Positions 1-64,000 of a stretch of 64,000 nucleotides of DNA are shown in pieces (the stretch's first letter is position 1; each line of letters opens with the position of its first letter). Source of the stretch: Ilumatobacteraceae bacterium (GTDB taxonomy: Bacteria > Actinomycetota > Acidimicrobiia > Acidimicrobiales > Ilumatobacteraceae); the NCBI GenBank assembly GCA_033344875.1, contig JAWPMO010000001.1, positions 434,001 through 498,000 of the forward strand, written 5' to 3'. The notes beneath the pieces were generated by a model. That model worked only from the letters and a program-made list of their open reading frames with translations. It was not told the DNA's origin and made no database searches. A program made the translations under genes and the position numbers.

Positions 1-285
1 ACCATCTGTGCCGCGCTCGCGGCCACGATCACGATCGGATTCGGCGGAGCCGTGTCCGCAGGCGAATACAACGGCAAGGGCGAGCCGGTGCCGGGCGGGG
101 TCAACGGGCGATCCGAGTGTTCGTACTCGGGTCGCGACATCGACGATGCGGTCGAGGGCAACCCGCCGGGCTTCGACGACGACGCCATCGCGATCCGCGG
201 CGCGCAGAGCTACGGACAGTACGTGAGTCAGGGGCTGAAGGGCGTGGTGCCGAGTCCCGGTCAGGCCTGTCGCGGCAACCACTGA
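1..285 (+). CDS. Small secreted protein, 5'-truncated by window edge
   Basis: The reading frame is open from the first base and stops at TGA 283-285, so the start lies outside the window. The first visible residues form a hydrophobic stretch ending in AVSA just before GEYNGKG, which looks like the end of a signal peptide with an AxA-type cleavage site. The mature part is about 74 residues, rich in Gly and Asp, with one Cys near the start and one near the end that could form a disulfide. I do not recognise a family. It points towards glpK, which is on the opposite strand 25 bp away. An exported role is inferred from the signal peptide only. Confidence 0.6.
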   Translation, partial: TICAALAATITIGFGGAVSAGEYNGKGEPVPGGVNGRSECSYSGRDIDDAVEGNPPGFDDDAIAIRGAQSYGQYVSQGLKGVVPSPGQACRGNH

Positions 286-310
286 TCGGCCCGCAGGGAG
301 CTCGCGACGC

Positions 311-1810
311 TCAGTGCTCGACCCAGCCGCGACTGCGTTCGACGGCTCGGAGCCACTGGGCGTACGCCAGGTCGGTGAACGTGCGGTCGGGCTCGGGCTC
401 GAACGTGGCGTCGAGTTGCCACGCGTCTTGGATCGCCTCCAGATTCGGCCACACACCTTCGGCGAGGCCGGCGAGGTAGGCCGCGCCCAGCGCGGTCGTC
501 TCCTGGTCGGACGGGCGGCGCACGGTCACACCGAGCTGGTCGGACTGCATCTGCAGCATGAAGTCCATGACCGATGCCCCGCCGTCGACGCGCAGTTCGG
601 CGAGCGGCGTACCGCTCGCAGCGGTCATCGCGTCGACCACGTCGCGGGTCTGGTACGTCATCGACTCGACGACGGCTCGCACGAGATGGGCGCGGGTGGT
701 GCCACGGGTGATCCCGACGATCGTGCCGCGCGCGTACGGGTCCCACCACGGTGAGCCCAGCCCGGTGAATGCGGGCACGATCACGACGCCGCCCGAGTCG
801 GGCACGCTCTCGGCGAGCGGGCCGGTCTCCGCGGCGTCGTCGATGACGTCGAGGCCGTCGCGCAGCCACTGGATCGCGGCGCCGGTGACGAAGATCGCCC
901 CTTCGAGTGCGTACGCGACCGTGCCGTCGGCGAGTTCCCACGCGATGGTGGTCAACATGCCCTCGGTCGGCGGCGGACACGAGTCGCCGACGTTGAGGAG
1001 GACGAAGCTGCCGGTGCCGTACGTGTTCTTCGCCATGCCGGGTTCGAAGCAGGCCTGACCGAACAGGGCCGCCTGCTGGTCGCCGGCGACACCGCTCACC
1101 GGGATGCCGGCCGGTGCACCGCATCGATCGGAGGTGACACCGAACCGTCCGCTCGACGGTCGGACCTCGGGGAGGGCCTCGAGCGGCACCCCGAGCAGGT
1201 CGCACATCTCCGGGCTCCACTCCCGCACGCCGATGTCGAACAGCATGGTGCGGCTGGCGTTGGTCACGTCGGTGACGAAGGCGTCGCCGCCGGTCAGGTT
1301 CCAGATCAGCCAGGTGTCGATCGTGCCGAGGGCCAGGTCGGGCCCGGTCGGGATCTCGCGTTCGCGCAGGAGCCACTCGAACTTCGTGCCGCTGAAGTAC
1401 GGGTCGAGCACGAGCCCGGTCGTGCGTCGGACGAGATCGAGGTGACCGGCGGCTTCGAGCTCGTCACATCGGGCCGCTGTGCGTCGGTCTTGCCACACGA
1501 TCGCCGTGCCGTACGGTTCGCCGGTCGTGCGGTCCCAGGCCAGGACGGTCTCGCGCTGGTTGGTGATGCCGATCGCGGCGACGTGCTCGCGACCGACCTG
1601 CTCGATCACGTCGTTCAGGGTGGCGACGACCGCCTGCCAGATCTCGGTCGCGTCGTGCTCGACCCAGCCGGGCTCCGGGTAGTGCTGCTCGAACTCGCGG
1701 TACGAGGCCACGGTGTCGCGTTCGTCGACGAAGACGGCCCGACTCCGCACGCCGGTGGTCCCGGCGTCGATCGCGATGACACAGGTGTCTGAGGAGAACT
1801 CGCTGCTCAC
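311..1810 (-). CDS. glpK: Glycerol kinase
   Basis: Phosphorylates glycerol to sn-glycerol 3-phosphate with ATP in the cytoplasm, the entry step for glycerol use and lipid backbone supply. From GTG 1810 the protein is 499 aa, the usual length for GlpK. An N-terminal FGGY phosphate loop (IDAGTTGVRSR) begins near residue 14, and the family motifs TDVTNASRTMLFDI, GDQQAALFGQ and AKNTYGTGSF follow in order. An in-frame GTG at 1816 is an alternative start. The small membrane-protein gene ends 22 bp upstream on the same strand, so the two may be cotranscribed. No transporter (glpF) or glycerol-3-phosphate dehydrogenase gene is nearby. Confidence 0.95.
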   Translation of the reverse strand: MSSEFSSDTCVIAIDAGTTGVRSRAVFVDERDTVASYREFEQHYPEPGWVEHDATEIWQAVVATLNDVIEQVGREHVAAIGITNQRETVLAWDRTTGEPYGTAIVWQDRRTAARCDELEAAGHLDLVRRTTGLVLDPYFSGTKFEWLLREREIPTGPDLALGTIDTWLIWNLTGGDAFVTDVTNASRTMLFDIGVREWSPEMCDLLGVPLEALPEVRPSSGRFGVTSDRCGAPAGIPVSGVAGDQQAALFGQACFEPGMAKNTYGTGSFVLLNVGDSCPPPTEGMLTTIAWELADGTVAYALEGAIFVTGAAIQWLRDGLDVIDDAAETGPLAESVPDSGGVVIVPAFTGLGSPWWDPYARGTIVGITRGTTRAHLVRAVVESMTYQTRDVVDAMTAASGTPLAELRVDGGASVMDFMLQMQSDQLGVTVRRPSDQETTALGAAYLAGLAEGVWPNLEAIQDAWQLDATFEPEPDRTFTDLAYAQWLRAVERSRGWVEH

Positions 1811-1832
1811 GGCCACACCGTACCCGAGGACC

Positions 1833-2207
1833 TCAGCGACGCTTGCGTCCGCCACCGCCGGGGCGACCCGACCCGCCACCGCCCGTGCGCTTCGTCGGAG
1901 CCGGCCGCGCTCGCGCCACCGGAGCGGTGCTGCCGGCGGCATCGGCGTCGTTGCGGTCGCGTCGTGGTGGACGCGGTTCGGCGCGGAGTTCCTTGAGTGA
2001 CTTGCGCTGGTAGCCGAGCTTGGCGAGTACGTAGCCGAACGCCAGATAGAGCGGGCCCGACGCCAGCAGACCGCCGATGATGCCGACCAGCCCGCCGTCG
2101 CGGAAGAACAGCACGAAGAGGACGGCCATGATGCCGACGTACAGCAACCACTCGCGAACGAGTCGCTGCCACGGAACGGGTCGGTTCGCATCCCAGGCCA
2201 CGCCCAT
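1833..2207 (-). CDS. Small membrane protein, possibly DUF4229-like
   Basis: A protein of about 124 aa with two predicted membrane segments (about residues 19-36 and 40-58) followed by a long basic, Arg/Gly/Ala-rich cytoplasmic tail ending GGGGRKRR. The layout resembles small actinobacterial DUF4229-type proteins, but that assignment is tentative. Start choice is uncertain: ATG 2207, ATG 2216 and GTG 2201 are all in frame, and an AGGA sits best spaced for GTG 2201. It lies just upstream of glpK on the same strand. Function unknown. Confidence 0.65.
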   Translation of the reverse strand: MGVAWDANRPVPWQRLVREWLLYVGIMAVLFVLFFRDGGLVGIIGGLLASGPLYLAFGYVLAKLGYQRKSLKELRAEPRPPRRDRNDADAAGSTAPVARARPAPTKRTGGGGSGRPGGGGRKRR

Positions 2208-2320
2208 TCCTACCATCTCTGCGTCCGCTCGATGAAGTGACGGTGCGTTCCCCGGACGGAGCCGTTGAAAGCGTTTGCGGTCGGAGGTCGGCCGCCTAGA
2301 CATCCCACGGGCGGTAGGTG

Positions 2321-3538
2321 TCAAGCGGCGAGGTTGAGCCGGTGGGCCCAGGCGGTGTGTTCGTCGTAGATGGTGTGGTGGCGGAGGCAGCCGTGGAGAA
2401 TGCCGACGAGGCGGTTGGCGAGGGCGCGTAGTGCTCGGTGGTGGGTGTCGCCGGCGGCTCGGCGGGCGTCGTAGAACAAGCGGGCTCCGGGGCTGGCGGT
2501 GAGTGTTGCGAAGGCCCACTGGTAGCAAGCGTCGGCGAGGCGCCGGTTGCGGGCGTAGCGGGCGAGCACGACGTGATGTTTGCCCGAGGCGCGGGTGATG
2601 GGTGACATGCCGGAGTAGTTCTTGCGAGACTTGGCGTCTGCATAGCGGTTCGGGTCGTCCCCGAACTCGGCGAGCACCCGGGCGCCGAGCGTCATCCCCA
2701 ATCCTGGCAGGGAACGGATGACCTTGGCGTCCGGGTGTTGTTCAAAACGGTCGGCCAGCTCGGCCTCGAGGCGGTCGACCTGGATCTGCATCTCGACGAT
2801 CACCGCCACGAGAGCGGCAACGCTGGCGCCCATCGCGTCAGTGACCAGAGCGGGTGCTTCGAGCTGCTCAGTGCGGAGCGCGGTCTGGATCTCGACGCTG
2901 CGTTCGTCGATGCGCCGTTGCCGACCACCGCGACGCAAAGCAGCGGCGATCTTCGAGCGTGACAGCAGCTTGCCGGTCATCGGGGTCGGCGCGATCGTCA
3001 ACACCGCGAGAGCATCGCGTCCGGCCAGTTCATCGAATGCTTCCAGAGCTGCCGGGTAGAACTCGCGCAACGTGGAACGCAGCTGGTTGGTGTGGCGTTG
3101 CCGGCTCCAGATCATCGTCTGATGCGCCCGGGCGAGCACTTTGACGGCTTCGGCCAGTTCGCTGTCGCCGGCCACCGGCCGGTGATTGTGAGCGTCGGTG
3201 CGGGCCAGGTCGGCGAGCACCTTGGCGTCACCGGGGTCGGACTTGGCGCCCGACGTCGAGTGCCGTTCGCGATAGCGCGACGTCGACATCGGATTCACCG
3301 CCAGCACCGTGTACCCGGCAGCCACCAGGGCGCCGATGAACAACCCCCTGTCGGTTTCGGTCGCGACGATCACATCGGCCGGGTCGTCGACGCGACCGGC
3401 CACCAACTCGTGGAACCGGGCGACACCCTCCACACCTTCGGGCAGCCGGCCGCCGCCGAGCCGTTGGCCGTTGTCGTCCTCGACGAACACGTCGTGATGG
3501 TCCTCAGCCCAGTCCAGGCCGACGAACACCTGCCTCAT
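2321..3538 (-). CDS. IS110-family transposase (DEDD recombinase)
   Basis: A 405 aa protein with the two domains of IS110 transposases. The N-terminal RuvC-like domain carries the acidic tetrad at D9 (GLDW), E61 (ATETD), D101 and D104 (SDPGDAK). The C-terminal IS116/IS110/IS902 domain begins near residue 273 (RSLPGLG) and includes the SG at 318-319 that probably holds the recombinase serine. No frameshift or missing motif is seen, so it is probably active. The start ATG 3538 has a strong AGGAGG (3545-3550) six bases upstream. The family moves by RNA-guided (bridge RNA) recombination; that is family knowledge, not visible here. Confidence 0.93.
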   Translation of the reverse strand: MRQVFVGLDWAEDHHDVFVEDDNGQRLGGGRLPEGVEGVARFHELVAGRVDDPADVIVATETDRGLFIGALVAAGYTVLAVNPMSTSRYRERHSTSGAKSDPGDAKVLADLARTDAHNHRPVAGDSELAEAVKVLARAHQTMIWSRQRHTNQLRSTLREFYPAALEAFDELAGRDALAVLTIAPTPMTGKLLSRSKIAAALRRGGRQRRIDERSVEIQTALRTEQLEAPALVTDAMGASVAALVAVIVEMQIQVDRLEAELADRFEQHPDAKVIRSLPGLGMTLGARVLAEFGDDPNRYADAKSRKNYSGMSPITRASGKHHVVLARYARNRRLADACYQWAFATLTASPGARLFYDARRAAGDTHHRALRALANRLVGILHGCLRHHTIYDEHTAWAHRLNLAA

Positions 3539-3550
3539 CGGTCACCTCCT

Positions 3551-3700
3551 TGTTCAATCGGTTATCGTTCGAGCCCGAGGCGACCAGCAGCTCCCTAATG
3601 GTTCAGTGCTCGCAGCACGTCATCCCACCAGCCATCACGAGTCGACCTCACCAACCGACCGGCGCACGATCTAGGCGTAGAGCTCGAGGCTCTGGCTCCA
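3551..3700 (-). ncRNA. Candidate IS110 bridge-RNA region
   Basis: The non-coding stretch immediately upstream of the transposase is where IS110-group elements encode the bridge RNA that pairs with both target and donor DNA. Nothing else is seen in this stretch. A short stem, AGAGC-loop-GCTCT, lies at 3679-3693. I could not fold the whole region by eye or assign target and donor loops. The call rests on position relative to an intact IS110 transposase. Confidence 0.3.
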
Positions 3701-3759
3701 AAAGTGCTGACCGACCGGCGGCTCGGAACCATCCTGACCGATCACACGGCTTCGGACGA

Positions 3760-3779
3760 TCGATCCCCATTAGGATCGA
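3760..3779 (+). promoter_or_regulatory. pfkA -10 box inside a perfect inverted repeat
   Basis: TAGGAT at 3771-3776 lies 8 bp before the pfkA GTG and fits a -10 box driving a leaderless transcript. It overlaps a perfect 7-bp inverted repeat, TCGATCC (3760-3766) and GGATCGA (3773-3779), with a 6-bp spacer. A dyad over a -10 box is a classic repressor-operator position. No clear -35 box is seen. Confidence 0.45.
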
Positions 3780-3784
3780 AACCT

Positions 3785-4819
3785 GTGCGTGTCGGAGTGC
3801 TGACCGGTGGGGGCGACTGCCCGGGCCTCAATGCGGTGCTGCGCGCCATCGTTCGGAAGGGCGAGCGAGTGTTCGGCGACGAGATCGTCGGGTTCTGCGA
3901 CGCCTGGGACGGCGTGATGGAGCGGCGCACGATGCCGCTCACGGTCGAGTCGATGCGCGGCATGCTGCCGCGTGGTGGCACCGTGCTCGGCACCCGCCGG
4001 GGGAGCCCGTTCGATCACGCCAACGGCGTCGACCTCGTCGAAGCGACGATGTCCGACATGGGCATCGATGCGCTGATCGTGGTCGGCGGCAACGGGTCGC
4101 TCAGCGTCGCCTGCAAACTCCACACCGAGCGTGGTCTGCCGATCATCGGTGTCCCCAAGACGATCGACAACGACATCGAGGGCACCGAGGCGACCTTCGG
4201 GTTCAACACCGCCGTACAGATCGCGACCGATGCGATCGACCGGCTGCACACCACCGCCGAGTCCCATGACCGCGTCATGGTGGTCGAGGTGATGGGTCGT
4301 CACTCCGGCTGGATCGCGACGCACGCCGGGATCGCCGGCGGCGCGACCGTCGTCTTGATCCCCGAGCGGCCGTTCGACATCGAAGAGGTCTGCGACCGCA
4401 TCACCCGTCGGCACCAGCGCGGTCGGTTCGCGTCGATCGTCGTCGTCGCCGAAGGCGCAACGCCGCGGGCCGGCACGCTCGAGATGGCCGAGGGCGAGAT
4501 CGATCGGTTCGGTCACATTCGGCTCGGCGGCATCGGTCAGATGGTCGCCCAGGAGATCGGCGAGCGGACCGGGTTCGAGACCCGCCCCGTGCTGCTCGGT
4601 CACGTCCAACGCGGCGGCACCCCGACCGCATACGACCGAGTGCTGTCCACCCGGTTCGGTGTCGCCGCGATCGACGCCGTCCATCGTCAGGCTTGGGGCA
4701 ACATGGTGGCCCTGCAGGCCGACCGCATCACCGATACACCGCTGTCCGAGGTCGTCGGCCGAACTCGGCCCGTCGACATCTCGCTGTTCGAAGACGTCGC
4801 CCAGATCTTCTTCGCCTGA
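3785..4819 (+). CDS. pfkA: 6-phosphofructokinase
   Basis: Phosphorylates fructose 6-phosphate to fructose 1,6-bisphosphate, the committing step of glycolysis. The protein is 344 aa from GTG 3785, where the conserved N-terminus (GVLTGGGDCPG) begins. Other landmarks are GTRRGSPF, PKTIDNDIEGT with the catalytic Asp at 128, EVMGRHSGW and GHVQRGGTPTAYDR. Gly104 favours ATP over pyrophosphate as phosphate donor, while Lys125 in PKTIDND is the residue found in the group III (actinobacterial/PPi-related) branch. Residue 103 is Asn, where E. coli PfkA has the Mg-binding Asp103. It stands alone between the IS element and the convergent lipoprotein gene. Confidence 0.93.
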   Translation: MRVGVLTGGGDCPGLNAVLRAIVRKGERVFGDEIVGFCDAWDGVMERRTMPLTVESMRGMLPRGGTVLGTRRGSPFDHANGVDLVEATMSDMGIDALIVVGGNGSLSVACKLHTERGLPIIGVPKTIDNDIEGTEATFGFNTAVQIATDAIDRLHTTAESHDRVMVVEVMGRHSGWIATHAGIAGGATVVLIPERPFDIEEVCDRITRRHQRGRFASIVVVAEGATPRAGTLEMAEGEIDRFGHIRLGGIGQMVAQEIGERTGFETRPVLLGHVQRGGTPTAYDRVLSTRFGVAAIDAVHRQAWGNMVALQADRITDTPLSEVVGRTRPVDISLFEDVAQIFFA

Positions 4820-4824
4820 GTCGC

Positions 4825-4846
4825 GGGCCCTGCTGATCAGGCGCCC
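4825..4846. terminator. Hairpin between convergent pfkA and the GerMN gene
   Basis: GGGCCCTG (4825-4832), loop CTGAT, then CAGG-C-GCCC (4838-4846) makes an 8-bp GC-rich stem with one bulged C. It lies just after the pfkA stop and covers the stop of the gene coming the other way. There is no T-tract, so it is a candidate bidirectional terminator only. Confidence 0.4.
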
Positions 4847-5427
4847 GACGGCAGGCCCGGGAACGCCGGTTGCGACGACTGTGCGAAGTTCGGGTAGTCG
4901 TAGATGCTGAGCGTGCTGGCCGTGTTGCCGCCGACTGGACGTGGCCACGAGACCGGATTGCCGTCGACGGTGATCTGCACGCGTTCGACGCCGTCGAGTT
5001 CGGCCGCGGTGTAGACGATCTGCGCGAGCGCCCGCGAGAGCGGCTGGCCGGTGAGTTCGGTCAGTTCGTCGCTGACGTCGAGGAACAGGATCGTGCCCTG
5101 CTTGAACGTGTCGAGCAGTTCGAGGTTGGCCGGCAGGAAGGTGGTGTACTGCTGGTCGAGTTCGTCTTCGTTGGGGCCGGCGAACAAGATCTCGATGAGG
5201 TCCTGGCGTGACACGGCGTCGCGGGGCACCGAACGCAACAGGCGCTCCTCGCCGGGAGCTCCGAGGTAGATCCGGTCGGGGCCCTCGGCCTGGCTCCCGG
5301 TGGCCGCCTGGGCGGGCACCAGCGTGCGCTCGTCGGCCGGCAGGTCGCGGGGCGCGGCGTCGGGGCTGAGACCACAGCCGGCGATGGCGAGCGCCGACGC
5401 GAGCAGGGCGATGATCCGGCGGCTCAT
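4837..5427 (-). CDS. GerMN-domain lipoprotein in the LpqB position
   Basis: A 196 aa exported lipoprotein. Residues 1-18 form a lipoprotein signal with lipobox IAGC (Cys18). Residues of about 45-170 match a GerMN domain (LFAGPNEDE, LFLDVSDELTEL, ALAQIVYTAAELDGVERVQITVDG). It starts at ATG 5427, overlapping the kinase stop by four bases. In actinobacteria the gene after mtrA-mtrB is lpqB, whose GerMN domain is followed by a large beta-propeller and totals nearly 600 aa. Here only the GerMN part is present. It probably acts on the outer membrane face as a partner of the sensor kinase; that role is inferred from gene order. Confidence 0.8.
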   Translation of the reverse strand: MSRRIIALLASALAIAGCGLSPDAAPRDLPADERTLVPAQAATGSQAEGPDRIYLGAPGEERLLRSVPRDAVSRQDLIEILFAGPNEDELDQQYTTFLPANLELLDTFKQGTILFLDVSDELTELTGQPLSRALAQIVYTAAELDGVERVQITVDGNPVSWPRPVGGNTASTLSIYDYPNFAQSSQPAFPGLPSGA

Positions 5428-6893
5428 TCGTCGAGCTCCTCGGCATCGAGTTCGATCACGAAGCGTGCCCCCGGCTCTCCGTCGAGGCGATCCTCGACCC
5501 ACACCTTGCCGCCGTGCATCCGGACGTGTTCGTCGACCAGCGAGAGGCCGAGACCGGCCCCGTCGTTGCCGGCCCGACGGCCGGCGACGCCGCCGCGGGC
5601 GAACCGTTCGAAGACGAGGGCCCGCTCGGACTCGGGCACGCCGGCGCCGTGGTCCTCGACCGCGATGCGGACCTTGGTGACCGGCTGGTCGTCGGCGTCG
5701 ACGAGCCGGATCGAGACCTCCGGCTTGCCGTCGCCGTGCACGCGGGTGTTGTCGATCAGGTTGGCGATCACCCGGGCGAGGCGCCGTCGGTCGCCGTTGA
5801 TCAAGACCATCTCGGCCCGCTCGGACACGTCGACCGGCGCGTCGGGCACGCTGCTGATCCGCACCGCCTGGCGCACGAACTCGGCGACCAGCAACTCCTC
5901 GAGGTGGAGGCGGACGGCGCCGGCGTCGAAGCGGCTGATCTCGAGGAGATCCTCGACGAGGCCCTGGAAGCGCACCACGTCGCTCTTGAGCAGGTCGAGC
6001 GCCGCCTGTGCCCGCTCGGGCATCTCGTCGCGTCGGGCGTCCATGACCTCGACCGACGCCGACAGCGTCATCAACGGCGACCTCAGCTCGTGGCTGACGT
6101 CGGACGCGAATCTGGCGTCGCGGTCGATCCGGTTCTCGAGCGCGGTCGCCATGTCGTTGAACGAGTTCGCGAGCACGCTCAGGTCGGGATCTTCGGTCAG
6201 TTCGAGCCGGGTGTCGAGCCGGCCGCCGGCGATCGCCTTGGCGGCTTGCGCGGCGACGCCGACGGGTCTGACCGCACGCCGGGCGGCGAACGACCCGGCG
6301 ACCACCCCGAGCGCGGTGGTGATGATCGTGCCGAGGATCAGCGACAGCCGTACCGACTGCAGCGTCGCGTTGACGTCTTCGAGACTGAAGTACTCGAAGT
6401 AGGCCGACGACGGAGGGAGGCGGTATCCGACGGCCAGGTACAGCCCGCCGTCGATCTCGACGATCATCCGAGAGGGCACGCCGTCGGTGACGACCCGGTC
6501 ACGGAACTCGTCGGGGAGCTGGGTCTCGTCGAACGACGTGCGACCGGGGGTCCACGCGCCGTTGTACAGCACGAGCGGGCGCTCGACCCCGAACCCGTCG
6601 ACGAGTCGGTCGATCGTCGCCTGGGCGGTGTCGGGGTTGGAGCGGAGCAGCTCGGCCGCGTTGGTGGCGTTGCGGCGCGCGACCTCGCGTGCCGCTTCGT
6701 CCTGCTGCTGGACGACGCTCGACCGGGCGAGGCCGTACGTCACGAAGGCGAGGACCATCGAGAGCATGAGAGCACCCAGCGTGAAGATCAGCAGGATGCG
6801 TCGACGCAACCCCCACTTGCGGCGCGGCAGCGGATCGCGGAACGTGCGGGTGTCGGGAACGACCGCCGGGATATCTGCGGTCGTGCTGGTCAC
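5424..6893 (-). CDS. mtrB: Membrane sensor histidine kinase, MtrB-like
   Basis: A 489 aa sensor kinase: membrane segment at about 31-55, an extracytoplasmic sensor of about 130 residues, a second membrane segment at about 182-203, a HAMP linker, a phosphoacceptor His268 in DVSHELRSP, and an ATP-binding region with N (NLIDN), G1 (VEDHGAGVP) and G2 (GAGLGLSL) boxes. It starts at GTG 6893, overlapping the response-regulator stop. The order regulator-kinase-GerMN lipoprotein matches mtrA-mtrB-lpqB, which controls cell-wall and division genes in actinobacteria. The name is assigned by synteny and domain order; the inducing signal is unknown. Confidence 0.85.
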   Translation of the reverse strand: MTSTTADIPAVVPDTRTFRDPLPRRKWGLRRRILLIFTLGALMLSMVLAFVTYGLARSSVVQQQDEAAREVARRNATNAAELLRSNPDTAQATIDRLVDGFGVERPLVLYNGAWTPGRTSFDETQLPDEFRDRVVTDGVPSRMIVEIDGGLYLAVGYRLPPSSAYFEYFSLEDVNATLQSVRLSLILGTIITTALGVVAGSFAARRAVRPVGVAAQAAKAIAGGRLDTRLELTEDPDLSVLANSFNDMATALENRIDRDARFASDVSHELRSPLMTLSASVEVMDARRDEMPERAQAALDLLKSDVVRFQGLVEDLLEISRFDAGAVRLHLEELLVAEFVRQAVRISSVPDAPVDVSERAEMVLINGDRRRLARVIANLIDNTRVHGDGKPEVSIRLVDADDQPVTKVRIAVEDHGAGVPESERALVFERFARGGVAGRRAGNDGAGLGLSLVDEHVRMHGGKVWVEDRLDGEPGARFVIELDAEELDE

Positions 6894-7579
6894 GTCTGGA
6901 GCCGGTAGCCCAGGCCACGCACGGTGACGACGTGACGCGGGTTGGCCGCGTCCGCCTCGACCTTGGTGCGGAGTCGCCGCACGTGGACGTCGACGAGCCG
7001 GCCGTCACCGAAGTAGTCGTAGCCCCACACCTTGTCGAGCAGCGCCTCTCGACTGAAGACCTTGCCGGGATTCTCGGCGAGTTCGCACAGCAGGCGGAAC
7101 TCGGTCTTGGTGAGATGCACCTCTTCGCCGCCGCGCAGCACCTTGCCTTCTTCGGGGATCAGTTCGAGATCGCCGAACACGAGTCGTTCGTGGCTGGGGG
7201 AGGTCGGACGGATCCGGCGCAGCAGCGCCCGGATACGGGCCGAGAGTTCTTTGGCGGCGAACGGCTTGGTCAGGTAGTCGTCGGCACCGGCTTCGAGGCC
7301 GGCGACGATGTCGTGGGTGTCGTTGCGGGCCGTGACCATCACGACCGGCACGTCGCTGGTCCGGCGGATCGTGCGGCACAGCTCGAAGCCGTCGATGCCC
7401 GGCAGCATGATGTCGATCAACACGACGTCGGGCGTGGCAGCGTTGAACAGACCGATCGCCTGCTCGCCGCTCCCGGCCTCGTCGACCGTCCAACCCTCGT
7501 CTTCGAGGGCGAGTTTCACCGCGGAGCGGATGCGCTCGTCGTCTTCCACGGCCAGGATGCGGGTACCCACGCCCCCCAT
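6890..7579 (-). CDS. mtrA: OmpR-family response regulator, MtrA-like
   Basis: A 229 aa DNA-binding response regulator. The receiver domain (about 7-120) has the acidic pocket EDD at 12-14, phosphoacceptor Asp56 (LIDIMLPG), Thr83 and Lys105 (TKPF). A winged-helix output domain fills about 135-229 (LTKTEFRLL, KVWGYDYFGDGRLVDVHVRRLRTK, VRGLGYR). Start ATG 7579. It is first of a three-gene operon with the kinase and lipoprotein, all joined by four-base overlaps. MtrA proteins bind upstream of cell-wall hydrolase and replication genes; whether this one shares that regulon cannot be read from the sequence. Confidence 0.88.
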   Translation of the reverse strand: MGGVGTRILAVEDDERIRSAVKLALEDEGWTVDEAGSGEQAIGLFNAATPDVVLIDIMLPGIDGFELCRTIRRTSDVPVVMVTARNDTHDIVAGLEAGADDYLTKPFAAKELSARIRALLRRIRPTSPSHERLVFGDLELIPEEGKVLRGGEEVHLTKTEFRLLCELAENPGKVFSREALLDKVWGYDYFGDGRLVDVHVRRLRTKVEADAANPRHVVTVRGLGYRLQT

Positions 7580-7619
7580 GATGCCGCATCCGGACCGCGA
7601 AGTGCGATCAATGCGCTGG

Positions 7620-8426
7620 TCAGGACGTTTGCAAAGCGTTCAAGAACGCTCGATGCACACCCGGCGCGGCGACCAGCATCTCGTCGTGTCGTGCAGGGCC
7701 ACCCGAGAAGTCGCTCGTGATCGCGCCGGCTTCGCGGGCGATCAGCTCACCGGCGGCGGCATCCCACGAGTTCAGTTGGAGCTCGTAGTAGACGTCGAGG
7801 CGGCCGCACGCGACCATGCACAGGTCGAAGGCGGCGGAGCCCAGGCGCCGCATGTCGCGGACCTGCGCGATGAGGGTCGCCAAGCGTTCGGCCTGCTGTC
7901 GACGCTGCTCTGGCTGGTAACCGAACCCGGTGCCGACGAGGGCGAGCGAGAGGTCGGTCTCGGTGCTCGCCCCGATCGACCGACCGTTGAGGGTCGCCCC
8001 GTGGCCGAGTGCTGCGCTGAACAGTTCGTCGAGGGGCGGCACGAACACGGCACCGGCGATCATCTCGCCGTCGAGCGCCACGGCGACCGAGTTGGACCAT
8101 GCCGGTTGGTCGTAGACGTAGTTGGTCGTGCCGTCGATCGGGTCGATGAACCAGGAGTACCCGCTGGTGCCCGGGTCGGCGGTGCCTTCCTCGCCGACGA
8201 TCGCGTCGTCGGGACGCGCCTCGCGGATCCGCTCGACGACGAACGCTTCGGCGGCTCGGTCGAACTCGGTGGCGATGTCGGTCGTCGACGACTTGGTGGT
8301 CCCCGGCAGTTGCGCCGCACCGATCCGACGGTCACGACCCGCGAGGGCGATGTCGCCGGCGCCTCGTGCGAGTTCGGCGCACAGCGCCCGGAGTTCGATG
8401 AGTTCGTCGGCGTCAGCGTGGCGCAT
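7620..8426 (-). CDS. Inositol-monophosphatase-family protein
   Basis: A 268 aa member of the Mg-dependent, Li-sensitive phosphatase superfamily. The metal-binding elements are all visible: GEE (about 100), DPIDGTTNY (about 115-123) and SWDAAAGELIAREAG (about 219-233). Substrates in the family include inositol 1-phosphate, histidinol phosphate and fructose 1,6-bisphosphate, and I cannot choose between them. A role in making inositol for mycothiol or phosphatidylinositol is possible, since an MshC-like gene lies in this window. Its start overlaps the end of the small membrane-protein gene by 14 bp, so the two are probably cotranscribed. Confidence 0.85.
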   Translation of the reverse strand: MRHADADELIELRALCAELARGAGDIALAGRDRRIGAAQLPGTTKSSTTDIATEFDRAAEAFVVERIREARPDDAIVGEEGTADPGTSGYSWFIDPIDGTTNYVYDQPAWSNSVAVALDGEMIAGAVFVPPLDELFSAALGHGATLNGRSIGASTETDLSLALVGTGFGYQPEQRRQQAERLATLIAQVRDMRRLGSAAFDLCMVACGRLDVYYELQLNSWDAAAGELIAREAGAITSDFSGGPARHDEMLVAAPGVHRAFLNALQTS

Positions 8427-8694
8427 GGCCGGCCTGTTCGCGATCGGAGAACTCGCGCCATTCGCCCATGGCTCGCAGTGCGAGCACGCCGACGATCGCC
8501 ATGCCGCCGGCGCACACGACGGCGCCGATCAGGAGGCCGATGCCCTTGGCCACGCCGCAGTCGCCGTCGCACTGGAGATCGACCAGCGCGTACCCGATCA
8601 GGCCGCCGGCGAGACCGCCGAGGAGGATCACGACGAAGGCGATGACGCGGGCGGCGACGGGTGGGATCGCCGAGAGTGGGCGTTGGTCGGACAC
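8413..8694 (-). CDS. Small membrane protein, unrecognised
   Basis: A 93 aa protein with two likely membrane helices (about 15-40 and 50-75). Two cysteines (LQCDGDCG) lie in the loop between them. I do not recognise a family. It starts with ATG 8694 and its last 14 bp overlap the inositol-phosphatase-like gene on the same strand. Confidence 0.6.
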   Translation of the reverse strand: MSDQRPLSAIPPVAARVIAFVVILLGGLAGGLIGYALVDLQCDGDCGVAKGIGLLIGAVVCAGGMAIVGVLALRAMGEWREFSDREQAGHAPR

Positions 8695-8744
8695 GTTCCC
8701 AGCCTACGAGCGGGGCGTCGCGGCCGGGCAGGTCATCCAGGCCA

Positions 8745-8750
8745 TAGAGT
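8745..8750 (+). promoter_or_regulatory. -10 box for a leaderless glycosyltransferase transcript
   Basis: TAGAGT ends 7 bp before GTG 8758. No Shine-Dalgarno sequence fits between them, so transcription probably starts at or next to the start codon. Confidence 0.4.
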
Positions 8751-8757
8751 CGGCGCC

Positions 8758-9495
8758 GTGCACGTGGTGGTCGTCGTTCCGACGTACAACGAGGTCGACA
8801 ACATCGACCCGCTGTGTCGTCGCCTGCGCGCGGCCCTGCCCGATGCCGACGTGCTGATCGTCGACGACGGCAGCCCCGACGGGACCGCGGCGGCGGCGCG
8901 GACACTGGCGCTCGAGCTCGGTCGGATCGAGGTCGTCGACCAACCGGGCAAGGGCGGGTTGGGCGCCGCGTACCGAGCCGGATTCCGGACGGCGCTGGCC
9001 ACCGGTGCCGACGTCTGCGTGCAGCTCGACGCCGACCTGTCGCACGATCCGGCGGTGCTGCCGGCACTCGTCGCCAATGTCGAACACGGTGCCGACCTCG
9101 CGATCGGGAGCCGCTACGTACCCGGAGGGCTGACGATCGATTGGCCGTGGCAGCGGCGGGCGCTGTCGCGCTGGGGAAACCGATACGCGGCCGGCGTCCT
9201 CGGGTTGGCGGTCAACGACACCACCTCCGGATTCCGGGCGTACTCGGCAGAGGCTCTCCGTGCGATGGACTTCGAAACGGTGACCGCCGACGGCTACGGC
9301 TTCCAGGTGGAGATGACCCACCGCCTCGTCGGCGCAGGTGGCCGGATCGTCGAGTTCCCGATCACGTTCAGCGAGCGGGTGGCGGGGGAGTCGAAGCTCG
9401 ACAAGGGGATCATCGGCGAGGCGCTCGGTCTGGTGATGCGGCTGTGGCTCGGCGACCTGCGCGGCCGTCGCGAGCGTCGCCGCCAGGGCGGCTGA
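8758..9495 (+). CDS. Polyprenol-phosphate mannose synthase-like glycosyltransferase
   Basis: A 245 aa GT2 glycosyltransferase of the DPM1 type, which transfers mannose (or another hexose) from GDP-sugar to a lipid phosphate at the membrane. Family motifs are VVPTYNEVDN at the N-terminus, VDDGSPDGT, GKGGLGAAYRAGF, the metal-binding QLDADLSHDP, GSRYVPGG and DTTSGFRAYS. It ends shortly after the catalytic domain in a basic tail and lacks the C-terminal membrane helices some homologues carry. Mycobacterial Ppm1 has the same core fused to an acyltransferase domain that is absent here. Start GTG 8758 places the motif directly at the N-terminus. Confidence 0.85.
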   Translation: MHVVVVVPTYNEVDNIDPLCRRLRAALPDADVLIVDDGSPDGTAAAARTLALELGRIEVVDQPGKGGLGAAYRAGFRTALATGADVCVQLDADLSHDPAVLPALVANVEHGADLAIGSRYVPGGLTIDWPWQRRALSRWGNRYAAGVLGLAVNDTTSGFRAYSAEALRAMDFETVTADGYGFQVEMTHRLVGAGGRIVEFPITFSERVAGESKLDKGIIGEALGLVMRLWLGDLRGRRERRRQGG

Positions 9496-9513
9496 CCGAC
9501 CGAGCGCTCAGCC
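9490..9513. terminator. Inverted repeat holding both convergent stop codons
   Basis: GGCTGA (9490-9495) and TCAGCC (9508-9513) are perfect complements 12 bp apart. The stop codons of the glycosyltransferase and the dehydrogenase lie one in each arm. It could act as a bidirectional terminator; there is no T-tract. Confidence 0.35.
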
Positions 9514-10296
9514 CGACGGGTCGCCGCCGCCGCCGATCTTGCGCTGAAGCCGTCGCATCCCACCCAGCCATCTTTCGAGATCCTCGTCCTTGCGGTGCAT
9601 CCACTCCTGGGCGATCGGGTCGGTCAGGATCAGGAACCGCTCCTCGTCGAACGCGTCGACCACGTAGCCCGCAACCTCGTCGGCGGTCTTGAGGGGCCCG
9701 GCGGCGTTCTTGGCGAAGTCCGACGAGGTGTCGAGCATCGGCGTGTCGACGCCGAGCGGCGCGAGGAGGAAGAACTGCACGCCGCGGTCGTGATACGTGA
9801 TCGACAACCACTCGGCGAGCCCGACGACGGCGTGTTTGGTCGATGCGTACGTCGCCGCGCCGTGGGTGGTCAGGATGCCGGCCATCGACGCCGTGTGCTG
9901 GATGTAGCCCTCGCCGCGCTCGAGCATCGCCGGGAGCGCGGCGCGCACCGCGTGCACGTGGGCCATGACGTTGACCCGCCACTGGAGGTCCCACGGGTCG
10001 ATCGGCCCCTCGAGGAAGTCCTCGTCGTTCGCGATCCCGGCGTTGTTGCACAGCACGTCGATGCGACCGAACTGGGCCTCTGCCGCTCGCACCATCGCCG
10101 TGACCTCGTCGGCGACGCCCAGGTCGCAGGCGTGGGCGATCCCGCCGACCGACGCGGCGACGGTTGCGGCGGCAGCGGCGTTCCGGTCGACGACCATGAT
10201 CCCGGCCGCTCCCTCGGCGTGGAACCGCTCGCACATCGCCTTGCCGATCCCGCTCGCGCCACCGGTGACCACCACGTACTTCCCGTCGAGTTGCAT
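9508..10296 (-). CDS. Short-chain dehydrogenase/reductase
   Basis: A 262 aa classical SDR oxidoreductase. Landmarks are the dinucleotide-binding TGGASGIG (about 11-18), the DL/NNAG elements (LCNNAGIA), the catalytic Ser in the TASMAG segment and YASTK (Tyr and Lys about 152-156). Asp in VVDRN after the second strand suggests NAD(H) rather than NADP(H). The C-terminus has an extra segment rich in charged residues (HRKDEDLERW). Substrate unknown. It starts at ATG 10296, divergent from dinB with about 100 bp between starts. Confidence 0.88.
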   Translation of the reverse strand: MQLDGKYVVVTGGASGIGKAMCERFHAEGAAGIMVVDRNAAAAATVAASVGGIAHACDLGVADEVTAMVRAAEAQFGRIDVLCNNAGIANDEDFLEGPIDPWDLQWRVNVMAHVHAVRAALPAMLERGEGYIQHTASMAGILTTHGAATYASTKHAVVGLAEWLSITYHDRGVQFFLLAPLGVDTPMLDTSSDFAKNAAGPLKTADEVAGYVVDAFDEERFLILTDPIAQEWMHRKDEDLERWLGGMRRLQRKIGGGGDPSG

Positions 10297-10382
10297 CCGG
10301 CCATCGTGGCATCGTCCGGTCGGTGACACGGTGCCGAAGGACGGGCAGGCGCGACCGCCACGGAGCGTCGTGGACGACGGCG

Positions 10383-10388
10383 TACGGT
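10383..10388 (+). promoter_or_regulatory. -10 box for dinB
   Basis: TACGGT followed by exactly 7 bp and GTG 10396. The same hexamer and spacing occur before the ROK gene. It supports GTG 10396 as the start and a leaderless transcript. Confidence 0.4.
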
Positions 10389-10395
10389 GGAGGCC

Positions 10396-11688
10396 GTGAC
10401 GACAGACGGGCGCACCAGGACGATCCTGCACGTCGACATGGATGCGTTCTTCGTGTCGGTGGAGCTGCGCGAGCGGCCCGACCTCGTGGGGCAGCCGGTC
10501 GTCGTGGGCGGCACCGGCAACCGGGGCGTCGTCGCCGCGGCGTCGTACGAGGCCCGCCGCTACGACGTGCACTCGGCGTTGCCGTCGGCCGTCGCCCGGC
10601 GGCGTTGCCCGCACGCGGTGTTCCTGCCCGGCAACCACGAGCTGTACTCCGAGGTCAGCAGGCAGGTGCACGAGATCTTCGGGCGCTACACGCCGCTGAT
10701 CGAACCGCTGTCGCTCGACGAGGCGTTCCTCGACGTCAGCGGCGCCACCCGACTGTTCGGCGAGGGGGTGCAGATCGCCCAGCGGATCCGGGCCGACGTC
10801 CGCAACGAACTCGACCTCGGATGCTCGGTCGGTGTCGCACCGAACAAGTTTCTCGCCAAGCTCGCATCGGTCGAGGCCAAGCCGCGAGCCCTGCCCGACC
10901 GCATCGATCCGGGCAGGGGAGTCGTCGAGGTCAGACCTGGCGCCGAACTCGACTTCCTGCACCCGCTGCCGGTCAAACGGCTCTGGGGCGTCGGCCCCGT
11001 GACCCTGGAGAAGCTCGAGCGGCTGGGTATCAGAACCGTCGGTGACCTCGCGCGGCTCGACGAACGAACGGTGGTCAACGCGCTCGGCCGAGCGAGCGGA
11101 ACGCACCTGCTCGCACTGTCGAACGGGTTCGACGAGCGCCCCGTCGAGGTCGACCGCGACCCGAAGTCGATCGGCCACGAAGAGACCTATCCGCACGACA
11201 TCCACGGCGTCGAGGACCTCGAGCGTGAACTCGTCCGCCTGTCCGACGCCGTGTCGGGCCGGCTCCGTCGGCACGGCTCCGGGGCGAGAACCCTCACGTT
11301 GAAGGTCCGGTTCGCCGGGTTCCGAACGGTGACGAGATCGCTCACGCTCGACTCGTCGGTCGACACCGGCCCCGAGATCGTCGCCGCCCTGAAACCGTTG
11401 CTCCGGGCGCTCGACCTGTCGCCGGGCGTCCGGCTGCTCGGGGTGTCGGCGAGCAACTTCGCGCCGCCGTCCCAGCAGATGAGCCTCCTCGACGACGCCC
11501 CGGAACCCAGCAGGACCGCCGGCACGATCGACGAGATCCGCGACCGGTTCGGCTCGACCGCGATCGGCCCGGCCAGCTCGATCAGCGGTCGAGGAATCCG
11601 TGTCGTGCGCAAAGGTGCGCAGCAATGGGGGCCCGATCAGCAACCCTCGAAATCGGGGAACCCGGAGGAAAACCGTCGAGCGCGTTGA
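10396..11688 (+). CDS. dinB: DNA polymerase IV (Y family)
   Basis: A translesion DNA polymerase of about 430 aa. The palm carries the metal-binding HVDMDAFFVSVE and SLDEAFLDVS motifs. The steric-gate region, the YEARRYDV fingers element and a helix-hairpin-helix thumb (LWGVGPVTLEKL, GIRTVGDL) follow, then the little-finger domain. Near the C-terminus QQMSLLD resembles a beta-clamp binding motif, as expected for a polymerase recruited to the sliding clamp. An in-frame GTG at 10387 is an alternative start. I see no LexA-type box upstream. The C-terminal tail after ISGRGIRVV is unusually long and polar. Confidence 0.93.
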   Translation: MTTDGRTRTILHVDMDAFFVSVELRERPDLVGQPVVVGGTGNRGVVAAASYEARRYDVHSALPSAVARRRCPHAVFLPGNHELYSEVSRQVHEIFGRYTPLIEPLSLDEAFLDVSGATRLFGEGVQIAQRIRADVRNELDLGCSVGVAPNKFLAKLASVEAKPRALPDRIDPGRGVVEVRPGAELDFLHPLPVKRLWGVGPVTLEKLERLGIRTVGDLARLDERTVVNALGRASGTHLLALSNGFDERPVEVDRDPKSIGHEETYPHDIHGVEDLERELVRLSDAVSGRLRRHGSGARTLTLKVRFAGFRTVTRSLTLDSSVDTGPEIVAALKPLLRALDLSPGVRLLGVSASNFAPPSQQMSLLDDAPEPSRTAGTIDEIRDRFGSTAIGPASSISGRGIRVVRKGAQQWGPDQQPSKSGNPEENRRAR

Positions 11689-11722
11689 GGAACGGCGCCG
11701 GACGTGCGATGATTTCTGGTGC

Positions 11723-12043
11723 ATGCCGCTGTCTGAAGACGAACAACGGATTCTCCGTCAGATCGAGCAGGAGCTCGAATCCGACCCGACCTTCTCCGAG
11801 CGCGGCTATCGGGTGTCCCGTCGACGGCTCGTCATGCTCGCCGCGGGCCTCGCCGCCGGGTTGGTGCTGACGGTCGCCGGGCTGGCGATCAGCTTCTGGC
11901 TCGCCTTCATCGGCTTCGTCGCCGTGCTGGTCATGGCGGTCAAGCTCGAAGCCGAGGTCCGGGTGGTCGGTCGCGAGAAGCTCGGCAACCTGCCGATCAA
12001 CGCCTGGCTCGCCGGTGCCGGCCGCCAGCGCCCCTCCGACTGA
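11723..12043 (+). CDS. DUF3040 membrane protein
   Basis: A 106 aa actinobacterial membrane protein. It opens with the DUF3040 signature MPLSEDEQRILRQIEQEL, followed by a basic stretch and two membrane segments (about 38-58 and 60-76), then a short basic tail. Families of this kind are widespread in actinobacteria and often sit near dcw genes or dinB; the function is unknown. Start ATG 11723. It is convergent with the transglutaminase gene, whose stop lies 13 bp away. Confidence 0.8.
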   Translation: MPLSEDEQRILRQIEQELESDPTFSERGYRVSRRRLVMLAAGLAAGLVLTVAGLAISFWLAFIGFVAVLVMAVKLEAEVRVVGREKLGNLPINAWLAGAGRQRPSD

Positions 12044-12055
12044 CCCGTCGAGCGT

Positions 12056-14365
12056 TCAGCGCCAGTCGACGAAGTAGTGCTTGACGCGCTGCGGGAACGT
12101 CATGGTGTCACCGGCGATGCGGTCGACCTGGTTCGACCACAGTTCGCAGTCGTGTCGCAGCGTCGACCCGTATGCGCCCGGGTGCTCCAGATCGATCGAG
12201 CCCGGCGGGGCGTACCCGACCTGATCGACGATTGCTGCCAGCGACGCCATCGGGCGTGCGGCCACCGGGAGGTACGTCGCCGTCGCTTCGGCCCACTCGC
12301 GTGCGGTCCACGCCGGTGATCCACCGACGCCGGCCAGTTGAGCGGCCTGCTGCGCCCGGAACCACGCGGCACTGACCCGCTGGGCCGGCGCGAGCGAACG
12401 GGTGGCGCGACGGTTCCACCGACGAGCGATCGCCGGCATCGCGAGCGCGAGGCCGAGCGCGGTGAGGATCAACAACGTCGTCCAGGGGACCGCGATGCCG
12501 TCGTCGGCCGCTGATCCCGCTCCGTCGGTGACCTCGCCGCCGAACGTGCCGCCACCGTCGGGCAACCGTGGGATCTCACCGTCGAGCGGTGGCAGGGTGG
12601 TCGCTGTGGTGCCGTCACCGACCGTCGTCGGTGGTGCGACGACCGTCGAGGGCGTGGTGGGCAGGGGATCGCCCGTGCCGACCTCGTCGTCGCCGCCGGT
12701 GCCCTGTCCCGACGTGTCCTGATCGGGACCGACGTCGGTGTAGCTCTCGGCGCCGGGGGCGCCGCGACCCGGTGTCGGCTCGAACAGCACCCAACCGATG
12801 CCGTCGAACCACAGCTCGGGCCACGCGTGGGCGTTCTTGCCGAGCACGCTGTACCAGCCCTCGTCGTTGATCACGCCCGGCGTGAACCCGACGGCGACAC
12901 GGGACGGGATCCCGAGGGTTCGGGCCATGGCTGCGAACGTGGCGGAGAACTGTTCGCAGTAGCCGACGCGCTGCTGCAGGAAGCTCTCGATCGCATTCGA
13001 ACCGTGACCGGCCTGCACCTCGAGGCTGTACTCGAACTGGGAGCGGAACCACTGCTGCAGTGCGAACGCCTGGTCGTACGGTGTCTGGGCGTCGGCGGTG
13101 ACGGCGCGAGCGAGTTCCTCGACGATCTCGGGTAGGTCGTCCGGCAGTTCGGTGAAGATGGGGTCGGGAGGATTGTTGACCGACGTGGAGCGCAGCAGGT
13201 CCTTGTCGAGGACCGGCGAGGATGACACGACGGTGAACAGATCGCCGGCCTGCATGTCGTCTGGGGCCAGCAGCGTGCTGGTGTCACGGTTCAGGTTGAG
13301 GCTCAGCTCGGACCCGCCGGAGAACCCGCTGGCCTGGAACGGATCGGGTGCGGCGGGCACCAGCTGGCCCCCCAGCGACAGCACCTGGATCTGCTGGCGG
13401 ATCCGCTCGCCGTCGCCCGATCCGAAGCTGCCGTCGACGCGTTCGAGGCTGCGCCGTGGCAACCGGAACCGCCGGCCGTCAAACTCGGGCAGCGTGGTCA
13501 CACGCCAGTACGACGCGGCATCGGCGTTCACCCGGAACAGTTCGACGTTGTCGCGGTTGGTGAGCCGTGAACGGATGTCGACGAGCGGGCTGATGAGGGT
13601 CGTGTCGCCGCCGCCACGCCCCCGCGTCTCGTAGAGCGGCTCTGCCTGGGCGCCGGGGATGCGCGGACCGACGACGCCGGCGAGGAGCGCGATCGCGGCA
13701 GCGGAGGCGACCGCGGCCGGCACGGCGAGCGACGGGGCCCGCCGGCTGGTGAGTTCGATCCGGCGCGAGCGGTCGTGCATCGAGCGCAGCGCCGCGACCG
13801 CGATGATCCCTGCCGCGATCAGGAGCGCAGTCGCGACGATCCGGAGGCGAGGACTACCGAGGGCGGCGATGAACACGAACAGCACACCGCCCGGCACGAG
13901 GGCCTCGCCTCGGGCCTCGGCGCGGAATGCGAACGAGTCGGCCATCACGACGGTGATGACGATGGCGAACCCGGCGAGCGTCGCCCACCCGACGTCGTAG
14001 CCCACCGGGGCGATGGCGGTCTGGAACTGTTCTCTGACCAGGTCGATGTCGAGATCGATGCGGGCGCGTGCCGCCTCGCCGGGCAGGCCGAAGTCGAGCG
14101 ACCCGCCGTAGCGGAGCGCGAGCAGCACCCAGAGCAGCAGCAGGATCATCACGGGGATCGCCAGCCAGCCGGGCACGCGGGCCCGTCGCATCACGAACGA
14201 CACACCGTGGCCGAGCACGACGAGCAGTCCGAGCTCGACCATGAACTCCCAGCCGGAGAAGACCCGGGCGAAACCGACGGCGACGGCGAGGGAGTAGAGC
14301 GTGATCGCCGCGGTCGCGGCGAGGTCGCGGTCGATCGAAGCGCGATGTTCGTTCGCCGCGGTCAT
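12056..14365 (-). CDS. DUF3488/transglutaminase-like membrane protein (TgpA type)
   Basis: A 769 aa protein. Residues of about 15-235 hold six or seven membrane segments, then comes a large extracytoplasmic part with a transglutaminase-like domain. Cys470 (GYCEQF) and the His in NAHAWPELW form the catalytic pair; the third residue is Glu in FEPTPG where many homologues have Asp. A Thr/Pro-rich linker, one more membrane helix (WTTLLILTALGLALAM) and a cytoplasmic DUF4129-like tail follow. It is third in a MoxR-DUF58-transglutaminase operon, starting at ATG 14365 and overlapping DUF58 by four bases. The trio is thought to act on envelope protein maturation; substrate unknown. Confidence 0.88.
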   Translation of the reverse strand: MTAANEHRASIDRDLAATAAITLYSLAVAVGFARVFSGWEFMVELGLLVVLGHGVSFVMRRARVPGWLAIPVMILLLLWVLLALRYGGSLDFGLPGEAARARIDLDIDLVREQFQTAIAPVGYDVGWATLAGFAIVITVVMADSFAFRAEARGEALVPGGVLFVFIAALGSPRLRIVATALLIAAGIIAVAALRSMHDRSRRIELTSRRAPSLAVPAAVASAAAIALLAGVVGPRIPGAQAEPLYETRGRGGGDTTLISPLVDIRSRLTNRDNVELFRVNADAASYWRVTTLPEFDGRRFRLPRRSLERVDGSFGSGDGERIRQQIQVLSLGGQLVPAAPDPFQASGFSGGSELSLNLNRDTSTLLAPDDMQAGDLFTVVSSSPVLDKDLLRSTSVNNPPDPIFTELPDDLPEIVEELARAVTADAQTPYDQAFALQQWFRSQFEYSLEVQAGHGSNAIESFLQQRVGYCEQFSATFAAMARTLGIPSRVAVGFTPGVINDEGWYSVLGKNAHAWPELWFDGIGWVLFEPTPGRGAPGAESYTDVGPDQDTSGQGTGGDDEVGTGDPLPTTPSTVVAPPTTVGDGTTATTLPPLDGEIPRLPDGGGTFGGEVTDGAGSAADDGIAVPWTTLLILTALGLALAMPAIARRWNRRATRSLAPAQRVSAAWFRAQQAAQLAGVGGSPAWTAREWAEATATYLPVAARPMASLAAIVDQVGYAPPGSIDLEHPGAYGSTLRHDCELWSNQVDRIAGDTMTFPQRVKHYFVDWR

Positions 14366-15555
14366 GCCGGCACCTCGTCGAGCGGCTCGTCGTGGGTGAT
14401 CCGGTGCAAGGTGCTGGTGCCGGCGAGACGGGCCCATTCGTCGCGGAACCGGACGAGCGTCGACGCGTCGACGGTGAGCCGTCCGCCGCGCTGGCCGGGG
14501 AGCCGTCCGGCGGTGAACACGCCGATCCGGGTGAGGGTGGGGTCGACCAGTCGCGCGGTGCGGCGCCAGGCGTCGGTCGCCGGTGACGACGTGACCACGA
14601 TGACGAGACCGAGACCCTCTCCCGGGTCGCGTTCGAGTTCGCCGAGCGCCGGTCCGATCTCGATCGGAGCGAGCAGCTGCAACGTGTGCGCTGCCACCTC
14701 GGGGCCACGGAGGTCGATGCCACCGCCGGTGACGAACCTCGTCGTGAGACCCACCCGGTCGGCACTGATCGCCAGGCTGCCGGCGATCGTGATCGCCCGC
14801 TCGAAGACGTCGGCGTCGGCATCGTTGACCGGTGCCGGGTACGCGTCGCCGTCGCGGTCGAGCACGATGATGCAACGGCGCACGCCCTGGGCTTCGTGCT
14901 GTCGGACCTTGAGCTCCTCGGATCGGGCCGACGCCTTCCAGTGGATCGAACGGGGTTCGTCGCCGACCACGTAGTCGCGGAGGCTGTGGAACTCGCCGGG
15001 TCCGACCCGCTGCGACAGCGCGAGCAGGTGCCGACCGAGCACGCCGTGGCCGAGCGCCGGCATCGGTAGCTCGAACGTCTGCGGGGCGACGGTCAACTCG
15101 GTGGCCCCGACGGCGATCCGGTCGAACGTCGCCAGCCCGAGCAGGTCGCGTCGCTCGAGCACCGCCGGCCCGACCTCGAGCACGCCACGTCGGCTGGCCG
15201 GCACTCGGTAGCCGGCGGTGACCTGGTCACCCGAGCGGAGCGGCGCGACCGTCATGTGGGCGGTGTTGCTGGTGCCGACCGGTTCGGTCAGGTCGACGCG
15301 CGGTGACCTGAGGCCGGCCCGGTTCTCGATCAGGAGGTCGACGCGGCCGGTGTCGCCGACGGTCAGCACCGAGGGGTGGGCCCATCGGGTGATCGCGAGC
15401 TCGGGCTGATGGAGCCGGACGATCAGCACCGCGACGATGACCGTGAGCCCGAGCCCGGCACCGATGACGAACAACTCGATGATGCCGAACACGCGGCCGA
15501 TGACCAGCGCGGCGATTGCGCCCATCGCAATGGTCCACCCCTGGCGGGTCGGCAT
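14362..15555 (-). CDS. DUF58 protein
   Basis: A 397 aa protein with two N-terminal membrane segments (about 8-48) and the DUF58 core near residues 200-240, with the signature REYxxGDxxRxIxWKxSAR here as LRDYVVGDEPRSIHWKASAR. The C-terminal half resembles a von Willebrand A-like fold (IIVLDRDGD). DUF58 proteins work with MoxR ATPases. It lies between moxR and the transglutaminase gene on the same strand. Start ATG 15555. Confidence 0.87.
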   Translation of the reverse strand: MPTRQGWTIAMGAIAALVIGRVFGIIELFVIGAGLGLTVIVAVLIVRLHQPELAITRWAHPSVLTVGDTGRVDLLIENRAGLRSPRVDLTEPVGTSNTAHMTVAPLRSGDQVTAGYRVPASRRGVLEVGPAVLERRDLLGLATFDRIAVGATELTVAPQTFELPMPALGHGVLGRHLLALSQRVGPGEFHSLRDYVVGDEPRSIHWKASARSEELKVRQHEAQGVRRCIIVLDRDGDAYPAPVNDADADVFERAITIAGSLAISADRVGLTTRFVTGGGIDLRGPEVAAHTLQLLAPIEIGPALGELERDPGEGLGLVIVVTSSPATDAWRRTARLVDPTLTRIGVFTAGRLPGQRGGRLTVDASTLVRFRDEWARLAGTSTLHRITHDEPLDEVPA

Positions 15556-15604
15556 CAGTCGAGAACCCTCCCGTCGGCTCGGAGCTTCCCGGTGGCAGCC
15601 ATGT

Positions 15605-16564
15605 TCAACGTGCGACGGGGACGGGAACGTCGGCCAGCAGTTCGCGCACTGCGTCCTCGGAGGTCGACCGTGCGTTGCTCCCGGCCTTGAGCACGAGACG
15701 GTGGGCGAGCACGGCGGTGGCGACGGCCTTGACGTCGTCGGGGGTCCCGTAGTCACGGCCCTGGGCCGCGGCGAACCCGCGGGTGGCAGCGGCCAACTGG
15801 AGCGTCGCGCGCGGCGACAACCCCAACTCGATCGCGCTGTGGCGACGACTCGCCTCGGCGATGTCGACCATGTACGACTTGAGCGCGCTGGCGAGGTACA
15901 CCGTGCGCACCGTGGCGATCATGTTCAGGACCTCGGCGGCGGTCACGACCGGCTGCAACTCGCGGAGCAGATCGCCGCTGTTCTCGCCGTCGAGGATCGC
16001 GATCTCGGCCGTGCGGCCCGGATAGCCGATCGCGATCCGGAGCAGGAACCGGTCGAGCTGGCTCTCGGGCAGTCGGTAGGTGCCCTCCTGCTCGACCGGG
16101 TTCTGCGTGGCGATCACCATGAACGGCGGGGACAGCTGGTGGCTGGTGCCGTCGACGCTGACCTGGCGTTCCTCCATCGCCTCGAGCAGCGCCGACTGCG
16201 TCTTGGGTGACGCACGGTTGATCTCGTCGGCCAGCACGATGTTGGCGAACAGTGGGCCGCGCTGGAACCGGAACTGTTCGGTCGAGCGCTCGTAGATGCT
16301 GACGCCGACGAGGTCGGTCGGCAGCAGGTCGGGCGTGAACTGCACCCGCTTCCAGCTGCAGTCGACCGACGCCGCGAGCGCCTTGGCCAACGAGGTCTTG
16401 CCGACCCCCGGGACGTCCTCGATCAGCACATGGCCCTCGGAGAGGAGACCGATCAGCGCGAACTCGATCGCTTCTCGTTTGCCCTGCACGATCGTGGCGA
16501 TGTTGTTCGCGATGCTGTCGAACAGCGTCGAGAACGTGGTCGTCGCTTCTGCTGTACCCGTCAC
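15605..16564 (-). CDS. MoxR-family AAA ATPase
   Basis: A 319 aa AAA+ ATPase with Walker A GVGKTS (about 58-63), Walker B VLADEINRA, sensor 1 in ATQNP and the sensor 2/lid region. MoxR proteins act as chaperones that help metal or complex insertion in partner proteins, usually with DUF58 and von Willebrand A partners encoded beside them, as here. Start GTG 16564. It is first in the three-gene operon; the gene on its other side (ROK) is divergent. Confidence 0.92.
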   Translation of the reverse strand: MTGTAEATTTFSTLFDSIANNIATIVQGKREAIEFALIGLLSEGHVLIEDVPGVGKTSLAKALAASVDCSWKRVQFTPDLLPTDLVGVSIYERSTEQFRFQRGPLFANIVLADEINRASPKTQSALLEAMEERQVSVDGTSHQLSPPFMVIATQNPVEQEGTYRLPESQLDRFLLRIAIGYPGRTAEIAILDGENSGDLLRELQPVVTAAEVLNMIATVRTVYLASALKSYMVDIAEASRRHSAIELGLSPRATLQLAAATRGFAAAQGRDYGTPDDVKAVATAVLAHRLVLKAGSNARSTSEDAVRELLADVPVPVAR

Positions 16565-16611
16565 GATCCGGAAGGGTAGACGCTGGCGCGACGTCGTGCG
16601 CCGCGCCACGG

Positions 16612-16617
16612 TACGGT
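16612..16617 (+). promoter_or_regulatory. -10 box for the ROK gene
   Basis: TACGGT followed by 7 bp and GTG 16625, the same arrangement as before dinB. It supports GTG 16625 over the in-frame GTG 16616, which would overlap the box. Confidence 0.4.
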
Positions 16618-16624
16618 GCCCACC

Positions 16625-17608
16625 GTGAGTGATGGCTTCGTCGCGATCGACCTGGGCCCGAGTCGGCTGGCCGCCGGCATCGTCGACCTCGATGGCGAGG
16701 TCGTCGTGCGCGACCGCCTGGCCACGCCGGCCCGCAACGTCTGGCCCGCGCTCACCCAACTCGTCAAGCGGGTGCTCGCCGCCAACCCGACCGACACGAG
16801 CCCGATCTGGGTCGGCGTCACGTGCCCGGGTCCGATCGATCGGGGCACGGGGGCGATGAAGCCGGTCGGGATGCCGACCTGGCACGACTTCCCGCTGCGC
16901 CGCGAGCTCAGCACGATCACCGGCCTCCCGGTCGACGTCGAGACCGCAGGTCGTGGCCTGGCGCTGGCCGAACTCTGGCAGGGCGAGGCATCGCTCCTGC
17001 CACCGGCCGAGCAGCAGTTCGCCACCCTCGTGCTCGGCGACGTCACCGACGGTGCGCTCGTCGTGAACGGTCGTCTCGCCGAAGGGCTCACCGGCAACCT
17101 CGGGCAGTTCGGACACCTGATCGTCGAACCCGAGGGCATGCCGTGCGACTGCGGTGCCATCGGTTGTCTGACTCCCTACGCCAGCGTCCGCGGGATCGAG
17201 TCGAGCATCAACCGTGATCTCCGACGAACCCCCGCGGCCATCGTCGAACGCACCGGCATCATGACGGCACGTGCGTGCGCGTCGATCGCGGCGATGCTCG
17301 ACGTTGCCGACATCGTCGTCGGCGGGGTCGTGCCCTCGGTGTTCGGTACCCCGTTCTTCGACGCGCTCGCGAAAGAACTCGATCAGCGGTCCGGGCTCGC
17401 TCATCTGGGCGAACTGCGGGTCCGTGGGGTCGGGAGCGCCAAGGTCGGTCCGCTGGTCGCGGCCGCGGCGGTGGCGCGGCATGCGCAGCTCACGCGGGTC
17501 GACGAGACACCGCCGGAGACCCGCCCGGCGCCGCTCGTGCTGCCCGTCGTCGACGCGCCACCGACCGGCGGTGTCGGTGCGGTGACGCTGCGTTCTACCG
17601 AGGAGTAA
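16625..17608 (+). CDS. ROK-family protein lacking kinase residues
   Basis: A 327 aa protein with the ROK fold (sugar kinases and regulators). The zinc site is present: GHLIVEP with His164 and CDCGAIGC with Cys174, Cys176 and Cys181. The kinase residues are not. The ENDAN segment with the catalytic Asp is replaced by ETAGRG (about 106-111), the phosphate-binding GTGxGGG is GDVTDGA, and the N-terminal DxGxT is DLGPS. No helix-turn-helix is seen, so it is not a NagC-type repressor either. It is probably a non-catalytic sugar-binding relative. It sits upstream of an acyl-CoA dehydrogenase gene that has its own -10 box. Confidence 0.8.
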   Translation: MSDGFVAIDLGPSRLAAGIVDLDGEVVVRDRLATPARNVWPALTQLVKRVLAANPTDTSPIWVGVTCPGPIDRGTGAMKPVGMPTWHDFPLRRELSTITGLPVDVETAGRGLALAELWQGEASLLPPAEQQFATLVLGDVTDGALVVNGRLAEGLTGNLGQFGHLIVEPEGMPCDCGAIGCLTPYASVRGIESSINRDLRRTPAAIVERTGIMTARACASIAAMLDVADIVVGGVVPSVFGTPFFDALAKELDQRSGLAHLGELRVRGVGSAKVGPLVAAAAVARHAQLTRVDETPPETRPAPLVLPVVDAPPTGGVGAVTLRSTEE

Positions 17609-17617
17609 CCCCGGCGA

Positions 17618-17623
17618 TAAGGT
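17618..17623 (+). promoter_or_regulatory. -10 box for the acyl-CoA dehydrogenase gene
   Basis: TAAGGT followed by 7 bp and ATG 17631, another leaderless-type arrangement. It lies in the 22-bp gap after the ROK stop. Confidence 0.35.
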
Positions 17624-17630
17624 CGACGCC

Positions 17631-18851
17631 ATGCAGCCGACTTACTCCGCCGACGCCGAGGCGTACCGCCAGAAGGTGCAGGCGTTCCTCGCCGAGAAGC
17701 TCCCCTCGAACTGGACCGGAATGGGTCAACTCGAAGGCGATGCGCTCACCACCTTCGTCACCGACTGGCGCCACACGCTCTACGAGGCCGGGTACCTGGC
17801 CCCGGGATGGCCCGTCGAGTACGGCGGTGCCGGTCTGTCGGCCCTCGAACAGGTGATCCTGGCCGAGGAGTTCGCCAAGGCCGGGGTGCCGATGGGTGGA
17901 CCCAACGACGCCTTCAGCATCCAGATGCTCGGGAACACGCTGCTCCAGGTCGGATCCGACGAGCAGAAGGCGTACTACCTGCCACGCATCCTCTCCGGTG
18001 AGGACACCTGGTGCCAGGGGTACAGCGAGCCCAACGCCGGTTCCGACCTCGGCAACGTCGGCCTCAAGGCCGTGCTCGACGGTGACGTGTGGGTCCTCAA
18101 TGGTCAGAAGATCTGGACCTCGGCCGGCCACCTCGCCGACCACATCTTCACCCTCGCCCGCACCGACCCCGACGCCCCGAAGCACAAGGGCATCTCGTTC
18201 ATGCTCGTCGACATGCGTCAGCCGGGCATCGAAGTGCGTCCGATCAAGATGATCTCGGGCGAGAGCGAGTTCAACGAGGTCTTCTACACCGACGCCACGG
18301 TCCCGAAGGACAACATCGTCGGCGGCGTCAACAACGGGTGGAGCGTCGCGATGGCACTGCTCGGTTACGAGCGGGGCGAGGCAGCGGCCACGCAGCCGAT
18401 CCACTTCCAGGCCGAGGTCGACCGCCTGTTCCTGCTCGCCAAGGAGCGCGGCGTCGCCGACGACCCGGTCATCCGGCAGCAGCTGGCGTGGGCATACTCA
18501 CAGGTCCAGATCATGCGCTACAACGGCATGCGGGTACTCACCCAGTTCCTCGCCGGCCACCACCCGGGCCCCGATGCGGCGATCGGCAAGCTGTTCTGGA
18601 GCGAGTACCACCGCAAGGTCACCGAGCTGGCGGTCTCGATCTACGGCGCCGACGGCATGGTCGTCGAAGGTCGGGAGCCCTCGTCGGCGTTCGGTTCCGA
18701 CGATGCCGGTGTCGAGAACTCGACCGGGTCCTGGGTCAACACGTTCCTCAACGCCCGTGCCGGCACGATCTACGCCGGGTCGTCCGAGGTGCAGCGGAAC
18801 ATCATCGGCGAGATGGTGCTCGGACTGCCCAAGGAGCCTCGGCCCCAGTGA
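17631..18851 (+). CDS. Acyl-CoA dehydrogenase (FadE-like)
   Basis: A 406 aa flavoprotein of the acyl-CoA dehydrogenase family, which introduces a C2-C3 double bond into acyl-CoA and passes electrons to ETF. Family elements are GYSEPNAGSDL (FAD/substrate contact), NGQKIWTSAGHLAD and the C-terminal TIYAGSSEVQRNIIGE. In medium-chain enzymes the base is the Glu in YEGTSQIQ; here that position is Ala382. Glu247 in GYERGE is at the place used by isovaleryl- and long-chain-type enzymes and could be the base instead. A small gene follows with a four-base overlap. Substrate unknown. Confidence 0.9.
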   Translation: MQPTYSADAEAYRQKVQAFLAEKLPSNWTGMGQLEGDALTTFVTDWRHTLYEAGYLAPGWPVEYGGAGLSALEQVILAEEFAKAGVPMGGPNDAFSIQMLGNTLLQVGSDEQKAYYLPRILSGEDTWCQGYSEPNAGSDLGNVGLKAVLDGDVWVLNGQKIWTSAGHLADHIFTLARTDPDAPKHKGISFMLVDMRQPGIEVRPIKMISGESEFNEVFYTDATVPKDNIVGGVNNGWSVAMALLGYERGEAAATQPIHFQAEVDRLFLLAKERGVADDPVIRQQLAWAYSQVQIMRYNGMRVLTQFLAGHHPGPDAAIGKLFWSEYHRKVTELAVSIYGADGMVVEGREPSSAFGSDDAGVENSTGSWVNTFLNARAGTIYAGSSEVQRNIIGEMVLGLPKEPRPQ

Positions 18852-19093
18852 TCCGCGTCGCGGTCGCCGTGCTGCGCCGACCGTCGCTGTGGCCCACCGC
18901 AGCGCGTGTGGCGCGCCGAACGGCGACACGCGGGTGGTGGAAGCGAGCTCCCTTCCTGCCGGTGCCGTCGGGTGACTACCTCCGGTTCCGGATGGTGACC
19001 CAATACGGCGACGCCGACCGTCAACCCGACGCCGACGACGCGCTCGCGTACCTCGAATGGTGCCGCGACTGGGACCGGTCGCTCCACCGCTGA
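18848..19093 (+). CDS. Small conserved basic protein, function unknown
   Basis: An 81 aa protein starting at GTG 18848, overlapping the acyl-CoA dehydrogenase stop (GTGA). It is rich in Arg and Trp in its first half (RRPSLWPTAARVARR, WWKRAPFLPVPSGDYLRFR) and acidic near the end. The layout recalls small actinobacterial proteins of unknown role. Tight coupling to the gene before it supports it being real. Confidence 0.65.
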   Translation: MIRVAVAVLRRPSLWPTAARVARRTATRGWWKRAPFLPVPSGDYLRFRMVTQYGDADRQPDADDALAYLEWCRDWDRSLHR

Positions 19094-19211
19094 CCAGCGC
19101 CGTCGACACGGTGTCGTGATCGCCGTCGGGCACCCCGGAGAAACCTGACGCACCCAGCCCGGCCGGGGGGTTGTAACTTGCCCACATGTTGCGTCGGGGA
19201 GCCCGGGGGTG

Positions 19212-19709
19212 ATGCAGCGTTCGCTCGTGCTCAATGCGAGTTTCGAGCCGCTGAGCGTCGTGTCGTCCCGGCGCGCCGTCTGTCTGCTGCTCGCCGAGAA
19301 GGCCGAACTGCTCGAGGCCGACGAGTTCGTGTTGCGCTCCGAACGTCTCACGCTGCCCAGCCCGGCCGTGATCCGGCTCTGCTACATGGTCAGGGCGCCG
19401 CGGCGGCGGGTCGCGTCGGTGTCGAGGCGGGCGGTGTTCGTCCGCGACGAGTACCGCTGTCAGTACTGCGGTGACAGCGCCGACTCGATCGACCACGTCG
19501 TGCCACGATCGCGCGGCGGCTCCGACGAGTGGGACAACCTGGCCGCGGCGTGTCGGGCCTGCAATTCGAGCAAACGCAACCGAACGCCGGCGGAGGCGGG
19601 GATGCGGCTGCTGCGTCCCTGTCGGGCGCCTCGGTCGTCGACGTGGACGATCGTCGGCGTCGCCGGCATCCCCGAGACCTGGAAGCCGTACCTCGCGCTG
19701 GCCGGCTGA
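19212..19709 (+). CDS. HNH endonuclease-family protein
   Basis: A 165 aa protein. The C-terminal half is an HNH domain with two zinc-binding CxxC pairs (CQYCGD and CRACN) around IDHVVPRSRGGSDEWDNLAAAC, containing the catalytic His. The N-terminal half (LNASFEPLSVVSSRRAVCLLL) is conserved in a widespread bacterial HNH group whose role is unknown; it is not obviously tied to a phage or intein here. Start ATG 19212, or GTG 19209 directly before it. A TAACTT at 19174-19179 is a weak candidate -10 box. Confidence 0.87.
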   Translation: MQRSLVLNASFEPLSVVSSRRAVCLLLAEKAELLEADEFVLRSERLTLPSPAVIRLCYMVRAPRRRVASVSRRAVFVRDEYRCQYCGDSADSIDHVVPRSRGGSDEWDNLAAACRACNSSKRNRTPAEAGMRLLRPCRAPRSSTWTIVGVAGIPETWKPYLALAG

Positions 19710-19732
19710 TCGGCGTCGCTAGCGTTGATCGG

Positions 19733-20386
19733 GTGGTCAGCGTGCTGGAGCAGGTCGGAACCGTCGGTGAACTGCACGGACTCGATCCCTTCGCCGGTGA
19801 CGAACCGGTCGACCCGGCGGTGTGGTGGTGTCGGCCGACCGACGACGCGATCGTGCTCGGGTCACGTCAACGCGACGACCTCGTCGACGAGGCAGCCTGT
19901 CGTCGGGCCGGGCTGGCGGTCGTGCATCGCCGGTCGGGCGGGGGAGCGGTCGTCATGCGTCGTTCGACGACCCTGTGGATCGACGTCGTGCTCCCCGCCG
20001 GATTCGCGCCCGACGACGTTCGGGGTTCGATGGAGTGGATCGGTGGACATTGGCGTGATGTCCTGACGCCGATCGTCGGCGCGCCGCTCGCGGTGCATCA
20101 GGGTGGCATGGAGTGCTCGGTGTGGTCCGACCTGGTGTGCTTCTCCGGGGTGGGCCCCGGCGAGGTGCTGCTCGGGTCGGACAAGCTGGTCGGGCTGAGT
20201 CAGCGACGGACCCGACGCGGCATCCGGATCCAGGGCCTGGTCTACGGCGCCTCGGTGGCAGGGGAGTACCCGCACGTGCTGCGTGGCGCGCTGCCCTCCG
20301 AACCACCGGCCGGCCAGGCGTGGCACGCCGGACTCGACGGTGCCCGTGTCGCCGCCGAACTCGCCGATCGAATCACGCCCGTGTAA
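19733..20386 (+). CDS. Biotin/lipoate ligase-fold protein (LplA-like)
   Basis: A 217 aa protein with the biotin/lipoate ligase fold. RRSGGGAVV matches the substrate-binding RRxxGGGxV motif, and Lys in DKLVGLSQRR aligns with the catalytic Lys of lipoate ligases and octanoyltransferases (usually K-x-x-G-x-A). Whether it transfers lipoate, octanoate or something else is open, since the residues after the lysine differ from standard LplA. No lipoyl synthase or lipoyl-domain gene is nearby. Start GTG 19733, 23 bp after the HNH gene; GTG 19742 is also in frame. Confidence 0.75.
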   Translation: MVSVLEQVGTVGELHGLDPFAGDEPVDPAVWWCRPTDDAIVLGSRQRDDLVDEAACRRAGLAVVHRRSGGGAVVMRRSTTLWIDVVLPAGFAPDDVRGSMEWIGGHWRDVLTPIVGAPLAVHQGGMECSVWSDLVCFSGVGPGEVLLGSDKLVGLSQRRTRRGIRIQGLVYGASVAGEYPHVLRGALPSEPPAGQAWHAGLDGARVAAELADRITPV

Positions 20387-20415
20387 TTCGCGCGCAGCGC
20401 GCGCAGTACTGCGAT

Positions 20416-20438
20416 CCGGTCCCCGGACCCCGGACCGG
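20416..20438 (+). terminator. GC-rich hairpin after the ligase-like gene
   Basis: CCGGTCC (20416-20422) and GGACCGG (20432-20438) form a perfect 7-bp stem with a 9-base loop. A second GC repeat (GCGCGCAGCGCGC, about 20390-20402) lies just upstream. Together they may isolate the dcw operon from upstream transcription. No T-tract follows. Confidence 0.45.
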
Positions 20439-20454
20439 TCAGTGAGCAGCGAGT

Positions 20455-20518
20455 ACGGGGCAAATAGGGGGTAATTGGGTCGATTAGGTTGACTTTGGTG
20501 ACCGCGCAGCGTCATACT
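20455..20518 (+). promoter_or_regulatory. mraZ promoter with 10-bp phased repeats (candidate MraZ operator)
   Basis: Four pentamers start at exact 10-bp steps: TAGGG 20465, TTGGG 20475, TAGGT 20485 and TTGGT 20495; a weaker ACGGG lies at 20455. MraZ is known to bind direct TGGG-type repeats separated by 5 bp upstream of its own gene. A good promoter overlaps them: -35 TTGACT (20489-20494) and -10 CATACT (20513-20518) with an 18-bp spacer. The repeats therefore sit across and upstream of the -35 box, fitting autorepression of the dcw operon. Confidence 0.65.
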
Positions 20519-20600
20519 TGCCGCCACGGGAGGTGCTCATGGCTCTCGGGTGAGGCAGCAGGTCCATGGGCTCTGATCGTTGGAAGGTCTGGCACGAACC

Positions 20601-21035
20601 GTGTTCGTCGGCGAATACGACCGCAGTGTTGACGGCAACGGCCGTCTGGCTCTGCCGTCGACCTTTCGGGACCTGCTCGGTGATCGCTGTTACGTGACCA
20701 TCGACCCGGGTGGCTTCGTCGCCATCACGACCGTGGCCAACTTCGAAGAGGACGCCGCCAAGCTGCTCGACGAGGTCCGCAACGGCATCCGCCCAGAATC
20801 GACACTGCGCAACTTCGGTGTGAACTCGTCGATCGCTGCCATCGACAAGCAGGGCCGGATCACGCTCGACGAACCGAGCCGCAGGCACGCCGGGATCCAG
20901 CCGGGTTCGCAGGCCATGCTCGCCGGTGCGATCAGCAAGCTCGAGGTCTGGCGCCCGTCCCGGTACGCCACGATCCGCGGCGAGGACGCGGTCGTCGAGC
21001 CGTCACGGGTCTGGCCCGACGAGGAGGACGCATGA
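20601..21035 (+). CDS. mraZ: Transcriptional regulator MraZ
   Basis: A 144 aa protein with two AbrB/SpoVT-like DNA-binding repeats: DRSVDGNGRLALPSTFR (about 7-23) and AAIDKQGRITLDEPSR. MraZ forms ring-shaped oligomers that bind direct repeats upstream of their own operon and adjust dcw expression. GTG 20601 places the conserved MFVGEYDRS at the N-terminus, as in homologues. An in-frame TTG at 20580 has no support. It is the first gene of the dcw cluster and overlaps rsmH by four bases. Confidence 0.95.
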   Translation: MFVGEYDRSVDGNGRLALPSTFRDLLGDRCYVTIDPGGFVAITTVANFEEDAAKLLDEVRNGIRPESTLRNFGVNSSIAAIDKQGRITLDEPSRRHAGIQPGSQAMLAGAISKLEVWRPSRYATIRGEDAVVEPSRVWPDEEDA

Positions 21036-21982
21036 GCGACTTCGACCACGTCCCCGTGATGCGCCAGGAGATCGTCGACGCTCTCGCTCCGACGCCACCC
21101 GGCGTCATGGTCGACGCGACCCTCGGGGGTGGGGGCCACAGCGAGGCGTTCCTCGAGGCTCGCGACGACGTCCGGATCCTCGGTCTCGACCGCGACCAGG
21201 ACGCGCTCGACTTCGCGACCCGACGGCTGGAACCGTTCGGCGAGCGCGTGATGACCCACCGGTGCCGCTTCGACCAGCTGCGCGAGGCGTTGGACGCACA
21301 CGACGTCGACGGGATCACCGGTGCGCTGTTCGACCTCGGCGTGTCGTCACCGCAGCTCGACCGGCCCGAGCGCGGGTTCTCGTATCGGCACGACGGCCCG
21401 CTCGACATGCGCATGGACGGCGACGCGCCCTGGTCGGCCGACGACGTCGTGAACGGCTACGCCGAAGCCGATCTGTCCCGCGTCATCCACCGCTACGGCG
21501 ACGAGCGGTTCGCACGGCGCATCGCCGCGGCGATCGTCGCCGCGCGTCCGATCGAGTCGACGACCCGACTCGCCGAGGTGATCACCAGCGCGATCCCGGC
21601 ACCGGCGCGACGTACGGGTGGCCACCCCGCCAAGCGCACGTTCCAAGCCATCCGGATCGAAGTCAACGGCGAACTCGACGCGTTGCCCGACGCTCTCGAC
21701 CAGGCGATCGAGGCCCTCGTGCCCGGTGGACGGCTCGCCGTGCTCTCGTACCACTCCGGCGAGGACCGGATCGCCAAGGAGCGGATCCGTGCCGCGGAGA
21801 CCGGCGGATGCGAGTGCCCGCCGGAGCTGCCGTGCGTGTGCGGAGCCGTCAAGACCGTACGGATCGTGCGCGGGGTCCCGAAGCGGCCCGGCGCCGAGGA
21901 ACAGAGCCGGAATCGTCGAGCCAGCTCCGCCCGCCTGCGGGTCGCGGAGAAGCTCGACACGAGCAGCGAGAGCGTCGTCTGA
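21032..21982 (+). CDS. rsmH: 16S rRNA m4C1402 methyltransferase RsmH (MraW)
   Basis: A 316 aa SAM-dependent enzyme that N4-methylates C1402 of 16S rRNA in the decoding centre. It shows HVPVMRQEIVDAL at the N-terminus, the SAM motif DATLGGGGHSEAFL, DLGVSSPQLD, RMDG and a Lys/Arg-rich C-terminus. A double Cys cluster (CECPPELPCVCG) is present. It is second in the dcw cluster, overlapping mraZ (ATGA) and ftsL (TGATG). Confidence 0.96.
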   Translation: MSDFDHVPVMRQEIVDALAPTPPGVMVDATLGGGGHSEAFLEARDDVRILGLDRDQDALDFATRRLEPFGERVMTHRCRFDQLREALDAHDVDGITGALFDLGVSSPQLDRPERGFSYRHDGPLDMRMDGDAPWSADDVVNGYAEADLSRVIHRYGDERFARRIAAAIVAARPIESTTRLAEVITSAIPAPARRTGGHPAKRTFQAIRIEVNGELDALPDALDQAIEALVPGGRLAVLSYHSGEDRIAKERIRAAETGGCECPPELPCVCGAVKTVRIVRGVPKRPGAEEQSRNRRASSARLRVAEKLDTSSESVV

Positions 21983-22464
21983 TGGCGTTCCCCCTGCTCC
22001 AGCCCGGCCTGCCCAAACGGGCCAACTCGACCGGCAAGAAGCCGGCGCTGTCGGTCGTGCCCGCACGGCGGCGCGTCGCCTGGTTCGCGGTCACGCTGAC
22101 GGTGCTGGTGTCTGCCGTGATGATGGCGGCCGTCGGCCTCCACACGCGGATCGCCGAACGCCAACTCGAGATCGACGAACTCGAACGCGGGGTGCGCAGC
22201 GCCCAGGAAGACTTCGACGTCCTGCGGTCGCAGCGTGCGGAGCTGCGATCGCCGACGCGGATCTCCGCCAAGGCGAGCGAGCTCGGGATGGTCGTCGGTT
22301 CCGAGAGCGAGTTCGTCGCCGTCGACCCGATGACCCTCGCGATCACGATCGCCCGGACCGGCCAGGTGCCGGTCGACGACCAGATCCTCGTCGGATCCGA
22401 TCAACAATTGGAGCCGCTCGATCAGTTCCGACTGGTCAAGGAAGTCAGCGCCGAAGCCCCATGA
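21982..22464 (+). CDS. ftsL: FtsL-like septum-formation protein
   Basis: A 160 aa bitopic membrane protein: basic cytoplasmic tail, one membrane segment (about 33-53), then an extracytoplasmic coiled-coil with heptad-like leucines (AERQLEIDELERGVRSAQED) and a C-terminal region. FtsL links FtsQ and FtsB/DivIC to FtsW-FtsI at the septum. Sequence is poorly conserved in the family, so the call rests on topology and the rsmH-ftsL-ftsI order. ATG 21982 shares one base with the rsmH stop. Confidence 0.8.
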   Translation: MAFPLLQPGLPKRANSTGKKPALSVVPARRRVAWFAVTLTVLVSAVMMAAVGLHTRIAERQLEIDELERGVRSAQEDFDVLRSQRAELRSPTRISAKASELGMVVGSESEFVAVDPMTLAITIARTGQVPVDDQILVGSDQQLEPLDQFRLVKEVSAEAP

Positions 22465-24608
22465 GCCGTCGTACCCCGCCGCCCCGGCCCGTCCGACGCA
22501 AGGCACCCCAGGTCCGCCGCACCGCCACGCCGCCGCGCCGGGGGAGTTCCTCGGCGACGGCGACCCGCACGAGGTCGACCGGTTCGTCGACCCGTCGCTC
22601 GCCCGCGTCCGCATCGCGCTCGGGGAACTCGTCGCGTTCGAGCGCATCGTCGCGTTCGGGCTCGGCACACTCGCGGACATCGGCTCGTTCCGCGTCGGCC
22701 CGGCGCTCCGCTCCGCCGCAGCGCGCCCGGCGCGAGGTGACGCGTCGGGAGCAGCCCAGCTCGGCGAGTCGCCGTCACTCGGGCATCCGGCGGTCGGTGA
22801 AGCGCCGTGTCGTGGCGCCGAAGCACGCCGCTCGACGTCCGAGCGCCAGGCTCGGTGTCGGGACGCCCTCGACGCGACTCCGTCTGCTGCTGGTGATGCT
22901 CCTCGCGGTGCTCGGGACCGTCCTGTTCAAGGTGGCGAAGATCCAGAGCGCCGGCGGGGAGTCCTTCCGCATCGCCGGCGCCGAACAGTGGGAGCGAGTC
23001 CGTCCGCTCGCCTCGGATCGCGGCACGATCTTCGACCGCAACGGTGAGGAACTGGCCATGTCGGTGCCCGCCTACTCGATCAGCATCAACCCGAAACTCG
23101 TCGTCGACGAGGCCGGGACGGCCCGCGTGCTCCAGAGCATGCTCGGCCTCGACGACGTCGAGGCCCAGGAACTGTACGAGGCGATGGTCGCCAAGGAGAC
23201 CGGGTTCAAGTACGTGCAGCGCGAGGTCGACGTCGCCACCGGCGAGCAGATCGCCAACCTGCGTCTCACCGGTGTCAACGTCGACGCCGAGGACAAGCGC
23301 GTGCTGCCCGGTGGCGACACCGGCCGGAGCGTCATCGGTCGGACCGACATCGACGGCGTCGGCACGGCGGGCCTCGAGGAACAGTACGACGCGCTGCTCA
23401 CCGGCACCCCCGGCTCGCTGCGCAAGGAGATCGCGCCCGGTGGGCGGTCGATCCCCGGCAGCGAGCAGATCATCTCGACCCCGGTCCCGGGCAACGACAT
23501 CATCCTGACGATCGACCGCTCGATCCAGTTCGCGGCGGAAGAGGCGCTGCTCGAGCGCGTCGGCGAACTCGACGCCAAGTCCGGCACGATCATCATCATG
23601 GACACCGACACCGGTGACGTCTACGGGATGGCGTCGGTGCAGCGCAACGACGAGGACGTCGTCGAGATCACCAGCGGCAACTACGCCGCCGTCGCCGCGT
23701 ACGAACCCGGCTCGGTCGCCAAGGTCGTCACCATCGCGGCGAGCCTCAACCAGGCGGTCGTCGAGCCGCACAGCACGTTCGTCGTTCCATGGCGCAAGGA
23801 GTACGCGGACGACCTGCTCACCGATTCCCACCAGCACCCCGACGAACTGATGACCGTCGAGGACATCCTCGTCGAGTCGTCGAACATCGGCACGATCATG
23901 GTCCAGCAGGCGCTCGGCGGCGACGACTGGGAGATGGCCCGCCGCACGCACTGGGAGTACCTGCGCAGCTTCGGGTTCGGTGAGAAGACCGCGCTGGACT
24001 TCCCCGACGAGTCGAAGGGCATCCTGAAGCACTGGACCGATCTGTGGGGCTCCGAACGCGTCACCGTTTCGTACGGCCAGGGGTTCGCCGCATCGTCGAT
24101 CCAGATGGTCTCGGCCGTCAACGCGATCGCGAACGACGGCACCTACGTCGCCCCCCGGCTCGTCGCCGGCACGGTCGGGCCCGACGGCGAGGTCATCCCC
24201 GCCGAGCCGTCGGCGACCCACGAGGTGGTCCGCCCCGAGATCGCCGAGCAGGTGCAGCAGATGATGCGGGCCGTCGTCTGTGACCCGGCCGGTACCGGCA
24301 AGCGTGCCCAGGAGGGGCTCACCACCTTCAGCGTGGCCGGCAAGACCGGCACCGGACTGAAGGCGCAACCGAACGGTACGTACCTCAACGAGGCGGGTGA
24401 CCGCGTCTACTACGCCAGCTTCGTCGGGTTCTTCCCGGCCGAAGACCCGCAGATCACGGTGCTCGTGTCGATCGACGAGCCGCCCGCCGGTGACATCAAC
24501 CGCTTCGGCGGTACCGCCTCGGCGCCGGTGTTCCGCGAGTTGGTCCCGACGATCGCCCACGAGACGAACCTGCAGCCGCCCGCCGACATCACCCCCTGCG
24601 CGCCGTGA
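22461..24608 (+). CDS. ftsI: Septal penicillin-binding protein FtsI (PBP3)
   Basis: A 715 aa class B PBP, the septal peptidoglycan transpeptidase. An unusually long N-terminal cytoplasmic tail of about 130 residues is packed with Arg, Ser and Thr and precedes the membrane segment (LRLLLVMLLAVLGTVLFKVAKIQ). The pedestal domain follows (DRGTIFDRNGEELAMS). The transpeptidase has the SxxK in EPGSVAKV, SSN in VESSNIG and KTGTG near the C-terminus. Start ATG 22461 overlaps ftsL by four bases. There is no clear PASTA domain. Confidence 0.95.
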   Translation: MSRRTPPPRPVRRKAPQVRRTATPPRRGSSSATATRTRSTGSSTRRSPASASRSGNSSRSSASSRSGSAHSRTSARSASARRSAPPQRARREVTRREQPSSASRRHSGIRRSVKRRVVAPKHAARRPSARLGVGTPSTRLRLLLVMLLAVLGTVLFKVAKIQSAGGESFRIAGAEQWERVRPLASDRGTIFDRNGEELAMSVPAYSISINPKLVVDEAGTARVLQSMLGLDDVEAQELYEAMVAKETGFKYVQREVDVATGEQIANLRLTGVNVDAEDKRVLPGGDTGRSVIGRTDIDGVGTAGLEEQYDALLTGTPGSLRKEIAPGGRSIPGSEQIISTPVPGNDIILTIDRSIQFAAEEALLERVGELDAKSGTIIIMDTDTGDVYGMASVQRNDEDVVEITSGNYAAVAAYEPGSVAKVVTIAASLNQAVVEPHSTFVVPWRKEYADDLLTDSHQHPDELMTVEDILVESSNIGTIMVQQALGGDDWEMARRTHWEYLRSFGFGEKTALDFPDESKGILKHWTDLWGSERVTVSYGQGFAASSIQMVSAVNAIANDGTYVAPRLVAGTVGPDGEVIPAEPSATHEVVRPEIAEQVQQMMRAVVCDPAGTGKRAQEGLTTFSVAGKTGTGLKAQPNGTYLNEAGDRVYYASFVGFFPAEDPQITVLVSIDEPPAGDINRFGGTASAPVFRELVPTIAHETNLQPPADITPCAP

Positions 24609-26059
24609 ACGAGCGCACCGTGTCGGCCGAGACGGTGGCCGCAGCGATCCCGCCCTCGATCGTGCTCGAGGTGATCGGTGCGGCGACCGACATCGTCGAT
24701 CTGACCCACGACTCGCGAGATGTTCGGCCCGGCGTCGGTTTCGCCTGCGTCGTCGGTGACCGCTCGGATGGACACGACTTCGCAGCGCAGGCGGTCGAGG
24801 ACGGAGCGACGATGCTGATCGCCTCGCGTCGGCTCCCACTCGACGTCGCCCAGATCCTCGTCACGGATGTGCGGCGTGCGATGGGGTACGCCGCCGCCGC
24901 GGTGCACGGCTTCCCGTCGCGGGCCCTCGAACTCGTCGGCATCACCGGCACCAACGGCAAGACGACGACGGCGCAGATGCTGGGAGCGATCCTCACGGCG
25001 AGCGGTCGCTCGCAGCGCACGCTCGGCACGCTGTCGGGCGCCCGCACGACACCCGAGGCCACCGACCTCCAGCGTCGGCTCGCCGAGTTCGTCCGCGACG
25101 GCGTCGAGAGCGTCGTGATGGAGGTGTCGTCGCACGCGATGGTGTACCACCGCGTCGTCGGGGCGGAGTTCGACGTGGTCGTGTTCACGAACCTGGGTCG
25201 CGACCATCTCGACCTGCACGAGTCGATGGAGTCGTACTTCCGCGCCAAGGCGTCGCTGTTCGACCCTGCGTTCGCCGCGGTCGGCGCGTCCAACGTCGAC
25301 GATCTGCACGGACGACTCCTCGTCGATGCGGCGTCGATCGAGGTGACACCGTTCGGTCTCGCCGATGCCGCCGACGTCGAGGTCGGCGTCGCCGAGCACT
25401 CGTTCACCTGGCGCGGCCATCGGGTCCATGTGCCGATCGGCGGTGGGTTCAACGTGCTCAATTCGCTCGCAGCGCTCACGGCAGCGTCACTGCTCGGCCT
25501 CGACCCGGCCGATGCCGCGTCCGGTCTCGGCCACCTCGCGCCGGTGCCCGGACGATTCGAGACGGTCAGCGACCCCCGCCGGCATCGTGCCGCCGTGGTC
25601 GTCGACTACGCACACACGCCCGACGGGCTGCAGGAAGTCCTGCGATCGGCGCGCCGACTGGTCGCCGGGGGTCGTGTGATCGCCGTGTTCGGCTGCGCGG
25701 GCGACCGTGACGTCGAGAAGCGGGCACCGATGGGTGCGGTCGGGGGAGACCTGGCCGACGTCGCGATCGTGACGTCCGACAATCCCCGGAGCGAGGACCC
25801 GCAGGCGATCGTCGACCAGGTCGTCGCCGGCGTGGCCGCGTCGGCACGTTCGAAGGTGCGTTCCGAGGTCGACCGCCGAGCTGCGATGGCCGACGCGATC
25901 CGCCTCGCCGGACCCGACGACATCGTCGTGATCGCCGGCAAGGGACACGAGGCGACCCAGACGATCGGTGATGAACAGCGTCCGTTCGATGACAGAGTGG
26001 TGGCTCGTGAGCTCCTCGACGAGCTGGCCACCATCGACATGACTGGAGACGCCTCGTGA
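24605..26059 (+). CDS. murE: UDP-MurNAc-tripeptide ligase MurE
   Basis: A 484 aa ATP-dependent Mur ligase that adds the third residue, meso-diaminopimelate, to UDP-MurNAc-L-Ala-D-Glu. ATP loop GITGTNGKTTT (about 115-125), carbamylated-lysine region (YFRAKASLF), and SDNPRSEDP: the DNPR motif is the meso-DAP signature. The wall is therefore predicted to be DAP-type. GTG 24605 overlaps the ftsI stop. The next gene is mraY, not murF, which is unusual for this cluster. Confidence 0.95.
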   Translation: MNERTVSAETVAAAIPPSIVLEVIGAATDIVDLTHDSRDVRPGVGFACVVGDRSDGHDFAAQAVEDGATMLIASRRLPLDVAQILVTDVRRAMGYAAAAVHGFPSRALELVGITGTNGKTTTAQMLGAILTASGRSQRTLGTLSGARTTPEATDLQRRLAEFVRDGVESVVMEVSSHAMVYHRVVGAEFDVVVFTNLGRDHLDLHESMESYFRAKASLFDPAFAAVGASNVDDLHGRLLVDAASIEVTPFGLADAADVEVGVAEHSFTWRGHRVHVPIGGGFNVLNSLAALTAASLLGLDPADAASGLGHLAPVPGRFETVSDPRRHRAAVVVDYAHTPDGLQEVLRSARRLVAGGRVIAVFGCAGDRDVEKRAPMGAVGGDLADVAIVTSDNPRSEDPQAIVDQVVAGVAASARSKVRSEVDRRAAMADAIRLAGPDDIVVIAGKGHEATQTIGDEQRPFDDRVVARELLDELATIDMTGDAS

Positions 26060-27099
26060 TTGCCGTTCTGATCGCCGGCGCGGTCTCGACCCTGATCTCG
26101 CTGTTCGGGACCCGCTACCTCATCGTGTTCTTCCGCACCCGCGGGCAAGGGCAGCCGATCCTCGGCAAGGAGGACCACGGCCCGGAACACCACATGGTCA
26201 AGCAGGGCACGCCCACGATGGGTGGCATCGCGATCGTCGTCGCCGCCTTCGTCGGCTGGGCGGTCGCGCACGTGCGCGACATCGCGTTCTCCGACCAGGC
26301 GATGATCGTGTGGGTCGGCATCCTGTCGATGTCGTTCATGGGGTTCCTCGACGACTGGATCAAGGTCCGCAAACGCCACAACCGAGGCATCTTCTGGAAG
26401 CAGAAGAACTACATCACGATGGCGATGGCCTTCGGATTCGCAGCCTGGCTCGCGACGACGACCGGCATCGACGAGTCGGTGACGCTGGTGCGCGCCGGCG
26501 ACCTCGGGTTCGAGGTGCCGACGATCCTCTGGATCATCTGGGCCGGCGGCATCGTGTGGGCGACGACCAACGCCGTCAACGTGACCGACGGGCTCGACGG
26601 GCTGGCGGGCGGCTCGGCGCTGATGGGATTCGGTGCGTTCATGATCATCGCCTACTGGGGTTTCCGAAATCCCGACGTGTACAGCGAGATCGTCAACCCG
26701 CTCGACATGGGGGTGCTCGCCGCCGGCTTCGCCGGTGCCTGTCTCGGTTTCCTGTGGTGGAACGCGGCACCCGCGCGCATCTTCATGGGCGACGTCGGCG
26801 CGTTGGGTATCGGATCGGCGTTGGCCTTCCTGGCGCTCACGCTGAACACGCACCTGCTCTTGATCCTGATCTGCGGCATCAACGTCATCGAGGCTGGTTC
26901 GGTCGCGGTCCAGATGGGCGTGTTCAAGGCGTCCGGTCGGACCCGTCGCCTGTTCCGCATGTCACCGATCCACCACCATTTCGAGCTGGGCGGTTGGCCG
27001 GAGACCACGGTCATCATCAGGTTCTGGCTGATCTCGGCGATCTGCGTCGCATCGGCCCTCGCGATCTTCATCGCCGACTACACGCGGGTGATCGGCTGA
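26056..27099 (+). CDS. mraY: Phospho-MurNAc-pentapeptide translocase MraY
   Basis: A 347 aa polytopic membrane enzyme (about ten segments) that transfers phospho-MurNAc-pentapeptide to undecaprenyl phosphate, making lipid I. Family motifs are GTPTMGGI, FLDDWIKV with the aspartates, TNAVNVTDGLDGLAGG, FMGDVGALGIGS and SPIHHHFELGGW near the C-terminus. GTG 26056 overlaps murE by four bases. Confidence 0.97.
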   Translation: MIAVLIAGAVSTLISLFGTRYLIVFFRTRGQGQPILGKEDHGPEHHMVKQGTPTMGGIAIVVAAFVGWAVAHVRDIAFSDQAMIVWVGILSMSFMGFLDDWIKVRKRHNRGIFWKQKNYITMAMAFGFAAWLATTTGIDESVTLVRAGDLGFEVPTILWIIWAGGIVWATTNAVNVTDGLDGLAGGSALMGFGAFMIIAYWGFRNPDVYSEIVNPLDMGVLAAGFAGACLGFLWWNAAPARIFMGDVGALGIGSALAFLALTLNTHLLLILICGINVIEAGSVAVQMGVFKASGRTRRLFRMSPIHHHFELGGWPETTVIIRFWLISAICVASALAIFIADYTRVIG

Positions 27100-27101
27100 T
27101 C

Positions 27102-28463
27102 ATGCGCGCGCTCGTGTACGGCTTCGCGATCGCCGGCGAGTCGACCGTGCGCGCGTTGCTCCGCCACGGCCACGAGGTCGTGGTCGTCGACGACCGCATC
27201 GACGACACCAAACGAGATCTGGCGGACGCGCTCGGGGTCGAGCTGCTGCACACACCCCTCGACCCCGGCGCGTTCGCCTGCCAATTCGACGTGATCGTGC
27301 CGGCTCCCGGCGTGCCCGAGACGCACCCGATCGTCGTCTCGGCCCAGCGTGCGGGGGTCCCGCTGGTGTCGGAGATCGAACTCGGCTACCGCTGGGAGCA
27401 GGAACGCCCCGGCGGGCCACGCCCGATCCTCGCCGTCACCGGGACCGACGGCAAGACGACCACCACCGACATGACCGTCGCCATGCTCCGCGCCGCCGGT
27501 CGACGCGCCGAGGCGGTCGGCAACACCGATGTGCCGTTCGTCGACGCGATCGACACCGATCTCGACGTGTTCGTGATCGAGTGCAGCAGCTTCCGGTTGG
27601 CGTGGACCGAACAGTTCCGGGCCGACGCCGCCGTGTGGCTCAACTTCGCCCCCGACCACCTGAACTGGCATCGCTCGCTCGAGAGCTACGAGGCGACCAA
27701 GGCCCGGATCTTCTCGCTGCAGTCCGCCACCGATGTCGCCGTCGGATTCGCCGACGACCTCACCGTGATGCGGCACCTCGCCGACGCTCCGGGACGCCGA
27801 TGCTCGTTCGGTCTGGAACACGGCGACTATCGGCTCGACGGGACCACGCTCGTCGGCCCGCTGGGTCCGATCGCCGACACCGCGGCCATGGCGCGCAGCC
27901 TGCCGCACGACATCACCAACGCGCTCGCCGCGTCGGCACTGGTGCTCGAGACGGGTCTCGCCGACGCCGATGCCATCGCCACGGCGCTCGCCACGTTCGC
28001 CGCGCAGCCGCACCGGTTGGAAGAGATCGGGCGTGCCGGCGGAGTCACCTGGTACAACGACTCGAAGGCGACGACGCCTCACGCAGCGGCGACCGCGATC
28101 CGAGCATTCGACTCGCTGGTGCTGATCGCCGGTGGGAGCCGCAAGGGCGTCGACCTCTCGCCGATGGCGACGACGGGGTCGCGCGTGCGGGCGGTCGTGG
28201 CGATCGGAGAGGCTGCGCCCGACGTCAGCGCCGTGTTCGCCGACTCGACCGATGTGACCGTCGCCGACTCCATGGCCGACGCCGTCGCTCTGGCCGGCGA
28301 GCGTGCCGAGCCCGGCGACGCCGTCGTGCTGTCGCCCGGATGTGCCAGCTTCGACTGGTACGTGGGCTACCACGCCCGGGGCGACGACTTCCGCCGTCTG
28401 GTCCGGGAGCGACTCGCGCTGCCCGGAGACACCGTTTCGCCGACCCTCGAGGCCACGGCATGA
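27102..28463 (+). CDS. murD: UDP-MurNAc-L-alanine:D-glutamate ligase MurD
   Basis: A 453 aa Mur ligase that adds D-glutamate to UDP-MurNAc-L-Ala. Visible elements are a Rossmann-like N-terminal domain (VYGFAIAGES), the ATP loop VTGTDGKTTTTD, the ECSSFRL segment, NFAPDHLNWH, YEATKARIF (carbamylated lysine), NDSKATTPHAA and SPGCASFDWY. Start ATG 27102 lies two bases after mraY. Its stop overlaps a 13-residue mini-ORF that leads into ftsW. Confidence 0.95.
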   Translation: MRALVYGFAIAGESTVRALLRHGHEVVVVDDRIDDTKRDLADALGVELLHTPLDPGAFACQFDVIVPAPGVPETHPIVVSAQRAGVPLVSEIELGYRWEQERPGGPRPILAVTGTDGKTTTTDMTVAMLRAAGRRAEAVGNTDVPFVDAIDTDLDVFVIECSSFRLAWTEQFRADAAVWLNFAPDHLNWHRSLESYEATKARIFSLQSATDVAVGFADDLTVMRHLADAPGRRCSFGLEHGDYRLDGTTLVGPLGPIADTAAMARSLPHDITNALAASALVLETGLADADAIATALATFAAQPHRLEEIGRAGGVTWYNDSKATTPHAAATAIRAFDSLVLIAGGSRKGVDLSPMATTGSRVRAVVAIGEAAPDVSAVFADSTDVTVADSMADAVALAGERAEPGDAVVLSPGCASFDWYVGYHARGDDFRRLVRERLALPGDTVSPTLEATA

Positions 28464-28501
28464 CCGTCGCCTCCTTCCAGAAAGCAGGTCGATACCGATG
28501 A
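28460..28501 (+). CDS. 13-residue mini-ORF joining murD and ftsW
   Basis: ATG 28460 overlaps the murD stop as ATGA, and the stop TGA 28499-28501 overlaps the ftsW start as a second ATGA. The peptide is MTVASFQKAGRYR. It exactly fills the gap, so terminating ribosomes could pass from murD to ftsW through it. A GAGG lies at 28449-28452. It may serve only as a translational relay; it could also be chance. Confidence 0.4.
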   Translation: MTVASFQKAGRYR

Positions 28502-29832
28502 CCTCCGCGATGAATCCGTGGTCGGCGACGTCCGACGTGCGCGCACGCCGGGCCGCCGCGCTCGATCGTCTCCACGGAGGCGCCGACTACTCGACCAAGG
28601 CACGCCGGGCGAAGCCGTCACGTCGAGCCGTGCAGATGAAGGAACCACGCGTCACCGAGCAGCTCGGACCGACGCCCGGCGTGTTCTACGCGATCATGGT
28701 GATCGTCGCCGTGTTCGTGATGCTCGGGCTCGTCATGGTGCTCTCGGCCACGTCGGCCAACCAGGTCGGCGGCGACGAATCGCCGTACTCGATCTTCAAC
28801 CGCCAGCTCCTGTGGGCCAGCCTGGGGTTCGTCGCGATGATCGTCGCCTACAAGGTGCCGTACCAGCGCTGGCGGTCGTTCGTCGTGGTCGGCTCGATCC
28901 TCGCTGCCGGCAGCATGATGCTGCCGTTCGTCCCGGGTCTCGGCGCGACGATCAACGACGCCAACTCCTGGGTGCGGTTCGGTTCGTTCGGGTTCCAGCC
29001 GTCCGAGTTCCTGAAACTGGCCGCGATCGCGTTCCTCGCCGACACGTTCGCCCGTCACCGCGACGAACTCCACGAGCCGCGCCGCGGTTTGATCCCGCTC
29101 GGAGTCGTGGCGTTCGGGAGCGCCGGCATCAGCTTCCTGCAGGGCGACCTCGGATCGGCCATCGTGCTCGCCGCGGTCGTGCTCGCCGTCGGGTTGATCG
29201 CCGGGGTACCGATGATCCACGTCTCGTCGATCGGGTTGATCGGAGCCCTCGGCGCGACCATCGCCGTCGTGTCGGACCCTCGGCGCTTCAATCGACTCGC
29301 CGCCTTCCGCGACATCGAGGGCAACAAGGAGCATCTCGCCTGGCAGTCGTGGCAGGGGCTGCTCAGCATCGCCAACGGCGGCATGACCGGTTCGGGCATC
29401 GGCGGCAGCAACTCCAAGCTCGGGTACCTGCCGCTCGCCCACAGCGACTTCATCTTCGCGGTGATCGCCGACGAGCTCGGCTTCATCGGTTCGGTCGCCG
29501 TCATCGGGGGGTTCGGTCTCCTGGTGTGGTTCGGGATCCAGACCGCGCTGGCCGCGCCCGACCAGTTCGGCCTCATCCTCGCCGGGGGGATCTCCGCCTG
29601 GTTCGGGGTGCAGGCGATCGTCAACCTCGGCGGCGTCGTGGGCCTGATGCCCGTGACCGGGCTCACGCTCCCGTTCTTCTCCGCCGGCGGAACATCTCTG
29701 TTCACCTCGATGGTCGCCGCCGGGCTCCTGCTCAACGTGGCCCGACGGGCCGTGACCGCCCCTCGCCGACGCGCTGCGCCCACGTCGACCCCGTCCCGGT
29801 CGGCCCGCCGGTCGCCGGCTCTGGTGCGGTGA
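28498..29832 (+). CDS. ftsW: Septal glycosyltransferase/flippase-family protein FtsW
   Basis: A 444 aa SEDS-family membrane protein with an extended basic cytoplasmic N-terminus of about 60 residues and about ten membrane segments. SEDS proteins polymerise lipid II into glycan strands together with the partner PBP, here FtsI. Conserved elements are WVRFGSFGFQPSEFLKLA, FLQGDLGSAIV (with the essential Asp), HSDFIFAVIADELGF and LPFFSAGGTSLF near the C-terminus. Start ATG 28498 was chosen for the ATGA overlap with the mini-ORF. Confidence 0.95.
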   Translation: MTSAMNPWSATSDVRARRAAALDRLHGGADYSTKARRAKPSRRAVQMKEPRVTEQLGPTPGVFYAIMVIVAVFVMLGLVMVLSATSANQVGGDESPYSIFNRQLLWASLGFVAMIVAYKVPYQRWRSFVVVGSILAAGSMMLPFVPGLGATINDANSWVRFGSFGFQPSEFLKLAAIAFLADTFARHRDELHEPRRGLIPLGVVAFGSAGISFLQGDLGSAIVLAAVVLAVGLIAGVPMIHVSSIGLIGALGATIAVVSDPRRFNRLAAFRDIEGNKEHLAWQSWQGLLSIANGGMTGSGIGGSNSKLGYLPLAHSDFIFAVIADELGFIGSVAVIGGFGLLVWFGIQTALAAPDQFGLILAGGISAWFGVQAIVNLGGVVGLMPVTGLTLPFFSAGGTSLFTSMVAAGLLLNVARRAVTAPRRRAAPTSTPSRSARRSPALVR

Positions 29833-30929
29833 CGGAGACGTTCGCCGTCGTCACGGGCGGCGGTACCTCGGGTCACGTCCTGCCCGCCATCGCCGTCGCC
29901 GAGGCGCTCGTCGCTCGAGGACACGATCCGTCGACGATCCACTACATCGGTGCCGTGCGCGGTATCGAGACGCGCTTGCTGCCCGAGACGCCGTTCGCGC
30001 ACACGTTCTTCGACGTCGTGGGGTTCCAGCGCAGCTTCAGTCGCCGCAACATCGCGTTCGTGCCGAAGATGGTCCGAGCCCGGCAGCAGGCGATCCGGCT
30101 CCTGCGATCGCTGCGACCGAGCGTCGTCGTCAGCGTCGGCGGATACGCCAGCATGCCGGCCGTGTTCGCGGCTCGAGCCCTCGACATCCCCGTCGTCGTG
30201 GTCAGCTACGACCTGCTGCCCGGCCGGGCGAGCACGCTCGCCGCCAAGCGGGCCGCGGCATCCGCGGTCGCGTTCCCCGACTCGCCGCTGCCGCGTGCCA
30301 CGCTCACCGGTGCCCCGGTCCGCCAGTCGATCCTCGACGTCCGGCGCGGACGTGATCGAGCGGTCGCCCGGCATCGCCTCGGGCTGCCGTCCGACCGTTT
30401 CGTCATCGCCGTCATGGGCGGATCCCAGGGGTCCGGACTGCTGAACGAGGCGATCGCGCGACTCGTCGACGAGCGCCGCGACGACGCATCGATCGCGATC
30501 CGACACGCGGTCGGTGAGCGGTTCCTGGACGAGGCGGCACCGGCAGCCGACGGCACGTCCGGCATCCTGTACCAACCGATCGGCTACGAGACCGAGATGC
30601 CGCTCGTGTACGCCGCCGCCGACGTCCTGGTCGGGCGCGGCGGGGCCAGCACGGTCCACGAAGTCGCCGTGACCGGCATCCCGGCCGTCCTGGTGCCCTG
30701 GGCGAACTCGGCGGAAGACCACCAGACGCTGAACGTGCGCTGGCTGTCCGACGCCGGCGCGGCGGTGCTCCTGACCGAAGACCGCATCGGCGAGCTCGGC
30801 GTCGTGCTCCACGAGCTGCAGGTCGATCACGAGCGGCGGTCGACACTGTCGGCACGAGCCGCCGAGTTGGGCGAGACACATCGCCGCGGCGCCCTGGCCG
30901 AACTGATCGACGAGGTCGCCGCACGATGA
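29829..30929 (+). CDS. murG: Lipid II synthase MurG
   Basis: A 366 aa GT-B glycosyltransferase that adds GlcNAc to lipid I on the cytoplasmic membrane face. GGGTSGHVLPA (with His) and GGYASMP mark the acceptor side; GGSQGS and GRGGASTVHE mark the UDP-GlcNAc site. The loop that in E. coli reads HEQN has VSYD here, so residue 128 is Asp in place of the conserved Asn. GTG 29829 overlaps the ftsW stop. Downstream 106 bp separate it from murC. Confidence 0.94.
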   Translation: MTETFAVVTGGGTSGHVLPAIAVAEALVARGHDPSTIHYIGAVRGIETRLLPETPFAHTFFDVVGFQRSFSRRNIAFVPKMVRARQQAIRLLRSLRPSVVVSVGGYASMPAVFAARALDIPVVVVSYDLLPGRASTLAAKRAAASAVAFPDSPLPRATLTGAPVRQSILDVRRGRDRAVARHRLGLPSDRFVIAVMGGSQGSGLLNEAIARLVDERRDDASIAIRHAVGERFLDEAAPAADGTSGILYQPIGYETEMPLVYAAADVLVGRGGASTVHEVAVTGIPAVLVPWANSAEDHQTLNVRWLSDAGAAVLLTEDRIGELGVVLHELQVDHERRSTLSARAAELGETHRRGALAELIDEVAAR

Positions 30930-31035
30930 TTCGACCACCGTCGACGGTCGACGGCTGCGGTCGTCCGAACCCGCCCGTCCCCGTCGGCGGCATGGCGCCC
31001 GTCGCGGGTGGCGGTCTCCTAGCCTGAGCGGTGCT

Positions 31036-32445
31036 GTGAGCACCGTCGTAACCACCCCCGTCGCCCCACTCGACCTGTCGACGCCCCGTCGCCTGCACGT
31101 GATCGGCGCGGCCGGGCCCGGCATGAGCGCGATCGCGATCGCATTGGCCCAGATGGGGCACAACGTGTCGGGGGTCGACCTGCGCGAGAGGCAGATCCTC
31201 GACCGCCTGCGTGCGGCGGGCGTCATCGTCCACATCGGGCACTCGCGATCGCACGTGGTGGGGTGCGATGCCGTCACCGCGTCGACCGCGATCCCCGCCG
31301 ATCTCAACGAGCTCGACGAAGCCCGCAAGCTCGGCGTCACCGTGCTGAGCCGAGCGGGCATGCTCGCGTCGATCTGCGCACAGGCCAAGTCGCTGGCGGT
31401 CGCCGGCACACACGGCAAGACGACCACGACCTCGATGTTGATGCTGATCCTGAGCGAAGCCGACCTCCGGCCGAGCTTCGTGATCGGCGGCGACGTCCGT
31501 GACATGGGCACCGGGGCCCACTGGACCGGTGGCGAATGGTTCGTCGTCGAAGCCGACGAGAGCGACGGCACGCACCTCGAACTACCGCTGTACGGCACGA
31601 TCCTCACCAACATCGACGTCGATCACCTCGACCACTACGGCTCGATCGACGAGATCGAGCACTCGTTCGACCGGTATCTGTCGCAGATCCCGGGCCCGAA
31701 GGTCGTGTGCGTCGACGGTGAACGGGCGGCAAGCGTCGCCGCCCGGCACCCCGACAGCATCACCTACGGTCTCGACGCCGCTGCGCAGTTCCGCGCCGTG
31801 AACCTCCGGCCCGACCACGGCTCGTTCCGTTTCGACGTCGAGCGCGACGGCGAACTGCTCACGTCGGTCCACCTGCCGCTGCGCGGCGAACACAACGTCG
31901 TCAACGCCACTGGTGCCCTCGCGCTGGCGGTGGCGATCGGCGTCGACCCCGCGGTGGCGGCCGACGCGCTGTCGCGGTTCGGTGGCGTGGCGCGCCGCTT
32001 CGACGTGCGCGGATACGACGGGGGAGCCACGTTCGTCGACGACTACGCCCACCTGCCGACCGAGATCGACGCCGTGCTGCGAGCCGCCCGCGACAGCGGC
32101 GACGACTGGCGACGGCTGGTCGCCGTGTTCCAACCCAATCGGTACAACCGGATGGCCGAGATGTGGCGCGACTACGGCGATGCGTTCACCGCGGCCGATC
32201 TGATCGTGCTGACCGACATCTACCCGTCGGGTACGCAGCCGATCCCCGGCGTCACGGGCAAACTCGTCGTCAACGCCGTGCTCGACGACCACCCCGATGC
32301 CCGAGTCGTGTGGCTGCCGCGTCGCGACGACCTCGTGTCGTTCCTCGCCTCGCACGTCGGCGACGGCGACGTGTGCATCTCGATGGGGTGCGGCGACATC
32401 GCCTCGCTGCCCGACGAGGTCCTCGCCGCTCGGGGTGCGGTGTGA
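31036..32445 (+). CDS. murC: UDP-MurNAc:L-alanine ligase MurC
   Basis: A 469 aa Mur ligase that adds L-alanine to UDP-MurNAc, the first peptide step. N-terminal HVIGAAGPGMSAIA, ATP loop VAGTHGKTTTTSM, VEADESDGT, LTNIDVDHLDHYG, the HNVVNATGA segment and DDYAHLPTEI are all family landmarks. GTG 31036 follows a 106-bp gap after murG containing TAGCCT (31020-31025), a weak candidate -10 box, so a second promoter for the distal genes is possible. Confidence 0.95.
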   Translation: MSTVVTTPVAPLDLSTPRRLHVIGAAGPGMSAIAIALAQMGHNVSGVDLRERQILDRLRAAGVIVHIGHSRSHVVGCDAVTASTAIPADLNELDEARKLGVTVLSRAGMLASICAQAKSLAVAGTHGKTTTTSMLMLILSEADLRPSFVIGGDVRDMGTGAHWTGGEWFVVEADESDGTHLELPLYGTILTNIDVDHLDHYGSIDEIEHSFDRYLSQIPGPKVVCVDGERAASVAARHPDSITYGLDAAAQFRAVNLRPDHGSFRFDVERDGELLTSVHLPLRGEHNVVNATGALALAVAIGVDPAVAADALSRFGGVARRFDVRGYDGGATFVDDYAHLPTEIDAVLRAARDSGDDWRRLVAVFQPNRYNRMAEMWRDYGDAFTAADLIVLTDIYPSGTQPIPGVTGKLVVNAVLDDHPDARVVWLPRRDDLVSFLASHVGDGDVCISMGCGDIASLPDEVLAARGAV

Positions 32446-33452
32446 CGGTCTCCGTCGTCGACGAGGCATCCGACCTGCTCGGAGCGCACCTCGGCGACCG
32501 CCTCCGGCGCGACGTGCCGCTGGCACCGATGACCACCTATCGGGTGGGTGGTTCGGCAGCGATGTTCGTCGACGTCGCGTCGCTCGACGACCTGATGGCG
32601 GTGGCCGACGTGCGAGCGCGGACCGGCGTGCCGGTGCTGGTCGTCGGCCGTGGTTCGAACATGCTCGTCGCCGACTCGGGGTTCGCCGGCGTCGCGTTGT
32701 CGATCGCCGGTTTCGCCGACCACATCGACCTGCCCGACCCGATGATCGCGGCGCAGAACGAACCGGGGTACCCGCTCGTCGTCGCCGCCGGCGGTGGTGT
32801 CTCGCTCCCGGTGCTGGCCCGCCGGACGGCGACGGCCGGCATCCGTGGTTTCGAGTGGGCCGTCGGTGTGCCCGGCTCGGTCGGCGGTGCGGTACGGATG
32901 AATGCCGGCGGACACGGTTCCGACATGGCCGCCCACCTGATCGACGTCAGCGTCTTCGACATGAACGCCCCGGAGTCAGGTCTGCAGACGCTGCCGGCCG
33001 AGCGGCTCGGGCTGCGCTTCCGCGCCTCCGACCTGGCGCCGGCGCACATCGTCCACGAGGTGCGACTGCAGCTGGAGTCGGGCGATCGTGCCGAGGCGGA
33101 CGACGAGATCAGCGCCGTCGTCAAGTGGCGTCGCGAGCACCAACCGGGCGGTCAGAACTGCGGGTCGGTGTTCGTCAACCCGGTTCCGGGCGAGGTCACG
33201 GCGGGTGGTCTGATCGACGGGTTGGGGCTCCGTGGCTTCTCGATCGGCACGGCGTTCGTGTCCGACAAACACGCCAACTTCATCCAGGCGAGCGACGGCG
33301 GCCGTGCCGCCGACGTGCGGGCCGTGATCGAACACGTCCGCGACGCGGTCGCCAGCGAGACCGGATACCGACTGCGCAGCGAAGTGCGGCTCGTCGGGTT
33401 CGACGACACCGACCCGCTGTCGTTCGACGAAGCAGGCGGGACCGATGCCTGA
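32442..33452 (+). CDS. murB: UDP-N-acetylenolpyruvoylglucosamine reductase MurB
   Basis: A 336 aa FAD enzyme that reduces UDP-GlcNAc-enolpyruvate to UDP-MurNAc with NADPH. The FAD-binding region reads TTYRVGGSA and GRGSNMLVADSGF, with GVPGSVGGAVRMNAG after it. The proton-donor Ser lies in QNCGSVFVNP, and the C-terminal SDKHANFI is the family's closing motif. GTG 32442 overlaps murC by four bases and its end overlaps ftsQ by 8 bp. Confidence 0.95.
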   Translation: MTVSVVDEASDLLGAHLGDRLRRDVPLAPMTTYRVGGSAAMFVDVASLDDLMAVADVRARTGVPVLVVGRGSNMLVADSGFAGVALSIAGFADHIDLPDPMIAAQNEPGYPLVVAAGGGVSLPVLARRTATAGIRGFEWAVGVPGSVGGAVRMNAGGHGSDMAAHLIDVSVFDMNAPESGLQTLPAERLGLRFRASDLAPAHIVHEVRLQLESGDRAEADDEISAVVKWRREHQPGGQNCGSVFVNPVPGEVTAGGLIDGLGLRGFSIGTAFVSDKHANFIQASDGGRAADVRAVIEHVRDAVASETGYRLRSEVRLVGFDDTDPLSFDEAGGTDA

Positions 33453-34734
33453 GTCCCACGAGCACGAACCCGACCAGGCGGCGCTCGACGAGCTGATGCG
33501 CGCCTTCGGCCGGGGACCCGATCCCGACACCGTCCCGGACGAGACGGACGAGCCGGGTGCTGATGAGGACGATCGCTCCGACCACGACGCGTTCGTCGAC
33601 ATCGACGCGTCCGACGGTCTCGCGTTCGATGATGCCGACGGCGAGCCGGCCGAGTTGCTGATCGTCGAACAGGAACCGATGGAGGCACCGGTCGACCCGA
33701 CGCCGACGCCGCCCACGGTCATCCGCATCGACGACTACAGCGGATCGACGGTGGTCGACGTCGCCGGCGACGAGCAGGCACCGCCGGTGAGCGACGTCGC
33801 ACCACCGCCGAGCGGCGACGACGAGGCGCCCGTCGTCATCGCGATCGAGGACGAAGACCTTCCCGACGCCGTGTACGTCGCCGGGAACCTCGAACGGTCC
33901 GGTAACCGGTCGATCGTGTTCATCGAGGACGACGACACCGGCGACACGATCGCGCCCGACGCCGAACGAGACGTCCGCCGCGGGATCGAGCCGCGCATGC
34001 GCGAACGTCGCGCTGCGGTCAGACGGGCGATCGGCCGCAAGCGGCTGCGCTGGATCCTGCTGGTGCTCGTGGTGGTCGTCGTCGCCGTCGGCGGTCTGGC
34101 GGTGCTGGGATCGGGGCTGTTCGCGGTCAAGGCCGAGAACGTGCGGGTGTTCGGAGCCGTTTACGCCGACGAAGAACAGGTGCAGGCGGTCGTGGACGAT
34201 CTGGTCGGAACACCGACGTTGCGGGCCGACAGCCAGGCGGCCGAAGTCGCGCTCGAGCGGATCCCCTGGGTCGACGAGGCTCGCGTCCGGGTGTCGTTCC
34301 CGAACAGTGCCACGATCGAGATCCGTGAACGTGAGGCCTGGACGACCTACCAGGGGCCCGATCAGCGCTACCGGGTGCTCGATCGCGAGGGGCGCGTCCT
34401 CGCCGTGCTCGACGGGTATCCGATCGCCTACCTGCTGCTCGCCGGCCCCGACCCGGTCGACCTCGAACCCGGCGACTTCGCCCCCCAGGGCTACGCCGCG
34501 GCATCGGAGTTGGCGAAGAACCTGACCGGCTCGATCCGGGGGCAGGTGTCGTTCGTCTCGGTGACCTCCGACGGTTCGAGGCTCAGCATCTTCCTCGACG
34601 ACGGCACCGAGGTGCGTTTCGGGGCCGCACGTGATCTCTTCAACAAGCTGCTCCGGCTCGAGACCACGCTGGCGAACAATCCCGAACGTGAACCCGGCGT
34701 GATCGACGTCTCGACCAGCGAGGTGACCCTCTGA
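33445..34734 (+). CDS. ftsQ: Cell-division protein FtsQ (POTRA domain) with acidic N-terminus
   Basis: A 429 aa bitopic protein. The first 180 or so residues are cytoplasmic and strikingly rich in Asp, Glu and Pro, followed by a basic stretch (RMRERRAAVRRAIGRKRLR) and one membrane segment (about 202-223). Outside the membrane comes a POTRA domain (FAVKAENVRVFGAVYADEEQVQAVV, ERIPWVDEARVRVSFPNSATIEIRER) and the FtsQ C-terminal domain. FtsQ scaffolds FtsL/FtsB at the septum. Common FtsQ proteins have much shorter cytoplasmic tails. Start ATG 33445 overlaps murB by 8 bp. Confidence 0.9.
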   Translation: MPESHEHEPDQAALDELMRAFGRGPDPDTVPDETDEPGADEDDRSDHDAFVDIDASDGLAFDDADGEPAELLIVEQEPMEAPVDPTPTPPTVIRIDDYSGSTVVDVAGDEQAPPVSDVAPPPSGDDEAPVVIAIEDEDLPDAVYVAGNLERSGNRSIVFIEDDDTGDTIAPDAERDVRRGIEPRMRERRAAVRRAIGRKRLRWILLVLVVVVVAVGGLAVLGSGLFAVKAENVRVFGAVYADEEQVQAVVDDLVGTPTLRADSQAAEVALERIPWVDEARVRVSFPNSATIEIREREAWTTYQGPDQRYRVLDREGRVLAVLDGYPIAYLLLAGPDPVDLEPGDFAPQGYAAASELAKNLTGSIRGQVSFVSVTSDGSRLSIFLDDGTEVRFGAARDLFNKLLRLETTLANNPEREPGVIDVSTSEVTL

Positions 34735-34794
34735 TCGAGGTGGAGGCGTCGGCTCCGATCGACGGTTGGGGAAGGGGTCGGCCACTCGGCGGGC

Positions 34795-34800
34795 TAGCAT
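34795..34800 (+). promoter_or_regulatory. Possible -10 box upstream of ftsZ
   Basis: TAGCAT lies about 125 bp before the ftsZ start within the 189-bp ftsQ-ftsZ gap. No good -35 box is at the right distance. The gap suggests that ftsZ has its own promoter, as is common. The ftsZ start has a clear GGAGGA (34911-34916) seven bases upstream. Confidence 0.25.
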
Positions 34801-34923
34801 CACCGCAGCTGTGGGCTTCTACGTGCCAGGATGTCGCGTTGAGACGTCGATCGCAGACTGCAGAACCATGACTTCACTGACCCGCTCTACCTCGATCCAC
34901 CTGTTCCGACGGAGGAATCACTG

Positions 34924-36015
34924 ATGGCCGCCGCACCCACCAACTATCTCGCTGTGATCAAGGTCGTCGGTGTCGGCGGCGGCGGCGTCAACGCTGTCAA
35001 CCGGATGATCGACGCCGGTCTGAAGGGCGTCGAGTTCATCGCGGTCAACACCGATGCGCAGGCGCTGCTCATGAGCGACGCCGACGTCAAGCTCGACATC
35101 GGCCGTGACCTGACGCGCGGGCTCGGTGCCGGCAGCGATCCCGAGGTCGGACGCACCGCTGCGGAGTCGCACAACGACGAGATCGACGAGATGGTCAAGG
35201 GTGCCGACATGGTGTTCATCACCGCCGGTGAGGGCGGTGGCACCGGCACCGGTGCCGCGCCCGTGATCGCCGAGGTGGCCCGGGCCGCCGGCGCACTCAC
35301 GATCGGCGTCGTCACCCGGCCGTTCGGGTTCGAGGGCCGCCGCCGGTCGGTGCAGGCCGACAACGGCGTGCAGCGCCTCAAGGAAAAGGTCGACACGCTC
35401 ATCGTCATCCCGAACGACCGACTGCTCTCGGTCGCGAACGACAAGACCAGCGTGCTCAATGCGTTCAAGATGGCCGACGAGGTCCTCCTGCAGGGCGTGT
35501 CCGGCATCACCAACCTGATCACCACCCCCGGCCTGATCAACACCGACTTCGCCGACGTCAAGATGGTGCTCTCGAACGCCGGGTCGGCGCTGATGGGTAT
35601 CGGACAGTCCAGCGGCGACGAGCGAGCGGTCTCGGCTGCCAAGCAGGCGATCTCCAGCCCGCTGCTCGAGTCGGCGATCGACGGCGCCCGCGGCGTGCTG
35701 CTCAACATCACCGGCCCGTCCAGCATGGGCCTGTTCGAGATGAACGCCGCCGCCGAGATCATCCACGGCGTCGCCCACCAGGATGCGAACATCATCTTCG
35801 GCACCGTCATCGACGACGAGATGGGCGACGAGGTCAAGGTCACGGTCATCGCCGCCGGCTTCGACCGACTCGACAGTGCGTCGTCGTCCGGCGGGCTGTC
35901 GCTCGGCAACGGTGGCGGGTCCACCCGGATCACCGAGTTGTTCGCCGAGCCGGAAGCGGCCGAGCCGATCGACGATGACGACGACGACTTCGACGTCCCG
36001 TCGTTCCTCAAGTAG
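34924..36015 (+). CDS. ftsZ: Tubulin-like division GTPase FtsZ
   Basis: A 363 aa GTPase that forms the Z ring. The N-terminal domain has [15 protein letters not shown], the tubulin signature [20 protein letters not shown] and the T7 loop [14 protein letters not shown] short acidic linker leads to the conserved C-terminal peptide [13 protein letters not shown], the docking site for SepF and FtsW. sepF is encoded four genes later; no ftsA is present, as usual for actinobacteria. Strong Shine-Dalgarno sequence and ATG 34924. Confidence 0.98.
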
Positions 36016-36670
36016 CGGCCGCAGCGTCACGATCGCGTGCTCCACGCGCCGTGACGGCGACTTCCACCTGACCCGACAACCGCGGCCCGTCCTCGAGCGC
36101 ACCCGTCGTGCCTTCGTCGACCTGCCGTGGACGATGACCGACCAGCGGCACGGCCGTGACGTCGTGCGGGTGACGGCGCCCGGCGATGGCGACGGTGCCA
36201 CCGGCGACATCGCCATCACCGGCCTCGACGACGTCGTGCTGGGCTGCTGGGTCGGCGACTGCGCCCCGATCGTCCTGATCGGCGCCGACCGCCAGTTCGC
36301 GGTCGTCCACGCCGGCTGGCGTGGTCTGGCGTCAGGTGTCGTCGACGCCGCCGTGGCGGCGTTCGACGAACCCGTCGTCGGCGCCGTGCTCGGCCCGACC
36401 ATCGGGGCATGCTGCTACGAGTTCGGCGATCACGACCTGGTCGCCGTCGCCGCCGGCACTCACGCCGATCCCGAAGCGATCCGAGGGCGCACGACCTCCG
36501 GCGCACCGGCGCTCGACGTCGAGGCTGCCGTCCGGTCAGCGCTGGCGGTCCACGAGCTGTCGGCCGACGTGCTCGCCGGGTGCACCGGCTGCACCTTCGA
36601 CGGCTTCTCACACCGTGTCCGCCGCGACGCCGAACGCCACGTCGTGGCGGCCTGGAGGAACGGCGCATGA
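35975..36670 (+). CDS. pgeF: Multicopper-like laccase-domain protein PgeF (YfiH/YlmD)
   Basis: A protein of the YfiH/PgeF family, described as a peptidoglycan-editing hydrolase or purine nucleoside enzyme. The metal-site motifs are present: [39 protein letters not shown] and [10 protein letters not shown]. The only ordinary start codon that keeps the conserved N-terminal core ([11 protein letters not shown]) is ATG 35975, 41 bp inside ftsZ, giving 231 aa with a Ser/Thr-rich lead. A non-standard start nearer 36026 cannot be excluded. It lies between ftsZ and yggS, the usual neighbourhood. Confidence 0.82.
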
Positions 36671-37359
36671 ACGACGCAGCGACCGTGGCGTCGCGGCTCG
36701 CCGAGACGCGAGCCCGGATCACCGCCGCCGGCGGGGGACCGGAGGTCGACATCCTCGCGGTGACCAAGGCGTTCGATCCCGAGGTCGTCGCCGTCGCCGT
36801 CGCCGCCGGATGCCGCTCGATCGGCGAGAACTACGCGCAGGAACTCCTCGCGAAGCAATCCGCGATCGGCGCTCATCCTGGCCTCGGCGTGCACTTCATC
36901 GGCCAGTTGCAGACCAACAAGGTGCGTCAGATCGCCGGTCTGGTGACGCTCTACGAGACGATCGACCGGGCCAAGCTCGCTCGTGAGGTCGCCAAACGAG
37001 CGCCGGGCGCCGCCGTCCTGCTCCAGGTCGACACGTCCGCGTTGACCGGTGACGAAGCCGATGGCAAGGGCGGATGCCCGATCGCCGAGCTAAGTGCGCT
37101 CGTCGAATCGGTCGGTGAGGTCGACCTCGACCTCCGGGGCCTGATGACCGTCGGCCCGACCGAGGGTGGCCCCGCTGCGGCGAGGATCGGCTTCGATGCG
37201 GTTCGTTCGGCGACCGATCGGCTCGGCCTCGCGATGTGCTCGATGGGCATGTCCGGCGACCTCGAGGTCGCGGTCGAGTGCGGGTCGACGCAGGTACGCG
37301 TCGGAACCGCTCTGTTCGGTTCTCGACCTGTCCCCATCTGGCGTGAGCAGGGGCGATAG
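36667..37359 (+). CDS. yggS: PLP homeostasis protein YggS (PLPBP)
   Basis: A 230 aa single-domain alanine-racemase-fold protein that binds pyridoxal phosphate and keeps its level balanced; no enzyme activity is established for the family. The PLP lysine is in AVTKAF (about residue 35), with GENYAQEL, HFIGQLQTNK, LRGLMTVGP, SMGMSGD and VRVGTALFG following in the family order. ATG 36667 overlaps the pgeF stop. Confidence 0.95.
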   Translation: MNDAATVASRLAETRARITAAGGGPEVDILAVTKAFDPEVVAVAVAAGCRSIGENYAQELLAKQSAIGAHPGLGVHFIGQLQTNKVRQIAGLVTLYETIDRAKLAREVAKRAPGAAVLLQVDTSALTGDEADGKGGCPIAELSALVESVGEVDLDLRGLMTVGPTEGGPAAARIGFDAVRSATDRLGLAMCSMGMSGDLEVAVECGSTQVRVGTALFGSRPVPIWREQGR

Positions 37360-37386
37360 GCTCCGCGGCAAGGAGGAAGTCAGCAC

Positions 37387-37935
37387 ATGTCTTTCTGGAA
37401 GCGAACGATGGACTATCTGGGTCTGGGTCCTGACGACGCATACGACGACTACGACGTCGAAGAAGAGTACGAACCAGCCCCTCGAGGCCGTCGGCAAGAC
37501 GTAGAGGCGCGCGCTCCGCGCCAACGCGACGAGACCGGTGGCGAAGGAGTCGTTCGCACGTTGCCCAGCCGTCCCACGTTCCCATCCCGTGACTTCGACC
37601 CGTCGCAGGCGCGTCGCTCGAACGAACGCGACGACTCCGGTGTGCAGCCGCGACCGAAGGGCAACGGCCGCCAGGCGTCCGGCAACAGCGAACCGGCCAC
37701 GGTCAAACCGCGCCGATTCGACCAAGCCCAGGAAGTCGCCGACAAGTTCAAAGAGGGCAACCCGGTGATCATGAACCTCGAAGGCTCCGATCGCGAAGTG
37801 GCCCGCCGTCTGATCGACTTCGCCAGTGGCCTGTGCTACGGCCTCGACGGCTCGATGGAGAAGGTCGCCAACGGCGTCTATCTCCTCAAGCCGATCTCAG
37901 CACGCACGCCTCGGTACGACGAGTACGACGACTGA
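37387..37935 (+). CDS. sepF: Cell-division protein SepF
   Basis: A 182 aa protein that tethers FtsZ to the membrane and bundles it; the main FtsZ anchor where FtsA is missing. It starts with an amphipathic helix (MSFWKRTMDYLGLG) for membrane binding, followed by an acidic/basic linker and the C-terminal SepF domain (about 105-175: EVADKFKEGNPVIMNLEGSDREVARRLIDFASGLCYGLDGSMEKVANGVYLLKP, described by its position). A strong AAGGAGG at about 37370 precedes ATG 37387. Confidence 0.96.
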   Translation: MSFWKRTMDYLGLGPDDAYDDYDVEEEYEPAPRGRRQDVEARAPRQRDETGGEGVVRTLPSRPTFPSRDFDPSQARRSNERDDSGVQPRPKGNGRQASGNSEPATVKPRRFDQAQEVADKFKEGNPVIMNLEGSDREVARRLIDFASGLCYGLDGSMEKVANGVYLLKPISARTPRYDEYDD

Positions 37936-37943
37936 GCCCGGCA

Positions 37944-38738
37944 ATGGAGCTCTCACCCGCCCAGATCACCGAGGCGTCGTTCCGTACCATCCGCAAGGGG
38001 TACGACCCCGACGAAGTCGATGCGTTCCTCGCCGAGGTCGCCAAGGCACTCGAATCCTCCCGGCAGCAGGCGACCGCGATGGAGGCACGCGCTCGTGCCG
38101 CAGTCGCCCGCCTGCAAGAGGTCACCGCCGCCGCTGCGGCCGAGCCCGCACCCGCGCCGCCCGAACCTGCCCCGGCGCCGCCGCCCGAACCGGTCGAGGC
38201 GCCGACCGTGCAGCTCCCGGCTGCCGAGTCCGAGGCGATCTCCCGAACCCTGTTCCTGGCGCAACGGACCGCCGACTCCACGGTCGCCGAGGCGCGGAGC
38301 GAGGCCGAACGGATCCTCGGCGAGGCCACCTCCGAGGCCGAAGCGACCATCGACTCCACGCGCGAGATGTCCGCGCAGATGATCGAAGAGGCTCGTGCCG
38401 AGGCGAGGAGCGCATCCGAAGCCGAACGCGTCGCCGCCGCGAACGAGGTCGAGGCGCTGGTCGCCCGCCGCGAGTTCCTCGTCGGCGACGTCGACCAACT
38501 CGAGCGGTTCCTGATCGACCAGCGCGACCGCCTCCGCGGTGCCGCACGCCAGATCGAAGCGCTCTGCGAGCGTGTGCCCGAGGGCCTGGGCTCGGTGCGG
38601 CCGCCGGCGTTGTCGGCGTCCGACGACCACGAGCAGGGCGACCCGACCGAAGAGATGCAGCGGCCGTCACCCGACGACGACCAGGACGACGATTCGTCGA
38701 GCCGAACCGACGGCGAAATCGACCCGACCGCTCGCTAG
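37944..38738 (+). CDS. divIVA: DivIVA-domain protein (Wag31-like)
   Basis: A 264 aa coiled-coil protein. The N-terminal DivIVA domain (about 1-60) begins [30 protein letters not shown], which binds curved membrane at poles and septa. A Pro/Ala-rich linker (about 70-95) and a long Glu/Arg coiled coil (about 100-200) follow, then an acidic tail. In actinobacteria DivIVA directs polar growth. A ylmG/yggT gene, usual between sepF and divIVA, is missing here. Start ATG 37944, eight bases after sepF. Confidence 0.88.
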
Positions 38739-38741
38739 CAT

Positions 38742-38943
38742 GCCTCCAACGGCATCGACGAGCCATCACCTCCGAGCCTCCGGAAGAACGGCTCCTGGTC
38801 GACAGGAGCTCAGTAGAACCGGACGGGTCCAGCCCGTCACCGCTGGCGAATGCGAGCGGCCGTCTCCTGCGGGAAGCGGCAAGCAGGGTGGTACCGCGGG
38901 CTCCGGCTCGTCCCTGGCAGAACCGACACCGCCAGGAGCCAAC
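38742..38943 (+). ncRNA. ileS T-box riboswitch (translational type)
   Basis: The T-box consensus AGGGTGGTACCGCG is at 38885-38898. Upstream are stems such as CTCCTGGTCGACAGGAG (about 38803-38819) and GACGGGTCCAGCCCGTC (about 38832-38848), with candidate Ile specifier codons ATC at 38754-38756 or 38765-38767. Downstream CCTGGC (38913-38918) pairs with GCCAGG (38931-38936), burying the AGGAG Shine-Dalgarno (38934-38938). Uncharged tRNA-Ile is expected to bind the specifier and the T-box, free the ribosome site and raise IleRS synthesis. There is no terminator, matching the actinobacterial class that works on translation. Confidence 0.85.
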
Positions 38944-41900
38944 GTGAACCAGCCCGCATACCCCGCCGTGACGTCACAGCCGAACCTGCCCGAGCTCGAA
39001 CGCGCCGTCCTCGACCGCTGGAAGCGTGAGCAGACGTTCCGCGCATCGGTCGAACAGCGCCCCGCGGGCGACGACGGTGACAACGAGTTCGTGTTCTACG
39101 ACGGCCCCCCGTTCGCGAACGGACTGCCGCACTACGGCCATCTCCTCACGGGATACGTCAAGGACGCCGTGCCCCGCTACCAGACGATGCGCGGTCGTCG
39201 CGTCGAGCGTCGATTCGGATGGGACTGCCACGGACTGCCCGCCGAGGTCCAGGCCGAGAAGGAGCTGGGCATCGCCGGCCATCCCGAGATCACCGAGTTC
39301 GGCATCGACAAGTTCAACGATGCCTGTCGTACGAGCGTGCTGCGGTACACCTCCGAATGGGAGGAGTACGTGACCCGCCAGGCCCGCTGGGTCGACTTCG
39401 ACAACGACTACAAGACGCTCGACACCGACTACATGGAGTCGGTCATGTGGGCGTTCAAGTCGCTGTGGGACAAGGACCTGATCACCGAGGGGTTCCGGGT
39501 GCTCGCGTACTGCTGGCGCTGTGAGACGCCGCTCAGCAACACCGAGACCCGGATGGACGACGTGTACCGCGATCGGCAGGACCCGGCGCTCACGGTGCGG
39601 TTCCGGCTCACCGAGGGGTTGCCGGGTGGAGAGGACGTACCGACCTCGATCCTCGCCTGGACGACGACGCCATGGACGCTGCCGTCGAACCTCGCGCTCG
39701 CCGTGGGACCCGACATCACGTACGCCGTCATGGAGGAGGACGGACAGCGGTACGTGCTCGCCGAGTCGCGCCTCGCCGCCTATGAGCGTGAGCTGGAACA
39801 TGCCACCCGCGTCGGCGAGATCTCGGGTTCCGAGCTCGTCGGCCGCACCTACGCGCCGATGTTCTCGTACTTCGCCGACACGCCCAACGCCTTCCAGGTG
39901 CTCGGTGCCGAGTTCGTCTCGACCGAGGACGGCACCGGCATCGTCCACATGGCTCCCGGCTTCGGCGAGGACGACCAGATCACCGCGAACGCGGTCGGTA
40001 TCCCGACCATCTGCCCGATGGACGAGCACGGCCAGTACACCGCCGAGGTCGTCGACTACGTCGGCCAGCACGTGTTCGACGCCAACCCGGCGATCATCCG
40101 CCGGCTCAAGGACGAGGGCGTCGTCGTGCGCCACGACAGCTACGACCACTCGTATCCGCACTGCTGGCGCTGCGCCCAGCCGCTGGTGTACCGGGCGATC
40201 TCGTCGTGGTTCGTCAAGGTCACCGAGTTCCGCGATCGTATGGTCGAGTTGAACCAGGACATCACCTGGGTGCCCGAACACATCAAGGAGGGCAGCTTCG
40301 GCAAGTGGATCGAGAACGCCCGCGACTGGGCGATCAGCCGCAACCGGTTCTGGGGTTCACCGATCCCGGTCTGGAAGAGCGACGACCCGACCTATCCCCG
40401 GATCGACGTGTACGGCTCGATCGACGACCTGCAACGCGATTTCGGCACGACGGTCACCGACCTGCACCGGCCGGCGATCGACGACCTGACGCGCCCGAAC
40501 CCCGACGACCCCACCGGACGGTCGACCATGCGACGCGTTCCCGAGGTGCTCGACTGCTGGTTCGAGTCGGGCTCGATGCCGTTCGCCCAGGTGCACTACC
40601 CGTTCGAGAACGCCGAGTGGTTCGAGAACCACTATCCCGGTGACTTCATCGTCGAGTACATCGGTCAGACGCGCGGCTGGTTCTACACGATGCACGTGCT
40701 GGCCACGGCGCTGTTCGACCGGCCGGCGTTCTCCAGTTGCCTCAGCCACGGCATCGTGCTCGGCGACGACGGTCGCAAGATGTCGAAGTCGCTCAGCAAT
40801 TACCCGGATCCGAACGAGATGTTCGACGTCCACGGGGCCGACGCGATGCGGTGGTACCTGCTGTCGTCGCCGATCCTGCGGGGGGCCGACTTCTCCGTCA
40901 CCGAGACGGGGCTGCGCGACACCGTCCGCCATGTGATCCTGCCGTTCTGGAACGCGTACTACTTCCTGACGCTGTACTCGAACGCGGCCGGGACGACGGG
41001 AACGTTCCGGACCGATCAGACCGACGTTCTCGACCGCTACCTCCTCGGTGAGCTCCGCGGGCTGGTCGAGGGTGTCACGGAGACGATGGACGTCTACGAC
41101 CTGTTCGGCGCGTGCGAGAACGTCGCGACGTTCCTCGACACGCTCACGAACTGGTACATCCGCCGGAGCCGTGACCGGTTCTGGGCCGGTGACCAGGACG
41201 CGATCGACACACTCCACACCGCGCTCGTCACGCTGTGCCAGGTGGGAGCACCGCTGCTCCCGCTGGTGTCCGAGCACGTGCACGACGGTCTGACCGGCGG
41301 GGCGGGCAGCGTCCACCTGACCGACTGGCCGGCCGCCGACCAGTTCCCCCGCGACAGCGATCTGCACGCCGGCATGGCGCAGGTCCGCGATGCGTGCTCG
41401 ACCCTGCTGTCACTCCGCAAGGCGGAAGGGTTGCGCGTTCGGTTGCCGCTGGCCAAGGCGGTCGTCGCGACTCCCGACGTCGACCTGATCGCCCCGCACG
41501 TCGACATCCTGCGCGACGAACTGAATGTGAAGGACGTCGAGCTCACGGTCGACGTCGACCGGTTCGGCCGAAAGGAACTGATGCTCAACCCGAAGGCGCT
41601 CGGGCCACGGCTCGGCGGGCAGATGCAGCAGGTCGTGAAGGCGCACAAGTCCGGTGATTGGACGGTCGAGGGCGATGTCGCGACCGTCGGCGGGGTCGAA
41701 CTGCAGCCGGGCGAGTTCGACTTCCGTCTGGTCTCGGGTGACGACGGGGGAGCGGTGGCGACGTTGAAGAACGCCGCCGGGCTCGTCGTGCTCGACACCG
41801 CCGTCACGCCCGAACTCGAGCGAGAGGGGACCGCACGCGACCTCATCCGCCAGATCCAGCAGGCGCGGCGTGAGGAGGGGCTCGACGTGAGCGATCGCAT

Positions 41901-42042
41901 CGACCTCACCGTGACGGGTCCGGCCGAGGTGGTCGAGGCATTCGAGGCCCATCGAGAACTCGTCATGAGCGAGACGCTCGCGGTGTCGGCATCGGCCGAG
42001 ACGGGCGACGCCTCGGTGCGGGTCGCTCGCAGCACCGGCTGA
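38944..42042 (+). CDS. ileS: Isoleucyl-tRNA synthetase
   Basis: A class I synthetase of 1,032 aa that charges tRNA-Ile. [13 protein letters not shown] holds the HIGH-type motif as [14 protein letters not shown] follows, the CP1 editing domain fills about 200-400, and KMSKS is in [13 protein letters not shown]. The HYGH form and overall length suit the type-2 (eukaryote-like) IleRS, which is naturally less sensitive to mupirocin; that point is an inference. GTG 38944 is placed 5 bases after the AGGAG controlled by the T-box. It overlaps the next gene by one base. Confidence 0.95.
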
Positions 42043-42356
42043 TGGCCCGGCTCGTCGTTCGCGCCCAGCCGAATGCCCGGCGCGACGGCTTCAGCGGTTG
42101 GTTCGGTGACCTCCCGAGGTTCTCGGTGAGGGCGGCACCCGTCGACGGTGCGGCCAACGAGGCGATCGAGCGGGCGCTGGCCGCCGCGCTCGGTCTGCGG
42201 CGTCGGGCCGTCCGCCTGATCGGCGGCGCGGGGTCGCGCACCAAACGGTTCGAGGTCGACGGCCTCGATCAGGATGGTCTCACAGCGCTCGTCGAGCGAC
42301 TGAATCCGCGTCGCATCGAAGCGTCGTCGCACGTAGACCCCCACATCGGGGAATGA
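42042..42356 (+). CDS. YggU/DUF167 family protein
   Basis: A 104 aa DUF167 protein: AQPNARRDGFSG at the N-terminus, RFSVRAAPVDGAANEAI in the middle and GAGSRTKRFEVDG. The family is small, soluble and of unknown function. ATG 42042 shares its first base with the ileS stop (TGATG), so it is translationally coupled. Confidence 0.85.
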   Translation: MARLVVRAQPNARRDGFSGWFGDLPRFSVRAAPVDGAANEAIERALAAALGLRRRAVRLIGGAGSRTKRFEVDGLDQDGLTALVERLNPRRIEASSHVDPHIGE

Positions 42357-42362
42357 AACGGG

Positions 42363-42394
42363 TAGAGTCCGGCGTTCACATTCGCCAGGAGGTG
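42363..42394 (+). promoter_or_regulatory. Promoter-like box and strong ribosome site for the DksA-like gene
   Basis: TAGAGT (42363-42368) is a plausible -10 box after the DUF167 stop. AGGAGGTG (42387-42394), a near-perfect Shine-Dalgarno, lies 8 bases before GTG 42403. High translation is predicted. Confidence 0.4.
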
Positions 42395-42402
42395 CACCGA
42401 TC

Positions 42403-43359
42403 GTGGCTGTAGCGAAGAAGAAGTCGTCCGCGAAGCAAGCGGCCGCGAAGCAGAAGACGACCAAGAAGACGTCGTCCGCCAAGAAATCGGCTCCGACGAA
42501 GAAGACGACCGCCAAGAAGGCGGCTGCGAAGAAGACGACCGCCGCCAAGGCCAAGAAGACCACGGCGAAGAAGACCACGGCGAAGAAGGCACCGGCCAAG
42601 AAGACGACCGCCAAGAAGACGACCGCCAAGAAGACCACGGCCAAGAAGACCACGGCCAAGAAGACCACGGCCAAGAAGGCGCCGGTGAAGAAAACGACCG
42701 CCGCCACGAAGGCACCGGCCAAGAAGACGACCGCCAAGAAGACGACGGCCAAGAAGACCAGCACCAAGAAGACCACGAACGCCACATCAGCGACGTCCAC
42801 GACGACGACTCCAGCCCGGTCGGGCACCTCGGGCAGAGCCCGCAAGAAACCGGCCGCATCCACCCCTCGATCATCCGCACGGAAGGCACCTGACACCCCC
42901 ACCATGTCGACCACCAGCGCCCACAACGGTTCCCAGACCGAACTTCCCAAGCCTCGCTTCAACAAGGACGGCTTCGGCTACACCAAGGACTTCGACCTCA
43001 CGTTCGTCAAGGAGATGCACGATGCACTGCAGGCCGAGCGGGTTCGCCTGACCGGTCAGGCGAAGCGACTCGAAGACGAAGCGCACCAACTCGTCGAAGA
43101 AGCCGAGATGGGCGACGTGCAGTTCGACGACGAAGGCGGCGAAGGCGACACCATGGTCGTCGAGCGGGAGCGTGACCTCGCGCTCAGCGCGCAGGCGCGT
43201 GAGGCCGTCCAGGAGATCGACGCAGCGTTGCTCCGCATCATGGCCGGCACCTACGGCTACTCGACGGTCTCCGGCCGTCCGATCCCGAAAGAGCGGCTCG
43301 AGGCCATCCCGTGGTCCACCGAGCTGGTCGAAGAGAAGGTCGGCGGCATCGGCCGCTGA
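42403..43359 (+). CDS. Lysine-rich (histone H1-like) tail fused to a DksA/TraR-like domain
   Basis: A 318 aa two-part protein. Residues of about 5-130 are almost only Lys, Thr, Ala and Ser, built from KKTTA pentads like bacterial H1-type proteins that bind DNA. After a Ser/Thr/Pro linker, residues of about 195-318 form a DksA/TraR-type domain: a coiled coil ([45 protein letters not shown]) then [25 protein letters not shown]. The zinc-finger cysteines are replaced (Ser, Ser, none), so no zinc is bound. ATG 42904 could start a tailless form. Its position just before lspA mirrors B. subtilis YlyA. Confidence 0.85.
42490..42790 (+). repeat. Tandem 15-bp coding repeats (KKTTA units)
   Basis: The 15-base unit AAGAAGACCACGGCC and its one- or two-base variants recur head to tail through this part of the lysine-rich gene, with some shortened or swapped units. 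Each unit encodes Lys-Lys-Thr-Thr-Ala. Length variation by slippage or recombination is likely between strains. All units keep the reading frame. Confidence 0.9.
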
Positions 43360-43398
43360 TCGATCTTCGCGACCCCGGCGCGCCATGATGGTTCCGAC

Positions 43399-43905
43399 AT
43401 GAACCGCTTCGAAGGCGCGCGCCTCGCCTGGGCACCGGTCGCCCTGTTCGTGATCGTCGCCGACCAGCTGACGAAGCACTGGGCCGTCAACGAACTCGTC
43501 GATCGCGACATCGACGTGTTCTGGACCCTCCGGTTCAACCTGTCGTACAACACCGGTATGGCGTTCAGCCGCGGACAGAACATGGGGCCGATCATCGGCG
43601 TCGTGGCGCTCGTGGTCGTCGTGGTACTCCTGCTCAGCATCAAACGCCAGCCCGGTCGACTCACCGACGTCGCCGTCGGGATGATCGTCGGTGGTGCGAT
43701 CGGCAACGTCATCGACCGGCTGTTCCGCCAGGAAGCATGGCTCCGCGGCGGCGTGGTCGACTTCATCGACTTCCAATGGTTCCCGATCTTCAACATCGCC
43801 GACATCGGGGTCACCGTCGGGGGAGCGCTGCTCGTGCTGGCATCCTGGATGGTCGGCCGTGCCGATGCGAGCGAACCCGACAGAACGGTGGATGCCCATG
43901 AGTAG
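43399..43905 (+). CDS. lspA: Lipoprotein signal peptidase
   Basis: A 168 aa four-helix membrane aspartyl protease (signal peptidase II) that removes signal peptides from prolipoproteins after lipid attachment, for example from the GerMN lipoprotein in this window. The catalytic aspartates lie in GAIGNVIDRL and VVDFIDFQWFPIFNIAD; the N-terminal DQLTKHW and the NTGMAFS segment are also conserved. Start ATG 43399. Confidence 0.95.
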   Translation: MNRFEGARLAWAPVALFVIVADQLTKHWAVNELVDRDIDVFWTLRFNLSYNTGMAFSRGQNMGPIIGVVALVVVVVLLLSIKRQPGRLTDVAVGMIVGGAIGNVIDRLFRQEAWLRGGVVDFIDFQWFPIFNIADIGVTVGGALLVLASWMVGRADASEPDRTVDAHE

Positions 43906-44839
43906 CGAGATCGTCGAAGCGGTGCCGTCGGCACTCGACGGCGAACGACTCGACCGGATCGTCGCGCTGCTGCTCGACGTGAGTCGATCGATCGCGTCGA
44001 CGGTGATCGACGCCGGCGGAGCCACCGTCGACGGTGAGACCGCCCCGTCGGGCAAGATCCGCCTCGCCGAGGGGCAGGTGGTCACGGTCGACCCCGACGC
44101 CGTGCCCGTCGACCAACCGCCGCAGGCCGACGACTCCGTCGAGTTCGGCGTCATCCACGAAGACGACTCGATCGTCGTCATCGACAAGCCGGCCGGTCTG
44201 GTCGTCCATCCCGGGGCCGGCAACGACACCGGTACGCTCGCCAACGGCCTGCTGGCCCGGTACCCGGAGGTCGTCGACGTCGGCGAACGGATCCGACCCG
44301 GCATCGTGCACCGTCTCGATGCCGGCAGCTCCGGTCTGCTCGTCGTCGCCCGTACCCAGGACGCCGCCGACGCGCTGATCGAACAGTTCGCCGACCACTC
44401 GGCCACCCGGGCCTACCTCGCGCTCGTCTGGGGGCACCCGGCGTCACCCCACGGGGTGATCGACGCGCCGATCGGTCGTTCGCGGCGCGACCCGCTGCGG
44501 ATGGCGGTCGTCGCCGACGGTCGCTGGGCCCGCACCGAGTACCAGGTCCTCGAACGGTTCGACAGCCCGGCCGAGCTCGCCTTGCTCGAATGTCGGCTCG
44601 AGACCGGGCGGACCCATCAGATCAGGGTGCACCTCAGCTCGATCAACCACCCCCTCGTCGGCGATCCGACGTACGGCCAACGGCGGCCGAAACTCCAGGT
44701 CGAGCGACCGTTCCTGCACGCTGCGGAGCTGTCGTTCGTGCACCCGGCGACCGGCGAACAGGTGACGTACCGGAGCGAACTCGCCGCCGACCTGTCGGAA
44801 CGGCTCAGCACCCTTCGTCGCGTCGATCCCGACGCCTGA
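43898..44839 (+). CDS. rluD: Pseudouridine synthase, RluD family
   Basis: A 313 aa RNA pseudouridine synthase. An S4 RNA-binding domain at about 10-70 is followed by the catalytic domain with VIDKPAGLVVHPG, GIVHRLDAGSSGLLVVA (catalytic Asp in RLD) and LETGRTHQIRVHL. The usual HRLDKDTSG reads HRLDAGSSG here. It is expected to modify 23S rRNA helix 69. Start ATG 43898 overlaps lspA by 8 bp; ATG 43892 is also in frame. Confidence 0.93.
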   Translation: MSSEIVEAVPSALDGERLDRIVALLLDVSRSIASTVIDAGGATVDGETAPSGKIRLAEGQVVTVDPDAVPVDQPPQADDSVEFGVIHEDDSIVVIDKPAGLVVHPGAGNDTGTLANGLLARYPEVVDVGERIRPGIVHRLDAGSSGLLVVARTQDAADALIEQFADHSATRAYLALVWGHPASPHGVIDAPIGRSRRDPLRMAVVADGRWARTEYQVLERFDSPAELALLECRLETGRTHQIRVHLSSINHPLVGDPTYGQRRPKLQVERPFLHAAELSFVHPATGEQVTYRSELAADLSERLSTLRRVDPDA

Positions 44840-44850
44840 CCGCGCTCAGG
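44835..44850. terminator. Small hairpin between convergent rluD and the Rrf2 gene
   Basis: CCTGA (44835-44839) and TCAGG (44846-44850) pair across 6 bases, and the two convergent stop codons fall in the two arms. Outer arms CGTCGA (44821-44826) and TCGACG (44853-44858) could extend it. No T-tract. Confidence 0.3.
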
Positions 44851-45298
44851 GCTCGACGGGCACGGTCGGCCACGGCGCGTCGCCGCGCGCGACGTCGGCG
44901 ATCGACGCCAGGGTGAATCCGACGAGGTGGCGACGCATGACCTCGCCCGCCTGGTTCCAGATCGCCAGGAGGACGCACTGGCCCTCGTGGTCGCACGACC
45001 CGTCCTGGTGGGGTTGGCCGAAGTCGCCGAGCGTGATCGGGCCGTCGACCGCCGAGAGGATCTCGGACAGCAGGATCTCCTCGGGCTGGCGTGCCAGCAC
45101 GTAGCCACCGCCGACACCGCGCTTCGACCGGACGAGCCCGGCGCCCTTGAGCGCCAGCAGGATCTGCTCGAGGTACGGCTGTGGGAGGCCGGTGCGCTCG
45201 GCGATGTCGCGCACCGACGTGGGCCCACTCTCGCTCTCTCGGAGCGCCAACGACAACAGGGCTCGACACGCGTAATCGCCTCGGGTGGACACTCGCAC
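44846..45298 (-). CDS. Rrf2-family transcriptional regulator
   Basis: A 150 aa winged-helix regulator: RVSTRGDYACRALLSLALR at the N-terminus, RDIAERTGLPQPYLEQILLALKGAGLVRSKRGVGGGYVLAR as helix-turn-helix and wing. Rrf2 proteins of the IscR/NsrR type bind an iron-sulfur cluster through three cysteines. Here only two are visible in the sensor loop (SCDHEGQC, spacing x5), then WNQAGEVMRRH, so a two-Cys or no-cluster sensor is possible. Start GTG 45298; GTG 45292 is also possible. It is divergent from the phosphodiesterase gene, a possible target. Confidence 0.87.
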   Translation of the reverse strand: MRVSTRGDYACRALLSLALRESESGPTSVRDIAERTGLPQPYLEQILLALKGAGLVRSKRGVGGGYVLARQPEEILLSEILSAVDGPITLGDFGQPHQDGSCDHEGQCVLLAIWNQAGEVMRRHLVGFTLASIADVARGDAPWPTVPVEP

Positions 45299-45368
45299 GA
45301 GCCCAGCGTAGGGCTTCGAGCGGCTCGCGCTTGGCCTCGGCCCTCCGAAGGTGGTGGACTGGGCGTGC

Positions 45369-46490
45369 GTGACCGAGATCGACGACCAGCCCATCGTGCC
45401 CGACTACGGCGGCGCGAACGTGCGCGGCATCGTGCCGGCGCTGCTCGGGCCGCAGTCGTGGAGCACGTCGCTGCCGAGCTGGATGCCCGAGGTGGTCTCC
45501 CACGCGAACCAGGTGGTGATGCTCGTCCTCGACGGACTCGGCTGGGATCAACTCCGGGAGCGACCCGACGTCGCACCGACGCTGTCGTCGCTCGGCGGTG
45601 AGCGGATCACGACGGTCGCGCCGACTACCACGGCGACCGCGCTCAGCTCGATCGCCACCGGGCTCACACCGGGCGAGCACGGGCTGATCGGCTATCGGAT
45701 CGTGCTCGGCGGCGAGGTGATGAACGTCCTGCGCTGGGCGGTCGACGGCGACAACCGCCGTCGATCCAACGTGCCACGCGACATCCAGCGTTTCCCGGCG
45801 TTCCTCGGTGAGACCGTGCCGATCATCAGCCCGACCGAACTGGCCGACTCGGCATTCACCGAGGCCCACCTGCGAGGAGGCCGCTCGGTCGGCTACCGGG
45901 CCCCGTCGTCGATCTGCGTCTCGGTCGCCGAGCAGCTGGCCGCCGGTGAACGATTCGTGTACGCGTATTACGCCGGCGTCGACAAGATCGCCCACGAGCG
46001 CGGGTTCGGGCCGTACTACGACGCCGAACTCCGCACCGCCGATCGGCTGGTCGGCGACATCCTCGACGCACTCCCGCCTGGTGCCGCGCTGCTGATCACC
46101 GCCGACCACGGCCAGGTCCAGGTCGCCGACAACATCGTCAAGCCGACCGACGATCTGCTCTCGCACGTCGCGATGCAGTCGGGTGAGGGTCGGTTCCGAT
46201 GGTTGCACGCGCATCGTGGTGCGACCGACGACCTGCTCGACGCGGCGACCGAGGAGTTCGGTGACACGGGCTGGGTGCGTTCACGTGAGCAGTTGATCGC
46301 CGACGGGTGGTTCGGACCCACCGTGGCGCCCCAGGTGGCCCAGCGGCTCGGTGACGTGGCACTCGTGGCACGCGACGACGTCAGTTACCACGATCCCGAC
46401 GACGGTGGGCCGTTCGAGCTGGTGTGCCGGCACGGGTCGATGACGTCGGCCGAGGTGTACGTTCCGCTGTTGGCGGGAATGCCTCGTTGA
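45369..46490 (+). CDS. Type I phosphodiesterase/alkaline phosphatase superfamily protein
   Basis: A 373 aa metal-dependent hydrolase. VLDGLGWD supplies the first metal-binding Asp, TTTATALSSIATGL the nucleophile Thr, GVDKIAHERG and TADHGQVQV the second metal site, and CRHGSMT the closing His. Such proteins cleave nucleotide or phosphate diesters. No signal peptide is seen, so it is probably cytoplasmic. Several upstream GTG codons are in frame (45351, 45369); GTG 45369 is preferred because it gives a short ordinary N-terminus. Confidence 0.85.
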   Translation: MTEIDDQPIVPDYGGANVRGIVPALLGPQSWSTSLPSWMPEVVSHANQVVMLVLDGLGWDQLRERPDVAPTLSSLGGERITTVAPTTTATALSSIATGLTPGEHGLIGYRIVLGGEVMNVLRWAVDGDNRRRSNVPRDIQRFPAFLGETVPIISPTELADSAFTEAHLRGGRSVGYRAPSSICVSVAEQLAAGERFVYAYYAGVDKIAHERGFGPYYDAELRTADRLVGDILDALPPGAALLITADHGQVQVADNIVKPTDDLLSHVAMQSGEGRFRWLHAHRGATDDLLDAATEEFGDTGWVRSREQLIADGWFGPTVAPQVAQRLGDVALVARDDVSYHDPDDGGPFELVCRHGSMTSAEVYVPLLAGMPR

Positions 46491-46520
46491 CGAACTGGTT
46501 GTAATCGACCGAGGAGAACC

Positions 46521-47084
46521 ATGACCGACACCCCCGACCTGATGACCGAGACCGACGCGGAGACACCAGACGCCGACCGTACCGACGATCCGAACTCCGT
46601 CGTGGAGCACGGTGAGTTGGTCGAGTCCGATACGGACGACCAGTCCGACGAGCCCGAGACGAACTCGGTGACCGAGCCCGCCAAGGTGATGCGGATCGGG
46701 TCGATGGTCAAGCAGTTGCTCGAGGAGGTCCGGCAGGCCCCGCTCGACGAGGCGAGCCGGGAGCGGTTGGCCGAGGTGTACGAGCGATCGGTCGTCGAGT
46801 TGTCCGAGGCGCTGTCGCCCGATCTGCAGCAGGAACTCAAGATGCTGACGCTGCCGTTCGAGGACGGCGAAGTTCCGAGCGAGAGTGAACTGCGCGTTGC
46901 CCAGGCACAACTCGTCGGCTGGCTCGAAGGCTTGTTCCACGGCATCCAGGCCACGCTGTTCGCGCAGCAGTTGGCCGCACGACAGCAGCTCGAGCAGATG
47001 CGGCAACTCCCGCCAGGGGCCCAGGTGCCGGGCATGCCCGGGCAACCTCCGGCCGGTGGCGAGCGCCCTGGCACCTACCTCTGA
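46521..47084 (+). CDS. bpa: Bacterial proteasome activator Bpa
   Basis: A 187 aa protein matching Bpa (DUF2587; mycobacterial Rv3780). It has an acidic Asp/Thr-rich N-terminus of about 55 residues, then KVMRIGSMVKQLLEEVRQAPLDEASRERL and VAQAQLVGWLEGLFHGIQATLFAQQLAARQQLEQMRQLPPG (by position), helices that form the dodecameric ring. The C-terminus ends GTYL; the mycobacterial docking tail is GQYL, which inserts into alpha-ring pockets of the 20S proteasome. Bpa opens the proteasome for ATP-independent degradation. No proteasome subunits are in the window. GAGGAG at about 46511 precedes ATG 46521. Confidence 0.93.
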   Translation: MTDTPDLMTETDAETPDADRTDDPNSVVEHGELVESDTDDQSDEPETNSVTEPAKVMRIGSMVKQLLEEVRQAPLDEASRERLAEVYERSVVELSEALSPDLQQELKMLTLPFEDGEVPSESELRVAQAQLVGWLEGLFHGIQATLFAQQLAARQQLEQMRQLPPGAQVPGMPGQPPAGGERPGTYL

Positions 47085-47118
47085 GCGACCACCTGCCGAG
47101 CCCGCCGTCGCGGAACCG

Positions 47119-48024
47119 TCAGAACAGCGGTGCCTGACCGGTGACCTCACCGGCTTCGGCGACGGTGATCGGTTCGGCGAGTGGTTCCACGTCCGGACGG
47201 AGTTCACGCACCGCGGCGTGGAACCGGCGCGCGAGTGCCGGTGAGAACAGGTTCTGAGGCTGATGGGCGAAGACGAACGGTCGTCGCCCCTCGTCGAGCC
47301 ACCGCACCACGTCGGTCTTCCACGCTGCGAGCCCGGCGAAGTTCGATTCGACGTCGTCGCCGCCGATGACACGTACCACGGGATCGTCGCCCATCAGGCC
47401 GGTCACGACGGGCAGGCGTGGCTTCGTCCGTCGCTCCTCGACCGCGGCCTCGGTGGCCGCCGGCTCCGCGTACAGCGGACGGGTGTCGAGGACGACCCGA
47501 CCGACGCCGGCGCTGCGCAGGATCTCGTCGACCTGCCGGTGCGCCGGGCCGCCGTCGAAGAATCGCCCGTGACGGAGTTCGACCACCCACCGGTGCGTCG
47601 TGGGGAGTCCGACCACGAACCGGGCGAGCACATCGATCGATTCCGGACCGAACGACGGCGGCAGCTGCAGCTGTACGGGGCCGACCCGGTCGCCGAGCGG
47701 TGCGACGGTTCGCAGGAACGAGGCTACGTCCCCATGTGACTCCGGCCTGAGCCTGCGGTCGTGGGTGACCGTTCGAGGCACCTTGAAGGCGAACCGGAAG
47801 TCCGGCGGCGCCTGCGCCGCCCAGCGGACCACGGTCGACGCGGCGGGTTCGGCGTAGAACGTCGTGTTGCCCTCCACCGCGTTGCACCACGTGGCGTACT
47901 CGGCGAGTTCATCGCCCTTGCGACCAGGGGAGAGGTACCGCCCCACCCACGGCGGGTGCGCCCACATCGCGCACCCCACCCGCAACGTCTGGTTCGTGCC
48001 GTGGTCGGCGTCCGGCCGGGTCAT
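47119..48024 (-). CDS. DUF72 family protein
   Basis: A 301 aa DUF72 (YecE-type) TIM-barrel protein: RVGCAMWAHPPWVGRYLSP at the N-terminus, EGNTTFYAEP, FRFAFKVPRTVTHDRRL, LQLPPSFGPE, VVELRHGRFF and FAHQPQNLFSPALARRF. The biochemical role is unknown. Start ATG 48024. It is divergent from the isochorismatase-like gene, with only 30 bp between the starts. Confidence 0.9.
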   Translation of the reverse strand: MTRPDADHGTNQTLRVGCAMWAHPPWVGRYLSPGRKGDELAEYATWCNAVEGNTTFYAEPAASTVVRWAAQAPPDFRFAFKVPRTVTHDRRLRPESHGDVASFLRTVAPLGDRVGPVQLQLPPSFGPESIDVLARFVVGLPTTHRWVVELRHGRFFDGGPAHRQVDEILRSAGVGRVVLDTRPLYAEPAATEAAVEERRTKPRLPVVTGLMGDDPVVRVIGGDDVESNFAGLAAWKTDVVRWLDEGRRPFVFAHQPQNLFSPALARRFHAAVRELRPDVEPLAEPITVAEAGEVTGQAPLF

Positions 48025-48054
48025 CCGACCAGTCTGGTGTGCGAGGATCAGCCG

Positions 48055-48708
48055 ATGCTCCACGAGTGGCACATCGAGCGACGCGAGATCGAACGTCACC
48101 TCGCTCGACGGGGGTCCGAGCATGCGTTCGCCGAGATCGTGGCGTCTCGTACCGCATTGGTCGTCGTCGATCTCGTGCCGTTCTTCACGCAGTCGAACCC
48201 GTACGCCGCCGGTGTCATCCCGAACGTGAACGCGCTGGCTCGCTCTGTGCGCTCCGGTGGCGGTGTGGTCGCTTGGATCGTGCCGTCCGCCACCGAGCCG
48301 AACGCCGCCCGTCGGGCGCTGTACGGCAGTGATGTCGCCGACCGGTACCGGCGCTCCGGAGGAGACGGCGAGGTGTTCGACCGACTGGACCCGGACCTCG
48401 CCCAGCGCGAGGGCGACCTGGGCCTGGAGAAGGACGGTGCGAGTGCGTTCTTCCCAGGATCCTGCGAGTTGCACGACGAATTGCGTCGCCGAAGCATCGA
48501 CACGGTGCTCATCGCCGGGACCGTCGCCGATGTCTGCTGTGCCTCGTCGGCCCGTGATGCGCTCGAGCACGGCTACCGGGTCGTGATGGTCGCCGACGCC
48601 AATGCGGCCAACCGCGACGCCGACCTGAACGCGACGCTGCATACGATCTATCGCAGCTTCGGCGACGTGCGGTCGACCGCCGATCTCGTCGGCACGTTGA
48701 GCGGCTGA
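48055..48708 (+). CDS. Isochorismatase-like cysteine hydrolase
   Basis: A 217 aa alpha/beta hydrolase of the isochorismatase/nicotinamidase superfamily. The catalytic triad is visible: Asp in ALVVVDLVPFF, Lys in LEKDGASAFF and Cys in GTVADVCCASSARDA. Substrate is unknown; isochorismate, nicotinamide and ureidoacrylate are possibilities in this family. Start ATG 48055. Confidence 0.87.
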   Translation: MLHEWHIERREIERHLARRGSEHAFAEIVASRTALVVVDLVPFFTQSNPYAAGVIPNVNALARSVRSGGGVVAWIVPSATEPNAARRALYGSDVADRYRRSGGDGEVFDRLDPDLAQREGDLGLEKDGASAFFPGSCELHDELRRRSIDTVLIAGTVADVCCASSARDALEHGYRVVMVADANAANRDADLNATLHTIYRSFGDVRSTADLVGTLSG

Positions 48709-48739
48709 TCGCGCCGGAGCGGGGGCAGATCGCGCGTGG

Positions 48740-48768
48740 TAGGTTCGCGAATCACGTCTTTGTGATTC
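48740..48768 (+). promoter_or_regulatory. dnaE promoter region with perfect inverted repeat
   Basis: TAGGTT (48740-48745) is a candidate -10 box. Directly after it GAATCAC (48749-48755) and GTGATTC (48762-48768) form a perfect 7-bp inverted repeat with a 6-base centre. It lies at about +1 to +20, ahead of GTG 48784, and could be an operator or an RNA hairpin in the leader. Confidence 0.5.
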
Positions 48769-48783
48769 CCACCGCCTGAACCA

Positions 48784-51700
48784 GTGTCTTCCGACTCCTT
48801 CACCCACCTCCACGTCCATACCGAATTCTCGATGCTCGACGGCGCGGCGCGCCTCGACGAGATGGTCGCCAAGGCGGTGGCCGACGGTCAGCCGGCGATC
48901 GGCATGACCGATCACGGCAACATGTACGGCACCTTGGAGTTCTACAAGGAGTGCCGCAAGCAGGGCATCAAGCCGATCATCGGCACCGAGGCCTACATGG
49001 CCCACGATCACCGGTCCGAGCGCCCGACCCGGCGTGGTCGCGTCGACGACTCCGGTGGCGACACCGAGGGCGGCAAGAAGCTCTACTACCACCTCACGCT
49101 GCTCGCCGAGAACGAGGTCGGCTACCGCAACCTGATCCAGCTGTCGAGCCTCGCGTTCCTGGAGGGCTACTACTACAAGCCCCGGATCGACTGGGAGCTG
49201 ATCGAGCGATACTCCAAGGGCCTGATCGCGACCACCGGCTGCCTCGGCGGTCAGGTGCTGCAGTCGATGCTCAACGGCGACGACAAGGGTGCGCTCGAGA
49301 AGGCCGCCCGGCTGCAGGACATCTTCGGCAAGGACAACCTGTTCGTCGAACTGCAGGACCACGGCATCGCGGCGCAGATCGAGACCAACCCCAAGCTCGT
49401 CGAGATCGCCAAGAAGATCGGCGCACCGCTGCTCGCCACCAACGACAGCCACTACACGCATCGCGAAGACCACGAGGCGCACGACGCCCTCCTGTGCGTG
49501 CAGACCGGGGCCCTGATCTCCGACCCCAAGCGGTTCAAGTTCGAAGGGCACGAGCACTATCTCAAGACCGCGCAGGAGATGCGCTACCTGTTCCGTGAAC
49601 TCCCCGAAGCGTGCGACAACAGCCTCTGGATCGCCGAGCGGGCCGACCTCGAGATCGAGTTCGGCGATGCGCTGCTCCCGAACTTCCCCCTGCCCGCCGG
49701 CTTCTCCTCCGACGCCGAGTACCTCGAGCACCTCACGTGGGAGGGGGCCAAGCGGCGGTGGGGCGACAACCTGCCCAACAGCGTCGTCGAACGGGTGTCG
49801 TACGAGCTCAAGGTCATCAACGACATGGGCTTCGCGTCGTACTTCCTGATCACGTGGGACCTCATCAAGTACGCACGCGATGCAGGTATCCGCGTCGGGC
49901 CGGGCCGCGGTTCGGCCGCCGGTTGCGCCGTCGCGTACTGCCTCTGGATCACCGACCTCGACCCGATCAAGTACGACCTGCTGTTCGAGCGGTTCCTCAA
50001 CCCGAGCCGCGTGTCGATGCCCGACATCGACATGGACTTCGACTCCCGCTACCGCGACCAGATGATCCGGTACGCGGCCGACACGTACGGCCGCGACCAC
50101 GTGGCGCAGATCATCACCTTCGGCACGATCAAGGCCCGCAACGCAGTCCGCGACGCGGCCCGCGTGCTCGGCTACCCGTACGGCGTCGGCGACAAGGTGG
50201 CCAAGGCGATGCCGCCCCTGGTGATGGGTCGTGACACGCCGCTGAAGTACTGCTTCGAGCAGAGCGACAAGTACGCCGACGGGTACAAGGCGGCGCAAGA
50301 CCTGCGGGCCATGTACGACACCGACCCCGACATCAAGAAGGTCGTCGACGTCGCCAAGGGACTCGAGGGGCTGAAGCGCTCCGACGGCATCCATGCCGCA
50401 GCGGTGGTCATCACCAAAGAACCGGTCACGCACTACCTGCCGATCCAGCGCAAGCCCGAGTCGGGGCAGAACCCGGAAGACGCACCGGTCGTCACGCAGT
50501 ACGAGATGCACGGCGTCGAGGAACTCGGTCTGCTCAAGATGGACTTCCTCGGGCTGCGCAACCTCGACGTCATCACCGACGCGCAGGCCATGATCCGGGC
50601 CCACCGCGACCCCGACTTCGACATCGACACGGTCCCGCTCGACGACCAGCCGACCTTCGACCTGCTGTCGCGCGGCGACACGATCGGTGTGTTCCAGCTC
50701 GAATCGCCGCCCATGCGTCAACTGCTCAAGGCGATGGCGCCCAACAGCTTCGAGGATGTCTCCGCTGTGCTCGCGCTCTATCGGCCCGGGCCGATGAGCG
50801 TCAACATGCACTACGACTACGCCGACCGCAAGAACGGTCGGAAACCGGTCGAGTACATCCACCCCGACGCCGCCGAGGTGCTCGAAGACACGTTCGGCCT
50901 GATGATCTATCAGGAGAGCGTGATGCGGGTGGCGCAGAAGTTCGCCGGCTACTCGCTCGCCGAAGCCGACAACCTCCGCAAGGCGATGGGCAAGAAGGTC
51001 CGCGAGGTCATGGCCGCGGCGCGCGACGGCTTCGAGCGCGGTGTCGTCAACACGGGGTACGACGAGTCGCTCGGCAAAGACCTGTTCGACATCATCGAGA
51101 AGTTCGCCGACTACGCGTTCAACAAGAGCCACACGTTCGGGTACGGCCTCGTCACGTACCAGACCGCCTACCTCAAGGCGCACTACCCGGTCGAGTACTT
51201 CGCCTGCCTGCTGACGAGCGTCAAGAGCAACCTCGACAAGGCAGCGGTGTACCTCAGCGATTGTCGGTCGGCCGGGATCAAGGTGCTCACACCCGACATC
51301 AACCGGTCGGTGATGAACTTCGACGCGATCGAAGCCGGTCGGGTCCCCGACGACGTGTCCCTCGCCGTCGGCAGCCCCGGGGCGATCACGTTCGGACTGT
51401 CGGCAGTCCGCAACGTGGGGGAGGGGCTCGTGGAGCTCCTCCTCGCGGAGCGCGACGAGAACGGCGAGTTCGAATCGTTCTACGACTTCGCCGAGCGCGT
51501 GCCCGAGCAGGTGCTGAACAAGCGCACCGTCGAGTCGTTGATCAAGGCCGGTGCGTTCGATCGCCTCGGTCTGCCGCGGCGTGGGCTGCTGGCCTCGTTC
51601 GAACAGATCCTCGACACGACGATCGATCGTCGGCGTGAGCGCGACAAGGGCATCATGAGCCTGTTCGGCGACATGGGCGACGACGAGGCCGGCGACGACG

Positions 51701-52362
51701 GCGGCTTCAGCGAACGGATCCCGATCCCCGACATCGAGTTCGACAAGGGCGACAAGCTGAAGGCCGAAAAGGACATGCTCGGCCTGTACGTGTCGGACCA
51801 CCCGCTGTTCGGCGTCGAGGCGGCGCTCAAACGTAAGGTCGAACACGCGTTGCTCGACCTGCCGGAGATGGAGGACGGCGCGGCGGTCAAGGTCGGCGGT
51901 GTCATCACCAATCTCGCCCGGAAGTTCACGAAGAAGGGTGACCAGATGGCCGTCTTCGTGATCGAGGATCTCGAGGCGTCGATCGAGGTCACGGTCTTCC
52001 CGCGCACACTGCTCGAACAGGGCCACAAGCTCGAGGACGACGTGATCGTCACCGTGAAGGGTCGGCTCGACAAGCGCGACGAGTCACGGTTCGGTCTGAT
52101 CGCACAGCAGATCGACGTGCTCTCGGGGTTGACCGACGGTCCTGCCCCGCCACTGCGCCTGCTGTTGCCGAGCACCAGCCTCGACGAACTCAAGATCCAA
52201 CGGCTCAAGCGGATCCTCCGCGATCACCCCGGCGATTCGGTCGTGCAGATCGACATCGGCCAGGGCAAGCTGCTCCGCCTCGCCGACGAGTTCCGGGTCG
52301 ACATCGATCGAGCGGTCGGCGAACTCCGCATGGCGTTCGGTCACGACGCGGTGATGTTGTGA
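48784..52362 (+). CDS. dnaE: Replicative DNA polymerase III alpha subunit DnaE
   Basis: A 1,192 aa replicative polymerase of the DnaE1 type. The N-terminal PHP domain has all expected metal ligands visible (HLHVHTEFSMLDG, MTDHGN, YHLTLLAEN, TTGCLGGQ, NDSHYTHRED), so it should keep 3'-5' proofreading, as in mycobacterial DnaE1. The polymerase core holds PDIDMDFDSRYRD and LLKMDFLGLRNLDV with the catalytic aspartates. SLFGDMG near residue 956 resembles a beta-clamp motif, and an OB-fold domain closes the protein. A 25-residue ORF overlaps its stop. Confidence 0.97.
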   Translation: MSSDSFTHLHVHTEFSMLDGAARLDEMVAKAVADGQPAIGMTDHGNMYGTLEFYKECRKQGIKPIIGTEAYMAHDHRSERPTRRGRVDDSGGDTEGGKKLYYHLTLLAENEVGYRNLIQLSSLAFLEGYYYKPRIDWELIERYSKGLIATTGCLGGQVLQSMLNGDDKGALEKAARLQDIFGKDNLFVELQDHGIAAQIETNPKLVEIAKKIGAPLLATNDSHYTHREDHEAHDALLCVQTGALISDPKRFKFEGHEHYLKTAQEMRYLFRELPEACDNSLWIAERADLEIEFGDALLPNFPLPAGFSSDAEYLEHLTWEGAKRRWGDNLPNSVVERVSYELKVINDMGFASYFLITWDLIKYARDAGIRVGPGRGSAAGCAVAYCLWITDLDPIKYDLLFERFLNPSRVSMPDIDMDFDSRYRDQMIRYAADTYGRDHVAQIITFGTIKARNAVRDAARVLGYPYGVGDKVAKAMPPLVMGRDTPLKYCFEQSDKYADGYKAAQDLRAMYDTDPDIKKVVDVAKGLEGLKRSDGIHAAAVVITKEPVTHYLPIQRKPESGQNPEDAPVVTQYEMHGVEELGLLKMDFLGLRNLDVITDAQAMIRAHRDPDFDIDTVPLDDQPTFDLLSRGDTIGVFQLESPPMRQLLKAMAPNSFEDVSAVLALYRPGPMSVNMHYDYADRKNGRKPVEYIHPDAAEVLEDTFGLMIYQESVMRVAQKFAGYSLAEADNLRKAMGKKVREVMAAARDGFERGVVNTGYDESLGKDLFDIIEKFADYAFNKSHTFGYGLVTYQTAYLKAHYPVEYFACLLTSVKSNLDKAAVYLSDCRSAGIKVLTPDINRSVMNFDAIEAGRVPDDVSLAVGSPGAITFGLSAVRNVGEGLVELLLAERDENGEFESFYDFAERVPEQVLNKRTVESLIKAGAFDRLGLPRRGLLASFEQILDTTIDRRRERDKGIMSLFGDMGDDEAGDDGGFSERIPIPDIEFDKGDKLKAEKDMLGLYVSDHPLFGVEAALKRKVEHALLDLPEMEDGAAVKVGGVITNLARKFTKKGDQMAVFVIEDLEASIEVTVFPRTLLEQGHKLEDDVIVTVKGRLDKRDESRFGLIAQQIDVLSGLTDGPAPPLRLLLPSTSLDELKIQRLKRILRDHPGDSVVQIDIGQGKLLRLADEFRVDIDRAVGELRMAFGHDAVML

Positions 52363-52436
52363 TCAACCGGATGAAACGCCTGGTCACCAGCATCGTGATC
52401 TGGCGTGTCATCTCGGCGATTCGTCGCCGTTTGTGA
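52359..52436 (+). CDS. Possible 25-residue basic amphipathic peptide after dnaE
   Basis: GTG 52359 overlaps the dnaE stop (GTGA) and the frame ends at TGA 52434-52436. The peptide mixes hydrophobic residues (VTSIVIWRVISAI) with basic ends (MKRLV, RRRL). Coupling to dnaE would allow its translation. There is no homology I can recognise, and chance is a real alternative. Confidence 0.3.
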   Translation: MINRMKRLVTSIVIWRVISAIRRRL

Positions 52437-52495
52437 ATCCCCCGCGAATCAGTGGCACAATAGAGGCTCCAGAAGTTCCGGGAGCTGAGGACCAG

Positions 52496-53149
52496 ATGCC
52501 GCTCGAAGTCACGACGAATGACGCCAGTTCACTGACCGATGCCGATCTCGACGAGATGGGCTCGATCGAAGGTGCCTTCGACATCGGGGCCATCTCCAAG
52601 GCCAAGGAGGATTGGGTCCTCGCCACGGTCGCCCGGGTCGACGACAAGCTGCACGGCTTCATGTTCTCGACCCTCGAGCGCATCGGCGGCACGCCCTGTG
52701 TGCTGATCGGCATGTTCAGCGTGCGGCGTCACTCCAAGCGCGACACCGTGATGCGCGGATTGATGGGCGAGGCATACCACCGGGCGCTCATGGCGTTCCC
52801 CGACGAGGACGTGGTGGTCGGATCGCGGTTCGTCGGCGCCGACGGACTCGAAGCGTTCGACAAGCTCGACGAGGTCACCCCGGCTCCCGATTCGCAAGCG
52901 GTCGGCGAAGAGCGGGCATGGGGTCGTCGGCTCGCCAAGCGGTTCGGCGTCGACAGCAAGTACGACGCCAAGACGTTCATCGCCTCGAACGGTCAGTCGG
53001 GCTTCCTCGACTTCGAATCGTCCAAACCCGAGAAGCTCGACCCGGATGTCGTCGAGATGTTCTCGAAGCTCAAGCCGAAGTCGTCCGACGTGATGATCGC
53101 GTACGGCTGGACCATGGCCGAAGACCTCGTCAAACTCGGCAAACGCTGA
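52496..53149 (+). CDS. Unrecognised conserved-looking protein
   Basis: A 217 aa soluble protein with no family I recognise. The core (ATVARVDDKLHGFMFSTLERIGGTPCVLIGMFSVRRHSKRDTVMRGLMGEAYHRAL, residues of about 40-95) looks faintly like the middle of a GNAT acetyltransferase fold, but that is only an impression. The N-terminus is acidic. GGAGCTGAGG at 52481-52490 precedes ATG 52496; an upstream in-frame start at 52433 is possible but unsupported. It stands downstream of dnaE. Confidence 0.6.
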   Translation: MPLEVTTNDASSLTDADLDEMGSIEGAFDIGAISKAKEDWVLATVARVDDKLHGFMFSTLERIGGTPCVLIGMFSVRRHSKRDTVMRGLMGEAYHRALMAFPDEDVVVGSRFVGADGLEAFDKLDEVTPAPDSQAVGEERAWGRRLAKRFGVDSKYDAKTFIASNGQSGFLDFESSKPEKLDPDVVEMFSKLKPKSSDVMIAYGWTMAEDLVKLGKR

Positions 53150-53166
53150 GAACGGGCCGAGTGCGG

Positions 53167-53206
53167 CGATCGCTGCGTTGCGCCTCACCGCTCACAGCCC
53201 GAAGGC
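53167..53206 (+). repeat. Direct repeat copy A with hairpin
   Basis: Shares about 36 of 40 bases with copy B at 53330. The core reads GCCTCACCGCTCACAGCCCG. The hairpin ACAGCC-CGAA-GGCTGT (53194-53209) straddles its end. It could be a terminator or a REP-like dispersed repeat. Confidence 0.65.
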
Positions 53207-53329
53207 TGTTCGGGTTCGTCGCGCCTTGCGCTCCCCACACTCGATCCCGTCTCAGAAGATCTGATGCGCAGGTCATGCGCCACTGCGTCGGTGGGGCGGG
53301 TGCACGCTCCTGGGCTCGGGGCACGCCGC

Positions 53330-53369
53330 CGATCACTGCGTTCCGCCTCACCGCTCACAGCCCGGAGGG
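53330..53369 (+). repeat. Direct repeat copy B
   Basis: Matches copy A over 40 bp with about four changes. The hairpin part has drifted to GCCC-GGA-GGGC. Confidence 0.65.
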
Positions 53370-53477
53370 CGATGGCCCGAGCGGGTATGTCGTTTGTGGG
53401 GCCGGGGTCCTGGACTCGCGTCAAACGGCTGGGGCGGCCATCGGTGGGGTTCGAGGGGCGATGGGGGATGATGGGGG

Positions 53478-54125
53478 ATGAGTTCGTTCGGGGGTCGGTC
53501 GTTCGAGGAGGTGGTTCGTGGACGGCGGATGACCCGGGCGTTCCGGACCGATCCGCTGCCCGCCGGGATGCTCGACGAGCTGATCGACCTGGCGAGCCGG
53601 GCGCCCAGCGCCGGCAAGACGCAGGGCTGGCACGCCGTGGCGCTCGAGGGTGATCAGACGTCGACGTTCTGGGACATCACGCTGCCAGAGCCCCGACGAT
53701 CGACGTTCCGGTGGCAGCGTCTGCCCGACGCCCCGGTGATCCTGCTGCCGTTCGCCGATCCGCAGGCATACGTCGACCGATACGCCGAACCGGACAAGGC
53801 TCGTACCGGACTGGGATCGGGCACGGACGCCTGGCCCGTGCCGTACTGGACCATCGACACGTCGATGGCGGTCATGAACCTGCTCCTGGCCGCCGAGGAC
53901 GCGGGGCTCGGCGCGCTGTTCTTCGGTGTGTTCCGCGGCGAAGAACAGCTGCGAGCAGCGATCGGGGTGCCGGCGCGTCTCCAACTGCTGGGGGCCGTCG
54001 CGCTCGGGTACCCGGCAGGAGACCACGACGGCGCCGGCCGCAGCTCGGGGCGGGCGAGGCGTCGGCCCGACGAGATCATCCACCGGGGACGATGGTCGCA
54101 CCCTCCGGCAGCGGACGGCCGGTGA
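53478..54125 (+). CDS. Nitroreductase-family protein
   Basis: A 215 aa FMN-dependent nitroreductase-fold protein: RRMTRAFRTDPLP and ASRAPSAGKTQGWHAV bind the flavin phosphate, with TIDTSMAVMNLLLAAEDAGLGALFFG and LGYPAGDHDG further on. The substrate is unknown; actinobacterial members often use F420 or NAD(P)H. The last 50 bp overlap the convergent DUF255 gene. Start ATG 53478. Confidence 0.85.
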   Translation: MSSFGGRSFEEVVRGRRMTRAFRTDPLPAGMLDELIDLASRAPSAGKTQGWHAVALEGDQTSTFWDITLPEPRRSTFRWQRLPDAPVILLPFADPQAYVDRYAEPDKARTGLGSGTDAWPVPYWTIDTSMAVMNLLLAAEDAGLGALFFGVFRGEEQLRAAIGVPARLQLLGAVALGYPAGDHDGAGRSSGRARRRPDEIIHRGRWSHPPAADGR

Positions 54126-56094
54126 TCCGCTCGTAGAGCGCTTCCGGCGAGCTCGCCGGAAGGTCACACACCGCGTTGCGGCAGACGTACGCATGGCCGG
54201 CGTCGCGGTCGTCCCACAGCGGCGAGTCGAACGGTTCACCCCACGCCAGTACGGCGTCGGGACGCCAGACGGTCTGAGCGACCCGCACCATCGTCGGTTC
54301 GTCGCCGACGATGACGATCTCGACCAGCCCGCGGTGACGGAGCTCGATCGCCAGCAGGGCGTTCGACACCGCGCCCGGCGCGGCATCGATGACCGACGCG
54401 AGGAGCTGCAGGATCCGATCGGCGTGGTTCCGGTATCGGAGGTCGCCGGTGAGCGCCGCCAGCCGGAGCAGCCCATGCGTCGCGGAGGAGTTCGCCGACG
54501 GCGTGGCGTTGTCGTGCAGGTCCTTCTGGCGGACCACGAGGTCGTCGCCGTCCTCGGGCGTCGTGAACAGACCGCCGTCGACGGGGTCCCAGAACCAGTC
54601 GAGCATCGTGTCGGCGGTCTCGCGAGCGGCGTCGATCCAGCGCGCCTCACCGGTGAGTTCCCCGAGCCGGATGAAGGCCTCGACGAGCGCCGCGTGATCC
54701 GCTGCGAGCGCACGGTGTCGTGGCCCGCCGTCGGCGTGCCACGACCGGTACCAACGACCCGACGCATCGCGCAGTTCGGCGAGCAGGAACTCCCCGTTCG
54801 CGACCGCTGCGGCCTTCCAATCGGGGCGCTGCAGCGCAGCGGCCGCATCGGCGAGTGCGGCGAGGAACCATGCGTTCCACTCGGTGATGACCTTGTCGTC
54901 GAGCCCCGGTCGTCGGCGCGAGGATCGTGCGTCGAGGAGCCGGCCGTGTGCCCCGTCGATGTCGGCCGGTCGCGTGAGTTGGCCACGCGCGTGCATCCGG
55001 TTCGGGATCGAGCGACCTTCGAAGTTGCCCTCGTCGGTGATGTTCCACCAGTCGAGGACACGCTCGACGCCGTCGGCGTCCATGTCGGCGAGCGCTTCAC
55101 GGACCTCGGTCGGGGTCCAGGTGGCGAACAGGCCCTCGACGCCGTGACCATCCGCGTCGGGGGAGTCGGCGTCCTCGGCGGCGTAGAAGCCGCCGTCGGG
55201 GTGGCGGAGGTCGCGCAGGACGTACTCGATCGTCTCCTCGACGATCTGGCGGTCGGCCGGCCGGCCGAGCACCGAGTACGCCTCGCGATAGACGCGAACG
55301 AGCATCGCCTGGTCGGTGAGCATCTTCTCGAAGTGCGGCACGAGCCACTCGCGGTCGGTCGAGTAGCGGGCGAACCCGCCACCGATGTGGTCGTACACGC
55401 CCCCGGACGCCATCGCATCGAGGGTGGTCGTCACGACCTGCTTCGCCCCGTCGCCACCGGAGGTCATGAACGCCCGGAGCACGAGTTGGAGATGGTGCGG
55501 CGACGGGAACTTCGGTGCGGTGCCGAACCCGCCCCACTCCTGGTCGAACGCCCCGGCGATCTTCTTCAACGTGTCGTTGATGACATCGAGCGCCGGGATG
55601 GACGCTTTCGGCTGCGTGGCCTTGCCGATGGCGGCGATGATCGAGTTCGCGCTCTGATCGAGTTCGTCTCGGCGCTCGGTCCAGGCCTGACCCAGGGCGT
55701 TCAGCAGTTCCATGAACTGCGGCTTGGGGAGGTACGTCCCGCCCCAGAAGGGGCGTCCCGTCGGGTCGAGCGCCACCGTCATCGGCCAGCCGCCGCGCCC
55801 GGTGATGGCCTGGACCGCGGCCATGTACAGCGCGTCGACGTCGGGCCGTTCCTCGCGGTCGACCTTGATGTTGACGAACCGCTCGTTCATCACGGTGGCG
55901 ACCTCGTCGTCCTCGAAGCACTCGTGCGCCATGACGTGGCACCAGTGGCATGCGGAGTACCCGATCGACAGGATGATCGGAACGTCGCGCTCGCGTGCGG
56001 CGGCGAAGGCTTCGTCGCCCCAGGGGTACCAGTCGACGGGGTTGTCGACGTGTTGGCGGAGGTAAGGCGAGCTCTCGTCGGCGAGGCGGTTCAC
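54076..56094 (-). CDS. DUF255 thioredoxin-domain protein (YyaL-like)
   Basis: A 672 aa cytoplasmic protein. The N-terminal thioredoxin-like DUF255 domain starts NRLADESSPYLRQHVDNPVDWYPW and holds CHWC in GYSACHWCHVMAHECFED. The rest is an alpha/alpha-barrel like N-acylglucosamine epimerases (GGVYDHIGGGFARYSTDREWLVPHFEKMLTDQA). The family (spermatogenesis-associated 20/YyaL) has no settled function. Start GTG 56094. The gene end overlaps the nitroreductase by 50 bp. Confidence 0.92.
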   Translation of the reverse strand: MNRLADESSPYLRQHVDNPVDWYPWGDEAFAAARERDVPIILSIGYSACHWCHVMAHECFEDDEVATVMNERFVNIKVDREERPDVDALYMAAVQAITGRGGWPMTVALDPTGRPFWGGTYLPKPQFMELLNALGQAWTERRDELDQSANSIIAAIGKATQPKASIPALDVINDTLKKIAGAFDQEWGGFGTAPKFPSPHHLQLVLRAFMTSGGDGAKQVVTTTLDAMASGGVYDHIGGGFARYSTDREWLVPHFEKMLTDQAMLVRVYREAYSVLGRPADRQIVEETIEYVLRDLRHPDGGFYAAEDADSPDADGHGVEGLFATWTPTEVREALADMDADGVERVLDWWNITDEGNFEGRSIPNRMHARGQLTRPADIDGAHGRLLDARSSRRRPGLDDKVITEWNAWFLAALADAAAALQRPDWKAAAVANGEFLLAELRDASGRWYRSWHADGGPRHRALAADHAALVEAFIRLGELTGEARWIDAARETADTMLDWFWDPVDGGLFTTPEDGDDLVVRQKDLHDNATPSANSSATHGLLRLAALTGDLRYRNHADRILQLLASVIDAAPGAVSNALLAIELRHRGLVEIVIVGDEPTMVRVAQTVWRPDAVLAWGEPFDSPLWDDRDAGHAYVCRNAVCDLPASSPEALYERITGRPLPEGATIVPGG

Positions 56095-56210
56095 GTGGCG
56101 ACCCTACCGACGACGAGTCCCGTCGTCGCCGCGTCCCGAGCCGGGCGTCGTCGACCGATCACCCTGCCGATGCGCGACCGGTCGGGCGGTTCTCGTGCCA
56201 TCCTGGCGCC

Positions 56211-57356
56211 GTGTCCGTCGTCGCCGCCGTCCTCCTGCTGTTCGTCGGGCTCGTGGGGCTCTTGTCGTCGTGGAATGCCGCGAGGCCCTTGATCGATCCG
56301 ACACGCCGATATTCGCCGTCGTGGCTTCCGGCGATGGTCGTCACGGAGTTGGCGCCGTTCTGGGTGCTCGTGCACCTCGGTGTGCTCGTCGGCGGGCTCG
56401 CTCTGGGCGGCTGGGAGAACTGGGGTGGCCGAATCGGCGTCGGCCTGCTCGCCGCATCGATGATCCTGCTCGGCTGGATCATGATGCGAACGCTGCTCGC
56501 CGTGCGGCGTCTCCGCCGGCTGGTCGACGGCCCAGTCCACCGACCGTCGGGCGTCGCCCGCCTGGTCGGTCGGCCGGTGCGCACACCGCTGGGCGTTCGG
56601 GAGATCGCCGGCCTCGAGTGGCGGCACGGTCTCACCCTCGACCTGATCCGGCCGGACGACGATCGGCGCGAGCTGCCCGTCGTCGTGTACGTGCACGGCG
56701 GTGGATGGACCGGGGGAGGCCCGCAACGACAGGGCCGCGACATGTACCACACACTCGCGCTCGACGGCTGGGCCACGTTGGCGATCAGGTACCCGTTCAC
56801 GCCGCAGGTGACGGTGCTCGACCAGATCGCCGCCGTCCGTGACGCCGTCACGTGGGCCCGCACGCACGGCCCCGATCACGGTGTCGTGCCGACGATGGTG
56901 GTCCTGGCCGGAGGATCCGCCGGCGCGCACCTGGCGACGATGGCCGCCCTCACCCCGGCCGACGACACCCAACGGGTCGCCGGCATCGTCGGGCTGTACG
57001 GCATCTACGACATGGCGAACCGGCACGGGCAGCGTGCGCACTGGGACATGATCCGGCGTGACGTGATGCGGGCAAGCGTCGCCGAGGCACCGCAGCGGTA
57101 CGACGCGGTGTCGCCGCTCGTCCAGAGGTTGTCGGCTGCGCCACCGATGCTGATCGTGCACGGCACCCGCGACACCCTGGTGCCGATCGGTGAGGCGGAG
57201 CAGTTCGTCGAGGCGCTGCGTTCAGCCGGTCGTCCGGTCGACTTCGTGCCAGTCGTCGGCGCCCAGCATGCGTTCGACGCGGTGACGGCACCCGTCCCCC
57301 GAGCCACGGCTGCGGCGATCAGGACGTGGTTGCGGGGTCTCGAGGGAGCGGCCTGA
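56211..57356 (+). CDS. Membrane-anchored alpha/beta hydrolase (esterase)
   Basis: A 381 aa protein with three N-terminal membrane segments (about 3-20, 42-62, 70-92), then an alpha/beta hydrolase of the hormone-sensitive-lipase type. VYVHGGGW forms the oxyanion hole, GGSAGAHLA contains the nucleophile Ser, GTRDTLVP the Asp and AQHAFD the His. It probably hydrolyses esters at the membrane. Start GTG 56211. It is divergent from the DUF255 gene. Confidence 0.87.
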   Translation: MSVVAAVLLLFVGLVGLLSSWNAARPLIDPTRRYSPSWLPAMVVTELAPFWVLVHLGVLVGGLALGGWENWGGRIGVGLLAASMILLGWIMMRTLLAVRRLRRLVDGPVHRPSGVARLVGRPVRTPLGVREIAGLEWRHGLTLDLIRPDDDRRELPVVVYVHGGGWTGGGPQRQGRDMYHTLALDGWATLAIRYPFTPQVTVLDQIAAVRDAVTWARTHGPDHGVVPTMVVLAGGSAGAHLATMAALTPADDTQRVAGIVGLYGIYDMANRHGQRAHWDMIRRDVMRASVAEAPQRYDAVSPLVQRLSAAPPMLIVHGTRDTLVPIGEAEQFVEALRSAGRPVDFVPVVGAQHAFDAVTAPVPRATAAAIRTWLRGLEGAA

Positions 57357-57404
57357 CACCGGGCTCACGGGCGAACCACGAGCGGTGGTCGACCGACCGG
57401 GTGC

Positions 57405-58172
57405 TCAGGCGCCGACGGCGTGGTAGCCGCCGTCGACGTGGATGATCTCGCCGGTCGTGGCGGGGAACCAGTCGGACATCAGCGCGACGCACGCACGTGC
57501 GACGGGTTCGGAATTCTGGACGTCCCATCCGAGTGGCGCACGGCCGTCCCACGTGTCCTCGAAGAGCTTGAATCCGGGGATCGACTTCGCTGCGATCGTC
57601 TTGATGGGGCCGGCCGCGACCAGATTGCAGCGAATCTGCTGTGGTCCGAGTTCGCGTGCGAGGTACCGGGACACGCTCTGCAGCGCGGACTTCGCGACGC
57701 CCATCCAGTTGTACGCGGGCCATGCCTGCTGGTTGTCGAAGTCGAGTCCGACGATCGAGCCGCCCTGGTCCATCAGCGGGACGAAGGCGTCGGCGAGGGT
57801 CTTCAGCGAGTACGTCGAGACGTGCATCGCCACGGCGACATCGTCCCACGGTGCACCGAAGAAGTCGTCGCCGAGGCACGACTCCGGAGCGAAGCCGATG
57901 GCGTGGAGCACACCGTCGACGCGACCCCACTTGGCGGCGACCGCATCGCGGACGGCGTCGACGTGCTCGGGAACGGTGACGTCGAGTTCGAACACGTCGA
58001 TGTCGTCACCGAGCTTGCGTGCCGTTCGCCTGGTCAGGCTGAGGGCGCGGCCGGCGCCGGTGAGCACGATCTCGGCACCTTCCTCGAGGGCGATCTTGGC
58101 GACGCCGAAGGCCAAGGAGGCGTCGGTGAGGACGCCGGTGATCACGAGCTTCTTGCCGTCGAGGATTCCCAT
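57405..58172 (-). CDS. fabI: Enoyl-ACP reductase (FabI/InhA type)
   Basis: A 255 aa NADH-dependent SDR that reduces enoyl-ACP in the last step of fatty-acid elongation. GILDGKKLVITGVLTDASLAFG, HAIGFAPES, GGSIVGLDFD, AYNWMGVAKSAL (catalytic Tyr and Lys), NLVAAGPIKT and the C-terminal DWFPATTGEIIHVDGG track InhA closely. The NADH-binding GVLTDAS is the FabI hallmark. It would be the predicted target of InhA-type inhibitors. Start ATG 58172. It stands alone, divergent from the F420 gene. Confidence 0.93.
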   Translation of the reverse strand: MGILDGKKLVITGVLTDASLAFGVAKIALEEGAEIVLTGAGRALSLTRRTARKLGDDIDVFELDVTVPEHVDAVRDAVAAKWGRVDGVLHAIGFAPESCLGDDFFGAPWDDVAVAMHVSTYSLKTLADAFVPLMDQGGSIVGLDFDNQQAWPAYNWMGVAKSALQSVSRYLARELGPQQIRCNLVAAGPIKTIAAKSIPGFKLFEDTWDGRAPLGWDVQNSEPVARACVALMSDWFPATTGEIIHVDGGYHAVGA

Positions 58173-58266
58173 GCATCGGAACGTAGTCGGCCCGGCACCC
58201 TGGGCCAGAACGTTTGCCGCCGCCGCGATCAGGTGGTCGACCGGTTACGTGTGCCAGGCTCGGTGC

Positions 58267-58944
58267 ATGCGAATCGGTGTGATCGGTGGCAGCGGACCGG
58301 CCGGCAGCAGCCTGGCGGCCCGTCTGGCCAGCGTTGGGTACGAATCGGTGATCGGCTCCCGCTCGAAGTATCGGGCGATGGAGAGCAGGGACTCGTTCGT
58401 CGAGCGGTTCCCCGACCTCGAGGAGTTGCTCGGTTACGGCGACAACGCAACAGCGGCCGATTGTGAGATCGTCGTGATCGCCACCCCGTGGGACTCGGCC
58501 GCGACGATGGCGCAGGATCACGCTGCCTACCTCCGCGGCAAGATCGTCGTCAGCATGGCGAATGCGCTGATCCGTGTGGGGAAGGAGTTCCAGCCGCTCG
58601 TCCCACCCCGCGGGAGCGTCGCCGCGCACGTGCAGGCGGCGGTGCCCGAGAGCCGCGTCGTCGCGGCGTTCCACCATCTCCCGGCGACCGAACTCGGTCA
58701 CATCGGCGATCCGATCGAGAGCGATGTGCTGATCTGCGGCGACGATGCGTCCGCGGTCACCACGATAAGCGAGATGGTCGCGAAGATCCCGGGCTGCCGG
58801 CCGCTCGACGCCGGCGAACTCTCCAACGCGACCGCGATCGAAGCGTTCACGGCCGTGCTGCTGCAGCTGAACGTGCGGTACAAGACCCGGGTCGCCCCGA
58901 AGCTGACGGGAATCAAAGCAGACCCGCGCACGTTGAAGGCCTGA
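58267..58944 (+). CDS. NADPH:F420 oxidoreductase-like protein
   Basis: A 225 aa Rossmann protein like F420H2:NADP oxidoreductase (Fno/NpdG): RIGVIGGSGPAGSSLAARLA at the N-terminus, IGSRSKYRA for NADP phosphate, VVIATPWDS, MANALIRVGKEFQPL, FHHLPATELG and NATAIEAFTAVLLQLN. It may pass hydride between NADPH and F420. Two bases separate it from the mshC-like gene. Start ATG 58267. Confidence 0.85.
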   Translation: MRIGVIGGSGPAGSSLAARLASVGYESVIGSRSKYRAMESRDSFVERFPDLEELLGYGDNATAADCEIVVIATPWDSAATMAQDHAAYLRGKIVVSMANALIRVGKEFQPLVPPRGSVAAHVQAAVPESRVVAAFHHLPATELGHIGDPIESDVLICGDDASAVTTISEMVAKIPGCRPLDAGELSNATAIEAFTAVLLQLNVRYKTRVAPKLTGIKADPRTLKA

Positions 58945-58946
58945 GC

Positions 58947-60074
58947 ATGTCCACCCTCCAGCTCTACGACACGGCGCGGCGCGCCGTCGTGCCCTTCGAA
59001 CCCGGTGAACAGGTGCTGATGTACACGTGCGGGATCACGCCGTACGACGCCACACACCTCGGCCACGCAGCGACGTTCATCTCCTATGACGTGCTGCAAC
59101 GGCACCTGATCGACAAGGGTCACACGGTCAAGTGCGTCCGCAACGTGACCGATGTCGACGACCCGCTGTTCGAGAAGGCTCGCCAACTGGGTGTGCACTA
59201 CCTCGATCTGGCCGCCGCCGAGGAGGCTCGGTTCGAGCGCGACATGGTGGCGCTCAACGCATTGCCGGTCGCATCGACGCCTCGCGCCTCGTCGGCGATC
59301 CCGGACATCCGAGGTTTCATCGGCATGGTGCTCGATCGGGGTTTCGCCTACGAGGCGGGCGGTTCGGTCTACTTCGATGTGACGAAGTTCGACTCGTTCG
59401 GTTCGCTGAGCAACTACACCGAAGCAGAGATGCTGGAGTACGCGAAGCAGCGCGGCGGGCAGGTCGACGACCCGAACAAGCGGCATGCGCTCGACTTCGT
59501 CCTGTGGCATCCGTCGGCCGACGACGAACCGGCATGGGACACGATGTGGGGCTCGGGGCGGCCGGGCTGGCACATCGAGTGCAGCGCTCTGGCGTTGCGC
59601 GAGCTCGGCACGACGATCGACCTGCACGGAGGCGGCGCCGACCTGATCTTCCCGCACCACGAGAGCGAGCGGGCGCAGTCCGAGGCGGCGACGGGCGAAC
59701 CGTTCGTGAAGCACTGGATGCACACGGCCCTCATCAGCATGGACGGTCAGAAGATGTCGAAGAGCCTCGGCAACCTCGTGTTCGTCGACGGCCTCCGGGA
59801 GGAGTACGACCCGATGGCGATCCGCCTCGGCCTGATCGAGCACCACTACCGCGTCGAGTGGGAATGGGACGACGGGCTGATGCCGCGCAACCAGCGTCGC
59901 CTCGACACGTGGCGCGCTGCCGCCGACGGCACGCCCGGCGACGTGCTCGACGAGGTGCGCGAGCGACTCGACGACGACCTCGACTCGCCCGGAGCCGTGG
60001 CGGCGGTCGACGCGGCCGCCGCGCGTGGCGAATCGACGCGTGCCGCCGCGACGCTGCTCGGTGTCGAGTTCTGA
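58947..60074 (+). CDS. mshC: Cysteine:GlcN-Ins ligase MshC-like
   Basis: A 375 aa protein of the class I synthetase fold. MYTCGITPYDATHLGHAATF with zinc Cys and HLGHA, GWHIECSALAL, FPHHESE and KMSKS in GQKMSKSLGNLV mark the CysS/MshC branch. The GITPYDATHLGHAAT sequence and the LLGVEF ending match MshC, which joins cysteine to glucosaminyl-inositol in mycothiol synthesis, rather than CysS, which usually reads GPTVYD and has a tRNA-binding tail. Other mycothiol genes are not in the window. Start ATG 58947. Confidence 0.85.
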   Translation: MSTLQLYDTARRAVVPFEPGEQVLMYTCGITPYDATHLGHAATFISYDVLQRHLIDKGHTVKCVRNVTDVDDPLFEKARQLGVHYLDLAAAEEARFERDMVALNALPVASTPRASSAIPDIRGFIGMVLDRGFAYEAGGSVYFDVTKFDSFGSLSNYTEAEMLEYAKQRGGQVDDPNKRHALDFVLWHPSADDEPAWDTMWGSGRPGWHIECSALALRELGTTIDLHGGGADLIFPHHESERAQSEAATGEPFVKHWMHTALISMDGQKMSKSLGNLVFVDGLREEYDPMAIRLGLIEHHYRVEWEWDDGLMPRNQRRLDTWRAAADGTPGDVLDEVRERLDDDLDSPGAVAAVDAAAARGESTRAAATLLGVEF

Positions 60075-60134
60075 CCGCGCCGCAGCTTCACGGAGAATCA
60101 ACCTGCCGGGCCACCCGGCGACACCCGGGTGTTC

Positions 60135-60140
60135 TACAGT
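60135..60140 (+). promoter_or_regulatory. -10 box for the acyltransferase gene
   Basis: TACAGT followed by 6 bp and ATG 60147; no Shine-Dalgarno sequence is seen. This supports ATG 60147 and a leaderless transcript. Confidence 0.4.
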
Positions 60141-60146
60141 GCGGGC

Positions 60147-60899
60147 ATGGGTGACCAGCCGGGGGCGAGCAAGCTGCAGGCCCGTACGCGCACGGTCCTC
60201 CGCCCCCTCGCGAAGCGAGCGTGGAACATCGAAACGGTGGGCTACGAGCGTCTGCCGGCGGTCGGCCCGGCGATCCTGTGCCCGAACCACATCAGCTTCC
60301 TCGACTCCGCGGTGCTGATGCTGACGATGCCGCGCAACATCAGCTTCGTCGGCAAGGCCGAGTACATGGACGACTGGAAGACGAAGTACGTGTTCCCGGC
60401 GATGGGCATGATCCCGATCGACCGGTCGGGCGGCAGCAAGAGCCAGGCCGCGCTCGACACCGCCGCCGAAGTGCTGCGCCGCGGCGAACTCTTCGGGATC
60501 TACCCGGAAGGCACCCGCAGCCGTGACGGCGACCTGTACAAGGCCCGCACCGGTGCCGCCCGCCTGGCGATGAGCATCGGTTGCCCGATCTTCCCGGTCG
60601 GCATCACCGGGACCGACGTGATCCAGCCGATCGGCTCGAACATGCCGAAGCTCGGCAAGTCGTGTCGCATCCAGATCGGGCGCCCGGTTCGCCCCGAGCG
60701 GTACGCCGGTCGGGGTGCCGAACACCTGTCCTGGCGTTCGATGATGGACGAGGTCATGTTCGAGATCCGTGACATGACGGGTCAGACGTACCACAACGTG
60801 TACTCGGGCGAGCGTGAAGCGGCCGATCGCGAGCCCGGTCGGGTCGGCACGGTGACCGACGGTCCGGTTGCCGACCGCGAACTCGTCTCCGCCGGCTGA
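60147..60899 (+). CDS. 1-acylglycerol-3-phosphate acyltransferase (PlsC family)
   Basis: A 250 aa membrane-associated acyltransferase. The NHxSxxD motif is NHISFLD (about 50-56), followed by FVGKAEY and YPEGTRSRDG, which bind glycerol phosphate. It makes phosphatidic acid from lysophosphatidic acid, or a related transfer. ATG 60147 is supported by the -10 box; GTG 60129 is in frame but would overlap the box. The last 30 residues are polar and vary from typical PlsC. Confidence 0.88.
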   Translation: MGDQPGASKLQARTRTVLRPLAKRAWNIETVGYERLPAVGPAILCPNHISFLDSAVLMLTMPRNISFVGKAEYMDDWKTKYVFPAMGMIPIDRSGGSKSQAALDTAAEVLRRGELFGIYPEGTRSRDGDLYKARTGAARLAMSIGCPIFPVGITGTDVIQPIGSNMPKLGKSCRIQIGRPVRPERYAGRGAEHLSWRSMMDEVMFEIRDMTGQTYHNVYSGEREAADREPGRVGTVTDGPVADRELVSAG

Positions 60900-60985
60900 T
60901 CGACCGCTGTGGCGTCGGGTTTCCTGCGCCACCTCGAAACGGAGCCGACCGACCTCACCGGTCGCTGCCTAGACTTTTCGACGTC

Positions 60986-62968
60986 ATGTCGAACATCACC
61001 ATCTCCCTGCCGGACGGATCCGAGCGAGAGTTGCCGGAGGGCGCCACGGCGCTCGACCTGGCGGCCTCGATCGGCAATCGACTCAAGAAGTCGGCGGTCG
61101 CAGCGACCGTCGACGGCACCGAGACCGACCTGACCCGGCCGCTGCCCGACGGCAGCACGGTCGGCATCATCACCAACGACACCGACGAGGGCCGCCATGT
61201 GTTGCGCCACTCGACGGCACACGTGCTGGCCCAGGCCGTCACCCGGCTGTTCCCCGGCGCCAAGTTCTCGATCGGTCCGGCCATCGAGAACGGCTTCTAT
61301 TACGACTTCGACCTGCCCGACGGCAAGACCTTCAACGACGACGACCTCGAGGCGATCGAGCGTGAGATGCGCGAGATCGTCAAGGCGAATCAGCCGTTCG
61401 AGCGCAGCGAGATGTCGATGTCCGAAGCCAAGGAGCTCTTCGCCGATCAGCCGTACAAGGTCGAGATCATCGAGCGGGTCGAGTCGGCCGCCGGCGACCA
61501 ACTCGACGCGGGCGAGGTCTCGAGCGACGGCATCATCAGCGCCTACCGCAACACCGACGAGTTCGTCGACATGTGTGTCGGCCCGCACGTGCCGTCCACC
61601 GGCAAACTCGGGTTCTTCAAGCTGCAACGGGTGTCGGGCGCCCACTGGCGTGGCAACGAAGAGGGCATCATGCTCCAGCGCATCTACGGCACGGCGTGGG
61701 AGTCGAAGCAGGCGCTGGCCGAGCATCTGCACCGCCTCGAAGAGGCGGCCAAGCGCGATCACCGCAAGTTGGCCACCGAGATGGATCTGCTCAGCTTCCC
61801 GTCGGAACTCGGCGGCGGTCTGGCGGTCTGGCACCCCAAGGGCGCCATCATCCGCAAGATCATGGAGGACTACAGCCGCGAGCGTCACGAGCACGGCGGC
61901 TACGAGTTCGTGTTCACGCCGCACCTCGCCAACGCCAAGTTGTTCGAGACCTCCGGCCACCTCCAGTGGTACGAGGACGGCATGTACCCGCCGATGGAGA
62001 TGGACAACGGCACGTACTACATGAAGCCGATGAACTGCCCGATGCACTGTCTGATCTTCAAGAGCAGGCAGCGGTCGTACCGGGAGCTCCCGCTCCGGCT
62101 GTTCGAGCTCGGCAACGTCTACCGCTACGAGCGGGCCGGCACGCTGCACGGTCTGCTCCGGATCCGCGGGTTCACGCAGGACGACAGTCACATCTACTGC
62201 ACCAAGGAGCAGCTCGCCGACGAGATCGCGTCGCTGCTCGACTTCGTGCTGTCGGTGCTGCGGGCCTTCGGGTTCGAGGACTTCACGTTCAACCTCTCGA
62301 CCAAGGACCCCGAGAAGTACGTCGGTTCCGACGAGATCTGGGACGAGGCGACCGAGGCGCTGCGCCAGGCGCTCGACTCCCACGGGCTCGAGTACGCGAT
62401 CAAGGAAGGCGACGCCGCGTTCTACGGCCCGAAGATCGACATCGACGTGCGTGATGCGATCGGACGCTCCTGGCAGCTGTCGACCATTCAGGCCGACTTC
62501 CAGTTGCCCGAGCGGTTCGACCTCGAGTACGTCGGTGCCGACAACGAGCGCCACCGCCCGATCATGTTGCACCGCGCCCTGCTCGGGTCGATCGAGCGCT
62601 TCATGGGTGTGCTGATCGAGCACTACGCGGGCAACTTCCCGACCTGGCTCGCACCGCTGCAGGTCCGGGTGCTGCCGGTCTCGACCGCGCACGAGGAGTA
62701 CGCCGAGACGGTGCGCAGCCGCCTCGCCGACGCCGACGTCCGGGTCGACGTGATCGGTGCCAACGACGCACTCGGCAAGCGGATCCGCTCGTCGAAGATG
62801 GAGAAGATCCCGTACATCCTCGTCGTCGGCGACGACGACGTCGCCGCGACGACCGTCGGTGTGAACCCCCGCGGGGGAGAGGTCGAGCGCGATGTCGACC
62901 TCGGCGAGTTCGTGCAGCGCGTGGCCGACGAGGTGTCCGATGCCACGCATCAGGCGCTCAGCGCCTGA
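60986..62968 (+). CDS. thrS: Threonyl-tRNA synthetase
   Basis: A 660 aa class II synthetase. An N-terminal TGS domain (about 1-62) precedes the editing domain with HSTAHVLAQAV (zinc HxxxH), then the catalytic core with MNCPMHCLIF (zinc Cys) and KEGDAAFYGPKIDI, and the C-terminal anticodon-binding domain. TAGACT (60970-60975) is a candidate -10 box ten bases before ATG 60986, giving almost no leader; no T-box is seen here. A HIT-family gene follows two genes later, the same thrS-HIT neighbourhood as in mycobacteria. Confidence 0.97.
   Translation: MSNITISLPDGSERELPEGATALDLAASIGNRLKKSAVAATVDGTETDLTRPLPDGSTVGIITNDTDEGRHVLRHSTAHVLAQAVTRLFPGAKFSIGPAIENGFYYDFDLPDGKTFNDDDLEAIEREMREIVKANQPFERSEMSMSEAKELFADQPYKVEIIERVESAAGDQLDAGEVSSDGIISAYRNTDEFVDMCVGPHVPSTGKLGFFKLQRVSGAHWRGNEEGIMLQRIYGTAWESKQALAEHLHRLEEAAKRDHRKLATEMDLLSFPSELGGGLAVWHPKGAIIRKIMEDYSRERHEHGGYEFVFTPHLANAKLFETSGHLQWYEDGMYPPMEMDNGTYYMKPMNCPMHCLIFKSRQRSYRELPLRLFELGNVYRYERAGTLHGLLRIRGFTQDDSHIYCTKEQLADEIASLLDFVLSVLRAFGFEDFTFNLSTKDPEKYVGSDEIWDEATEALRQALDSHGLEYAIKEGDAAFYGPKIDIDVRDAIGRSWQLSTIQADFQLPERFDLEYVGADNERHRPIMLHRALLGSIERFMGVLIEHYAGNFPTWLAPLQVRVLPVSTAHEEYAETVRSRLADADVRVDVIGANDALGKRIRSSKMEKIPYILVVGDDDVAATTVGVNPRGGEVERDVDLGEFVQRVADEVSDATHQALSA
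62950..62968 (+). terminator. Perfect 8-bp hairpin ending on the thrS stop codon
   Basis: TCAGGCGC (62950-62957), loop TCA, GCGCCTGA (62961-62968) is a perfect 8-bp stem whose last three bases are the thrS stop. A competing arm AGGCG follows at 62973-62977. It lies between thrS and the convergent PPOX gene. No T-tract. Confidence 0.5.
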
Positions 62969-62977
62969 CCCGAGGCG

Positions 62978-63445
62978 TCACGACTCCGGCACGAACGACG
63001 CCTTGCTGTAGTCGAACGAGATGATCCGGGTCGGACGAATTCGGATCAGGACCGGATCCCACTTGTCGGCCATGCCGGCGGCGTACGCGGCAGCGGCGTC
63101 GTGATCGCCGATGTAGCGCTCGAAGATGCTCACCCGGCGCTCCGCCGCGTCGGTCGGGTCGACCGTGGCCTCCCCGGAGATCATCACGCCCCGGTACGGC
63201 ATCGATGCGCTGTCGATCAGGATGGTGACCCTGGGATCGCGTTCGACGTTCTTGACCTTGCGCTGCACCGATTGTGTGCTGACGCGAACTTCACCGTCCC
63301 GCCACTCGTACCAGATCGGCAGCGTGTGCGGTGTGCCGTCGGGATCGATCGTGCTCAGACGCGCCAGATGCGGTTCGGCGAGGAACTCGTCGAGTTCGGC
63401 CTCGGTCATCGCCGGCATCTGTGGATAGCCATGGACTTCGGTCAC
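62978..63445 (-). CDS. PPOX-class (split beta-barrel) flavin/F420-binding protein
   Basis: A 155 aa protein of the pyridoxamine-5'-phosphate-oxidase-like fold: LARLSTIDPDGTPHTLPIWYEWRDG, STQSVQRKVKNVERDPRVTILID and YRGVMISGEATV are typical of actinobacterial F420 or FMN reductases of this class. The cofactor is not certain. GTG 63445 is preceded by a strong GAGGAGG (about 63450-63456). It is convergent with thrS. Confidence 0.87.
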   Translation of the reverse strand: MTEVHGYPQMPAMTEAELDEFLAEPHLARLSTIDPDGTPHTLPIWYEWRDGEVRVSTQSVQRKVKNVERDPRVTILIDSASMPYRGVMISGEATVDPTDAAERRVSIFERYIGDHDAAAAYAAGMADKWDPVLIRIRPTRIISFDYSKASFVPES

Positions 63446-63521
63446 GGCCCACCTCCTCGTTGTCGGACCACCATGTTCGCGCAGCGACTCCGTCCGACGC
63501 GCCGGTGGTAGACAACAGGAC

Positions 63522-64000
63522 ATGACTCCGCTCGAACGACTCTGGAACGGCTGGCGGGCCACGTACGTCCAGTCGGTCGGCACCTCCGAGGTGCCGGCGG
63601 GGGAGGGCAGCATCTTCACGCGCATCCTCGCTTCCGGGATGAGCGACGAGGAGGCCAACATCGTCCACCGCGGGGAGCACGTGTTCGTGATCCTCAACGC
63701 GTACCCGTACGGGACGGGGCACACACTGATCCTGCCGTACCGTGAGGTGGCCGACCTCGAAGCACTCACCGTCGACGAGACGACCGAGCTGTGGGCAACC
63801 GCGACCGACACCGTGCGCGCGGTCAAGACGGCCTACCGTCCCGACGGTGTGAACGTCGGTCTCAACCTCGGACGCCCGGCGGGCGGATCGGTCAGCGAGC
63901 ACCTGCACGTCCACGTCGTGCCGCGCTGGACGGGCGATGCGAACTTCATGACGGCGGTCGCCAACACGCGCACACTCCCCGAACCGCTGGCTGACACCGC
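63522..64000 (+). CDS. HIT-family nucleotide hydrolase/phosphorylase, 3'-truncated by window edge
   Basis: The first 159 residues of a HIT protein, cut by the window end. HLHVHVVPR (about 127-135) is the catalytic His triad with the preceding GRPAGGSVSEHLHV segment, and LNAYPYGTGHTLILPYREV lies before it. The closest family picture is mycobacterial Rv2613c (Ap4A phosphorylase), also encoded next to thrS. TAGACA (63509-63514) lies 7 bases before ATG 63522. Start ATG 63522. Confidence 0.88.
   Translation, partial: MTPLERLWNGWRATYVQSVGTSEVPAGEGSIFTRILASGMSDEEANIVHRGEHVFVILNAYPYGTGHTLILPYREVADLEALTVDETTELWATATDTVRAVKTAYRPDGVNVGLNLGRPAGGSVSEHLHVHVVPRWTGDANFMTAVANTRTLPEPLADT

Follow-up and report, generated by a model that had tools for sequence, protein, structure and literature searches.

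In many bacteria, MraZ is encoded at the start of the division cluster; a ring-shaped oligomer counts among the traits of its family. In E. coli, its operator reportedly consists of TGGG-type boxes with a 10-bp period before mraZ, as Eraso et al. are said to have described in 2014. Our uniform box caller detected four boxes in E. coli K-12, all with G at base -1 (the leading base of the box), and the MraZ of this strain has Lys13. An excerpt of PMC7761207 reports the arrays of B. cenocepacia and E. coli downstream of the -10 element and describes a repeated GTG motif as conserved in the MraZ sites of distant bacteria. The Mollicutes site is given as (AAAGTGKN3)3 (Fisunov et al. 2016, as cited in excerpts of PMC5282649 and PMC8475190), and MraZ-mediated repression has been reported in E. 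coli and M. genitalium (excerpt of PMC8475190). The MraZ of M. genitalium has Lys at the position aligned to residue 13. Among the matches listed in searches of the open-licence literature, none stated a residue-to-base rule for MraZ, and no paper with MraZ in its title was among the matches listed for open-licence full text; the work behind the cryo-EM structures of M. genitalium MraZ (9R4J, 9SZ7) may describe the contact.

The array upstream of mraZ and its conservation

Reading of the window (the whole 64,000-nt stretch analysed) revealed five GG cores upstream of mraZ, beginning at 20457, 20467, 20477, 20487 and 20497 and spaced by exactly 10 bp (Table 1). The TAGGG, TTGGG, TAGGT and TTGGT repeats that the first-pass annotation had placed at 20465, 20475, 20485 and 20495 lie exactly there, and the weaker fifth repeat that it had suspected at 20455 (ACGGG) proved to be a true member of the array, with its GG in register in nine genus genes. 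The array shares 10-bp TGGG-type boxes with the E. coli operator, but base -1 is mostly T here (A, T, T, T, T across the five boxes) and MraZ has Asn13. The Mollicutes site, as excerpted, likewise consists of 10-bp direct repeats, but its GTG core, described as conserved elsewhere, is not kept in this array. Judged from the sequence, the array is in kind an ordinary MraZ operator, with at least three direct repeats of 10-bp period before mraZ, and we read the missing GTG core as a variant tied to Asn13. The canonical box, GTGG (form AAGTGGGG, as opposed to the form without the leading G, AATTGGGG), has its G replaced mostly by T in this genus, and the box is better written as N-T-G-G-G-N every 10 bp.

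Table 1 Features of the mraZ upstream region and the first cluster genes, with positions in the window
Feature	Position	Strand	Remarks
MraZ box 1 ACGGGG, putative	20455..20460	+	most distal; weak letters, register kept in nine genus genes
MraZ box 2 TAGGGG, putative	20465..20470	+	base -1 = T at 20465
MraZ box 3 TTGGGT, putative	20475..20480	+	sequence, pattern scan, genus register
MraZ box 4 TAGGTT, putative	20485..20490	+	shares first two bases of -35
MraZ box 5 TTGGTG, putative	20495..20500	+	inside promoter spacer
-35 TTGACT	20489..20494	+	promoter scan; 18-nt spacer to -10
-10 CATACT	20513..20518	+	promoter scan
mraZ	20601..21035	+	GTG start inferred (N-terminal MFVGE alignment); in-frame alternative TTG 20580
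residue 13 codon AAC (Asn)	20637..20639	+	covaries with box base -1
residue 84 codon CAG (Gln)	20850..20852	+	twin of residue 13; covaries with base +4
rsmH (mraW)	21032..21982	+	next cluster gene; TIGR00006 318 bits, cut-off 154.3

The claimed overlap with the -35 element and spacer of a good promoter was confirmed by a scan of 20350-20620, which found a single pair with 9 of 12 consensus letters; this position differs from that downstream of the -10 element reported for B. cenocepacia and E. coli (PMC7761207, excerpt). The gene mraZ lies directly before rsmH as the first gene of the division cluster. Its product matched PF02381 at 46.7 bits (cut-off 23), with the best stretch only in the second half, and five NCBIfam equivalog models with E down to 9e-15; since the latter scores all fall below the equivalog cut-offs (54.6/162; 40.7/98.35), we regard it as a divergent MraZ. 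Both D-x-x-x-R halves are present, and D11, G14, R15, D82 and R86 are invariant among 19 aligned MraZ sequences; D82-x-84-G85-R86 repeats D11-x-13-G14-R15, so that residue 84 is the twin of residue 13. The predicted model had a pLDDT of 89.9, and all 16 structure matches with E<=0.001 were MraZ/UPF0040 chains, including the M. genitalium promoter and 4-box promoter complexes (9r4j, 9sz7), which share this fold and contain a Lys13 protein.

The array could be a chance repeat, given the 68.6% GC of the window. The exact pattern of four T-N-G-G with a 10-bp period occurred once when both strands of the window were scanned, against a first-order Markov expectation of 0.005 per window (at least one occurrence in 1 of 200 simulated runs), and with at most one mismatch there were three matches against 0.36 expected, two of them being this array. 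Across periods 6-15, exact matches appeared only at period 10 (one, + strand) and period 15 (four, - strand). The 4-box score in the 300 bp upstream exceeded that of every one of 200 dinucleotide shuffles (p=0.005, the lowest attainable value). Together with this expectation, the register conserved in the genus refutes a chance origin, which we regard as having next to no probability.

MraZ matches were obtained for 36 of 41 relatives and, by taxonomic level, in 9 of 10 genomes of the genus, 140 of 150 of the family and 357 of 395 of the class. Retention of the array before mraZ in close relatives, the check proposed by the first-pass annotation, held: all five cores were in register in every genus genome whose mraZ upstream region could be read (9 of 10). 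TTGAC or TTGAT, which served as alignment anchor, directly follows box 4 in the nine genus genes, and their -10 element is CATACT in seven, AATACT in one and different in one. The array of one genus member (L007) was missed by the stricter uniform caller and passes the shuffle test. In the class, the score was significant against 200 shuffles at p<0.05 for 142 of 163 upstreams and at p<0.01 for 110; two further loci were too short for this test.

The uniform caller (p<=0.02) detected an array in 285 of 376 non-redundant mraZ upstreams and none in 89, two being too short; the loci fetched came largely from the top matches of their searches and do not form a random sample. By group, arrays were called in 143/190 Acidimicrobiia, 53/57 of the class of L197, 34/39 Anaerolineales, 27/29 of the order of L198, 11/29 of the order of L201, 5/9 of the class of L233, 11/22 others and 1/1 E. 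coli. Removal of 33 identical duplicates from 409 genes had left these 376. Left out before counting were pattern-scan matches that were loop-2-only, chance or non-cluster (L199, L207, L209, L216, L219, L230, L235, L237, L239, L240, L244 and L211) and five genes whose start could not be placed (L169, L170, L254, L262, L425).

Comparison within the genus also separated the two parts of the original reading: an MraZ-type operator over the mraZ promoter stood, but the T(A/T)GG alternation did not, as it is not conserved even within the genus. The idea that the alternation itself is the recognition code of the operator can draw on its presence at 20465-20498 and on L007, the three middle boxes of which read T-A-T; against such a code, A-T-A-T at position 0 occurs in none of the other eight genus genes, whose strings include ATTTC, TTTTT, CCTTC and CTTTT, and we hold it to be extremely unlikely. 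The consistent departure from the canonical box is instead the preceding base, T for G, which, as far as sequences can tell, follows MraZ residue 13.

Base -1 of the boxes and MraZ residue 13

The caller was applied uniformly across genes with base -1 unscored; the register of a single box may be off by one within G runs. Classification of the genes by residue 13 revealed G at base -1 in 74.5% of boxes for Lys13 (264 genes, 189 arrays, 804 boxes), A in 63% and G in 24% for Arg13 (30 genes, 29 arrays, 117 boxes), and A in 44%, T in 44% and G in 6.5% for Asn, Ser, Thr, Ala or Gly13 (77 genes, 65 arrays, 262 boxes). This genome has Asn13, and the other genus members partly Ala or Thr13; with its clade removed, the small-residue class had G in 8% of 139 boxes. 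Per gene, among the 283 in the tree, at least half of the boxes carried G in 169 Lys13 genes and not in 19, and in 2 non-Lys genes and not in 93.

The same association was seen within single groups. Lys comparison genes had G in 113/124 boxes in Anaerolineales, 22/35 in the order of L201 and 11/15 in the class of L233. In the class of L197 (Acidobacteriota set), genes with Ser, Ala, Gly, Thr or Asn13 had G in 3/105 boxes, those with Arg13 had A in 35/48 and G in 13/48, and the three Lys13 genes had G in 7/9, while Arg13 genes of Acidimicrobiia had A in 39/69. Where Lys13 was kept and the next Gly changed (L191, L279, L319, L325), G was present in 14/16 boxes. Base composition was rejected as the cause of the shift, because Lys13 arrays in the order of L198, with a mean of 27% GC upstream, keep G in 79/86 boxes while T occupies 66% of the 123 boxes of this genome's clade (56-58% GC).

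Within the class, base -1 tracks the MraZ residue that stands two places ahead of R15, which prompted a prediction, set down beforehand, that a Lys-less MraZ elsewhere would have T, not G. Scanning the genome collection with a sequence pattern yielded 51 matches; the scan is no census, because the pattern admitted only Asn, Ser, Thr, Ala, Asp or Gly codons ending in C or T within a fixed surrounding. Outside this genome's clade, 15 loci from 14 organisms or genera encode a plausible MraZ whose loop 1 lacks Lys; these are not 14 independent origins, because L212 and L231 group on the tree and L203, L214 and L225 belong to one class. L211, named in the prediction, was later excluded by eye, its upstream being unlike a division cluster. 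Seven of the 15 loci had a significant array, with G in 7 of 30 boxes (L197: T,A,T; L202: G,A,C,A,G; L212: T,G,T,A,A,T; L218, Asn13: G,A,G,A; L231: T,C,G,C,G; L233: T,T,T,A,A; L241: A,A). "Not G" (in under half of the boxes) was true of six of the seven, the exception, L218, being half G, but the predicted T failed as a general rule, with A in 61% against T in 24% outside this genome's clade.

The association also has exceptions beyond the 19 Lys13 genes without a G majority. The Lys13 gene nearest this genome's clade (L060) already has G,T,T,T, and the change of letter may therefore have preceded that of the residue. Lys13 genes nearest the Arg group of Acidimicrobiia had G in only 48% of 27 boxes, and the first box of Arg13 arrays had G in 62% of 29. 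By eye, L225 (Thr13) and its relative L428 (Asn13) carry G, in arrays that are not significant.

Several observations were made alongside these counts. In the class of L225, 18 of 28 genomes had two or more MraZ matches, with Lys13 in some of them and Ala, Asn or Thr13 in others; arrays were called in 4 of 47 upstreams (L427-L473, outside the 376), and comparison of the paralogues was set aside because these were too few. Genome G726 has two MraZ-like genes with Phe13 and Trp13 (L404, L405) beside an Asn13 copy (L387), and the uniform caller found no array upstream of either. Before mraZ of a Gammaproteobacterium with Ser13 (L232), a 10-bp TGTG repeat appears by eye to replace TGGG, as if the core had changed; the array caller did not find it significant.

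Residue 84 and tree-independent pairs

An unprompted scan took the 279 genes that have three or more boxes (effective number 97) and compared protein columns filled to at least 80% with 8 box positions. The strongest pair overall was residue 84 with base +4 (adjusted R2 0.52), followed for that base by residue 17 (0.41). Residue 13 was the best column for base -1 (0.405), the next being residue 36 (0.32). Gln84 boxes had G at base +4 in 66% of 825 and Lys84 boxes A in 98% of 146, with 47 of the 48 Lys84 genes coming from the class of L197. A was also frequent with Val84 (71% of 24 boxes) and Ile84 (58% of 12), mixed with Ala84 (45% of 58) and Ser84 (38% of 42), and Asn84 leaned to T (57% of 21).

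Tree-independent pairs were drawn on an MraZ tree (FastTree, a short protein, columns 13 and 84 omitted), the deep branches of which are unreliable (L233 and L241, from different phyla, were joined). For residue 13 with base -1, a mean of 5.1 of 7 pairs agreed, 0.0 disagreed (rounded; a few pairings had one) and 1.9 were undecided (median p 0.0625, range 0.03-0.375). For residue 84 with base +4, 2.9 of 4 agreed, 0.1 disagreed and 1.0 were undecided, and for Arg-A against Lys the values were 1.7, 0.0 and 0.3 of 2. The crossed pairs were without clear association (13 with +4, 1.6 against 1.1 of 7; 84 with -1, 0.2 against 0.2 of 4). Independent origins thus lend modest support to the sequence association.

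The operator could be real while residue 13 and base -1 are linked by shared ancestry, through drift in a few clades without contact. The small number of independent origins (12-13 changes along the MraZ tree and 7 supported pairs), the scores of residue 36 with -1 and residue 17 with +4, and the T boxes of L060 despite Lys13 all fit this explanation. It has to contend with the recurrence of the pairing in Acidimicrobiia, the Acidobacteriota set, Anaerolineales and a planctomycete, with Arg-A arising twice, with two of the three top links falling on the twin residues 13 and 84 and on opposite flanks of the box, and with the lack of clear association in the crossed pairs, and it appears unlikely to us. 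In MerR regulators, correlated residue and base columns often correspond to contacts (PMC5045206, excerpt); our reasoning is of the same kind, in a different family.

We favour, with good confidence, the reading that 20455-20500 would be an MraZ operator in which base -1 is set by residue 13 (Lys-G, Arg-A, small-A/T) and base +4 probably by residue 84. A wider two-letter code across bacteria has, in our estimate, about an even chance of being right: residue 13 would read -1 and residue 84 would read +4 (Gln-G, Lys or branched aliphatic-A, perhaps Asn-T), with the operators of whole lineages rewritten to match one-residue changes. If one residue does set one base, MraZ sites would become predictable from the protein where the standard motif fails, and the locus would offer a clean example from nature of joint change in a regulator and the operator that it governs itself by.

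Proposed repression and the mraZ leader

Under the favoured reading of the array as an MraZ operator, five N-T-G-G-G-N boxes in 10-bp steps lie on one helix face across the -35 element and spacer of a sigma-70-type promoter that serves mraZ together with the division and cell-wall genes behind it. Most boxes of this genus have exchanged their leading G for T in step with Asn13 for Lys13 in the first D-x-x-G-R loop. The outer box bases are symmetric about its centre, as residues 13 and 84 are in the protein halves, and the simplest reading is that each loop would touch one flank. An MraZ oligomer would most likely sit on several boxes at once and keep RNA polymerase off, and published work suggests that MraZ would thereby limit its own cluster. 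The position over the -35 element and the spacer points to repression by steric hindrance, in line with reports on MraZ from E. coli and M. genitalium, and with the published MraZ work makes autoregulation of mraZ most likely; MraZ may instead activate this promoter.

The repeats might also bind another regulator, or represent promoter architecture (an extended -35 or a bend) unrelated to MraZ. MtrA binds the mraZ promoter of the actinobacterium Dietzia, as an excerpt of PMC9602371 states. An alternative of this type, which we consider very unlikely, is opposed by the presence of the array before mraZ in several phyla, by its covariation with MraZ residues, and by the published MraZ sites of E. 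coli, B. cenocepacia and Mollicutes, which are described in the excerpts as GTG-core repeats.

Further observations concern the transcribed leader. A leader reading frame (ATG 20539, then GCT CTC GGG TGA) was rejected, its ATG being absent in L002, the genus member most similar by MraZ. The segment 20527-20558 contains a hairpin followed by GAGGCAG, and Rfam gave no match over the leader up to E=1. Of 121 family leaders, 36 carry GAGGCAG, compared with 3.4% of mononucleotide shuffles, and the stems before it pair in spite of their differing sequences (examples are L004, L007, L009, L011, L016, L065, L126; best stem within 50 nt, taken without a shuffle control). The hairpin with GAGGCAG is possibly an undescribed leader RNA. 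Over the whole window, Rfam gave one match, at 2630-2711 to RF02464 (Actinobacteria sRNA Ms_AS-4, 81.7 bits), which is unrelated to the array.
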